A DNA stretch of 37,199 nt from Candidatus Neomarinimicrobiota bacterium (GTDB taxonomy: Bacteria; Fidelibacterota; UBA2242; B5-G15): the NCBI GenBank assembly GCA_017656425.1, contig JACDNV010000020.1:1-37199 (forward strand), written 5' to 3'. Every line of letters starts with the position of its first letter. Position 1 is the first letter of the stretch. The position numbers and the translations under genes are program-made. This document shows positions 1 through 37,199 of this stretch, piece after piece. A model generated the notes under the pieces. The model worked only from the letters and a program-made list of their open reading frames with translations, was not told the origin of the DNA and did no database searches.

Positions 1-198
1 TGGGGGTACCTTTCTTATTTTTATTCAAAATTTCAACAGAAAATTTAACAGACCCTAAGATGGAACTATGTGTAGTTTATTGTGCAGAGTAAACATTCAC
101 ATTGTCACACACTAAACCGCGAAAGTAATACGAAATAAATCTGCCATCAACACTTTTATCTAATGTTATGTTAAATAATATAACTTATTGGTGTTAAG
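1..198. other. Non-coding left edge
   Basis: I see no convincing gene here on either strand. The stretch is AT-rich. By analogy with the right end of the window it may belong to the next cassette, whose coding part lies outside the window, but nothing in the sequence proves this. Confidence 0.4.
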
Positions 199-283
199 CT
201 GCAACGTTCGAAAATACGTCTCTTGCTGGGGCTATGAGCTTGCCGACACCACAAACTAGATAACACCAAATTAAGTGTTATTA
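199..283 (-). other. Degenerate attC-like site after the 68-residue gene
   Basis: On the plus strand CAACGTTCGAAAATACG at 202-218 closely resembles the distal arm of the clear attC site at 35267 (CAACGTTCGGGGGTATG). A possible opposite core, GTTATTA at 277-283, overlaps the stop codon of the small gene. The two arms do not pair well and the interior has only scattered complementarity, so this is either a decayed site or a chance resemblance. Confidence 0.35.
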
Positions 284-487
284 TTCCTTTTCTTTTGAAG
301 ATGACTCAATGTCATCAGATTCAATAAATTGATTACGTTTTGGATCATAGCCATGGGAAATAAGCTCAGGCGGTGGTGCCTGAACTGACGGGTTTGGTCT
401 AGGTTCAAGATTATCAGAATTCTCAGACTTATTGGAGTCAAAGTTGGCGTTTGATCCATTAGAATTAGAATCTCGCTCTGCAATCAT
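281..487 (-). CDS. Small acidic hydrophilic protein, 68 aa, unknown function
   Basis: I do not recognise a family. The ATG at 487 is preceded by a strong ribosome binding site (AGGAGG, eight bases upstream), the main reason to believe the gene is real. The protein is rich in Ser, Asn, Asp, Glu and Pro, has no hydrophobic segment, contains a proline patch near residues 30-41 (RPNPSVQAPPPE), and is probably disordered. It starts 26 bases after the stop of the upstream membrane-protein gene, so the two are probably co-transcribed and may work together. The start at 483 in another frame gives a competing reading without the well-placed binding site and is rejected. Cytoplasmic location is inferred from the lack of any signal or membrane segment. 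Confidence 0.6.
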   Translation of the reverse strand: MIAERDSNSNGSNANFDSNKSENSDNLEPRPNPSVQAPPPELISHGYDPKRNQFIESDDIESSSKEKE

Positions 488-513
488 AATAATATCCTCC
501 TATGTTGTTAGGA

Positions 514-1068
514 TTAATAAGAGCCAAACCAATATAGAAGTATTGATAAGGCTAAGAGTAGTACCGAACATATCAGATTGTAAATCAGGAATTTATAGCC
601 ATGTCCAAGTAGTATGCACTTTTTATTTGTAATAGCAAGGTTCTTGCGATAGATGTCTTTAATCTGCCGAGCGAGAGCATAATAAATATCAAGGTGGGAA
701 TTATTATCAAAAAATTGGATCATTTTATCATCAATACGGATATGATAGAGTGATGTTGTTTTGAGCACACCAAGAAGGTATCTCCAGCTTATGATAGTGA
801 ATATTATTACAGCTACAGTTAGTATTATAATAAAGTATTCTAGGCAGCCTTCTGGCGGAATAGCCACCTTAACAACCCAGTTAACAAGGACTGGGCTAAA
901 TGAAATCAGTATGGTTAGGGCAGCAAACATCCGTGTCGCTTTTTGTTCTATTTGATTGAATCTGGCCATCTCACCGTTCAATGCATCTTTGGTTAAATCA
1001 AAGAGGTGTCGATACTTAGTTAACTGATCTAATAGTTTGTCGCGTTCTATCAACTCGTTCTTGGACAT
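514..1068 (-). CDS. Three-helix membrane protein, 184 aa, cassette-borne, unknown function
   Basis: The protein has a charged, probably coiled N-terminal helix (residues 1-45, including NQIEQKATR just before the membrane), a transmembrane hairpin (about 47-67 and 77-100), a polar linker with an amphipathic region (about 103-150), and a last membrane helix (158-181). This layout resembles small membrane proteins that occur in cassette arrays and, more loosely, the membrane effectors of nucleotide-signalling defence systems such as SLATT and PycTM; that comparison is by topology only. The ATG has an upstream GGTGA eight bases away. An integron-like core (GTTAGGT on the minus strand) lies 28 bases upstream, the usual distance for a cassette start here. 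The acidic 68-aa gene follows closely and may be its partner. No catalytic motif is visible. Confidence 0.75.
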   Translation of the reverse strand: MSKNELIERDKLLDQLTKYRHLFDLTKDALNGEMARFNQIEQKATRMFAALTILISFSPVLVNWVVKVAIPPEGCLEYFIIILTVAVIIFTIISWRYLLGVLKTTSLYHIRIDDKMIQFFDNNSHLDIYYALARQIKDIYRKNLAITNKKCILLGHGYKFLIYNLICSVLLLALSILLYWFGSY

Positions 1069-1096
1069 AGTATGTTCACCAATTGATTATGATAAT

Positions 1097-1103
1097 ACCT
1101 AAC
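1097..1103 (-). other. Integron core half-site (GTTAGGT) at cassette edge
   Basis: Read on the minus strand, GAGCTTGATC is followed by GTTAGGT, a perfect match to the core GTTRRRY at which integron integrases cut. It lies 28 bases before the ATG of the membrane-protein gene, as at the other cassette edges here. A second consensus core (ATTTAAC on the minus strand, 1136-1142) lies 32 bases further upstream, but the bases between do not form a stem, so I call a half-site or an attI-like entry point, not a complete attC. The genes upstream of it are ordinary chromosomal genes. Confidence 0.5.
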
Positions 1104-1275
1104 GATCAAGCTCACCGTAGTATTAGATTTGTAATGTTAAATCCTTTGCCTTCTGTTTCTTGACCCCGATCCAATTTAATAACAGATACCTTACCAAAAC
1201 TTTCAAATACTAATTATACTATATAATAAATAAAATTAGCAAAAATCAAGAACTTTTTTGAAAAATTTGTACAAT

Positions 1276-1584
1276 TTATTCACTGGAATTATTTTCACCA
1301 CCTTCTTCAATCTCTGTGATTTCTTTTTTTGTGAATAAATAAGTTTTTAAAGCATTATCCCAGCCAGGCATATTTCTTCTTAGCCATTCAAGAAGCATTG
1401 CAGCATGTTCCATTTCCTCGTTTTTGTTGTGTTCTATAATATCTTTCAAACTACTATCAGTTGCTGTAACCGATCTTTGATGATACCAGTCTATCGCTTC
1501 TATCTCCTCCTTCAGACTATTTAATGCTCTACTAAAATCCCTATCCTCAGGTTTTAATTCTTCTAATGGTTCATGGTAACTCAT
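1276..1584 (-). CDS. Encapsulated-ferritin-like protein (EncFtn family)
   Basis: This 102-residue protein has the pattern of the encapsulin-associated ferritins: a YHEP start, a first helix with EEIEAIDWYHQR (residues 26-37), and a second helix with HNKNEEMEHAAMLLEWLRR (52-70). In this family Glu and His residues of the two helices (here E26/E29, E56/E59 and H60) form an iron site at a dimer interface, and the enzyme oxidises Fe(II) for storage inside an encapsulin shell. The acidic tail ending GGENNSSE shows no targeting peptide that I recognise, and no encapsulin gene lies in the window. The ATG has an AAGGGGAG binding site. It is 23 bases downstream of the helicase gene and probably shares its transcript. 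Confidence 0.88.
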   Translation of the reverse strand: MSYHEPLEELKPEDRDFSRALNSLKEEIEAIDWYHQRSVTATDSSLKDIIEHNKNEEMEHAAMLLEWLRRNMPGWDNALKTYLFTKKEITEIEEGGENNSSE

Positions 1585-1607
1585 ATTTCTCCCCTTTCTT
1601 AAAATTT

Positions 1608-3749
1608 TTATTTGGTTAGATACTTTGCTATAATTGTTTTTAAACCATGATTCTCAAAGTAAACATTTATTCTTGCATTATCTCCGTAACCTTCAATCTT
1701 AACCACCTCACCAACCCCGAATATTCTGTGATTTATCCTATCTCCTACTTCCAACTCACCACTTTTTTTAGACTTTCTTTCTTTACGCAGGTTACTTTTT
1801 TTTCTTTTAAGTGTAGTGGATGTTCTTGAACCACTATCAATGGCAAGAGTATCCTCCGGCAACTCACTCAAGAAAATTGAAGGCTTTGACTGTGTTGGCA
1901 TTCCAAGATAATTGGTAAAATTTGTTGTAGATAAGTATACCATTTCTTTTGCTCTTGTGAGTCCAACATAAAACAGCCTCCTTTCCTCTTCAAGATTTCT
2001 AATTTCACCATTTCTCTCAAGGGGAAACAACTTATCATTTAATCCGCAAATAAAAACTACAGGGAATTCAAGTCCTTTTGCACTATGCAGGGTCATCAGT
2101 GATACAGCATTTTTTGTATCCTCCCATGTATCAATATCACTTATCAAAGAAACGTTTTCTAAGTAAGACTCGATTGTTGGGTTTTCATTTTTTCTGCAAA
2201 ATTCCGAAATATCGTTAAGCAAACCTTCTATATTATAAAGTCTATCGATGGAATCTTCATCGCCAATTCTCTTATAATAACCTCTAACACCAAGATCATC
2301 CACAAGCACTCGCGACCATTCTTCAAAAGAAAGCTTAGACAGAAGTTTTCGAAATTTATTTATGAAATCGTAGAAACTCTGCAGTGCATTACGTTGTCTT
2401 TTATCAAGCTGTATAAAATCAAGGTGTGATAAAGCTTCGTATATAGTTATATTTTTTGCTTTGGCAAAATCTTCAATTAGATTCAGAGTGACTTTGCCTA
2501 TACCTCTTGGTGGAAAATTTATAATTCTTTTCAGGCTGATATCATCCTTAGGATTAAGAAATACTCTGAAATATGATATCATATCCTTGATTTCCTTTCT
2601 TTCATAAAACCTAACTCCGCCGATAATAGTATACATGATATTGTTTCTGCGAAATACCTCTTCTATAACTCTGCTTTGTATATTTATTCTATATAAAACA
2701 GCAAAATCTCTAAAAGTTCTTTTTTTTGTTAAAATTTCTTTTTCAATAAAATGAGCTATTCTCTGTGCTTCATCATACTCATCTTGAGCTTCAATAAGGA
2801 CAATCGGTTCTCCATCACTATTATTGGACCAGAGAGTTTTATCTGCTCTGTTTTCATTATTTTTAATAACTTCAGCTGCTGCTTTCAATATCTTTTTTGT
2901 AGAACGATAATTCTCTTCAAGTTTAAATACCTGACAATCAGGGAAAAACTCATTAAATCTTAATATATTTTCTATTTCGGCACCTCTCCAGCTGTAAATA
3001 CTCTGATCATCATCTCCTACTACGCATATATTTCTATGCTTTCTTGCCAGAGCCTCTACAAGATAAAATTGAGGCTTATTGGTATCTTGATATTCATCTA
3101 CAAGTATATATTGAAAAAGTATTCTATACTTTTCTAAGATTTCAGGAAATCTTTCAAAAAGTTTCAGAGGATATAGCAATAGGTCATCAAAATCTAGAGC
3201 ATTTGCTTTGACTAAAGCTTCCTGATATCTTTCATAGACTTTTTTAACAATTTGGTCAAATTTATTCCCGACCCTTGGTTCGAATTCTTCCGGATAAATC
3301 ATCTTGTTTTTCAAAAATGAAATTCTTTTATGAATATTTTTAACATCAAATCCTCCAAGAATTATATCATTTTTTTCAATTTCCGATTTAATAAGTTCAA
3401 GCTGATCAGCTGTATCATAAATTGTAAAGTTACTATCAATTCCTAGGTATTTAATTTCATGTCGCAAAATTTTTGCAAAAATTGAATGAAATGTACCAAC
3501 CCAGGGCATTAAAATTTTTTTATTAAAGAATTTTTCTATCCTCGTTTTTAGCTCGTTAGCCGCTTTATTAGTAAATGTAACGGCAAGTATATTCTGTGGT
3601 TTTGATATATTATTTTCTATCAAGTAAGCAATTTTATGAATAAGTACCTTTGTTTTTCCACTTCCCGCACCAGCAAAGATTAATTCAGGACCTCCAGTGT
3701 ACTGTACGGCTTTTCTTTGTTCAGGGTTTAATCCAATTAGTGACCTCAA
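1608..3749 (-). CDS. pcrA: ATP-dependent DNA helicase PcrA/UvrD
   Basis: A superfamily 1A 3'-5' DNA helicase of 713 residues, of normal length. Visible motifs in order are the Q motif LNPEQRKAV (7-15), Walker A AGAGSGKT (26-33), FTNKAANELKTRI, Walker B VDEYQDTN, motif III GDDDQSIYSWRGA, LEENYRST, LHSAKGLEFPVVF and VGLTRAK. The C-terminus has the basic linker and the small beta domain (GDRINHRIFGVGEV) typical of PcrA. The family unwinds DNA in nucleotide-excision and replication repair and removes RecA filaments. The start is a TTG whose first bases overlap the TGA of mltG, so translation is likely coupled to the upstream gene. The frame stays open a little upstream but has no better start codon. 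Confidence 0.95.
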   Translation of the reverse strand: MRSLIGLNPEQRKAVQYTGGPELIFAGAGSGKTKVLIHKIAYLIENNISKPQNILAVTFTNKAANELKTRIEKFFNKKILMPWVGTFHSIFAKILRHEIKYLGIDSNFTIYDTADQLELIKSEIEKNDIILGGFDVKNIHKRISFLKNKMIYPEEFEPRVGNKFDQIVKKVYERYQEALVKANALDFDDLLLYPLKLFERFPEILEKYRILFQYILVDEYQDTNKPQFYLVEALARKHRNICVVGDDDQSIYSWRGAEIENILRFNEFFPDCQVFKLEENYRSTKKILKAAAEVIKNNENRADKTLWSNNSDGEPIVLIEAQDEYDEAQRIAHFIEKEILTKKRTFRDFAVLYRINIQSRVIEEVFRRNNIMYTIIGGVRFYERKEIKDMISYFRVFLNPKDDISLKRIINFPPRGIGKVTLNLIEDFAKAKNITIYEALSHLDFIQLDKRQRNALQSFYDFINKFRKLLSKLSFEEWSRVLVDDLGVRGYYKRIGDEDSIDRLYNIEGLLNDISEFCRKNENPTIESYLENVSLISDIDTWEDTKNAVSLMTLHSAKGLEFPVVFICGLNDKLFPLERNGEIRNLEEERRLFYVGLTRAKEMVYLSTTNFTNYLGMPTQSKPSIFLSELPEDTLAIDSGSRTSTTLKRKKSNLRKERKSKKSGELEVGDRINHRIFGVGEVVKIEGYGDNARINVYFENHGLKTIIAKYLTK

Positions 3750-4783
3750 TTCTTTATCCCATTCATCAACCTTAAATAATACTTCCTTATTTTTTGTAAT
3801 TTATTTTTTGCTTTAAGAAATTTTTTATAGTCGTGGGTAAACGTATGAGTTCCATCTCCATTATGTACCATATAGAGGTATTTTGTATTCGCAGGGTTTA
3901 ATACAGCCAAAATAGACTTTAACCCAGGATTATTCACTGGTCCTGGCGGAAGTCCCTTATACTTATAGGTATTGTATGGAGAATCGATTTCTAAATCTTT
4001 TGAATAAATTCGCCTTGGACCATCGGGAATAATATACTGAATAGTTGGATCAGCCTCCAATCTCATCCTTTTTTTTAATCGGTTTATATATAAAGAAGCT
4101 ACAATTGGTCTTTCAAAATCGTATTTACATTCACCTTCAACAATTGAGGCTAATGTTAATACTTTATTTAAATCCCATTCTGAATTGTTAATGACTTCTC
4201 TTATAGAATCATTTATAACTTGGAAAAATCTGCTAATCATTGTATGTATAACCTCACCTGCAGAGACTCCATAACTGAAAACATAAGTATCAGGAAATAG
4301 GTATCCTTCTAATGTAGGACTCATTATATTGTATAATTTTAATATAGAATCATTTTTAGTCAACGCGATAAATTCTTCTTTTTTAATACCCAATCTAACT
4401 TCTAATACCTCAGCGATTTGCTTTATTGTATAACCTTCCGGAATGGTTACCTTAACCTGAGCTACGGCATCCCTTGAGAGTATGTTTATCAATGTAAATA
4501 GATTGTTTGCATTGTTTATATAAAATCGACCAGCTTTCAAAGATTTAGATTTTAATAGCAATTTGGTAGCAAGTATGAAGGAATACTGATCGCGTATTAT
4601 TCCTTTGTTATATAAATGTTCTGCAATTTGACTAGCATTTAGCCCCTTTGGGATATATACAGACTCTGTATTATTAATAGGATATGTAAGAATAACAAGA
4701 TATATAAAGAAAATAAGAAATAACAAAATTATAAAAGTGGCTTTTAGCTGTGATTCCTTAAGTGAGGCTAACAATTTTTTCAT
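3746..4783 (-). CDS. mltG: Endolytic murein transglycosylase MltG
   Basis: A YceG-like protein of 345 residues: short cytoplasmic N-terminus, one membrane helix (about 15-35), then a periplasmic region with a LysM-like segment (PEGYTIKQIAEVL) and the catalytic domain. The motif LASIVEGE, around residue 215, carries the catalytic Glu; DPTIQY, YNTYKYKGLPPGPVNNPG and the ending HTFTHDYKKF are characteristic. MltG cleaves nascent peptidoglycan strands within the chain and limits glycan length. It starts eight bases after the M50 protease stop without a clear Shine-Dalgarno sequence and overlaps pcrA by four bases, indicating an operon. Confidence 0.96.
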   Translation of the reverse strand: MKKLLASLKESQLKATFIILLFLIFFIYLVILTYPINNTESVYIPKGLNASQIAEHLYNKGIIRDQYSFILATKLLLKSKSLKAGRFYINNANNLFTLINILSRDAVAQVKVTIPEGYTIKQIAEVLEVRLGIKKEEFIALTKNDSILKLYNIMSPTLEGYLFPDTYVFSYGVSAGEVIHTMISRFFQVINDSIREVINNSEWDLNKVLTLASIVEGECKYDFERPIVASLYINRLKKRMRLEADPTIQYIIPDGPRRIYSKDLEIDSPYNTYKYKGLPPGPVNNPGLKSILAVLNPANTKYLYMVHNGDGTHTFTHDYKKFLKAKNKLQKIRKYYLRLMNGIKN

Positions 4784-4791
4784 ACTGAAAT

Positions 4792-5835
4792 TTATACTTT
4801 AAATGGAATAGGAACAAACGTAAGAATAAAAATTATTAGTGCAATTACACCTATTATTTTTTCTTTATTTGTTAACGGTCTATGGTAATCAAATACTGGA
4901 GGATGTCGCATCCTAATTAAAAAGAAAACAAGCGCAGCCCACACCAGCCAGTTTAATGAAAAAAATCCAAGAAGAATAAGCAATGCAAATGCTACCCATT
5001 GTATTTTGTTATATTGATTTACAAAAATTGCGTAGGTTATATGACCACCATCAAGCTGTCCTATTGGAATTAAATTAAGCATTGTAACTATCATTCCAAT
5101 CCAGGCAGCAAATGCTATAGGATGAAGCACAATATCTGCATTTTCTTCAAGGCCGGGAAACACTATTCCTATAGCTATCTTCATTATCAATGACTCTCCA
5201 AGTTTTAAGCCTGTATTAGGAAGATTATAAACAATATCAGATAGATGTAATCCTATAAATAACAAAGGTAGTGCAACTAAGAATCCTGCAATTGGACCTG
5301 CTGCACCAATCTCTATTAATGCCTTTCTATTTTGTATTGGTGATTTTATCCTTATGACTGCCCCAAAAGTCCCTATAAAAGTTGGAGCGGGTATGAAATA
5401 TGGCAATGTTGCCTCTACTCCATGTTTCTTTGCCATCAAGAAATGACCAATTTCATGTATACCAAGGATTAATAAAAGTGAGAAAGAAAATGGAATTCCT
5501 TTATAAATATTGAGTGGATTCTTAAAAGGATTCTCTCCTGCCATCATTGTGCCAGCTAACAGGGTTGTCAAAAGTGTTAAAATAAATAATATAATATTAA
5601 CTTTTGGAATTCTTACCTTTTCTTTTCTTAAAATAATTTCAAGGACATCCACTGTATCATATTTATATGTTTTTATTGATTCAACATCTTCTTTAAGTTC
5701 ACAGAGTATATCATCTACATTCGTTCCAGGGTATAATAAGCCTTCTACTATAAGCCTATCACCACGATCATCAATCTTTATTATTTTTATCCAATTTACC
5801 AGTTTAACTACTATTTTCTTTTTTCTTTCATCCAT
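4792..5835 (-). CDS. Site-2-type M50 membrane metalloprotease
   Basis: A polytopic membrane protein of 347 residues. After a soluble N-terminal region of about 80 residues come several membrane helices with the zinc-binding HEIGH at 127-131 and the third zinc-ligand motif LDGGH at 261-265 (NLIPIGQLDGGH). The conserved GPIAGF segment (180-185) is also present. The family cuts substrate proteins within the membrane, for example in signal transduction or membrane quality control. No PDZ domain is seen, so it resembles the EGY-like and archaeal S2P branch more than RseP. The substrate cannot be told. It is followed eight bases later by mltG. Confidence 0.9.
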   Translation of the reverse strand: MDERKKKIVVKLVNWIKIIKIDDRGDRLIVEGLLYPGTNVDDILCELKEDVESIKTYKYDTVDVLEIILRKEKVRIPKVNIILFILTLLTTLLAGTMMAGENPFKNPLNIYKGIPFSFSLLLILGIHEIGHFLMAKKHGVEATLPYFIPAPTFIGTFGAVIRIKSPIQNRKALIEIGAAGPIAGFLVALPLLFIGLHLSDIVYNLPNTGLKLGESLIMKIAIGIVFPGLEENADIVLHPIAFAAWIGMIVTMLNLIPIGQLDGGHITYAIFVNQYNKIQWVAFALLILLGFFSLNWLVWAALVFFLIRMRHPPVFDYHRPLTNKEKIIGVIALIIFILTFVPIPFKV

Positions 5836-5904
5836 ATAAAAAATCTCTTGCTTTAAATCAAAATTGAACTTAACGCAATCGATAATTTAAATATTTATTT
5901 CATA

Positions 5905-8646
5905 TTATTTCATAAATAGAATTTTACGTCTTGCTATTTTCCCCTCTTGTTCCAGTAGAATAAAATAAACTCCATTTGATACAATCCTGCCATCTTTATC
6001 TCTTCCATCCCATGATAACAGTAACGTATTTTTATCATTTGTATCAATACCATATATTTTTACAAGTTGCCCAAGTATATTATAAATTTTTAATTCCGCC
6101 CTCTTATAAGGTGTTATTTCAACTGGTATATAGACTCTCTGCTGTCTTCCAAAAATAAAGGGATTACTAAATGGTGCCTTTATAGCTAATTTTATTTCTC
6201 TTGATTTTTTTGTTCCCTCGAACTTAAAATTTACCAATTCTGTATCAACTCCATTAAAAAATTTAACGTACATATCTTCTCTATCAGCAAGTTCAAGGTT
6301 TATATAAGCATTTATTTTTATAGTATCTTCAATGCCTATAACACCGTTCTCTGGAAAAATGCCTATCGGATTGTTACCGTTGTCGAACTCAAAATATGCT
6401 TTATTAATACCTATATTAATTAAAGAAAATTTTAAAACTGGTAATGTATCGTTAAAAATATTTTTAAAGGGTAATATAGCTGCCTGAGGTTTTTCTTTGT
6501 TTCTTTGAAGTATACTGAAAAATATTTTTCCATCTCCCCCATTAGAGCTTATATTAACTGTTAAGTTGTGTAACCCGGGTTTAAGTTTTCCACGATCAAT
6601 ATAAACAGTTATATCTTCAGAAACAGTAACAGCTCCAGTATCAGTGTCAAAAATCAGATATTCAGGATATTCAGGAATACTCCACAAAAGTGTACCGGTA
6701 CCCGCGTTTAAAATTGAAATTGTGTATTTGTCTTTCTCATTATCCCATATAAAAACAGAATCTGGACGTAAAGCAAGCTTTGGTTGAATTGACAATGGCT
6801 TTAAAAATATCGCTCTAATAAGCCAGTTACCTGTCAGTGTAATCTCGTTACCTTCTTTATCCGTAACCTTGAAATTTGATAACGGGAAAAATTGGTTCCT
6901 TACTCTTATATAGGCTCTACCCTCACCACTTTCTTCATCACTATATCCCAATGAGTTATTATCAGAGCTGATACCAATATAAATTGTTTTGAAAGTATCG
7001 GATAGTTCTGATTCATTTATATCTATCCGTGTCCACGAATTCCCGGAAGGAATATAATTATATTTGGTATAGATCAATGTAGAATTCATATCCTTGTAAA
7101 TTTTAATATTTACAGGATTTTCGTATAAGCTTTTGAATTTTATGGCTTTTAATTTACACCTTGGATCAGGGAGGATAAATTTTTGAACCGATTCAAAGTC
7201 CTCCCCTCCTGACGATGTGAGACTAATATACATATCAAGGGAATCTTTATCGTATGAAACCTCATACTCTTCATAAATAAGCTGTCCCAATGAGGTGTAG
7301 GAAAAATTAATAGTTGGATAAGGAGAGGTAACAATATTCCTATAAGGAATAAATGTTATCTTTTGATAATCAGTTCCAAATGCTATATCAGAGAAATCGT
7401 AGAAAGTTGGGCAGGGTTTTTTAAATTCGATTTCATGTATCCCATTAGATTCTTTTACTATAGCGAGATTTATATTCTCAATGTTTTTATATTCTAATTC
7501 GAAATCAATATTTCTACCGGAGCTAAACTGAATATACTCAGCAGCCGCTAAATTTAAATTATCTGAAATTGGTTCTGTATTAAACGATGAATGGAAGTGC
7601 TTTGAATATAATGGAGGTATTTTATCTCCCATATAGCTGTATATGCCGTTGTTTATCATCTCGTCATTAATCAAATTTGCGATGAACCATCTCTCAAGGA
7701 TCTGTCTTTTGCTAATTTTATAGTTTAAAGCGCACTCAATACTTTCAAGGGAATTATCCTTACTTTTTTCTATTTTCTTAATTGTTTCAATGCCAAACTG
7801 ACGATATATATAATAAAAAAATAGCCCAACTTTTGAGTAATCCAGAATACTATTATCAAATTCTGTTAATTTTCTATTGGTATTATTCAAGAACGTTGCA
7901 AAGGAGCGTGACGGTAATCCCAGTATTCTGGGTGCCAGCTCTGATAAACCCTCGTTTAACCATGTATCTTCATCTTTATCATAATTATAATGTATTAGAT
8001 GCTGGAGTTCATGGGCTATTATAGAAAGAGTTCCCTCACTTGCTGGATTCCCGGGATCAGTGTCCACATATATTATCTCACCATAATTGCCCTTATTTTT
8101 ATTCGACAGATCCAGTGGATCAAAATAGCCAGCTACATATGTTTCTGACTTACCCTCTTCATAATCGTCTCGAACATCTATCAATAAAATAATTATTTTC
8201 CCATTATTATCTACATCAGATGGTTTGCCAAAAATATTATATTCACTTGGAATTATACCCACCTCTGGATTTACAGATTCTTCAGGTGTTTTTCTCAATA
8301 TATATTCTGTAAATAGCAGAATAATATCTTGATTAACATTTCCATTATCAAGTTGATCAGTTTCCACATAGATGTCTACGGTATCATTTTCAAAAATCTT
8401 ATAGAACTCAACCTCAATATATTCAGCCGGGTCTTTGAAAATGCCATCACGAATAAAAAATGTTGCATCAGCTTGCGGGGATTTATACAATAATTTTTTA
8501 ACAATGGGTTCTCCCTTTGTGGCACTGACTATTGGAGTACCGCATATACCAGTTTCACTGAAGTCACTATTAATATAAAGTGATTCCCCTGAAATAATTG
8601 AGTATGTAAAAATACTTAATATTAGCAAAAGATATATAGTTCTCAT
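5905..8646 (-). CDS. Large secreted M30-like zinc metalloprotease with FlgD-like C-terminal domain
   Basis: A 913-residue exported protein with a signal peptide (about 1-19). The motif HELQH at 212-216 followed by TWLNEGLSELA (228-238) matches the zinc site of the M30 hyicolysin-like and related gluzincin-type proteases. A long beta-rich middle follows. The final 65 residues (ELKIYNILGQLVKIYG, then WDGRDKDGRIVSNGVYFILL) form the FlgD-like Ig domain often found at the C-terminus of secreted proteins in FCB and candidate-phylum bacteria, where related domains direct type IX secretion and surface attachment. It is probably a surface or released protease; the substrate is unknown. It ends 69 bases before the M50 gene and starts two bases after gpsA. 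Confidence 0.82.
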   Translation of the reverse strand: MRTIYLLLILSIFTYSIISGESLYINSDFSETGICGTPIVSATKGEPIVKKLLYKSPQADATFFIRDGIFKDPAEYIEVEFYKIFENDTVDIYVETDQLDNGNVNQDIILLFTEYILRKTPEESVNPEVGIIPSEYNIFGKPSDVDNNGKIIILLIDVRDDYEEGKSETYVAGYFDPLDLSNKNKGNYGEIIYVDTDPGNPASEGTLSIIAHELQHLIHYNYDKDEDTWLNEGLSELAPRILGLPSRSFATFLNNTNRKLTEFDNSILDYSKVGLFFYYIYRQFGIETIKKIEKSKDNSLESIECALNYKISKRQILERWFIANLINDEMINNGIYSYMGDKIPPLYSKHFHSSFNTEPISDNLNLAAAEYIQFSSGRNIDFELEYKNIENINLAIVKESNGIHEIEFKKPCPTFYDFSDIAFGTDYQKITFIPYRNIVTSPYPTINFSYTSLGQLIYEEYEVSYDKDSLDMYISLTSSGGEDFESVQKFILPDPRCKLKAIKFKSLYENPVNIKIYKDMNSTLIYTKYNYIPSGNSWTRIDINESELSDTFKTIYIGISSDNNSLGYSDEESGEGRAYIRVRNQFFPLSNFKVTDKEGNEITLTGNWLIRAIFLKPLSIQPKLALRPDSVFIWDNEKDKYTISILNAGTGTLLWSIPEYPEYLIFDTDTGAVTVSEDITVYIDRGKLKPGLHNLTVNISSNGGDGKIFFSILQRNKEKPQAAILPFKNIFNDTLPVLKFSLINIGINKAYFEFDNGNNPIGIFPENGVIGIEDTIKINAYINLELADREDMYVKFFNGVDTELVNFKFEGTKKSREIKLAIKAPFSNPFIFGRQQRVYIPVEITPYKRAELKIYNILGQLVKIYGIDTNDKNTLLLSWDGRDKDGRIVSNGVYFILLEQEGKIARRKILFMK

Positions 8647-8648
8647 TC

Positions 8649-9659
8649 TTATTCTTTACGTAACGAATGTCTTTCCTCAACTGGATCGCGAGTCATCAGC
8701 TCAAGCAAAGCCTTTTTGGGATTTTTTCCCTCAAAAAGTACTCTATAAACTTGTTCTGAAATAGGCATCTCTACTTTATATTTTTCAGCCATCTGTTTTA
8801 CTGTATGGCATGTTCTTACTCCTTCAGCTACCATGGTCATTCCCTTAAGTATGTCTTTCAATTTTCTTCCCTTTCCAATCTCTTCTCCTACATATCTGTT
8901 TCGACTATATTTACTGTTACAAGTTACAATCAAATCACCTATACCACTTAATCCTGCGAAAGTTTCCTCTTTCGCTCCTAATCGGACCCCCATTCTTGTC
9001 ATTTCAAAAAGACCCCTTGTTACCAAGGCTGCCTTTGAGTTATCACCTAGGGAAAGACCATCGCAAATACCAGCGGCAATAGCTATTACATTCTTAATAG
9101 CACCCCCAATCTCTACTCCTATGATATCTGAAGATCTGTATATCCTGAAATATTCTGAGATGAATCGCTCTTGTATGAACTTTGCTGTGTCTATATTTTT
9201 AGATGCAGAGACAACACATGTGGGAATTTCTCGGGCAACCTCTTCAGCATGACTGGGACCATGGAGTGTTACAATCATGTCTGATGGATGATCCAATACC
9301 TGCTCGATTACCTCACTCATTCTTAATAAAGTGTCTTCTTCTATACCCTTAGATAAGTTAACTATTATTACATTTTTATCAACCTTTCCTTTTATATTCT
9401 TTATTGTATCTCTTACAGTATGACTGGGTACTGCAACCACTATGACTTCTGCTTTTTCTACAGCCTTATCGATATTATTCGTTACATGAATTCGTAATGG
9501 TATTGGAATTCCTTCAAGAAGTGGATTCCTTCTTGTTTTTTTAATGATTGATACATTTTCAGGATAATACTCCCAGAGATGTACGTTATATTTTAATTTA
9601 TATAGATGAATGGAAAAGGCTGTACCCCAACTCCCAGCACCTAAAACTGCGATATTCAT
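8649..9659 (-). CDS. gpsA: Glycerol-3-phosphate dehydrogenase [NAD(P)+]
   Basis: A 336-residue cytoplasmic enzyme that reduces dihydroxyacetone phosphate to sn-glycerol-3-phosphate for phospholipid synthesis. The Rossmann motif GAGSWGTAF is at residues 7-15. The segment NLSKGIE and the substrate-binding GGAIKNVIAIAAGICDGL, with the catalytic Lys in GAIKN, are intact, as are GLSGIGDLIVTC and EGVRT. Length is normal. The ATG is preceded by AGAGGA at eight bases. It lies ten bases after purM and two before the M30-like protease, so it probably sits in one transcript with purM and the acyl-CoA ligase, giving a lipid-related context. Confidence 0.96.
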   Translation of the reverse strand: MNIAVLGAGSWGTAFSIHLYKLKYNVHLWEYYPENVSIIKKTRRNPLLEGIPIPLRIHVTNNIDKAVEKAEVIVVAVPSHTVRDTIKNIKGKVDKNVIIVNLSKGIEEDTLLRMSEVIEQVLDHPSDMIVTLHGPSHAEEVAREIPTCVVSASKNIDTAKFIQERFISEYFRIYRSSDIIGVEIGGAIKNVIAIAAGICDGLSLGDNSKAALVTRGLFEMTRMGVRLGAKEETFAGLSGIGDLIVTCNSKYSRNRYVGEEIGKGRKLKDILKGMTMVAEGVRTCHTVKQMAEKYKVEMPISEQVYRVLFEGKNPKKALLELMTRDPVEERHSLRKE

Positions 9660-9671
9660 TGAAAATATCCT

Positions 9672-10661
9672 CTATATTATTTCACCAACTATTAAAGCTT
9701 TTTCACCAATAGCTTTGAGGTAACCTAATAATTCATCCATATGGTTTCTATCATATATCAGAATCATTCCAATACCAAGATTAAATACATTCCTCATCTC
9801 TTCTTCTGATATCCCACCTACAGATTGAATCAGTTTAAAAATGGTGGGCCATTCCCATTCATCCCATTTTACTTTCAGCTCCCGACCTTCAGGTATTATT
9901 CTTTTAGTATTCCCCAAAATACCTCCGCCAGTAATATGACTTATTCCGTGTAGACTGGGTCTCTTTAAAATTTCTTTTAATACTTTATAATACGATCGAT
10001 GGATTTTTAATAGTTCTTCGCCGAGAGTAGACCCAAGTTCATCAATATACTGGTTTAATTTAAATTTTTTTAATAAAACTTTTCTTGCCAGAGTGTAACC
10101 ATTTGTATGCAGCCCATTTGACGGTAGTCCAACCAGTATATCTCCTCTTTTGACTTTATTTATTATTATGTCACTTTTCTCTACAATACCAACAATAGTT
10201 CCAACAATGTCAAATTTTCCGTAATCATATACATCTGGCATCTCTGCCATTTCGCCGCCGATCAGCGAACATTCATTCTCTCTACACGCTTCAGCCATTC
10301 CCGATATTATAGATTCAATGTTTTCTGATTTTAATTTTCCAATCCCAATATAATCCAAGAAGAACAAGGGTTCTGCCCCGGATGTCAGTATATCATTAAC
10401 ACAATGATTCACAATATCCTTTCCAATACTATCAAATTTCCCCATTTCACAAGCTACCAATACTTTTGTTCCTACACCATCGGTACTCGAAACCAGAACG
10501 GGTTCGCTGTATTTATTTAAATCAATCTTATAGAATCCCCCAAATAATCCTATATTGGATAAAACATTTTCGTTAAATGTACTCTTTACAATATTTTTTA
10601 TCTTTTGAACTGCCCTATTTCCTTCTTCAATGTCTACGCCAGATTCCTTATACGATTTCAT
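9672..10661 (-). CDS. purM: Phosphoribosylformylglycinamidine cyclo-ligase (AIR synthetase)
   Basis: A 329-residue PurM enzyme for the fifth step of purine synthesis, the ATP-dependent closure of FGAM to aminoimidazole ribonucleotide. Seen are the N-terminal YKESGVDIEEGN, the loop STDGVGTKV, CVNDILTSGAEPLFFLDYIG, the GGEMAEMPD segment, LPSNGLHTNGYTLAR and HITGGGILGN. All are complete and the length is normal. It starts 12 bases after the acyl-CoA ligase stop and is followed closely by gpsA. No other purine gene lies in the window. Confidence 0.97.
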   Translation of the reverse strand: MKSYKESGVDIEEGNRAVQKIKNIVKSTFNENVLSNIGLFGGFYKIDLNKYSEPVLVSSTDGVGTKVLVACEMGKFDSIGKDIVNHCVNDILTSGAEPLFFLDYIGIGKLKSENIESIISGMAEACRENECSLIGGEMAEMPDVYDYGKFDIVGTIVGIVEKSDIIINKVKRGDILVGLPSNGLHTNGYTLARKVLLKKFKLNQYIDELGSTLGEELLKIHRSYYKVLKEILKRPSLHGISHITGGGILGNTKRIIPEGRELKVKWDEWEWPTIFKLIQSVGGISEEEMRNVFNLGIGMILIYDRNHMDELLGYLKAIGEKALIVGEII

Positions 10662-10673
10662 AAAAACTAACTA

Positions 10674-12482
10674 CTATTCTCTGTATATTTCATCAATTAT
10701 ATTTTTATATTTCTCTTCAACAATTTTTCTTCTTATTTTCAATGATGGTGTTAACTCTCCTTCTTCAATTGTAAACTCCTTTGATAGTAACCTAAATTTC
10801 TTTACTTTTTCAAACTGTGCAAAACCTTCCATGGATTCCTCTATTACTCTTTCATAAAGTTCCTGAACCTCTTTTAAATTTATCAAATCTTCTCTTGATT
10901 TCCACGCTAATCCTTTTTCTTCAGCCCATCTTTCAAGATTTACAAATTCTGGAACAATCAAAGCAGATACAAATCTTCTTTTATCACCTATTATAAGAAC
11001 CTGTTCAATCCATTTAGATGAAGCAAGGGCGTTCTCCATTGGTTGAGGGGCAACATTTTTACCTCCCGAGGTCACAATTATATTCTTCTTTCTGTCTGTA
11101 ATAATTAGATATCCAAATTTATCTAAAATACCGATGTCACCGGTGCGTAGCCACCCTTCTTCATCAATTACTTCTCTTGTGGCTTCTTCGTTTTTATAGT
11201 AACCCAGCATTACATTTTTTCCCCTTACCAGTATCTCGCCATCTTCAGCAATTTTTACTTCAACATTTGGTAAAGGAGGTCCAACAGTTCCAATTCTATT
11301 TTGCTCTAAAGGGTTCACAGAGACGACAGGTGAGGTTTCTGTAAGACCATAACCTTCAAGAATTTTTATATTAGCAGCGTTAAAAAATTCTCCTATTTCC
11401 TTCGGCATAGGTGCTCCGCCAGATACTGCAAACCTTAATCTACCGCCTACTCTCTCTTTTAATTTTGAAAGTACGATCTTTTTCAGAATAGAATAAGAGA
11501 TAGTTGTAAAAATATCGGGGTTCTTGCCTTCTGCCTTTTTCTTACAAACTTTTTTACCTTTTGAAATTGATGTCCAAAATAGCTTTTGCTTTATTTTTGA
11601 AAATTTAGATACATTCTCTATAACCCGTGCATAAACCTTTTCAAAAAGTCTTGGCACGGTAGTCATCACTGTTGGCCTCGCTTCCAGTAGATTTTCCGCA
11701 ACTTTTTCTATAGATTCCGCATAGAAAACCTCCGCTCCGATTGAAAAAGTTAAGTAATGACCGGCCATGCGCTCAAAACTATGACTTAAGGGAAGAAAAG
11801 ATAAAAATACATCTTTGTGATCAACCTCAAGGACATGTAAACTACCATAAATATTTGATGTAAGATTTTCGTGAGTTAGCATAACACCTTTTGGTTCACC
11901 TGTAGTACCCGAAGTATAAATCAAAGTGAGTAGATCGTCTTTTGCTGTATTCGTTATAAATTTCTCAAAAAAACCGGGATGTTCTTTAATATATTCATCT
12001 CCCAATTTCATCAGACAATCGAGAGATATAAATTTTTCATTATCTATATAAGTATTATCCATTACTATGACTTTTTCGATTTTAGGTAAATCATCGATAA
12101 TAGAGACTACCTTTTCCGATTGTTCTCTATCACCGGCAAAGATGAATCTTGATTCAGAATGTTGAATTATCCACTTTGCTTGCTTAGCTGTAAGGGTAGG
12201 ATAAATTGTAACTGTTGCTCCGCCACTAATAATAATTCCATAATCACACATTGCCCAGTATGGACTATTTTGCGCAATAATACCTACTTTATCTCCTTTA
12301 TCAAGTCCGATTTTCCTCAGTCCCCCAGAAATCTTTTCTACAGTTGATCTTACTTCTCCAAATGTCAGGCTCTTTATTATACCATTTTCTTTGAAACGAT
12401 AAGCGACTTTATCCCGGAATTTTTTTGTAGAAGTATCAAACATTTCAGCTATTGTATTATGAAAGACGAGATTTCTACTCAT
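10674..12482 (-). CDS. Long-chain fatty acid--CoA ligase (AMP-forming)
   Basis: A 602-residue ANL-superfamily adenylating enzyme of the FadD15-like long-chain acyl-CoA synthetase type. Visible motifs are the P-loop YTSGTTGEPKGVMLTH, the acyl-pocket segment SFLPLSHSFER, GYGLTETSPVVS, and the C-terminal hinge region GWLRTGDIG then ITDRKKNIIVTSGGKNVAPQP, with the Lys that supports adenylation. It activates fatty acids to acyl-CoA for lipid synthesis or breakdown, probably at the inner membrane face. It is the first gene of the ligase-purM-gpsA group, with a tRNA gene on the other strand upstream. The exact chain-length preference cannot be read from the sequence. Confidence 0.93.
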   Translation of the reverse strand: MSRNLVFHNTIAEMFDTSTKKFRDKVAYRFKENGIIKSLTFGEVRSTVEKISGGLRKIGLDKGDKVGIIAQNSPYWAMCDYGIIISGGATVTIYPTLTAKQAKWIIQHSESRFIFAGDREQSEKVVSIIDDLPKIEKVIVMDNTYIDNEKFISLDCLMKLGDEYIKEHPGFFEKFITNTAKDDLLTLIYTSGTTGEPKGVMLTHENLTSNIYGSLHVLEVDHKDVFLSFLPLSHSFERMAGHYLTFSIGAEVFYAESIEKVAENLLEARPTVMTTVPRLFEKVYARVIENVSKFSKIKQKLFWTSISKGKKVCKKKAEGKNPDIFTTISYSILKKIVLSKLKERVGGRLRFAVSGGAPMPKEIGEFFNAANIKILEGYGLTETSPVVSVNPLEQNRIGTVGPPLPNVEVKIAEDGEILVRGKNVMLGYYKNEEATREVIDEEGWLRTGDIGILDKFGYLIITDRKKNIIVTSGGKNVAPQPMENALASSKWIEQVLIIGDKRRFVSALIVPEFVNLERWAEEKGLAWKSREDLINLKEVQELYERVIEESMEGFAQFEKVKKFRLLSKEFTIEEGELTPSLKIRRKIVEEKYKNIIDEIYRE

Positions 12483-12544
12483 TAATCACCTATTAGTTTT
12501 TTCTTGATTTTAAAGAATAAATATTTAAAAATATACCGCTATTT

Positions 12545-12628
12545 GCCGAGGTGGTGGAATTGGTAGACGCAGCGGACTCAAAATCCGCCGAGCTTATGCT
12601 CGTGAGGGTTCGAATCCCTCCCTCGGCA
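12545..12628 (+). tRNA. tRNA-Leu (anticodon CAA)
   Basis: A complete 84-base class II tRNA. The acceptor stem GCCGAGG (12545-12551) pairs with CCTCGGC (12621-12627), followed by discriminator A. The anticodon stem GCGGA/TCCGC encloses the loop CTCAAAA, giving anticodon CAA at 12579-12581, which reads UUG. A long variable arm and a T-arm with GGTTCGAATCC are present. The 3' CCA is not encoded. It lies between two minus-strand genes and is itself on the plus strand. Confidence 0.97.
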
Positions 12629-12682
12629 CTTAATTTAAATAAAGCACTAGCCCCAAACTTGATTTGCCTTATCAAAGATTTG

Positions 12683-13963
12683 TTAACTTCCTCTGATATT
12701 TTTTAATACTTGAAGTGCCTTTTGCCTTTCTTCTTTAGCTACCGGATAATTCTTTATAACTTTTTCAAGCTGTTCTACAGCTTTCTTTTTATTCCCCATT
12801 TTTAAATAACAGAGACCCATTCTATACCTAGCATATGCGGACTTATTTCCATCGCCAAGATTAAAAACTTTAGAATACGCATCTAATGCATTATTGTATT
12901 CTCCCATGAAATAGTATGCTTCTCCAATCCACCATTGAGCATTATCCGCTAAATTATGTTGTGGATTATACTTAACAATATTATAAAATGTACTTATCGC
13001 ATCTCGATAATTTTTACTCTCAATCAAAGAAATACCCTTTTTGTAAAGTCCTTCTATATTTTGTATTGATGAAGGTTTTGGTCTTATCTCTGTCACCTTT
13101 ATCTCTTTAACAGGAATTCTCTTATTCTCACTCAACTCTGCATATAACTTTCCAAGTGTTGCCTTATCATACGTTAATTCTACCGATACCCTTCTATTTA
13201 GAAAATCCTTAGCTTTATCTTTAGAGGTAACCATAGGATTATCATTACCGACAGAAATTATCTCGATCCTGTTCGACATTACTTCCTTTTCATTATCATC
13301 AAACATTTCAAGTATCAATTTCCCGATTGTCTTCGCTCTTTCAAATCCCAGTTTCCTATTTTTTAACTCTACACCTGAGTTTCCAGTATGCCCAAATAAC
13401 CTAACCTTAACATCTTTATCAGTCCTTAGCGCTTTTACAATTTTAGCAATCGTCATAATATAGTTACTATTAAATGTCATACTCGGCATTTTATATTCAC
13501 CCTGTTCGAAATAAATATCTTCAAATGTAGTGCTCAATAAAGCTAAAGTCATCTCATTTATCTTACTATGGTGTATTATCCCCTTTTTTTCATCATCAGT
13601 TACCACAGCAGATTCTTTTTTTTCTTTTACAATAGGTTTTTGAACAGTTGAAAGTTTAGTAGCGATTGTGTCTTTTTTTACAATTTCAGCTTTGACTTTT
13701 TGTTCAAAGGGTTTGGCAGTTATTGTATCTTCTTTTATCTTTTCAACTGGTTTTTTAGACTCAATTTCAAAGGTCTGTACCTTTTTTTGCTCAGTGACTG
13801 TAACTGGTTGTGTAACTATCTTTGGCTCAACCTTTTTTATTGTATCTGGTTTTAATAGACTTTCCTCGGTTACCGATTCTCTTTCTATTGATTTCTTACC
13901 ACTCCCACAATTGACAATTAATGTAATGGCAATAAAAAAAATAAAAGGAAGTTTTTTCTTCAT
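12683..13963 (-). CDS. OmpA-family lipoprotein with C-terminal TPR repeats
   Basis: A 426-residue exported lipoprotein. The signal peptide ends in LIVNC, making Cys19 the likely lipidated residue. A Lys/Thr/Val-rich, low-complexity stalk (about 25-125) leads to an OmpA/MotB-like peptidoglycan-binding domain (about 140-275; key segments LFGHTGNSG and NRRVSVEL). The last 120 residues hold three TPR-like repeats (YKKGISLIESKNYRDAISTF, then WWIGEAYYFMGEYNNALDAY, then YRMGLCYLKMGNKKKAVEQL), the type seen in CpoB/YbgF. This joins features of Pal and CpoB, two partners of the Tol-Pal envelope system, in one chain. It probably tethers the outer membrane to the cell wall. The ATG has a GAGGGG site. 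A terminator separates it from the upstream gene. Confidence 0.87.
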   Translation of the reverse strand: MKKKLPFIFFIAITLIVNCGSGKKSIERESVTEESLLKPDTIKKVEPKIVTQPVTVTEQKKVQTFEIESKKPVEKIKEDTITAKPFEQKVKAEIVKKDTIATKLSTVQKPIVKEKKESAVVTDDEKKGIIHHSKINEMTLALLSTTFEDIYFEQGEYKMPSMTFNSNYIMTIAKIVKALRTDKDVKVRLFGHTGNSGVELKNRKLGFERAKTIGKLILEMFDDNEKEVMSNRIEIISVGNDNPMVTSKDKAKDFLNRRVSVELTYDKATLGKLYAELSENKRIPVKEIKVTEIRPKPSSIQNIEGLYKKGISLIESKNYRDAISTFYNIVKYNPQHNLADNAQWWIGEAYYFMGEYNNALDAYSKVFNLGDGNKSAYARYRMGLCYLKMGNKKKAVEQLEKVIKNYPVAKEERQKALQVLKNIRGS

Positions 13964-13987
13964 AATCCCCTCACTTTAAAAAAATAA

Positions 13988-14020
13988 ACACCCGACAATA
14001 TCTAATATCTTGTCGGATGT
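13988..14020 (-). terminator. Rho-independent terminator
   Basis: An inverted repeat ACACCCGACAA (13988-13998) and TTGTCGGATGT (14010-14020), eleven base pairs with one mismatch, has an 11-base loop. On the minus strand it is followed by TTTATTTTTTT, and on the plus strand by TTTTT, so it could work both ways. It ends the coiled-coil membrane protein transcript before the OmpA-TPR gene. Confidence 0.8.
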
Positions 14021-14057
14021 TTTTATAATAATAATCATGTTTTTGATAAAAATCTAA

Positions 14058-14561
14058 CTACTTTTTCTTTGGGAAAACTTTTTTTTCAACAGTTTTTAGC
14101 CTTTCATCAAGATCTTTTAAATTTCTTTTCAATCTAATAGTTGCAGTTTGTAGATCAGTGGTGGATCTTGTCATTTGCCTCTGGAAGCTAGCTAAACGCT
14201 CATCAACTGCATCAATACTATTTTTAAGATTTTGAAGTTGATTGTTAGTTTCAATTTTAAAATCACTGAGTAGTAAACCTACAGAGTCAATACGAGATAT
14301 TAGTTTCGCCTCTTTTTCATATAACATCAACTTGAGGTCCTTTAGGTCTCTCTGAAACTGCTGTATGTGTTTGCCACGCCCTATAAATTGTAATTCAAGA
14401 TCTTTTAACCGAAATGAAAAATCATCATATTGAGAAGTTATAAGAGAATCTTGCCTGTTCAGATAATCCATTTTGTTATTGAGTTTGCCTACAAGAAACG
14501 AAAAATAGATTGCCACTATAACCAATATTACAATTACGATAGTTTTGATAATCTCTTTCAT
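14058..14561 (-). CDS. Membrane-anchored coiled-coil protein, unknown function
   Basis: I place the start at the ATG at 14561, which has AGGAG seven bases upstream; a TTG at 14591 in the same frame would add ten residues but lacks such a site. The 167-residue product has a membrane helix near its N-terminus (about 5-27) followed by a long alpha-helical, heptad-like coiled coil to the end (for example FQRQMTRSTTDLQTATIRL) and a lysine-rich tail. It is therefore a cell-surface or periplasmic coiled coil held to the inner membrane, or a cytoplasmic one, depending on topology. No catalytic motif and no named family are recognised. The gene is followed by a terminator, so it is transcribed separately from the OmpA-TPR gene. 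Confidence 0.75.
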   Translation of the reverse strand: MKEIIKTIVIVILVIVAIYFSFLVGKLNNKMDYLNRQDSLITSQYDDFSFRLKDLELQFIGRGKHIQQFQRDLKDLKLMLYEKEAKLISRIDSVGLLLSDFKIETNNQLQNLKNSIDAVDERLASFQRQMTRSTTDLQTATIRLKRNLKDLDERLKTVEKKVFPKKK

Positions 14562-14697
14562 CAACCTACTCCTAATTTTTACTGTTTTCAACTCTCATTT
14601 CATATTAATCCAAGCTAATCACTAAACATAAATCAAATAAATTCAAATTGTGTTCAATTTAATTATTAAACCTAAAAAATACAAAGTCAATTTTAAA

Positions 14698-14883
14698 TCA
14701 CCACTTCTCTCTTTTAAAATCCTCCCACCGGTCTATTTCCCTAATTATCATTCTACATACACTACGAACTCTTGGATTCAGTTTAATTTCAACTACATCC
14801 GTATCTTTCGTTAATTTTTCTAATACATATCTAAATTCTTCAAGTTCTTCTTTGTCCATTTCAATACTTAATCTCGTTAACAT
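14698..14883 (-). CDS. Small helical protein, 61 aa, unknown function
   Basis: The ATG has a good ribosome binding site (GAGGGAG). The protein is charged and looks alpha-helical, with KEELEEFRYVLEKL and a C-terminal IIREIDRWEDFKREKW. There is no membrane segment, no cysteine motif and no family that I recognise. It lies 25 bases downstream of the AmrS-type gene and is probably translated from the same transcript. Confidence 0.6.
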   Translation of the reverse strand: MLTRLSIEMDKEELEEFRYVLEKLTKDTDVVEIKLNPRVRSVCRMIIREIDRWEDFKREKW

Positions 14884-14908
14884 AATACTCCCTCAGTTCT
14901 TAAAATAT

Positions 14909-15928
14909 TTAATATATAACATCAATTTTTTCACCACATTCGGGACATAAACCCCCTTTAATTTTATTTCTTATTACATCAAAGTAACTGCGCTCTATTA
15001 ATAATTCTCCGCAATTTGGACAATAGGTATTACCTTCAGCAGTAGTTAATACATTACCCTCATATACATACTTAACACCCATTTTTAATGCAATATCTCT
15101 TGCCCTATCAAGGTTATCTTTTGATGTTCTTGGTCTGTTTGTCATTTTATAGGTTGGATGGAAAGCAGAAAAATGAAGTGGAATATAGTCTCCAAGGTTA
15201 TCTAGTATCCAGCTAACAAGTCCTGCAATATTATCATCACTATCATTTAATCCAGGGATTATTAAATTGGTTATTTCTATCCATACTCCCATATCCTTAA
15301 GCGATTTTAAGGTATATAGAACCGGTTCTAATTCTCCTTTAACATATTTTCGATAGAATTCAGTGTCTATTGATTTCAGATCAACATTTGCTGCATCTAT
15401 AAATTTATAGAGCTCTCTGATGGCTTCATGACTTATGTATCCGTTTGTAACCATTACATTTTTTAGCCCCCTACTCCTTGCTAAATTTGATATATCAATC
15501 ACATATTCAGCAAATACCGTTGGTTCATTATATGTATACGCGATTCCTATTGAATCATATCGCAATGCTGCCTGTATTATCTCTTCTGGTTCTATAAACG
15601 TACCTAAATTAAACTCGTTGTATTTGCCCCTTGAAATATCATAGTTCTGACAAAATAGGCATCCCAGATTACATCCATATGTTCCAATTGAAAGAATACG
15701 GGTACCAGGATAGAAATGATACAACGGTTTCTTTTCAATTGGATCCATATTTAGTGCTATTGGATGACCATATGGGAGTGAATATAGTTTGCCACCTATA
15801 TTTTTTCTTACGTTGCAATATCCGACCTTTCCATCACTGATAACACAGTAGCGAGGGCATAGTGTACATTCTACACTGTTATCTTTTTCTCTTTTATAAA
15901 ACCTTGATTCAAAAAGATTATTTTTCAT
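14909..15928 (-). CDS. amrS: AmmeMemoRadiSam-system radical SAM protein (AmrS family)
   Basis: A 339-residue radical SAM protein related to pyruvate formate-lyase activating enzymes. The [4Fe-4S] motif is CNLGCLFC in GTYGCNLGCLFCQNYDIS; an N-terminal cysteine-rich segment (CTLCPRYCVISDGKVGYC) and a C-terminal zinc-ribbon-like region (CPNCGELL and CPECGEKI) frame it. The core segments YTYNEPTVFAEY, VMVTNGYISHEA and IPLHFSAFHPTYKM are typical of AmrS. The family works with AmmeMemo proteins in an unresolved radical modification; those partners are not in this window. The ATG has AAGGA upstream. The small 61-aa gene follows directly. Confidence 0.88.
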   Translation of the reverse strand: MKNNLFESRFYKREKDNSVECTLCPRYCVISDGKVGYCNVRKNIGGKLYSLPYGHPIALNMDPIEKKPLYHFYPGTRILSIGTYGCNLGCLFCQNYDISRGKYNEFNLGTFIEPEEIIQAALRYDSIGIAYTYNEPTVFAEYVIDISNLARSRGLKNVMVTNGYISHEAIRELYKFIDAANVDLKSIDTEFYRKYVKGELEPVLYTLKSLKDMGVWIEITNLIIPGLNDSDDNIAGLVSWILDNLGDYIPLHFSAFHPTYKMTNRPRTSKDNLDRARDIALKMGVKYVYEGNVLTTAEGNTYCPNCGELLIERSYFDVIRNKIKGGLCPECGEKIDVIY

Positions 15929-15972
15929 TATAGTAAAAATCCTTTTTGTAACATTTTCTTTGTAATTACTGA

Positions 15973-16116
15973 TTATACATGAAAATACAGATACAGACTT
16001 TCATCACCTTCGTTTACAAACTGGTGAAACTCATACTGCTCTATGAAAATCACCATTCTATTACAGATTGAAATCATCTCTTTCACTATTTTCGATGCTC
16101 CTCTAAATATTACCAC
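15973..16116 (-). CDS. Possible small protein or gene remnant, 47 aa
   Basis: Between the AmrS-type and HemW genes the minus strand has a reading frame whose composition looks protein-like (VIFRGASKIVKEMISIC, then HQFVNEGDESLYLYFHV). The open frame extends a little upstream of the GTG at 16116 but has a TAA there, no ATG and no clear ribosome binding site. It may be a short real gene with an unusual start, a remnant of a longer gene, or chance. I recognise no family. Confidence 0.25.
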   Translation of the reverse strand: MVIFRGASKIVKEMISICNRMVIFIEQYEFHQFVNEGDESLYLYFHV

Positions 16117-16216
16117 TTCATGCTCAAAAAACTGACAAACTTTTGCTTTTTAACCTTTTTAATTCAATTATCATCAAAGACAAATTCTTTAACTTTAACT
16201 AACTGTTTAATGACCA

Positions 16217-17431
16217 TTAAGATAATTCCGAAATTCCGATTTCTTCATAAAACTCATCAATAATATAAAAAATATCTGCAATAATAGAATTTAAAATAAA
16301 CCAACCTTTAACATTTATTTTAAAATTTTCTCCATCTAATATAATGTACTTCCTGTATTTAGAGCTTACATCATGGATAATTTTATCTATTATATCTTCT
16401 CTATTCTTAACTATTTCTTTTAAAGAGGACAATTTTAAACCATCCTTTAATCTCAGCTTTAACATCACCATCTCTTTTATTTTATCTTTTTCACCAATGC
16501 AATATTCATTTTCTATCGGAAGCCTATTTTTATCAATCATTTTCATATATTTTCTAATATCAGTCAGATTGCTCCACCTACGATTTTTAAAGAATGAATG
16601 GGCAGACGGACCAAAACCTATATAATACCCCCTGTTCCAGTAATTTAAATTATGCAGGCATTGATATCCAGGCTTTGAAAAGTTTGATATTTCATAATGC
16701 TCATAACCGTTCTCTGTCAGAATATTGTGGGCATATTCATACATTTTAAATTCAATCTCTTCACTAACATGTTTAATAATGCCCGTTTTACTCATTCTCA
16801 TTAATTCCGTATTTTCTTCATAAATTAAGTTATATAATGAAATATGCTCGGGCTTTATTATAAGGATTTCTTTAATATCCCGCTTAAAATCTTCAAGACT
16901 TTGACCTGAAATACCAAAAATCAAATCAACGTTTATATTCCCAAATCCCAAATCTCTTGCTTTATTCAGTGCTATTATGTTATCTCTTGATCTATTGCGC
17001 CTTTTTAAAAACTTAAGGAGTTCATCATTAAAAGACTGGAAACCGAAGCTAAGCCTATTAATTCCAAATTCTCTATATTTTCTTAATAATTCAGAATCAA
17101 TATCTACAGGATTCAATTCAATACTTATCTCAGAATTTACATTAAGCCCAAATTCGTTATATAAAACATGAAATATTTGTTCTAATTCACTAAGTGTCAA
17201 TAAATTTGGACTACCACCACCGATATATAAAGTAATCGTTTTAGAGAAATTAGAAATATATCTTCTAAATAAACTAAACTCTCTTATTAGATATTTTGTA
17301 TACTTCGATCTAATTGCTTCAAATTTATTAATCGGGACGGAGTAAAAATCACAGTATATACATTTGGAGACACAAAAGGGAAAATGGATATATATCCCCA
17401 CTGTATTATTGTCATGAAATAATTTTACCAA
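16217..17431 (-). CDS. hemW: HemW-like radical SAM protein (heme chaperone family)
   Basis: A 404-residue HemN/HemW-type radical SAM protein. The iron-sulfur motif is C20-x3-C24-x2-C27 in FPFCVSKCIYCDFYS. LYIGGGSPNLL, LSFGFQSFND, VDLIFGISGQSLEDF and the HYEISNFSKPGYQCLHNLNYW segment follow. HemW binds heme and delivers it to respiratory proteins; the related coproporphyrinogen oxidase HemN starts differently. The start is a TTG at 17431 that overlaps lepB by 20 bases; a GTG eleven codons later (VGIYIHFPFC) is an alternative without a binding site. Translation is probably coupled to lepB. Confidence 0.88.
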   Translation of the reverse strand: MVKLFHDNNTVGIYIHFPFCVSKCIYCDFYSVPINKFEAIRSKYTKYLIREFSLFRRYISNFSKTITLYIGGGSPNLLTLSELEQIFHVLYNEFGLNVNSEISIELNPVDIDSELLRKYREFGINRLSFGFQSFNDELLKFLKRRNRSRDNIIALNKARDLGFGNINVDLIFGISGQSLEDFKRDIKEILIIKPEHISLYNLIYEENTELMRMSKTGIIKHVSEEIEFKMYEYAHNILTENGYEHYEISNFSKPGYQCLHNLNYWNRGYYIGFGPSAHSFFKNRRWSNLTDIRKYMKMIDKNRLPIENEYCIGEKDKIKEMVMLKLRLKDGLKLSSLKEIVKNREDIIDKIIHDVSSKYRKYIILDGENFKINVKGWFILNSIIADIFYIIDEFYEEIGISELS

Positions 17432-18308
17432 TTCTTGTCCAGCGGAATTTCTTTAAAAGTTTAAAGAAAGGAATATTTTTATCCCAGGAGAAGTAAACCA
17501 GTAGTGCCTTTCCTGTTATAAGTTCATATGGTACAAATCCCCAGTATCTACTATCGTAACTATTGTCTCTGTTGTCACCAATCATAAAATAGTGATCCTG
17601 CTCCACTACATAGTAATCCTGATACTTGCCATCAATATACATTTTGCCGTTTCTTAATTCAAATTTATGATGAGCTAGTTCAACAACATTTCTGATAATA
17701 TCTGTGTTGTGTATACCAAACCAAAGCGTATCACCTTTAGCTGGAACGTATACTGGCCCATAGTTATCCTTGTTACCAGCTCCTTTGGGGAAAATACCTG
17801 GTTCATTCCACCCTTTTGGATAAATAAAATTAGATATAAACTTAGCATTCGGTGCATTTTTAAATCTTTTGCCATCAACATAAATGACTTTATCTCTTAT
17901 TTCAATTGTCTGTCCAGGTCCAGCCACACATCTTTTTACATAATTGTAGTAGGTATCCTTTGGAAACTTAAATATTACAACATCATTCTGTTTTGGTTTC
18001 CGAAATTTAGGTAGTCTTATCCATGGTATACCAAATCCAATTCGTGTCCAGGGAATACCAATCCATCTTGGAGTACAGGGACCATAGATGAACTTATTTC
18101 CAAGTAAAAAATCACCAACCAGGATTGTATTTTCCATAGAACCAGTTGGTACCTGATAAGCTTCAATTACAGTTGCTTTGAGACCAACAGCAATAAGAAT
18201 TATTATTATCCAGGATTTTATTTCCTGTTTTATCTTTTCTTTTCTGCTTAGTTTATCTTTTCTTTTTGCTTTCTTTGCTGTCTCTTCTTTTTTATCCTTT
18301 TTGCCCAT
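17412..18308 (-). CDS. lepB: Signal peptidase I
   Basis: I choose the ATG at 18308, three bases after GGTGGAG; a TTG at 18326 would lengthen the protein by six residues but removes this site. The 298-residue product has a lysine-rich cytoplasmic N-terminus, one membrane helix (about 32-47), the catalytic serine in PTGSMENT (Ser57) and the general-base lysine in YVKRCVAGPG (Lys125), and the box E sequence GDNRDNSYDSRYWG. It removes signal peptides from exported proteins at the outer face of the inner membrane, so it serves the many secreted proteins of this window. An insertion after the serine box (PRWIGIPWTRIGFGIPWIRL) is longer than in short Gram-positive enzymes. Confidence 0.95.
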   Translation of the reverse strand: MGKKDKKEETAKKAKRKDKLSRKEKIKQEIKSWIIIILIAVGLKATVIEAYQVPTGSMENTILVGDFLLGNKFIYGPCTPRWIGIPWTRIGFGIPWIRLPKFRKPKQNDVVIFKFPKDTYYNYVKRCVAGPGQTIEIRDKVIYVDGKRFKNAPNAKFISNFIYPKGWNEPGIFPKGAGNKDNYGPVYVPAKGDTLWFGIHNTDIIRNVVELAHHKFELRNGKMYIDGKYQDYYVVEQDHYFMIGDNRDNSYDSRYWGFVPYELITGKALLVYFSWDKNIPFFKLLKKFRWTRIGKIIS

Positions 18309-18494
18309 TTTCTCCACCTTTATCAAATGGCAAAATTTATCCTTATTATATTTTTTTTGCTATCAAAAGTTTTAAACTTGGGGTAAAAATTCCTAATATA
18401 TTATATCAAACCAAATATTAATTAAACAAATACATAATCATTTATAATCTGTTTATTAGCTGTTAATTCGAATTATTTTAATGAAGTAGCAATA

Positions 18495-19979
18495 TTACCA
18501 GCATTTTTCAAAAATTTTACGAAAATGGAAACCATATATTGCAAATGTTACTGCTAATACAATATGACGTGGACGTTTAAAAATAGTCCAGAAAAGTAGC
18601 TTCCAGTAATGAATTCTTTCTTTTCCTATTAATCCTAATCGCACAATAGACTTTATAAAAGCTTCTAAATGCCGAATATCAAAGTGGAATAATCTATTAT
18701 TCTTAGGCTCATAATCTTTCAAAAATTCTATAACACGCCTATAATAAAATTTTGGGATATAGATAGATTTAAGTAGTCTTCTATAACCAGCAATAAGTGT
18801 ATCGAATTGTAATTTAGGGATGAAATTTATAGAAAAGTCAGTGTTATCACCAGTGGGATTGTTCAACAATCTGTTTTCTCCTTTAAGTTTTCGATAAAGT
18901 TTAGTACCACGGGGAGCATTTAACAACCCAACCATTGCAACCACAATTTTACTGTTTCGAATAAACTCAATCTGTTTTTCAAAAATTGAAGGCGGATCAC
19001 TATCAAAACCAACAATAAATCCACCTTCCACCTGTAAACCCTGATTCTGTATTTTTTTTACGCAAGAAACCAGATCACGATTTTTATTTTGATATTTGGT
19101 ACATTCATCCAGACTTGCTTCATTGGGTGATTCAATACCAACAAAAACAGTGGTAAATCCAGCAAGAACCATCTCCTGTATAAGTTTTTCATCATCAGAA
19201 AGATTTATTGAAGCCTGAGTTGTGAATGTAAATGGGTATTTCCTATATTTCATCCAATCAGCAATAGCAGGTAAAATCTCATTCTTTAGTTTTCTTTTGT
19301 TTCCTATGAAATTGTCATCAACAAAAAATACTCCCCCTCTCCATCCATTTATATACAAACTATCTAATTCCAGCAATATTTGATCAGTATTTTTAGTGCG
19401 AGGAATATGTCCATAAAGAAAGGTGATATCACAAAAGTCACAATTAAAAGGACACCCTCTGGAATATTGAATATTCATCGAGGCATATTTTTTCATATTG
19501 ATGAGCTCCCAGCTAGGTATAGGTGTTTTCTCCATATCTGCCCATTGTTGAAAAGCAGTATAAATATGTTTAGGTTTTCCTTTTTTTAAATCTCCAAGAA
19601 ATAAAGGTAATGTAATCTCTGCCTCATTAAGTACAAGATGGTCGATATGATCAAATTTATCATAATTACTCGTAAAAAGTGGTCCCCCGGCAACAATTTT
19701 AGTATTTAATTCTTTACACTTTTTAACAACTTCTTTTACAGACTCTTTTTGAATTTCCATAGCACTTATAAAAGCATAATCAGCCCAAATAAGGTCTTTA
19801 TCTTTCAGGGCACTTGTATTCATATCCACTAATTTTTTATTCCAGTCTTCAGGAAGCAGAGAGGCAACAGTCAGTAACCCGAGTGGCGGATATGCAGACT
19901 TTTTAGAAATGAATTTTAATGCATATTTAAAACTCCAAAAGGTTTCTGGTAATTTGGGATAAATTAAAATTACATTCAT
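18495..19979 (-). CDS. B12-binding-type radical SAM protein (DUF4070-like C-terminus)
   Basis: A 494-residue protein with a cobalamin-binding-like N-terminal domain (NVILIYPKLPETFW, then YPPLGLLTVASLLPE) and a radical SAM core with the cluster motif CPFNCDFC in YSRGCPFNCDFCDIT. FVDDNFIGNKRKLKNEIL and VFVGIESPNEASL are typical core segments. The C-terminal 150 residues fit the DUF4070-type extension found in many such proteins. B12-dependent radical SAM enzymes often carry out methylations or rearrangements, but the substrate cannot be read here. The ATG has AAGGAG eight bases upstream. It stands alone: 168 bases before lepB and 96 after the GH3 gene. Confidence 0.85.
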   Translation of the reverse strand: MNVILIYPKLPETFWSFKYALKFISKKSAYPPLGLLTVASLLPEDWNKKLVDMNTSALKDKDLIWADYAFISAMEIQKESVKEVVKKCKELNTKIVAGGPLFTSNYDKFDHIDHLVLNEAEITLPLFLGDLKKGKPKHIYTAFQQWADMEKTPIPSWELINMKKYASMNIQYSRGCPFNCDFCDITFLYGHIPRTKNTDQILLELDSLYINGWRGGVFFVDDNFIGNKRKLKNEILPAIADWMKYRKYPFTFTTQASINLSDDEKLIQEMVLAGFTTVFVGIESPNEASLDECTKYQNKNRDLVSCVKKIQNQGLQVEGGFIVGFDSDPPSIFEKQIEFIRNSKIVVAMVGLLNAPRGTKLYRKLKGENRLLNNPTGDNTDFSINFIPKLQFDTLIAGYRRLLKSIYIPKFYYRRVIEFLKDYEPKNNRLFHFDIRHLEAFIKSIVRLGLIGKERIHYWKLLFWTIFKRPRHIVLAVTFAIYGFHFRKIFEKCW

Positions 19980-20075
19980 TATGAGACTCCTTCACTTCAC
20001 AATATAGAGATTTTTTATTTTTAATCCTAAAATAAATATTTCTCAATATAAAAAATTTTTTAATACACTTGCTTT

Positions 20076-22853
20076 TTACTCTAAGAATATATCTCCCTTT
20101 AACCTTATATCCTCTGAAGAACTACCAATCATTATTTCCCATTTCCCTTTAAAAATTTCTAATCTATTTGTTCTTGTATTATAAAAAGACAATTCATCTG
20201 CGGGAATAGAAAATTCTATTATCTCGCTTTTACCAGGCAATAATGTAATACGTTTAAATCTTTTAAGCTGTTTTTTAGGAACCTTGAATGATGCATCAAC
20301 TGCCCTGACATAAACCTGAACAACCTCATCTCCTTTTAATTTACCAGTATTCTTAACTTTAAAACTAATTTTAATTTCTTCATCACTTTTTATTTTACTT
20401 GAATTAAACTTAAGCCCTTTATACTCAAAAGTCGTATAAGAGAGTCCATGACCAAAGGGAAATAAAACAGGTTTATCAAAATACATGTAAGTTCGTGGAT
20501 TATTTATTATATCGTAATCCGACATCGGAGGTAATTGATCAGTTGATGCGTAGAAAGTTTGAGGCAACTTACCACTAGGGTTATAATCTCCAAAAAGTAC
20601 ATCAGCTAAGGCTTTTCCACCCATTTCTCCGCCATACCAGGCTCCAACAATAGCTCTTGCCTTTTTCTCTGTTCCCGAAAGAGCAAGAGGACCTCCATTT
20701 ACCAGTACTACAATTACATTTGGATTTACTTTGCTGACTTCAGTTATTAATCTTCTTTGAACTTTAGGAAGTTCAATTTCCTTTCTATCCAGTTCTTCTC
20801 TAGAAATCCCCTGATTAATACCCAGTACCAGTATTACTACATCATTTCTCGATGCTACTTTTTTTGCCTTCTTGAAATCTTTCGTTCCTAAGTCCCATGC
20901 CAATCTTGCGGTAGCACCCATTCTATTTTCAAAGTATTCCATTTTTATTTCATATTCTCTTCCAGGTAATAACTTAACATCCACACCAATAGGTCTTTCT
21001 CCGTGTTCAGTCCAATCATCAATTAATAGTTTTCCATCCAAATATAGACGGGAACCGTCATCACAACTCGTTCCAATACGATGAATTGTATCTGGTGGAA
21101 TAATTTTTCCAGTCCATCTGATAGAAAATCTATCCTTTGGTAAACCCTTTATGGGCGACTCCCCACCAGAGTTGAAATTAACCACCGGATCTATTCTGGT
21201 TATTACAGGTTCTCCAGACAGATTCATATTATCAAAATATTCTCCTTTCAATCCTCTTTGATTCGTTCCTTCAACTACCGAAAAATATTGTGGCTCTATC
21301 GGGTTAAGTAATCCACCACCTATACCACATCCCATATCATATTCCACTTTTATATCATACAACTCTGCTTTTTCCGTTATACCGTCTAATGGACTTACGA
21401 GTATGTTCGGAAAACCGCTATAACCACCCAACTGTGCTTCAGCAGCATTGGGTCCAATAACAGCTATGGATTTAATCTTATTTTTGTCCAGTGGTAATAT
21501 ACCGTCATTTTTTAACAGCACAATGGACTTCCTTGCGGCTTCAAGTGCTAAATCTCTATGTTCCTGACAATCCAGCTCTTCTACAGGAATAGATGAATAT
21601 GGAACATATTCTGGAGGATCAAACTCACCAAGTCTAAATCTTGCTGATAAAACTCTTGCGACTGCCGTGTCAATATCTTTCTCTTCCAGTAAGCCTAATT
21701 CAAGAGCTTTGAAAAGATGTTCTCTATACATATTACCGCAGTTTAAGTCACAACCGGCTCTTATACTCCTTGCTACAGCTTCAGCTGGGTTTTCAAAAAG
21801 TTTATGTCCATATACCATGTCAGCGATTGCACCACAATCAGATACTACATATCCAATAAATCCCCATGTTTTACGTAATAGGTCCGTCATTAAGAAAAAA
21901 CTTGCATTACAAGGCGTGTGATTTAATTCATTGTATGCTCCCATTATTGAGTATGCCTTTCCTTCAACTATAGCCGCTTTAAAAGCTGGTAAATAGTATT
22001 CAAATAGATTACGCATATCTACATCGGAAGAACCTGTATGTCTTCTAAATTCTTCGTTATTAGCTATAAAGTGTTTGGGTGTTGCTACCGTTTTTAGATA
22101 ATAGGGATGATCTCCTTGCATACCCTTCACAAAGGCCACAGCCATCCTTGATAAAAGGTAGGGATCTTCGCTGTAGGACTCTTCATTTCGTCCCCACCTT
22201 GGATCTCGTGCAATATTTATGGTTGGACTCCAATATGTTAAACCTTTTCCTATCTTTTTATACAAAACACGAGCTTCATCAGAAATAGCTGAGGCTACTC
22301 TATAAACAAGGTCAGGGTCCCAGGTAGCACCAAGAGCAATAGACTGAGGAAACGAAGTAGCACCCTCAGCCATCACCCCATGTAATGCCTCATTCCAGTA
22401 ATTATATTCGGGTATACCAAGCCTTGGAATAGCATCTGCTCTTTGCGATAGCTGGCTTATTTTTTCCTCAATAGTCATCAATTTTATTAAATCATTTAAT
22501 CTTTCCTTATAAGAATTGGGTTTGAATACGTTTACCACTACACTGCTGGATACTTTTGGCTTTCCTTTAGTGGACAGAGTTAACAAATAGTATCCAGGTC
22601 TTGGAAAAATTGCTTTGGTTGTAGGACTTAATGGGTTTTTAAATTTTACATCGGGATTATTTACACATTTCCACTCTACTTTTATATTTTCAGGATTTAC
22701 CTTACCTTCAAGTTTTACAGATTTAGTTTCTTTCCAGTTAATTATTTTATTGTCTCCAGCATCGACGACTATCATTTTGTCCTTAGAGAATAATAGATTA
22801 CACTGTAAAAAAACGAAAGTGACCATTGCAAAAATCAAGATGTTTTTTTTCAT
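20076..22853 (-). CDS. Secreted GH3 glycosidase with PA14 domain (beta-glucosidase/xylosidase type)
   Basis: A 925-residue exported enzyme. A signal sequence (about 1-23) is followed by a PKD/Ig-like segment (about 28-110), the GH3 TIM-barrel (about 115-400, with IPEYNYWNEALHGV and KHFIANNEE), the nucleophile in VSDCGAI (Asp339), the second alpha/beta domain interrupted by a PA14 module (about 530-675; GLKGEYFDNMNLSG, then GSRLYLDGKLLIDDW), and a C-terminal fibronectin-like domain (HGLSYTTFEYKGL onward). The GH3 family hydrolyses beta-linked gluco- or xylo-oligosaccharides. It is the last gene of the glycosidase group and begins 136 bases after the DUF1593 gene. The ATG has GGAGGG five bases upstream. 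Linkage and sugar preference cannot be fixed from sequence. Confidence 0.93.
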   Translation of the reverse strand: MKKNILIFAMVTFVFLQCNLLFSKDKMIVVDAGDNKIINWKETKSVKLEGKVNPENIKVEWKCVNNPDVKFKNPLSPTTKAIFPRPGYYLLTLSTKGKPKVSSSVVVNVFKPNSYKERLNDLIKLMTIEEKISQLSQRADAIPRLGIPEYNYWNEALHGVMAEGATSFPQSIALGATWDPDLVYRVASAISDEARVLYKKIGKGLTYWSPTINIARDPRWGRNEESYSEDPYLLSRMAVAFVKGMQGDHPYYLKTVATPKHFIANNEEFRRHTGSSDVDMRNLFEYYLPAFKAAIVEGKAYSIMGAYNELNHTPCNASFFLMTDLLRKTWGFIGYVVSDCGAIADMVYGHKLFENPAEAVARSIRAGCDLNCGNMYREHLFKALELGLLEEKDIDTAVARVLSARFRLGEFDPPEYVPYSSIPVEELDCQEHRDLALEAARKSIVLLKNDGILPLDKNKIKSIAVIGPNAAEAQLGGYSGFPNILVSPLDGITEKAELYDIKVEYDMGCGIGGGLLNPIEPQYFSVVEGTNQRGLKGEYFDNMNLSGEPVITRIDPVVNFNSGGESPIKGLPKDRFSIRWTGKIIPPDTIHRIGTSCDDGSRLYLDGKLLIDDWTEHGERPIGVDVKLLPGREYEIKMEYFENRMGATARLAWDLGTKDFKKAKKVASRNDVVILVLGINQGISREELDRKEIELPKVQRRLITEVSKVNPNVIVVLVNGGPLALSGTEKKARAIVGAWYGGEMGGKALADVLFGDYNPSGKLPQTFYASTDQLPPMSDYDIINNPRTYMYFDKPVLFPFGHGLSYTTFEYKGLKFNSSKIKSDEEIKISFKVKNTGKLKGDEVVQVYVRAVDASFKVPKKQLKRFKRITLLPGKSEIIEFSIPADELSFYNTRTNRLEIFKGKWEIMIGSSSEDIRLKGDIFLE

Positions 22854-22989
22854 CTTTCCCTCCAGTTTAATAATTATAAGCTTTTATTTATATTGATTGA
22901 GCCATTGTAGTAGAAATTTCATAATCAAAAATAAACTTCTTTGTGAAAATTAACTTTATGACTTCTCATTATCAAATAAATTTTTCATG

Positions 22990-24456
22990 TTATGGTATTA
23001 TATTTACTATCACTCTTTTGTATCTGGTAAGCGGAGGATTTCCTTTGTCAGTAACGCGTAAAATGAAATGTGCAGTCTCTCCCTTTTCAACCTTCGGAGC
23101 AATGACCCAGACGTGGCAGACATTCTCGGCTGAATTAATTTCAATCGGTTTTTTATATGATCCTGCTTCAGGATAATGAAACCACAAAAAACTTAAGTTA
23201 TCTCCATCAGGATCATATGAACCACCGGCATCCAATGTAAAACCTTTTCCTGATTTTACAGTAAGTTCTTCGGGATGACTTAAAACAGGTACAGGTGGAT
23301 GATTAGCTTCTTTATAACTTTTTATACACCAATCCATACGTGCGGCAAAATCATTCTGAAAATCATCTCTCCACCGCCACAACGTTACTTTATTGTCTTT
23401 GAATGTGATAGTATCTCTTCGAACAGTTCTTCCATATTCGTTAAATATATATGGTGTATAAGTATCGATAGCATCTGTCCATATTTTTCTTGTCTCAGGT
23501 TCAATAGGAACGCCTGAATTTCCTTCCTTTATGTTTTTAAAATCTGGGATATACAATTCATAACGACCTCCCCAGCCTCCCCAATCAGGATGCTCAGGTT
23601 CGTTCAGTCCATTGGGTATTAATGAAAGCCAGGAAGGTGTATCTCCTTCCATTCCATAGGCCACATCGGGATACATCGCACCAAGAGGTCCATGACCTTG
23701 TTGAATATTTTGTGCTATCCATTTATTACTGATTGTTTCATTATTTATCCCCTCTACAAAAGTATTTATTGCACTCCATGTTGCGCTTCCATAATCATCG
23801 CCGGGACTGACTATGTAAAACAGCTCAGGAAAATTTTTTCTAATCCATATACCACTGTCATCTTGGTCGGATATAGTATAAACCCTCAACTTTGAGATTA
23901 ATCTCTTAGCCTCATTTTCAGTTTTTGTGTTTTTGATTTTATACAATGCTTGAGCAAGTGTATTAGCTCCTCCCCATACACAAACCCACAAAGGTCGTTC
24001 ATCGTTTTCTTCGAGAACCTTAATAATCCAATCAGAACCTTCTGAATCTTTCCCCTCACCAACTCCTTCCATTCCATATTTCGCTATACCTTGTTTAACT
24101 ATCTTCAATAAATCTTTAGCGCTTGGAAATCCTTTTTCGTGCTTATTGAGGTTGGGCTGTACCTCACCATATGCATGAACTACTTTCCTTATCAATTCAG
24201 GTCTAACTCTATTTTTCTGCCAGACAGATGTTGTGGCAATTAACCCTTCTATATCAATTACATTTGAATATAAAAGTAATCGAACCAATGATTGTGTATC
24301 ATCTGGATCAGCATCAATATCGGTAAGAATAATTGCTCTGTGTTTTTGAATTGACTGTGAAAATAGAGATTGAAACAATAAGTTTAAGAAAAATAGTATA
24401 AAAACAACTGTTTTAATACCCATTTTTAATTTAAAATTCAGTAACAACTCATTCAT
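22990..24456 (-). CDS. DUF1593-family secreted protein (nucleoside-hydrolase-like fold)
   Basis: A 488-residue exported protein. A hydrophobic signal segment (about 15-32) is followed by RAIILTDIDADPDDTQSLVR, a DxDxxxDD metal-binding pattern shared with inosine-uridine nucleoside hydrolases, and by WVCVWGGANTLAQAL. The C-terminal part (VLSHPEELTVKSGKGFTLDA, then GSYDPDGDNLSFLWFHYPEA) has an Ig-like calcium-binding look. DUF1593 proteins (Sde0182-like, linked to cellulose binding) occur in polysaccharide-degrading bacteria, but their activity is not established. The gene starts seven bases after the GH29 gene ends, so the two are likely co-transcribed. The context suggests hydrolysis of a glycosyl bond in a released oligosaccharide; this is inference. 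Confidence 0.85.
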   Translation of the reverse strand: MNELLLNFKLKMGIKTVVFILFFLNLLFQSLFSQSIQKHRAIILTDIDADPDDTQSLVRLLLYSNVIDIEGLIATTSVWQKNRVRPELIRKVVHAYGEVQPNLNKHEKGFPSAKDLLKIVKQGIAKYGMEGVGEGKDSEGSDWIIKVLEENDERPLWVCVWGGANTLAQALYKIKNTKTENEAKRLISKLRVYTISDQDDSGIWIRKNFPELFYIVSPGDDYGSATWSAINTFVEGINNETISNKWIAQNIQQGHGPLGAMYPDVAYGMEGDTPSWLSLIPNGLNEPEHPDWGGWGGRYELYIPDFKNIKEGNSGVPIEPETRKIWTDAIDTYTPYIFNEYGRTVRRDTITFKDNKVTLWRWRDDFQNDFAARMDWCIKSYKEANHPPVPVLSHPEELTVKSGKGFTLDAGGSYDPDGDNLSFLWFHYPEAGSYKKPIEINSAENVCHVWVIAPKVEKGETAHFILRVTDKGNPPLTRYKRVIVNIIP

Positions 24457-24463
24457 AGCTAAC

Positions 24464-26854
24464 CTATTTTATTTCTTCAAAAACCATTTTATCTATGTTA
24501 AAGTAATTACCATCAAAAACAAGTCTGAGTACATGTTTTCCGGCATTGAGTTTGATTTCCTTTTTTATCACCTCCCACTTCTGAAATCCTGATGTATTGG
24601 GAATTGAAAAAGTACCTGTGATATCTTTTCCATCGCATTCAAGATGCATTTTCCCGCTATCGAAGGAAGATGCTATATAGAATAGGACTCGATACTTAGC
24701 AGATTTTTTAACATTTACCGTGTACGATAAAAATTCACCTTTATTTATCCATCCAACATTGTAACCCCCTTCAGAACATTTTTCAATGTCAACACCTTCT
24801 TTAAATCTGTACTCTCCACCCTCGTTAACATCGTTTTTATCATAGTAGGCATCACAGGGACAACCCATATCAAAATCTTCTGCTTCAATTGTACCCGGGA
24901 TAGTATGTTTTTTGAATGCTTTTTGTTTCTTATCACAAACTTCCAATAACCTCCATCCAAAATAAGAACCATCTTTTGAATCAAGCAAACTCGCCTTCCT
25001 GCCCTCTTTAACGGGAGTATTAACAGAAAGCATGAGATTTGGAAATTTCTTATTGATAATTTTTAATAGACCGTAGTACGTGTACTCAATTTTCCAGAGC
25101 TGATTGTCATCATTGGTAAAGTTAGATACAATTAGCCTGGAGCCATCTTCATTACACTGAATTACTTTATTTTTTTCTTTACGATTTGAAATTTTATAAA
25201 CGCCCTTTCCAACATATTCTAATTTCCACTGGTTGGCGATATTTTTCCTTTGTGTTGTAAGTTTTAATTCTGAACCAAGCACTAAATTTCCTGCGTTGTT
25301 CTGAGGGACAAGATAATAATGAGGTGTACAATCAAGCTCTGCATATTTATTCAGTGGGGGAATTTTACTATCAAAATTAAACTTTATAACATAAGCCATT
25401 TCATCAAACCACTTATCAGGTAATTTTATAATGAGCCCATCCGGTTTTTGTTTATATTTTAGAGGAATGTATTCTTTTGCTTCTCCATTTATCATTACGA
25501 CCGATTTCAAATTCTTAAGGTTAATTCTATCTGAGCCCAAAAGAGATAGTTTTATTTTCTTCTGGCCTTCTTTCCAACCCATAAGAATTGCATAGAGGGT
25601 TGTATTATCCTTTGAACGAGTATAACGAATATCTTTCTCAGTGCCCTGAGGAGGAGCTATGAAAACACCATGATCAGCTCCCATTTTTGTGGGACCTTCG
25701 CCGAACCAGTCCCACATACGCGTATTATAAATAGCTTCTCCATATTTTTTAAGCCAGTCTCCGATTTTATAGAGTATCTCTTTTTGCTCATGAGGAATTG
25801 TACCGTCGGCTTTCGGTGAGATATTCAAAATCAAATTACCATTCTTACTAACTTTATCAATTAATGAATGTAATAACTGTTTTGCCGAATAATATGTTAG
25901 ACCATCGGTATAACACCAACTAGATGGACTTATGGCATCATCGGAAAGCCAGTAAAATTCAGTAGGATACGTTGGACCACCACGCTCATAGTCAAGAACT
26001 GCACATTCTATATTTAATCCATCCTTGAAAGTTGCAACAACCTCTTTGTCCCATTCTATCGCACGATTGTAAAAGTATGACAGGAATTCAAGTAATACAG
26101 GTTGTGAGATTTTATTCAGATTAAAATCCTGATATAGTATATCAGGTCTATACAAATCTATTAATTCCTTAAGCTTAGCCAACCATAGAGCTTCATTTTT
26201 TTCTTTTCCCTGTTGGCCATAGAGTATCTGGAGTTTGGGATCATCCATTTTGGGAACATACTCATAATATCCAGTTATATTGTATGCATGATGCATAGAG
26301 AGAAATAGTTTTATGTTTCTTTTTCGGATAGCTTTAGATAGCAACCCAACCAGATCAATTTTTGGTCCCATATCTTTTGCATTCCAGGGATTAACTTTAC
26401 TTGCCCACATTGAAAAACCGTCGTGGTGTTCGGCAACCATTCCAGCAAATTTAGCACCTGCATCGGCAAATAGTTGAGCCCATTCATCTGGGTCAAAGTT
26501 TCCACCTTTTGATTTTAGCTTGGGAGCAAATTGGACAAAGTTGCCCTGTTTATCTTTTGCTCCAATAATAAAGTAATGATATGGCCATTTGCTTATATCA
26601 CCATACTTTTCTATATGATGTTTATTTTCAGCAGATCCTTCTATGTACATGTTTCGGGGATACCATTCATTGGCAAATGCTGGCACCGAGTAAACCCCCC
26701 AGTGTAAATAAATACCGAACTTTGCATCTTTAAACCATTCTGGAACGGGGTTCACTTTCTCCAACGATTCAAATGATGGTGAAAAAGGTTGCCCTTGAAT
26801 TGGTACACAGAGCTGAATAAGTAAAATTGTAATAACCAACAATTTAGTTTTCAT
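24464..26854 (-). CDS. GH29 alpha-L-fucosidase with ricin-like and CBM6-like modules
   Basis: A 796-residue secreted enzyme with signal peptide (about 1-21). The GH29 signature is clear: WFKDAKFGIYLHWGVYSV (40-57), EWYPRNMY, EHHDGFSMW (142-150), and RPDILYQDF with the likely nucleophile Asp243. After the barrel and its C-terminal beta domain comes a ricin-type beta-trefoil segment (about 525-640; WKLEYVGKGVYKISNRKEKN) and a CBM6-like carbohydrate-binding module to the end (GTIEAEDFDMGCPCDAYYD onward). GH29 removes alpha-linked L-fucose from glycans; two binding modules suggest a polymeric target such as a fucosylated glycan. It opens the three-gene group with the DUF1593 and GH3 proteins. The general acid could not be identified. 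Confidence 0.92.
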   Translation of the reverse strand: MKTKLLVITILLIQLCVPIQGQPFSPSFESLEKVNPVPEWFKDAKFGIYLHWGVYSVPAFANEWYPRNMYIEGSAENKHHIEKYGDISKWPYHYFIIGAKDKQGNFVQFAPKLKSKGGNFDPDEWAQLFADAGAKFAGMVAEHHDGFSMWASKVNPWNAKDMGPKIDLVGLLSKAIRKRNIKLFLSMHHAYNITGYYEYVPKMDDPKLQILYGQQGKEKNEALWLAKLKELIDLYRPDILYQDFNLNKISQPVLLEFLSYFYNRAIEWDKEVVATFKDGLNIECAVLDYERGGPTYPTEFYWLSDDAISPSSWCYTDGLTYYSAKQLLHSLIDKVSKNGNLILNISPKADGTIPHEQKEILYKIGDWLKKYGEAIYNTRMWDWFGEGPTKMGADHGVFIAPPQGTEKDIRYTRSKDNTTLYAILMGWKEGQKKIKLSLLGSDRINLKNLKSVVMINGEAKEYIPLKYKQKPDGLIIKLPDKWFDEMAYVIKFNFDSKIPPLNKYAELDCTPHYYLVPQNNAGNLVLGSELKLTTQRKNIANQWKLEYVGKGVYKISNRKEKNKVIQCNEDGSRLIVSNFTNDDNQLWKIEYTYYGLLKIINKKFPNLMLSVNTPVKEGRKASLLDSKDGSYFGWRLLEVCDKKQKAFKKHTIPGTIEAEDFDMGCPCDAYYDKNDVNEGGEYRFKEGVDIEKCSEGGYNVGWINKGEFLSYTVNVKKSAKYRVLFYIASSFDSGKMHLECDGKDITGTFSIPNTSGFQKWEVIKKEIKLNAGKHVLRLVFDGNYFNIDKMVFEEIK

Positions 26855-27145
26855 TGTTTAAATACCCCTCTCTTCAAATTGTACCCTTCTAAATCCTTTT
26901 AATATAAACAATTTTAAATTTAAAGCGAGTAATTTTTATAATTTTTATATTTTATATTTTTTCTCGATATTATTTTTCCCTATTTTTAATTATTATGAAT
27001 CTGTACAATCTTATTTTTAAAATTTAGCACTGACGATTAAAGAATATGTGAGGTATTATTGGAATATAACCTGCATTATCGGTAAGATTTTAGAGTTTTA
27101 GCATTCTTTATTTATTTTTATTTTTTTAATTTATCCTCAAACCTT
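26855..27145. other. AT-rich intergenic region upstream of the GH29 operon
   Basis: About 290 bases with no open frame of note. It follows the restriction enzyme stop and must hold the promoter of the glycosidase group; no operator or clear terminator hairpin could be picked out. GAGAGGGG upstream of the GH29 ATG is its ribosome binding site. Confidence 0.5.
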
Positions 27146-30100
27146 TTAAAATTGGACAAGTTCTTTTTCCACTTTGGGATAAATCTTATCTATTTGCTCC
27201 TGTACTTCAATTGTTTTACTTATCGCTGTGATAATACGGCAATAGCGAGGTGCATCGTCCATATTTCGTCCCCTGCGGTCTTTTAAATATTTCTGTAGTA
27301 CCTGATAACCACCAATGTGGTAGTTCCAGACTTCTGGTGTGATACCCTCGAAATATTTATCTTTGTTTATGTAAATACGTTGTTCACTCTCCTTATAAAT
27401 GACTTTTTCTATGCGATCGTTGGTACCACTACCCTGATACTTAGCAATTGGTGGATCTAGATCCGGGCTTTTGAGAAGATGCAGGTCCGCCAGCTGCTTT
27501 CCAAAGCCAGCTATTTGTTTGAATAGTTCATGACTGGCGGTAAAAGGCACGCGCGGGAAATCAATTTTTAAAAACTCAGCATAGGTTTCGCGGTAGATGT
27601 TACTGTAAAAAACACCGTAGATATAATAAAGAATCTCTTCCGGCGTAGGCTTTTGCCCATAAACCGATTGCAGTTTTTCAAAAATTTCTTCTGGGATATT
27701 TGGTTCTTTTTCGTATTGGTGTTGATTGAATATGTCCTTCTTGTTTTTATCGGGGTAAAGAAATAATGGGAATATATATGTTATTTCACTAGTCTTATTA
27801 GATACATATGAACTTTCAATTATTAATTCAGAAATTAAGCAATGTCGCCAATCTCGGCTTGCTTTAACTTGTTTTGAAATAGTCAACCCAATATTTTCTT
27901 CCAGCATGTGGCACATGACTTCGGGACGCATGCGTTCAACCAAGGCTTGATGATAAAAAATGTATCTTTCATCAAATGGGCGATATAGTATCTTTTTAAT
28001 GTATTCATTTATGTTGGTAATTTTTGATATTTCTTCTCTTACACTTTTAATTTTCCAGTTTGCTTTATTTCTTAAATTATATGCTTGTAGTATTATTTCA
28101 TCAGGTTGAGAAAGATTCTGAAATTGTAACATCCTATTTTGTAATTCCCTTTTATTATAACTGATAACAAAATTGTCCCGTGAAGTAACAATTCCAACGC
28201 TGTTTACCGGAAAAATCTCATTGATTCGTTTCCATTCTAAATATTGTTGTACTTTTTCAGTATCTCTTTTTACAAAGAAATAAAAAGGGCTTTGCGGGTT
28301 TATCTCAACATAATTTTCTTTCTTAAAGTCATTTCTCTCCAGCCATTCATATTTTTCTTCTCTCAATCCATATAAGTCCCGATGAAATACTTTTGTCTCT
28401 TTCGGCTTTTTATTCTTAATAAATAGAGCAATCGCTACACCCTGGCGAATATCAAAAACGTTTCCATCCTTGCCACCATCTGGTGTGGTTTCCTTTTTCA
28501 GGCTGTTACCGTGCAAATCGAGAATGTAAATCTCATCAAAGGTCTTCATAAGGCTCTGGCGCATACCGCGAAAAGTAGGATTATCAAGATAACTGTGATT
28601 GGTAATCATACCCACAATTCCATAGCCTGACCTCTGAATTTTCCACTGGGCAAAACGTAAAAATTTTACATAGTCATCCTGTAGCCATTTAGGATTTTTC
28701 TCGCCAAGTGGTTTACCATCGACTTTGTAATAACTCTGGGTACTATCTATATCTTCCTTGAGCAATCGTTCAGTCCATTCGTTTATATTGGCAGATATAC
28801 CGCTGTAGGGCGGATTTCCAAGAATAACCAGCACAGGCTGATCTTTTTTTACCTTACCTGCCATGTGGCTTTCTTCACTCAAAGATGAAAGTCCCGGGAT
28901 AGAGATTTGTTTGATTTCTTCCATCTCCAGTGTATTGGTCAGAAATAGATTAAAGCGCTCATCCTCAGCCATTTTATAGCCAAGTTCCTCAAAAATAAAG
29001 CCTATCTTTAAATGACCGATTGCATAAGGTGCCATCATCAGTTCAAAGGCATAATAATTTTTCAGTATATGATTCTTAATCCATGTGTGCAAACCGCCTT
29101 CGCCGTACTTTTCTTTAAATTCATTAGCAGCAAATCGTATGGCTTCGGTGGGGAAGGTGAGTGTTCCACCCGCTGGATCAAGTAGTTTCACCTCTTTGCT
29201 GGCAAGCCCATCCGCCAGATCAAAATGGGATTTCAGTATAGAATGAATAGAACGAACAATATAACTAACCACCGGTTCTGGTGTGTAATATACGCCTCGC
29301 CGCTCGCGTATTTCTGGATCATAGGTTGCCAGAAATGTTTCATAAAAATGGATGATTGGATCTTTTCCCTTACCGGTTTTATAATATTCATGCAGGATTT
29401 TGTTAACGTCGGCGACATTTAGAATTTCTGCGATATCATCAACAATAATTTGCAGGGATTTTGGTGGATCTTCAAGCGATATAAAGCGGAAAACGTCGCG
29501 TAAGATTCCAATGGTATGGGGAATAAATTCGAAAGCCAGTTTACGATTGAACTCGCCATTTGCTCTTGTTCGCGCGGCAAACAGGCCATAAGTAATGGTT
29601 TGGGCATATAAATCAGCGAATTGTTTCTTGGTTAAGGTTGCAATCAGATATTTTTTAAAGGCTTCATAAAAACCGATAATTTTTTTATGCCCTTTACTAC
29701 TCTTTTCTGACATTTCGACTGCTATCACCTCATCACGAAGGAAACGTGTTCGTTTTGCCAGCTCAATCGCAAGAGAGCGTGCAGTTTGGACTTTTGGAAG
29801 TGAGAATGAAAAGAACAGGCCAAGTAGTTTCTTGAATTTATCCGCATTTTCTAAAGGCGGTGTTTTTTGCAGTTTTTGTGCAATTACTGGACGCCCTATC
29901 ATTACCTGTTCGATAAGCTTACCATCTCTGTAAAGCCGGAATTCATAGAAGTTTGTCAAAATCACATTAGGGAAGGTAGATAAATATCGTTTTAATTGTT
30001 CTGTTCCCTCAATATAATTTAGATTTGTGACTGAAGGATCTTTGGCTTCGATGTATCCGGTGATATGGTTTTTACCGTCCCATACACGAAAATCAGGGTT

Positions 30101-30274
30101 TCCTGCCTCAGTCTTTTTAGGAATGATAGTTACATCAATGTTTTTAATATTCTGAATTTCTGCATATCGTTTGATCAACTCTTCGAGATGTTTGTAATAA
30201 CTTTCTTCACGGGCATCGCCACGATTAAAAGTTTCAGTAAGATTTTCAAGGTATCGTTCGAGTATTTCTCTCAT
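27146..30274 (-). CDS. Type IIG-like restriction-modification enzyme (PD-(D/E)XK nuclease plus N6-adenine methylase)
   Basis: A single 1042-residue polypeptide. Near the N-terminus, D61 followed by the EAK at 76-78 (NPDFRVW, then ITGYIEAKDP) fits a PD-(D/E)XK nuclease. The middle has the methylase motif I as LLDPAGGTLTFPTEA and motif IV as LGNPPYSGIS, so the family is N6-adenine DNA methylase. The last third would hold a target-recognition domain and the Type ISP C-terminal-like region. No helicase motif is seen, so it is closer to Type IIG (Eco57I-like) than to ISP, LlaGI-type enzymes. It would methylate host DNA and cut unmodified DNA with no partner subunit. An AAGGGAG site lies eleven bases before the ATG. 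The gene stands alone between the glycosidase operon and the cassette region. Confidence 0.87.
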   Translation of the reverse strand: MREILERYLENLTETFNRGDAREESYYKHLEELIKRYAEIQNIKNIDVTIIPKKTEAGNPDFRVWDGKNHITGYIEAKDPSVTNLNYIEGTEQLKRYLSTFPNVILTNFYEFRLYRDGKLIEQVMIGRPVIAQKLQKTPPLENADKFKKLLGLFFSFSLPKVQTARSLAIELAKRTRFLRDEVIAVEMSEKSSKGHKKIIGFYEAFKKYLIATLTKKQFADLYAQTITYGLFAARTRANGEFNRKLAFEFIPHTIGILRDVFRFISLEDPPKSLQIIVDDIAEILNVADVNKILHEYYKTGKGKDPIIHFYETFLATYDPEIRERRGVYYTPEPVVSYIVRSIHSILKSHFDLADGLASKEVKLLDPAGGTLTFPTEAIRFAANEFKEKYGEGGLHTWIKNHILKNYYAFELMMAPYAIGHLKIGFIFEELGYKMAEDERFNLFLTNTLEMEEIKQISIPGLSSLSEESHMAGKVKKDQPVLVILGNPPYSGISANINEWTERLLKEDIDSTQSYYKVDGKPLGEKNPKWLQDDYVKFLRFAQWKIQRSGYGIVGMITNHSYLDNPTFRGMRQSLMKTFDEIYILDLHGNSLKKETTPDGGKDGNVFDIRQGVAIALFIKNKKPKETKVFHRDLYGLREEKYEWLERNDFKKENYVEINPQSPFYFFVKRDTEKVQQYLEWKRINEIFPVNSVGIVTSRDNFVISYNKRELQNRMLQFQNLSQPDEIILQAYNLRNKANWKIKSVREEISKITNINEYIKKILYRPFDERYIFYHQALVERMRPEVMCHMLEENIGLTISKQVKASRDWRHCLISELIIESSYVSNKTSEITYIFPLFLYPDKNKKDIFNQHQYEKEPNIPEEIFEKLQSVYGQKPTPEEILYYIYGVFYSNIYRETYAEFLKIDFPRVPFTASHELFKQIAGFGKQLADLHLLKSPDLDPPIAKYQGSGTNDRIEKVIYKESEQRIYINKDKYFEGITPEVWNYHIGGYQVLQKYLKDRRGRNMDDAPRYCRIITAISKTIEVQEQIDKIYPKVEKELVQF

Positions 30275-30644
30275 TTAATATATTTCTCCCTTAATAGTAT
30301 TAATAAATTCAATTTCAAATTGAACATATGTTCTTCTTTGTTTCCACATCATATAAAATCTAAAAACAATTTTTCAAATTGGGAAAGAAGAAAGACTGTA
30401 AAATAGATATTTGTATCTTTATAAATTTGTTTTGCATTCCGGATATACCATTTATAATATTTAATAAGAAATAGTACGTTTCTAGTTCGGATTATAAAAC
30501 AAAAATTTTTCTGAAATCTTTCACAATAGCATTCTTAAAATATTTGTTAATATGGAAACTAAAAATAGTGTTACAGAATAAGAAAAAAATTAACATTAAA
30601 AGTTGAAATAATAAATTCATTCTAGTATAATTCATTTTTTTGGT
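30275..30644. other. AT-rich non-coding region
   Basis: About 370 bases without a credible gene between the restriction enzyme and the cassette region. It must contain the restriction gene's promoter; no specific site could be identified. Confidence 0.5.
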
Positions 30645-30715
30645 ATATAACAACAAATATTACCGGTGGTAATGGATCGCGCCGCAGTATAATACAGTGA
30701 AGTTGGTCGTTAAAA
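30645..30715 (-). other. Possible degenerate attC site, left edge of cassette region
   Basis: On the plus strand ATATAAC (30645-30651) and GTTAAAA (30709-30715) are core-like sequences placed as at other cassettes, the latter four bases past the stop of the frameshifted gene. Between them are a perfect six-base hairpin, ATTACC-GGT-GGTAAT (30659-30673), and a GC-rich patch (GATCGCGCCGCAGT) unusual for this AT-rich stretch. The two cores do not extend into a long stem, so the call is weak. Confidence 0.3.
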
Positions 30716-30719
30716 ATTA

Positions 30720-31102
30720 TTACGTTTCATTTTGATACCGTTTTTCTATTAAATTCATATGGCTAATAATATTAGATTCTCTTTCTTTATTAAGTTTTCG
30801 TCTATGGTATGCAAAGAATAAACAAATAACACCTACAATCAGGGTGACATGTACTACTAACCATGCGATACAAAGTTTCGTTGAAATAACGGATCCAGTA
30901 ATGATAGCGATTAGTGTCGAAAGGCCTATACCGAGAAAGAGAAAACCTATTGAGTTATATATATATTAAGTTTTTCGGTAATGGTCTCAATATCTTTTTT
31001 TAAATTATCCCATTCTTCACATAAAATGGAATAAGCTTTACCTGACTTGGGTGGAAGAATTTTATAACCTTGTTTCACTTGAATTGAGTATTTCTCATTC
31101 AT
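30720..31102 (-). pseudogene. Frameshifted two-helix membrane protein gene
   Basis: The ATG at 31102 opens a 51-codon frame (MNEKYSIQVKQGYKILPPKS onward) that stops at 30947. In a second frame, open from the same place to a TAA at 30720, lies a clear membrane hairpin: SIGFLFLGIGLSTLIAIITG and IAWLVVHVTLIVGVICLFF, then a basic tail (YHRRKLNKERE). Removing one TA unit from the repeat at 30956-30965 joins the two frames in one protein of about 125 residues. The first frame overlaps the end of the zinc-ribbon gene by eight bases, so the two were a translationally coupled pair. The break is a mutation, an assembly error, or a switch by repeat-length change. I know no family name. Confidence 0.7.
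30956..30966. repeat. TA dinucleotide repeat at the frameshift
   Basis: Five TA units followed by T, within the coding region of the two-helix membrane protein. Loss of one unit, or an equivalent +1 change, restores the frame. Short dinucleotide tracts like this can slip during replication. Confidence 0.85.
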
Positions 31103-31361
31103 CTTTATCTACCTTTTCTTTTATAACAAAACCTGTAGTTTTAGCATTTATTAAAATAGTATTGCCGCAATTATTGCATATTACCGGAATTATAGGCATT
31201 ATTGGTGTGCCCCCTACTACCAAGCTTCCACCACGAAATTCTCTTAACTCAAAAACTCTATCTTGAACTGACCAATTTCCAACCCCACACATAGGACAGG
31301 GTCGTTTTTGCCATTTTTCATTAAGAAATTGAATGATCCTTTCCACAACATTTTTTTCCAT
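31095..31361 (-). CDS. Zinc-ribbon small protein, 88 aa, unknown function
   Basis: A strong ribosome binding site (AGGAGGTGAT then ATG) supports this gene. The protein has two CxxC knuckles, CPMC (residues 22-25) and CNNC (62-65), with the intervening VFELREFRGGSLVVGG and the following GNTILINAKTTG. This pattern, a CxxC pair around a conserved beta segment with a Gly-rich turn, is one I have the impression of seeing in unnamed small proteins, but I cannot give a family name or function. It probably binds one zinc ion. Its stop overlaps the start of the membrane-protein gene, making a pair, and 30 bases upstream lies a cassette core. Confidence 0.8.
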   Translation of the reverse strand: MEKNVVERIIQFLNEKWQKRPCPMCGVGNWSVQDRVFELREFRGGSLVVGGTPIMPIIPVICNNCGNTILINAKTTGFVIKEKVDKDE

Positions 31362-31392
31362 ATCACCTCCTATATATTTTTAAAATTTTTGC

Positions 31393-31572
31393 GCATAATT
31401 TGACAACCATCGATACAATGTTTTAAAAAAGCAAACTGATTAATTAAAAGAAAAAATTGCCTGAACTTTTTCATAATTTATTGTTTGATACAAACTTTGA
31501 GATAGACTAACAAGAAAACATCTTGAACTACCAATATGTAATGAATCAGTCAGTTTTATGCGCCCGTTATGC
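31393..31572 (-). other. attC-like site between protease and zinc-ribbon cassettes
   Basis: On the plus strand GCATAAT (31393-31399) and GTTATGC (31566-31572) are complementary cores, six of seven positions. Inside them GCGCATAA (31391-31398) and TTATGCGC (31556-31563) are a perfect eight-base inverted repeat, which partly overlaps the left core. The right core lies six bases after the protease stop and the left one 31 bases before the next ATG. The span of 180 bases is long but within the known range of attC sites. The interior shows no further strong pairing. Confidence 0.5.
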
Positions 31573-31578
31573 TTCAGA

Positions 31579-32418
31579 TTATTTTTCATAAGGTGGTTTC
31601 CATCGTTTTGTCAGTTCTTCCAAACTCCAAGTAATTAGTTTATGTGATAAAACCCTAACGGTTCCAGATGGTATAGGAAATAAAATATTTTGTGTTAAAT
31701 CTGATTCGTAGGTTTCACCACGTTCAGTAATTATCCCTAACAAATTACCATCCATATCAACGACAGGTCCTCCACTAGCACCTCTTGCATATGTATTATC
31801 TATCCAATATTCAGCAGCTTTTAAAGAAAACGAAATTTGTTTTTCGAAAAATTTAGTTTTAAAATTTTTAGATATAATGTGAAAAACGCCACCAATTATT
31901 CCATGTTTTACCATAATCCAGGGGATAATTGAATATGAAAATTCTTTGATTTTATTTATATTTTCTTGACCGCCAACTGCAGATTTATCTATATTTTCAG
32001 GTAAATCTAATGGTAGGCGTAAATCTTCTGAAAAACCTGCCATAATTACTTCTGTACCCTCTTTGGGGATATCTTGAGACAGTGAAATTGGAGGAACTTT
32101 GTGCGGCTTTAAAGGAGCTAATATAGCTAAGTCAATATTTAGAGGAGAAATAAATTTTTGTCCTTGGATTCCAAGGCTAATTCCACCAAATTTATAAATA
32201 CATGAAAATGCTCCACCGCCAATATACGGAATTGCTAAAATACTTTTAGATTTATCTTTTACTTGACTAGAAACGACATGATTAGCAGTTAAAATAAAAC
32301 CAGATTCATTAACTATCACACCACTACCATGTGAGTATACTTTACCAGTTTTATTATCAATTACAACTATTTTAACTAGAGACTTTTTAACAATATCAGT
32401 TACTTTAACTTTTGTCAT
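31579..32418 (-). CDS. Trypsin-like serine protease, cytoplasmic, cassette-borne
   Basis: A 279-residue protein with the complete triad of the S1/HtrA-like fold: His47 in FILTANHVVSS, Asp97 in NIDLAIL and Ser215 in GASGGPVV. No signal peptide and no membrane helix are seen, so the enzyme is probably cytoplasmic, and no PDZ domain follows. An extra segment (about 130-205, including HGIIGGVFHIISKNF) lies between the Asp and Ser. Trypsin-like proteases without a signal occur in several defence systems as associated effectors, but no partner gene is evident. The ATG has GAGGGA. Upstream at 32442-32448 is a core-like GCATAAT (plus strand), 23 bases before the ATG, marking the cassette start. Confidence 0.88.
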   Translation of the reverse strand: MTKVKVTDIVKKSLVKIVVIDNKTGKVYSHGSGVIVNESGFILTANHVVSSQVKDKSKSILAIPYIGGGAFSCIYKFGGISLGIQGQKFISPLNIDLAILAPLKPHKVPPISLSQDIPKEGTEVIMAGFSEDLRLPLDLPENIDKSAVGGQENINKIKEFSYSIIPWIMVKHGIIGGVFHIISKNFKTKFFEKQISFSLKAAEYWIDNTYARGASGGPVVDMDGNLLGIITERGETYESDLTQNILFPIPSGTVRVLSHKLITWSLEELTKRWKPPYEK

Positions 32419-32441
32419 AATTCCCTCGATTTATTATTGAA

Positions 32442-32448
32442 GCATAAT
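32442..32448 (-). other. Core-like cassette boundary, possible attI position
   Basis: GCATAAT on the plus strand is the same seven bases as the left core of the site at 31393. It lies 23 bases upstream of the protease ATG and about 160 bases beyond the 3' end of the integrase remnant. No palindromic partner is seen nearby. In a reverse-type integron (integrase and cassettes in the same direction, as in Treponema denticola) attI would be expected at about this place. Confidence 0.3.
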
Positions 32449-32607
32449 ATAATATTATTTATACTAATGCAAAAAAGAAAAAACTAATGTTCATGGCTAC
32501 CTAATAAATGTTGCCAAATAATTGTTGATTTTTTATTATTCATAAATTTAATCATGTTTTATACTTATTTTTCTTTTTGTACAAGTTGTTCGTTTTACCA
32601 ACTTAAA

Positions 32608-32877
32608 CTAAAAATCAGGAGGACTTCTTATACCTTTTCCGCTTTGATTAATCACATGAGTATACATCATAGCTGTCTCCACATTTTTATGTCCTGATAA
32701 TTCCTAAACCATTTTGACATCACAACCTGCTTTCAAAATATGGGTAACAGATGAACAACGAAAAGTATTATAACCAGCATGTCTGGTTATCCCTGCCTTT
32801 CTAACAGCTTGCTCTACTTTAATCTCTTTAAGTTGAGGTCCATGGTGGAAGTCGATTATCCGCTTTATCCAGTTCAT
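32608..32877 (-). pseudogene. intI: Integron integrase (IntI) C-terminal remnant
   Basis: Reading from 32877 to the TAG at 32608 gives a tyrosine-recombinase C-terminal domain: FHHGPQLKEIKVEQAVRKAG, YNTFRCSSVTHILKAGCDVK, then a TAG at 32704-32706 where the family has Gln (VQELLGH), then [20 protein letters not shown] and [10 protein letters not shown]. The ending [14 protein letters not shown] plus GIRSP is the integron integrase signature, set apart from other tyrosine recombinases by this tail. Arg is kept in the RHSFATHLL-like box, but the following His is Cys, the preceding His is Asn, and the N-terminal domains are absent or too decayed to read. Active GH and Tyr residues remain. Upstream frames to about 33000 contain no recognisable integrase text. 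Confidence 0.85.
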
Positions 32878-33111
32878 TTAAGCCTCTTCCATACGAATGC
32901 TGTAATTCTATAGCTAAATCGTCTGGTGGACTTGATCGAAAAACCTGCAGAAGTGGCTCGGAACTTTGATAAAGGGTCACTTGTTTTTATGAAAGCAATT
33001 TCCTTCACCAAATACTTTCTAGTTTACATAACAATGTTGCAATAAATACTAAAAAACAATTTCATTTTTGTCAATACCCAATTTAAGAAATTTGCACATC
33101 CACAGGCAGCC

Positions 33112-33147
33112 AGCTAACGCCTGACGAAACCCGCACAAGTGCTTAGC
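33112..33147 (-). other. Partial attC-like site beyond the broken nucleotidyltransferase
   Basis: On the minus strand a GTTAGCT core (plus strand AGCTAAC, 33112-33118) follows TCGTCAGGC, resembling the distal arm of an attC. A degenerate partner, GCTTAGC, is at 33141-33147 on the plus strand. The spacing of 36 bases is too short for a functional site, so only the distal half may be preserved. Confidence 0.35.
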
Positions 33148-33212
33148 AGCACCGACTGTAATATTTACAAAAAACTCTTTAAGAACACTAATCCTTAACT
33201 TATTCAGTTCGT

Positions 33213-33548
33213 CTAAACATAAATTACTGTTCTTTCAATTTAATCAGCAATTTGTTTATTTCTTATCGCATCAATTACTGCTGGTGTAAAATATCAGTTT
33301 TTTATCAAATAACTGTTCAAACTCAGTTATTATATCAACATCACTATTTTCATCAGGACCTCCAACAGAATATGATCCAAAAATACCAATCATACGGATA
33401 ACAAATTCAGAATCGTGATAAGTTAATTTCTCTCTTAATATTATCTGAATATTTCCACAACCAATTCTATTACTACTTGTTTTTATTTTATTGTTTTCCG
33501 CACCATTGTTTTTTTTAATGTTATATGAATAAATAATTGTTTATCCAT
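33213..33548 (-). pseudogene. Broken MNT-type nucleotidyltransferase gene
   Basis: From an ATG at 33548 to a TAG at 33213 the minus strand carries a minimal nucleotidyltransferase in several frames. The central part reads ILREKLTYHDSEFVIRMIGI, FGSYSVGGPDENSDVDIITE, the GSY and DxD pattern that binds metal and nucleotide, then FEQLFDKK. A frame change leads to FTPAVIDAIRNKQIAD, a stop, and IERTVIYV, the usual tail. The N-terminal part is in a third frame with its own stop. MNT proteins are commonly antitoxins of HEPN toxins, transferring AMP to them; no HEPN gene is next to it. The lesions show that the gene is dead. Confidence 0.75.
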
Positions 33549-33576
33549 TTTGATCTTGTCCAATTTTATTTTTTAA

Positions 33577-33647
33577 ACTTAACTCTAAATAGTCTGCCGA
33601 GTGTAATTTATAGAATTCCTTGATTCCCTTTTTATTCGCTGTTATAC
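33577..33647 (-). other. attC-like site downstream of methyltransferase gene
   Basis: On the minus strand GTATAAC (plus strand GTTATAC, 33641-33647) lies 14 bases past the stop of the methyltransferase gene, and GTTAAGT (plus strand ACTTAAC, 33577-33583; exact GTTRRRY consensus) lies 28 bases before the ATG of the broken MNT gene. The two arms are AT-rich and pair only weakly, so the ends look right but the palindrome is poor. Confidence 0.5.
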
Positions 33648-33661
33648 GCTGAGGCAACTGC

Positions 33662-34348
33662 CTATTTTTTAATTTTAATCATTTCGTTTCCACCCCGCAT
33701 AAATTCATAGGGTACTTTCATTATCTCTAAATCATTAACTTTATTAATTAAACTGTCAATAATTTTATCAACAAATAACGATTTCTTACCATTAAGTCCG
33801 ATCAAGGGAAATATTCTAATTTCCCTGGATATCCTCAGCATTTCTTTAATAGAATCTTCATGAAACTCATAACTCAATCTATCATCATATAGAAAAAGGA
33901 AATGGGACGATAAAACCAGGGAGAATTCATCATCTTTAAAAGGAAGTTTGGGAAGTTTGGATTTGATATATTTATTACCTCTCTCATTCCGGTAGTGATT
34001 AATAAACGCCTTATATGTAGCCTTGCGATGTTTTATTAATTCGCCAGGGGTTTTGAAATAATTCCAAACATACATATCTTCGATTCCAAAAAGTGTCTGC
34101 ATAACATTTGAAAGATCATTCTCACATTTCGCCTCAAGAACATCAGGGTCGATATCATAAAGAACATCGGTAGCGATAACATCGTATCCCTTTTTCGATA
34201 ATTCAGCTGTAAAAGAAGATGCTCCAGATGCACAATCTAATATTTTATTATTCTTCAGGTAATCCAAGGATAAGTCAAACATTTTCATGTACTCGTCGTA
34301 GCTCCGACCCACAAATACTATCTTGTCTATGTTAAATTTCTTTTCCAT
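33662..34348 (-). CDS. SAM-dependent class I methyltransferase, cassette-borne
   Basis: A 228-residue protein with the Rossmann-type SAM-binding motif ILDCASGASSFTAEL (residues 36-50) and a following acidic turn (KGYDVIATDVLYD). The segment LPFKDDEFSLVLSSHFLFLY is the usual motif IV/V region. The target cannot be told; the family includes many small-molecule and some protein methyltransferases. A cassette core (GTTATAC, minus strand) lies 25 bases upstream of the ATG, and no strong Shine-Dalgarno is seen, only GAAGTG. It neighbours a second, unrelated methyltransferase cassette. Confidence 0.82.
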   Translation of the reverse strand: MEKKFNIDKIVFVGRSYDEYMKMFDLSLDYLKNNKILDCASGASSFTAELSKKGYDVIATDVLYDIDPDVLEAKCENDLSNVMQTLFGIEDMYVWNYFKTPGELIKHRKATYKAFINHYRNERGNKYIKSKLPKLPFKDDEFSLVLSSHFLFLYDDRLSYEFHEDSIKEMLRISREIRIFPLIGLNGKKSLFVDKIIDSLINKVNDLEIMKVPYEFMRGGNEMIKIKK

Positions 34349-34373
34349 TTTAATTCACTTCTATTTCCTTTGC

Positions 34374-34463
34374 GTATAACGTTTTGGGGATATGTGAATT
34401 CCCAACGATAGTTGGGATTTGGACAAGAGTAAACAAGCCACATATCCTCCTACTAAGTAATCC
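34374..34463 (-). other. attC site A
   Basis: On the plus strand GTATAACGTTTTGGGGATATGTG (first core GTATAAC, 34374-34380) is matched by CCACATATCC (34438-34447) and a degenerate second core GTAATCC (34457-34463, one base from GTTATCC). The arms GGATATGTG and CACATATCC pair perfectly. A tip hairpin CCCAAC-GATA-GTTGGG (34401-34416) is perfect. It stands between the two methyltransferase genes, 71 bases past the stop of one and 25 before the ATG of the other. Confidence 0.7.
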
Positions 34464-34534
34464 GAATAGCGAGATCGAAGCGCAGCAGAGTTTCTAATCC
34501 CACTTACTTTTTCTTTCAACCATACATCCAAGCC

Positions 34535-35233
34535 CTAGGTGACTGCTATATCTTTAGATGGTTTTACAGCAATGACAATCTCTACTGGTAATCCAAATAA
34601 TTTAAATTTTTCTCTGTATTTTATCTTGAATCCAGCTTCATTTATTGATTGTTTGACATATATTGGTCTACAGTCAACATATTGAGGGAATTTTTTATGT
34701 GCCCATTCATATAGCTCCAATAATAGTGACTTTTCATTCTCCTTTGACATACTAACGACTCCAAGTCTACCGTTAGGTTTCAAGACTCTTTTAATTTTAG
34801 TAAGAATCTCTGGGATCTCAGGCGTATCGAAAAGTTCGAGGGTAAAACTCATAAAAACAGCATCAAATTTGTTATTCTCGTAGGGCATCTCTAAAGCGTC
34901 TCCACAGTATAGCTCAACCCTGTCCAAAAGTCCAGCTTTTTTAAGCCTCTGTTTGCTAATTTCCAGCATTCCAGAAGATATATCAATACCATAAACATTT
35001 CCATCTTCACCTACCAACTTTGCCATTTTCATTAGGCAATGACCTGTACCAAAACCAATCTCTAAAACAACATCTCCTTTCTTGATGTCTAGTAACTTCA
35101 ATGCTTGATTTCTATGTTTTTTCTCAGAAACTCCGGCAAAATAATCGTAAAATCGACTGATCTTATCATAAGTTTTTTTCGCTTGAGCCCTAGTTCTATG
35201 TACTCGCAATACCAAAGGGTTTTTCAAATTCAT
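34535..35233 (-). CDS. UbiE-like SAM-dependent methyltransferase, cassette-borne
   Basis: A 232-residue class I methyltransferase of the UbiE/COQ5-like (Methyltransf_11) type: YDKISRFYDYFAG, motif I VVLEIGFGTGHCL (about 55-67), the acidic VYGIDISSGML, YCGDALEMPY and DAVFMSFTLEL, then KRVLKPNGRLGVVSM. The N-terminal Y-D-x-I-x-x-x-Y pattern is shared with the ubiquinone and menaquinone C-methyltransferases, but no quinone gene lies near, so the substrate is open. The ATG has AAAGGAG eight bases upstream. It is a single-gene cassette between attC sites A and B. Confidence 0.88.
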   Translation of the reverse strand: MNLKNPLVLRVHRTRAQAKKTYDKISRFYDYFAGVSEKKHRNQALKLLDIKKGDVVLEIGFGTGHCLMKMAKLVGEDGNVYGIDISSGMLEISKQRLKKAGLLDRVELYCGDALEMPYENNKFDAVFMSFTLELFDTPEIPEILTKIKRVLKPNGRLGVVSMSKENEKSLLLELYEWAHKKFPQYVDCRPIYVKQSINEAGFKIKYREKFKLFGLPVEIVIAVKPSKDIAVT

Positions 35234-35266
35234 TACATGTCTCCTTTAGCGAGTTCGGGAAATTTC

Positions 35267-35350
35267 GGACAACGTTCGGGGGTATGCAAAGTCCCGCTTT
35301 GTGGGATTTGGGCGTAACCGAGTGCGAAGCTACATATCCCCCTGTTGTCC
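35267..35350 (-). other. attC site B (best preserved)
   Basis: An 84-base imperfect palindrome. On the plus strand the outer cores GGACAAC (35267-35273) and GTTGTCC (35344-35350) are perfectly complementary. The inner arms GGGGGTATG and CATATCCCCC pair with one extra base in the right-hand arm, the extrahelical base by which integron integrases sense strand polarity; it places the site in minus-strand orientation, like the genes. The interior has a further hairpin TCCCGCTTTGTGGGA. Next to the right core, CCGAGTGCGAA occurs twice (about 35318 and 35349). Confidence 0.85.
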
Positions 35351-35397
35351 GAGTGCGAAAGCACTGAAGCGAGCGGGAAGTTCGTCTCGGTGGCATA

Positions 35398-36408
35398 TCA
35401 CTCTTCCTCTTTTCGTTTATTCAGTTCTTCTAATACGCTTTTTACCAAATCTTTGTAATATTCTACTAATCTATAGTTTTCCTTTTCCCAAGGTTTTGAT
35501 GGGTCCTTTTCATATTGAATAATCTGCCTTAAATAATCTCTTTTAGCAATTCCGATCTCTCTAGAAATGGTCGTCAATATAATACCTGCCTGTCTGTCAT
35601 CTCTGGCTTCTCCTCTTTTAAGTAATTCTTTTTTAATCACTTCTCTATTTATAACTTCGTGTTTTAAACACAGAGGAAGCAATATTTCCCTTATACGACG
35701 GGGAGTAGTTCTAGCTTCTGATAAATAGTTAGTCAGCAGATCTCTAAGTTCATTTTCATTGTATTTTCCAGGTTCATCGGACATTAAAATTTTAAATTGC
35801 CTTTTTCTAGTTCTTTCTTTCTCGACCTCTTCTGGTATTATTACTGTTCGAGCAATAAGCTCTTCACCGTTCCTTGTTCTCACATATTTCAAAATGACTG
35901 CATTGATACTAACTCCATAATTATTTGAGAGCCATTCAATCATTCTTTGTAATGACTCCTCAATCGAAAAACCAACAAGGAGAATTCTCTGAGTTTTATT
36001 AATGGTTAAATCTTCTAGATCAATTTCTTCAAATTTCTCACTTAAGTAGTCTTCCAAACTTTGGTTAGTGTACTTGATACATATTTCGCTGAGCTTATCA
36101 ACATCCCATGAAGAAACATCTGAAGCATAATCAATGGCTTGAGTTAGTACATCTCTTGGGAGTTTATCTCTTTTCAATTCGACTACAACAAGATTTCCTG
36201 ATTTATCTATACCAAGAAAATCCATTGATCCTGATTTTGTTGGCACCTGCTCCCCTATAATCAATATATCTTCTCCAAGTATTTGGGGATTGCTTTTAAT
36301 CCATTTCTCCAGGTCCTCTGTTTCTTTTCGTCCTGCTTCAACCATTGTCATCTCAATAGGCTCCAATTTACCGTTAATAATTTGCCATACTTTTATTTCT
36401 GTTGCCAT
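35398..36408 (-). CDS. NucS/DUF91-like PD-(D/E)XK nuclease, cassette-borne
   Basis: A 336-residue protein. The N-terminal half has the endonuclease NucS-like core: KETEDLEKWIKSNPQIL (28-44), then SMDFLGIDKSGNLVVVELKR (61-80), giving D63 and the ExK at E77-K79, the metal and catalytic residues of the PD-(D/E)XK fold. VLTQAIDYASDVSSW follows as in DUF91 proteins. The C-terminal third is basic and charged, perhaps for DNA binding. Relatives act on mismatches, branched or modified DNA, or as restriction-type effectors; the substrate here is open. The ATG is preceded by GGAGGT at seven bases. Confidence 0.85.
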   Translation of the reverse strand: MATEIKVWQIINGKLEPIEMTMVEAGRKETEDLEKWIKSNPQILGEDILIIGEQVPTKSGSMDFLGIDKSGNLVVVELKRDKLPRDVLTQAIDYASDVSSWDVDKLSEICIKYTNQSLEDYLSEKFEEIDLEDLTINKTQRILLVGFSIEESLQRMIEWLSNNYGVSINAVILKYVRTRNGEELIARTVIIPEEVEKERTRKRQFKILMSDEPGKYNENELRDLLTNYLSEARTTPRRIREILLPLCLKHEVINREVIKKELLKRGEARDDRQAGIILTTISREIGIAKRDYLRQIIQYEKDPSKPWEKENYRLVEYYKDLVKSVLEELNKRKEEE

Positions 36409-36446
36409 ATATATACCTCCATTTCAAAGAGGCCGAGCCGAATTTC

Positions 36447-36526
36447 GGATAGCGTTTCGGGCATACGAAGTTCGACTTTGCCGATTTTGTGCAAAGCGAA
36501 GAGCAGCCGTATGTCCGCTGTTAGGC
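36447..36526 (-). other. attC site C
   Basis: An 80-base imperfect palindrome. On the minus strand it starts with GCCTAAC (exact RYYYAAC; 36520-36526) and ends with GCTATCC (36447-36453, a one-base change from GTTATCC). The arms GGACATACG and CGTATGCCC pair with one mismatch. A tip hairpin CTTTGC/GCAAAG (36476-36481 and 36491-36496) is perfect. It begins 19 bases after the stop of the 152-residue gene and ends 38 bases before the next ATG. Confidence 0.8.
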
Positions 36527-36545
36527 GAAGTGCCTTCTAAAGCTC

Positions 36546-37004
36546 TCATAATATTTTTGAATGTTTCTTTCTCTTTTTGAAGCGTATATTCTCTAACTGA
36601 ACCACCCGAATTATATTCTTAGGATCATACTTTTGAATCAAAAATGTAGCATCTTTAGTTCCGTAGTAAACCCAAAACCGAAACGGTACTTCGACAGCTA
36701 GCAATTTCTTAATGGATTTAATTCTAAAAGACGAATCAATTTCAAAAACTGAAACAGGTCTCAAATCTGCCAACCAGACAACATCAATTAGATCACCTCT
36801 TCCGTCAGCTCTGAAATTATCTACTCGATACTCACTCAAGCCCTTAAGATTAAAGCTGTTAGCTAAGTTGGTAATACCATGTTGTATAGCGTCATGAAAT
36901 TGCTTCCTATTCAAAGATTTCCACAAAATCTCTTCCGAGATATGCTTTATATCATGTATGACAGATTCAATAAAAGCTTGTCTCTCTTCAAGAATTTTTG
37001 GCAT
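36546..37004 (-). CDS. PD-(D/E)XK-like protein, 152 aa, cassette-borne
   Basis: A small protein whose middle, GDLIDVVWLADLRPVSVFEI (70-89) followed by DSSFRIKSIKKLL, has the pattern of PD-(D/E)XK nuclease-like proteins: an acidic residue (D74) before a strand, then ExD at E88-D90 and lysines on the following helix (K97, K99, K100). The Lys that normally follows the Glu by two positions is replaced by Asp, so the activity is uncertain; relatives act on DNA ends or in restriction. The ATG has GAGGTG eleven bases away. It is a single-gene cassette between attC sites C and D. Confidence 0.7.
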   Translation of the reverse strand: MPKILEERQAFIESVIHDIKHISEEILWKSLNRKQFHDAIQHGITNLANSFNLKGLSEYRVDNFRADGRGDLIDVVWLADLRPVSVFEIDSSFRIKSIKKLLAVEVPFRFWVYYGTKDATFLIQKYDPKNIIRVVQLENIRFKKRKKHSKIL

Positions 37005-37043
37005 CGGGTCACCTCATAATCATGTAAACGTTGATGGCATTTC

Positions 37044-37138
37044 GTATGACGTTCCCAGCGTATACGACGTTGCGACCAAAGGGATCAATGTCCCGAAGGG
37101 CAAGGGCGTAATCCCGCAGCGTATATGCTGTGTTATCT
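37044..37138 (-). other. attC site D
   Basis: A 95-base imperfect palindrome. On the minus strand the proximal core is AGATAAC (37132-37138) and the distal core GTCATAC (37044-37050, a one-base change from GTTATAC). The arms CACAGCATATACG and CGTATACGCTGGG pair with two mismatches, and GGGAT/ATCCC (37081-37085 and 37111-37115) forms an inner stem. It lies 39 bases before the ATG of the 152-residue gene. Confidence 0.75.
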
Positions 37139-37154
37139 GCTGTCGCGGTATTTT

Positions 37155-37199
37155 TCAAATTAACCATGTTTTGACTAACGTCCATATTCCTAATAGAGT
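37155..37199 (-). CDS. Possible 3' end of the next cassette gene (partial)
   Basis: The frame entering from the right edge reads TLLGIWTLVKTWLI and stops at 37155, 16 bases before the proximal core of attC site D, as expected for a cassette gene. The hydrophobic end suggests a membrane protein. The stretch is too short for any firm call. Confidence 0.3.
   Translation of the reverse strand, partial: TLLGIWTLVKTWLI

Follow-up and report, generated by a model that had tools for sequence, protein, structure and literature searches.

A short stretch of a 37,199-base contig carries the tail of an integron integrase (IntI), and cassettes had been noted at both sides of it. This raises two questions, whether the stretch is a dead intI gene and, if so, which of the neighbouring cassettes belonged to it. 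The window, i.e. the whole stretch of DNA analysed here, is contig C20 (37199 b) of genome G000, an assembly of 2.80 Mb in 50 contigs.

The fragment 32608-32877 (minus strand) matched the integron integrase model TIGR02249 with 77.1 bits (E 1.5e-21, model positions 235-312 of 315). The XerD and XerC models reached 47.7 and 46.1 bits. The relic ends with the tail GIRSPPD, and about 70 bases upstream of 32877 encode an IntI N-terminus (DQVHQTI*L*NYSIRMEEA*MNWIKRIIDFHH) that aligned with a score of 101, the best of 2000 shuffles reaching 45. A XerC/D or phage integrase would share the tyrosine-recombinase fold (PF00589); with the IntI model some 30 bits ahead of both Xer models, this tail and this N-terminus, such a descent is hardly conceivable. 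Judged by its sequence, the fragment at 32608-32946 is a genuine, dead integron integrase. A sequence-only reading had proposed just this, and the best match was indeed to IntI and neither to XerC/D nor to a phage enzyme. The reading had also pointed to a TAG in place of Gln and an altered box II. Both are present: the TAG stands where relatives carry Gln, and HTFRHS has become NTFRCS, i.e. the catalytic HxxR reads NxxR. The relic has several stops, box I is deleted, and neither the catalytic set nor the open frame is intact. Because the N-terminus is still readable upstream of the C-terminus, what has been deleted from this intI is internal. Roughly 190 residues are gone, among them the region of the IntI additional domain, and both ends lie in one frame. 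In an IntI tree, a placement which had been suggested, the nearest sequences were L040, L047 and L039, yet without statistical support.

In a profile search of the G000 contigs no intact IntI passed the family cut-off. Two tyrosine recombinases of this genome are intact (C5, C10); they are of the Xer type and have no SPxD tail. Remnants only, at C8 and C18, were found of rec2, a shorter recombinase described below. With no intact IntI and rec2 as remnants, no functional integron was recognised in G000. Other intI relics are located on C34 and at the start of C19. In the former (L016, 3204-3560) the N-terminus is joined straight to the last residues, and the tail passes into the attI flank at a short sequence common to both, ATGTGATTAA, which looks like the outcome of a microhomology deletion. 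The latter (L013, 1-900) comprises residues about 47-147 and is followed by a possible attI, TATTATGTTAGGTG; the intI remnant was clear, but the attI homology was unsupported by alignment. The first 55 bases of C19 are also found at the end of C22, which indicates a repeat boundary. Joining C34 and C20 into one array was rejected because their ends do not overlap.

Table 1. Features of the integron region of the window, listed in minus-strand reading direction.
Feature	Position	Strand	Remarks
Possible attC, weak	37044..37138	-	17.9 bits, E 0.07
Cassette ORF, 152 aa	36546..37004	-	no family match
R2-family attC	36447..36526	-	64.8 bits (site itself in model); fold z -2.7
Cassette ORF, 336 aa, NucS-like nuclease domain	35398..36408	-	PADLOC PDC-S11 candidate defence protein
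R2-family attC, best preserved	35267..35350	-	80.7 bits; fold z -4.2; 80-82% copies at C18, C1
Cassette ORF, UbiE-like methyltransferase, 232 aa	34535..35233	-	domain search
R2-family attC	34374..34458	-	68.9 bits; hairpin fold
Cassette with methyltransferase ORF (33662-34348)	33642..34379	-	boundary match
Decayed attC, homologous to G000 C18 attCs	33570..33650	-	alignment score 70 vs shuffled maximum 44
Broken nucleotidyltransferase-like ORF between right array and intI	33250..33540	-	PF01909 22 bits; rough multi-frame reading
intI pseudogene	32608..32946	-	N-terminal piece (to about 32842) and C-terminal piece joined in frame
Relic attI, IntI-type platform	32446..32554	-	75-78% to C34 and C6 copies
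First cassette after relic attI	31566..32447	-	trypsin-like peptidase CDS 31579-32418, PF13365 E 4.9e-13
Small ORF, 88 aa, CxxC pairs	31095..31361	-	possibly second cassette; no attC recognised

A relic attI lies some 160 nt past the stop of intI. It aligned to the C6 copy at 81% (E 1.6e-17), and its crossover triplet GTT is decayed to ATT at 32448-32446. Homologues follow the C34 relic on its 3' side, stand on C6 at a site without intI, and flank a truncated intI of the closed genome G036, again on the 3' side. Of 245 genomes of the phylum that were searched, 8 were listed with this attI family, and 11 copies in 7 genomes were accepted; L188 (G201) was judged a chance match and was excluded from the 11. 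Dead intI genes were identified by tblastn or profile search beside the copies in the window, C34, G036 and G050, and in G006 a SPADF* tail was seen by eye in the alignment. No copy of the family has an intact intI beside it; upstream stands an intI remnant or nothing. The homology of the 11 copies stops at the GTT crossover (G/TT) and each copy then continues differently. This is what is expected of an attI with different first cassettes. The element is palindromic, has the size of an attC, and its ends, AACATA...TATGTT, look like attC boxes. Might it be an attC, and intI itself have been carried as a cassette? Conservation is stronger in the 3' half than in the diverging 5' half, and by eye no compensating changes connect the arms, which favours a double-stranded attI over an attC. 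Moreover, the element recurs 3' of intI remnants across genomes with unrelated sequence after each, and in intact IntI relatives it is an attI that occupies this position. We consider an attC very improbable and treat the element as attI.

In the 3' half all 11 copies (e.g. L171 3660-3750) contain a promoter-like pair, TTGCTT and TAATYT separated by 16-17 nt, directed toward the cassettes. It could be a cassette promoter, and this could explain the conservation after the death of intI. On C6 (L171 3636-6096, 48.6-51.1 kb of the contig) the attI is followed by at least three cassettes with attCs and there is no trace of intI; integron finders would miss this orphan platform. The attI pattern was not found in viral contigs, and the window region had no match in plasmid records. 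attI sites other than that of class 1 are poorly described (PMC9024848), and the family provides a means of detecting dead platforms once intI is lost.

In the window the dead intI, the attI (32554-32446) and a cassette (32447-31566) thus follow one another in the same direction, with attI 3' of intI. We examined whether relatives with intact intI share this order. In the nearest ones (L039, L040, L047) and in L049 an attI-like site was located 147-190 nt 3' of intI, in the intact relatives overall 147-248 nt 3' of the intI stop. L047 and L049 have attCs downstream of intI, on its strand, and L044 too has them downstream. L051, a relative from the phylum, has a layout which looks standard. In 80 named loci, attC matches downstream of intI were on its strand and those upstream were on the opposite one. 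Judged by attC position (L061-L138), single loci with the reverse layout were from Omnitrophota, Actinomycetota, Acidobacteria, Planctomycetia, Synechococcus and Spirochaetes. In the IntI tree the orientation switches only three times in 47 labelled rows, the labels of some relatives being attI positions judged by eye. The assignment of the left part (32.95 to about 31.57 kb) as a dead reverse (inverted) integron is supported by the attI 3' of intI, by the peptidase as first cassette and by the same layout in the nearest intact relatives. The sequence-only reading had let intI point in the direction of the cassettes that follow. The relic attI 3' of the dead gene, the homologous attIs 3' of other intI remnants and the relatives with intact intI all bear this out. 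It had further likened the locus to the reverse integrons of spirochaetes; the likeness holds, the tie to spirochaetes does not, as the layout is found in several other phyla too. A living IntI would have recombined attI with the attC of a circular cassette, the latter as folded bottom strand, and new cassettes would thereby have been placed directly downstream of intI itself. The gene was lost by internal deletion and stops, leaving attI and the peptidase cassette.

The peptidase cassette begins with ATTATGCTTC, and an R''-like box at 31575-31566, GAAGCATAAC, is the reverse complement of this start (9/10). This match was equalled in 50/200 shuffles of the 3.3 kb scanned and is weak alone; it speaks for the cassette only when combined with the location just past the stop codon. 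No sound attC was found left of the peptidase cassette by an attC model scan and hairpin folding. Of the cassettes that had been claimed for both sides of intI, those at right were confirmed by three attCs of 65-81 bits and a decayed fourth; at left there is one bounded cassette, and none was established towards 30.7 kb. The integron region is adjoined at left, on the same strand, by a gene for a type ISP/IIG restriction enzyme-methyltransferase (27146-30274, 1042 aa, PF18135, PADLOC REase_MTase_IIG).

Do the cassettes at right belong to the same system? A plain attC pattern (RYYYAAC...GTTRRRY) missed most sites of the window because of their unusual outer boxes, and a covariance model derived from other integrons (R1) missed the sites of the right array. 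As both failed, a separate model, R2, was built. It was trained on sites of G000, including those of the window, and of its nearest relatives; the R2 scores of the window sites are therefore partly circular. The contigs are draft, and several site calls were made by eye. Covariation in the R2 model was 0.323 compared with 0.154 in shuffles, and paired cells amounted to 84.9% compared with at most 39% when slid. G000 has 23 R2 sites in strand-consistent clusters on C1, C6, C8, C18, C19 and C20. The IntI-type platforms, C34 and the attI-proximal part of C6, carry R1-type attCs; on C6 two weaker R2 sites are located at least 3.5 kb further along. In the right array three strong attCs lie within 34.4-36.5 kb. 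In the methyltransferase cassette 9 nt of the start, GTTATACGC, and of the end, GCGTATAAC, are perfectly reverse complementary; 9 of 10 tested bases match at the boundary, and 4/200 shuffles were equal. Between 33.1 and 33.6 kb a decayed R2-like attC and a broken nucleotidyltransferase ORF lead over to the intI relic. Its folded and covarying attCs identify the right part (33.6-37.2 kb) as a genuine array of cassettes, with attCs of a family different from those of the IntI platforms. The guess that the right part is of separate origin is supported, on firmer ground than the sequence-only reading had, by this different attC family and by its tie to another class of recombinase.

This recombinase, rec2, is a tyrosine recombinase of about 275 aa in relatives, with the catalytic residues kept. 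Its match to TIGR02249 is split in two and skips positions 180-238, with scores of 244 and 235 bits, the cut-off being 265. The XerA model NF040815, which has the NCBI name 'site-specific tyrosine recombinase/integron integrase', fits over the whole length. Compared with solved structures (PDB 4a8e, 5hxy, 2a3v), rec2 matched XerA (4a8e) in one stretch with 192.2 bits and VchIntIA (2a3v) comparably, in two stretches with 192.6 bits. In contrast to IntI, rec2 has no additional domain. In contrast to the two Xer proteins of G000 it has the IntI-like tail, [S/N]PxD, in 17/20 sequences (one of these xPxE). In the tree IntI forms one clade (100), arising beside three rec2 groups of unsettled order. 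In two of these three groups the gene is followed by inverted repeats (AAACGCCATATGGCGTATATACA and similar) in a 3' flank which ends ..ACGTTRNGC or similar. This attI-like site is located 66-116 nt downstream of the rec2 stop codon, and several rec2 contigs end exactly at its GTT. Members of a third subclade (L228, L235, L239, L240) have neither an attI-like flank nor cassettes and may do another job.

Genome-level co-occurrence across the phylum did not separate rec2 or R2 attCs well from the presence of IntI. Therefore, same-contig adjacency and a boundary test were used. On C8 and C18 of G000 the R2 clusters begin just 3' of the rec2 remnants. In 3 genomes R2 sites are present on the rec2 contig, the downstream ones within about 2.2 kb and on the same strand; G016 has one further R2 site upstream of rec2. 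No R2 site was found at 20 IntI loci and no R1 site at 20 rec2 loci, although R1 matches IntI loci. As most relatives' contigs stop just after the integrase, many of the IntI contigs among them, these negative counts are weak. For the boundary test 8 rec2 attI-like sites with at least 1 kb downstream were available. The nine bases from GTT were matched by a reverse complement ending in AAC at 9/9 in 6/8 sites and at 8/9 in the other two. Of 608 GTTR control positions 6 (1%) reached 9/9 and 98 reached 8/9, so the two 8/9 sites carry little weight. An attC hairpin followed the boundary match at most of the 8 sites, at L229 as three cassettes in a row; for L241 and L233 the combined score did not stand out. 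On C8 and C18 the boundary matched with 8/9 and 9/9, respectively, both with attC hairpins. These data demonstrate an order of rec2, attI-like site and cassettes with structured attCs.

Could the R2 sites instead be REP-like palindromic repeats, and rec2 an ordinary Xer or mobile-element recombinase close to chance palindromes? Dispersed palindromes are common in bacterial genomes, NCBIfam best names rec2 XerA-like, and the subclade devoid of attI-like flanks would fit. REP repeats, however, predict neither AAC/GTT ends with compensatory changes, nor cassettes whose start and end match completely at six sites and which form chains of up to three, nor contig ends placed precisely at the attI-like GTT. 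Such repeats are an unlikely explanation, and we retain R2 sites as attCs and rec2 as the recombinase heading them.

A recombinase encoded before tet(X3) on Acinetobacter plasmids ('xerD'/tnpF; L259, NZ_CP041297.1 5001-5900; also L260, L261) is 62.6% identical to rec2. Between this gene and tet(X3) lie 190 nt with an attI-like motif, TATACGCCATTTGGCGTATAGCCACTTGTTATGTGC, at their end, roughly 18 nt ahead of the start of tet(X3). It is possible that tet(X3) was formerly acquired by a rec2-type system as its first cassette. A clear match for its far cassette boundary was not found at L259-L261. The neighbourhood of tet(X3) itself is already known (PMC8635130).

With an IntI platform at left and an R2 array of another family at right, the window probably is the place where two dead integron systems, each of its own class, meet end to end on the minus strand: a reverse IntI integron and a rec2-type array. 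The window contains no rec2 remnant and ends inside the right array at 37199, hence the integrase of this array is assigned by its attC family. Its head, rec2 with the attI-like site, would be located beyond the contig end; heads of this kind are seen as remnants at C8 and C18 of G000. The right system (33.6 to past 37.2 kb) with at least four cassettes was presumably built by rec2, which may insert cassettes at an attI-like site of its own, in the manner of IntI; a rearrangement could have brought the two systems together. Might it all have been a single integron, both cassette sets forming one array into which the intI-attI piece was inserted or moved by rearrangement? Both sides are contiguous and share one strand, and G000 is rich in rearranged integron pieces, with relic platforms on several contigs. 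Yet the right attCs are R2-type as opposed to the R1-type at the IntI platforms C34 and C6, and the relic attI is in place between intI and the first cassette. A single integron appears rather unlikely, and two adjoining systems are the preferred reading.

The IntI additional domain is held to permit action on folded single-stranded attC, and an origin of integrons from a Xer-like ancestor that gained this domain has been proposed (Escudero 2016, PMC4792948, where Messier and Roy 2001 is cited). rec2 could be a lineage from before the gain of the domain or one that lost it. We put forward, at even chances of being right or wrong, a second integron class with an IntI-related recombinase devoid of the additional domain, its own attI and structured attCs; it would be a living sister of classical integrons, or their ancestral form, and would include part of the arrays filed as integrase-less, and the window would show a dead classical platform abutting such an array. 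If rec2 does head attC arrays without the additional domain, the proposed origin of integrons becomes directly testable. If the proposal is true, domain-based integrase searches overlook a class of integrons. A dead IntI machine next to an array of apparently a second type of machine may help to show how integrons evolved. In the open-access papers searched, no account was found of attC arrays whose leading recombinase lacks the additional domain.

Reverse integrons, intI pseudogenes and CALINs are already known (PMC3607928, PMC9668308, PMC2426708, PMC9024848). Inverted-integrase chromosomal integrons occur e.g. in Treponema (Wu 2013, PMC3607928; Ghaly 2022, PMC9668308; the group is named in PMC10500605). 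Like these, the left part of the window has intI, attI and cassettes in one direction with attI 3' of intI; unlike them, its intI is dead, and the layout occurs also outside Spirochaetes, including the host phylum. About one third of intI genes are pseudogenes, giving 'pseudo-integrons' (Nemergut 2008, PMC2426708). Decay by stops and deletion which leaves the platform is shared with the window; different is that the attI family here outlives intI at several loci, on C6 without any intI remnant. CALINs are clusters of attC lacking an integrase (IntegronFinder, PMC9024848). With at least two clustered attCs and no IntI of its own the right array would receive that name. In contrast to a CALIN, it probably belongs to a short integrase of the Xer type, which remains below the TIGR02249 cut-off; by missing this cut-off, rec2 would make the arrays it heads look orphaned without being so.
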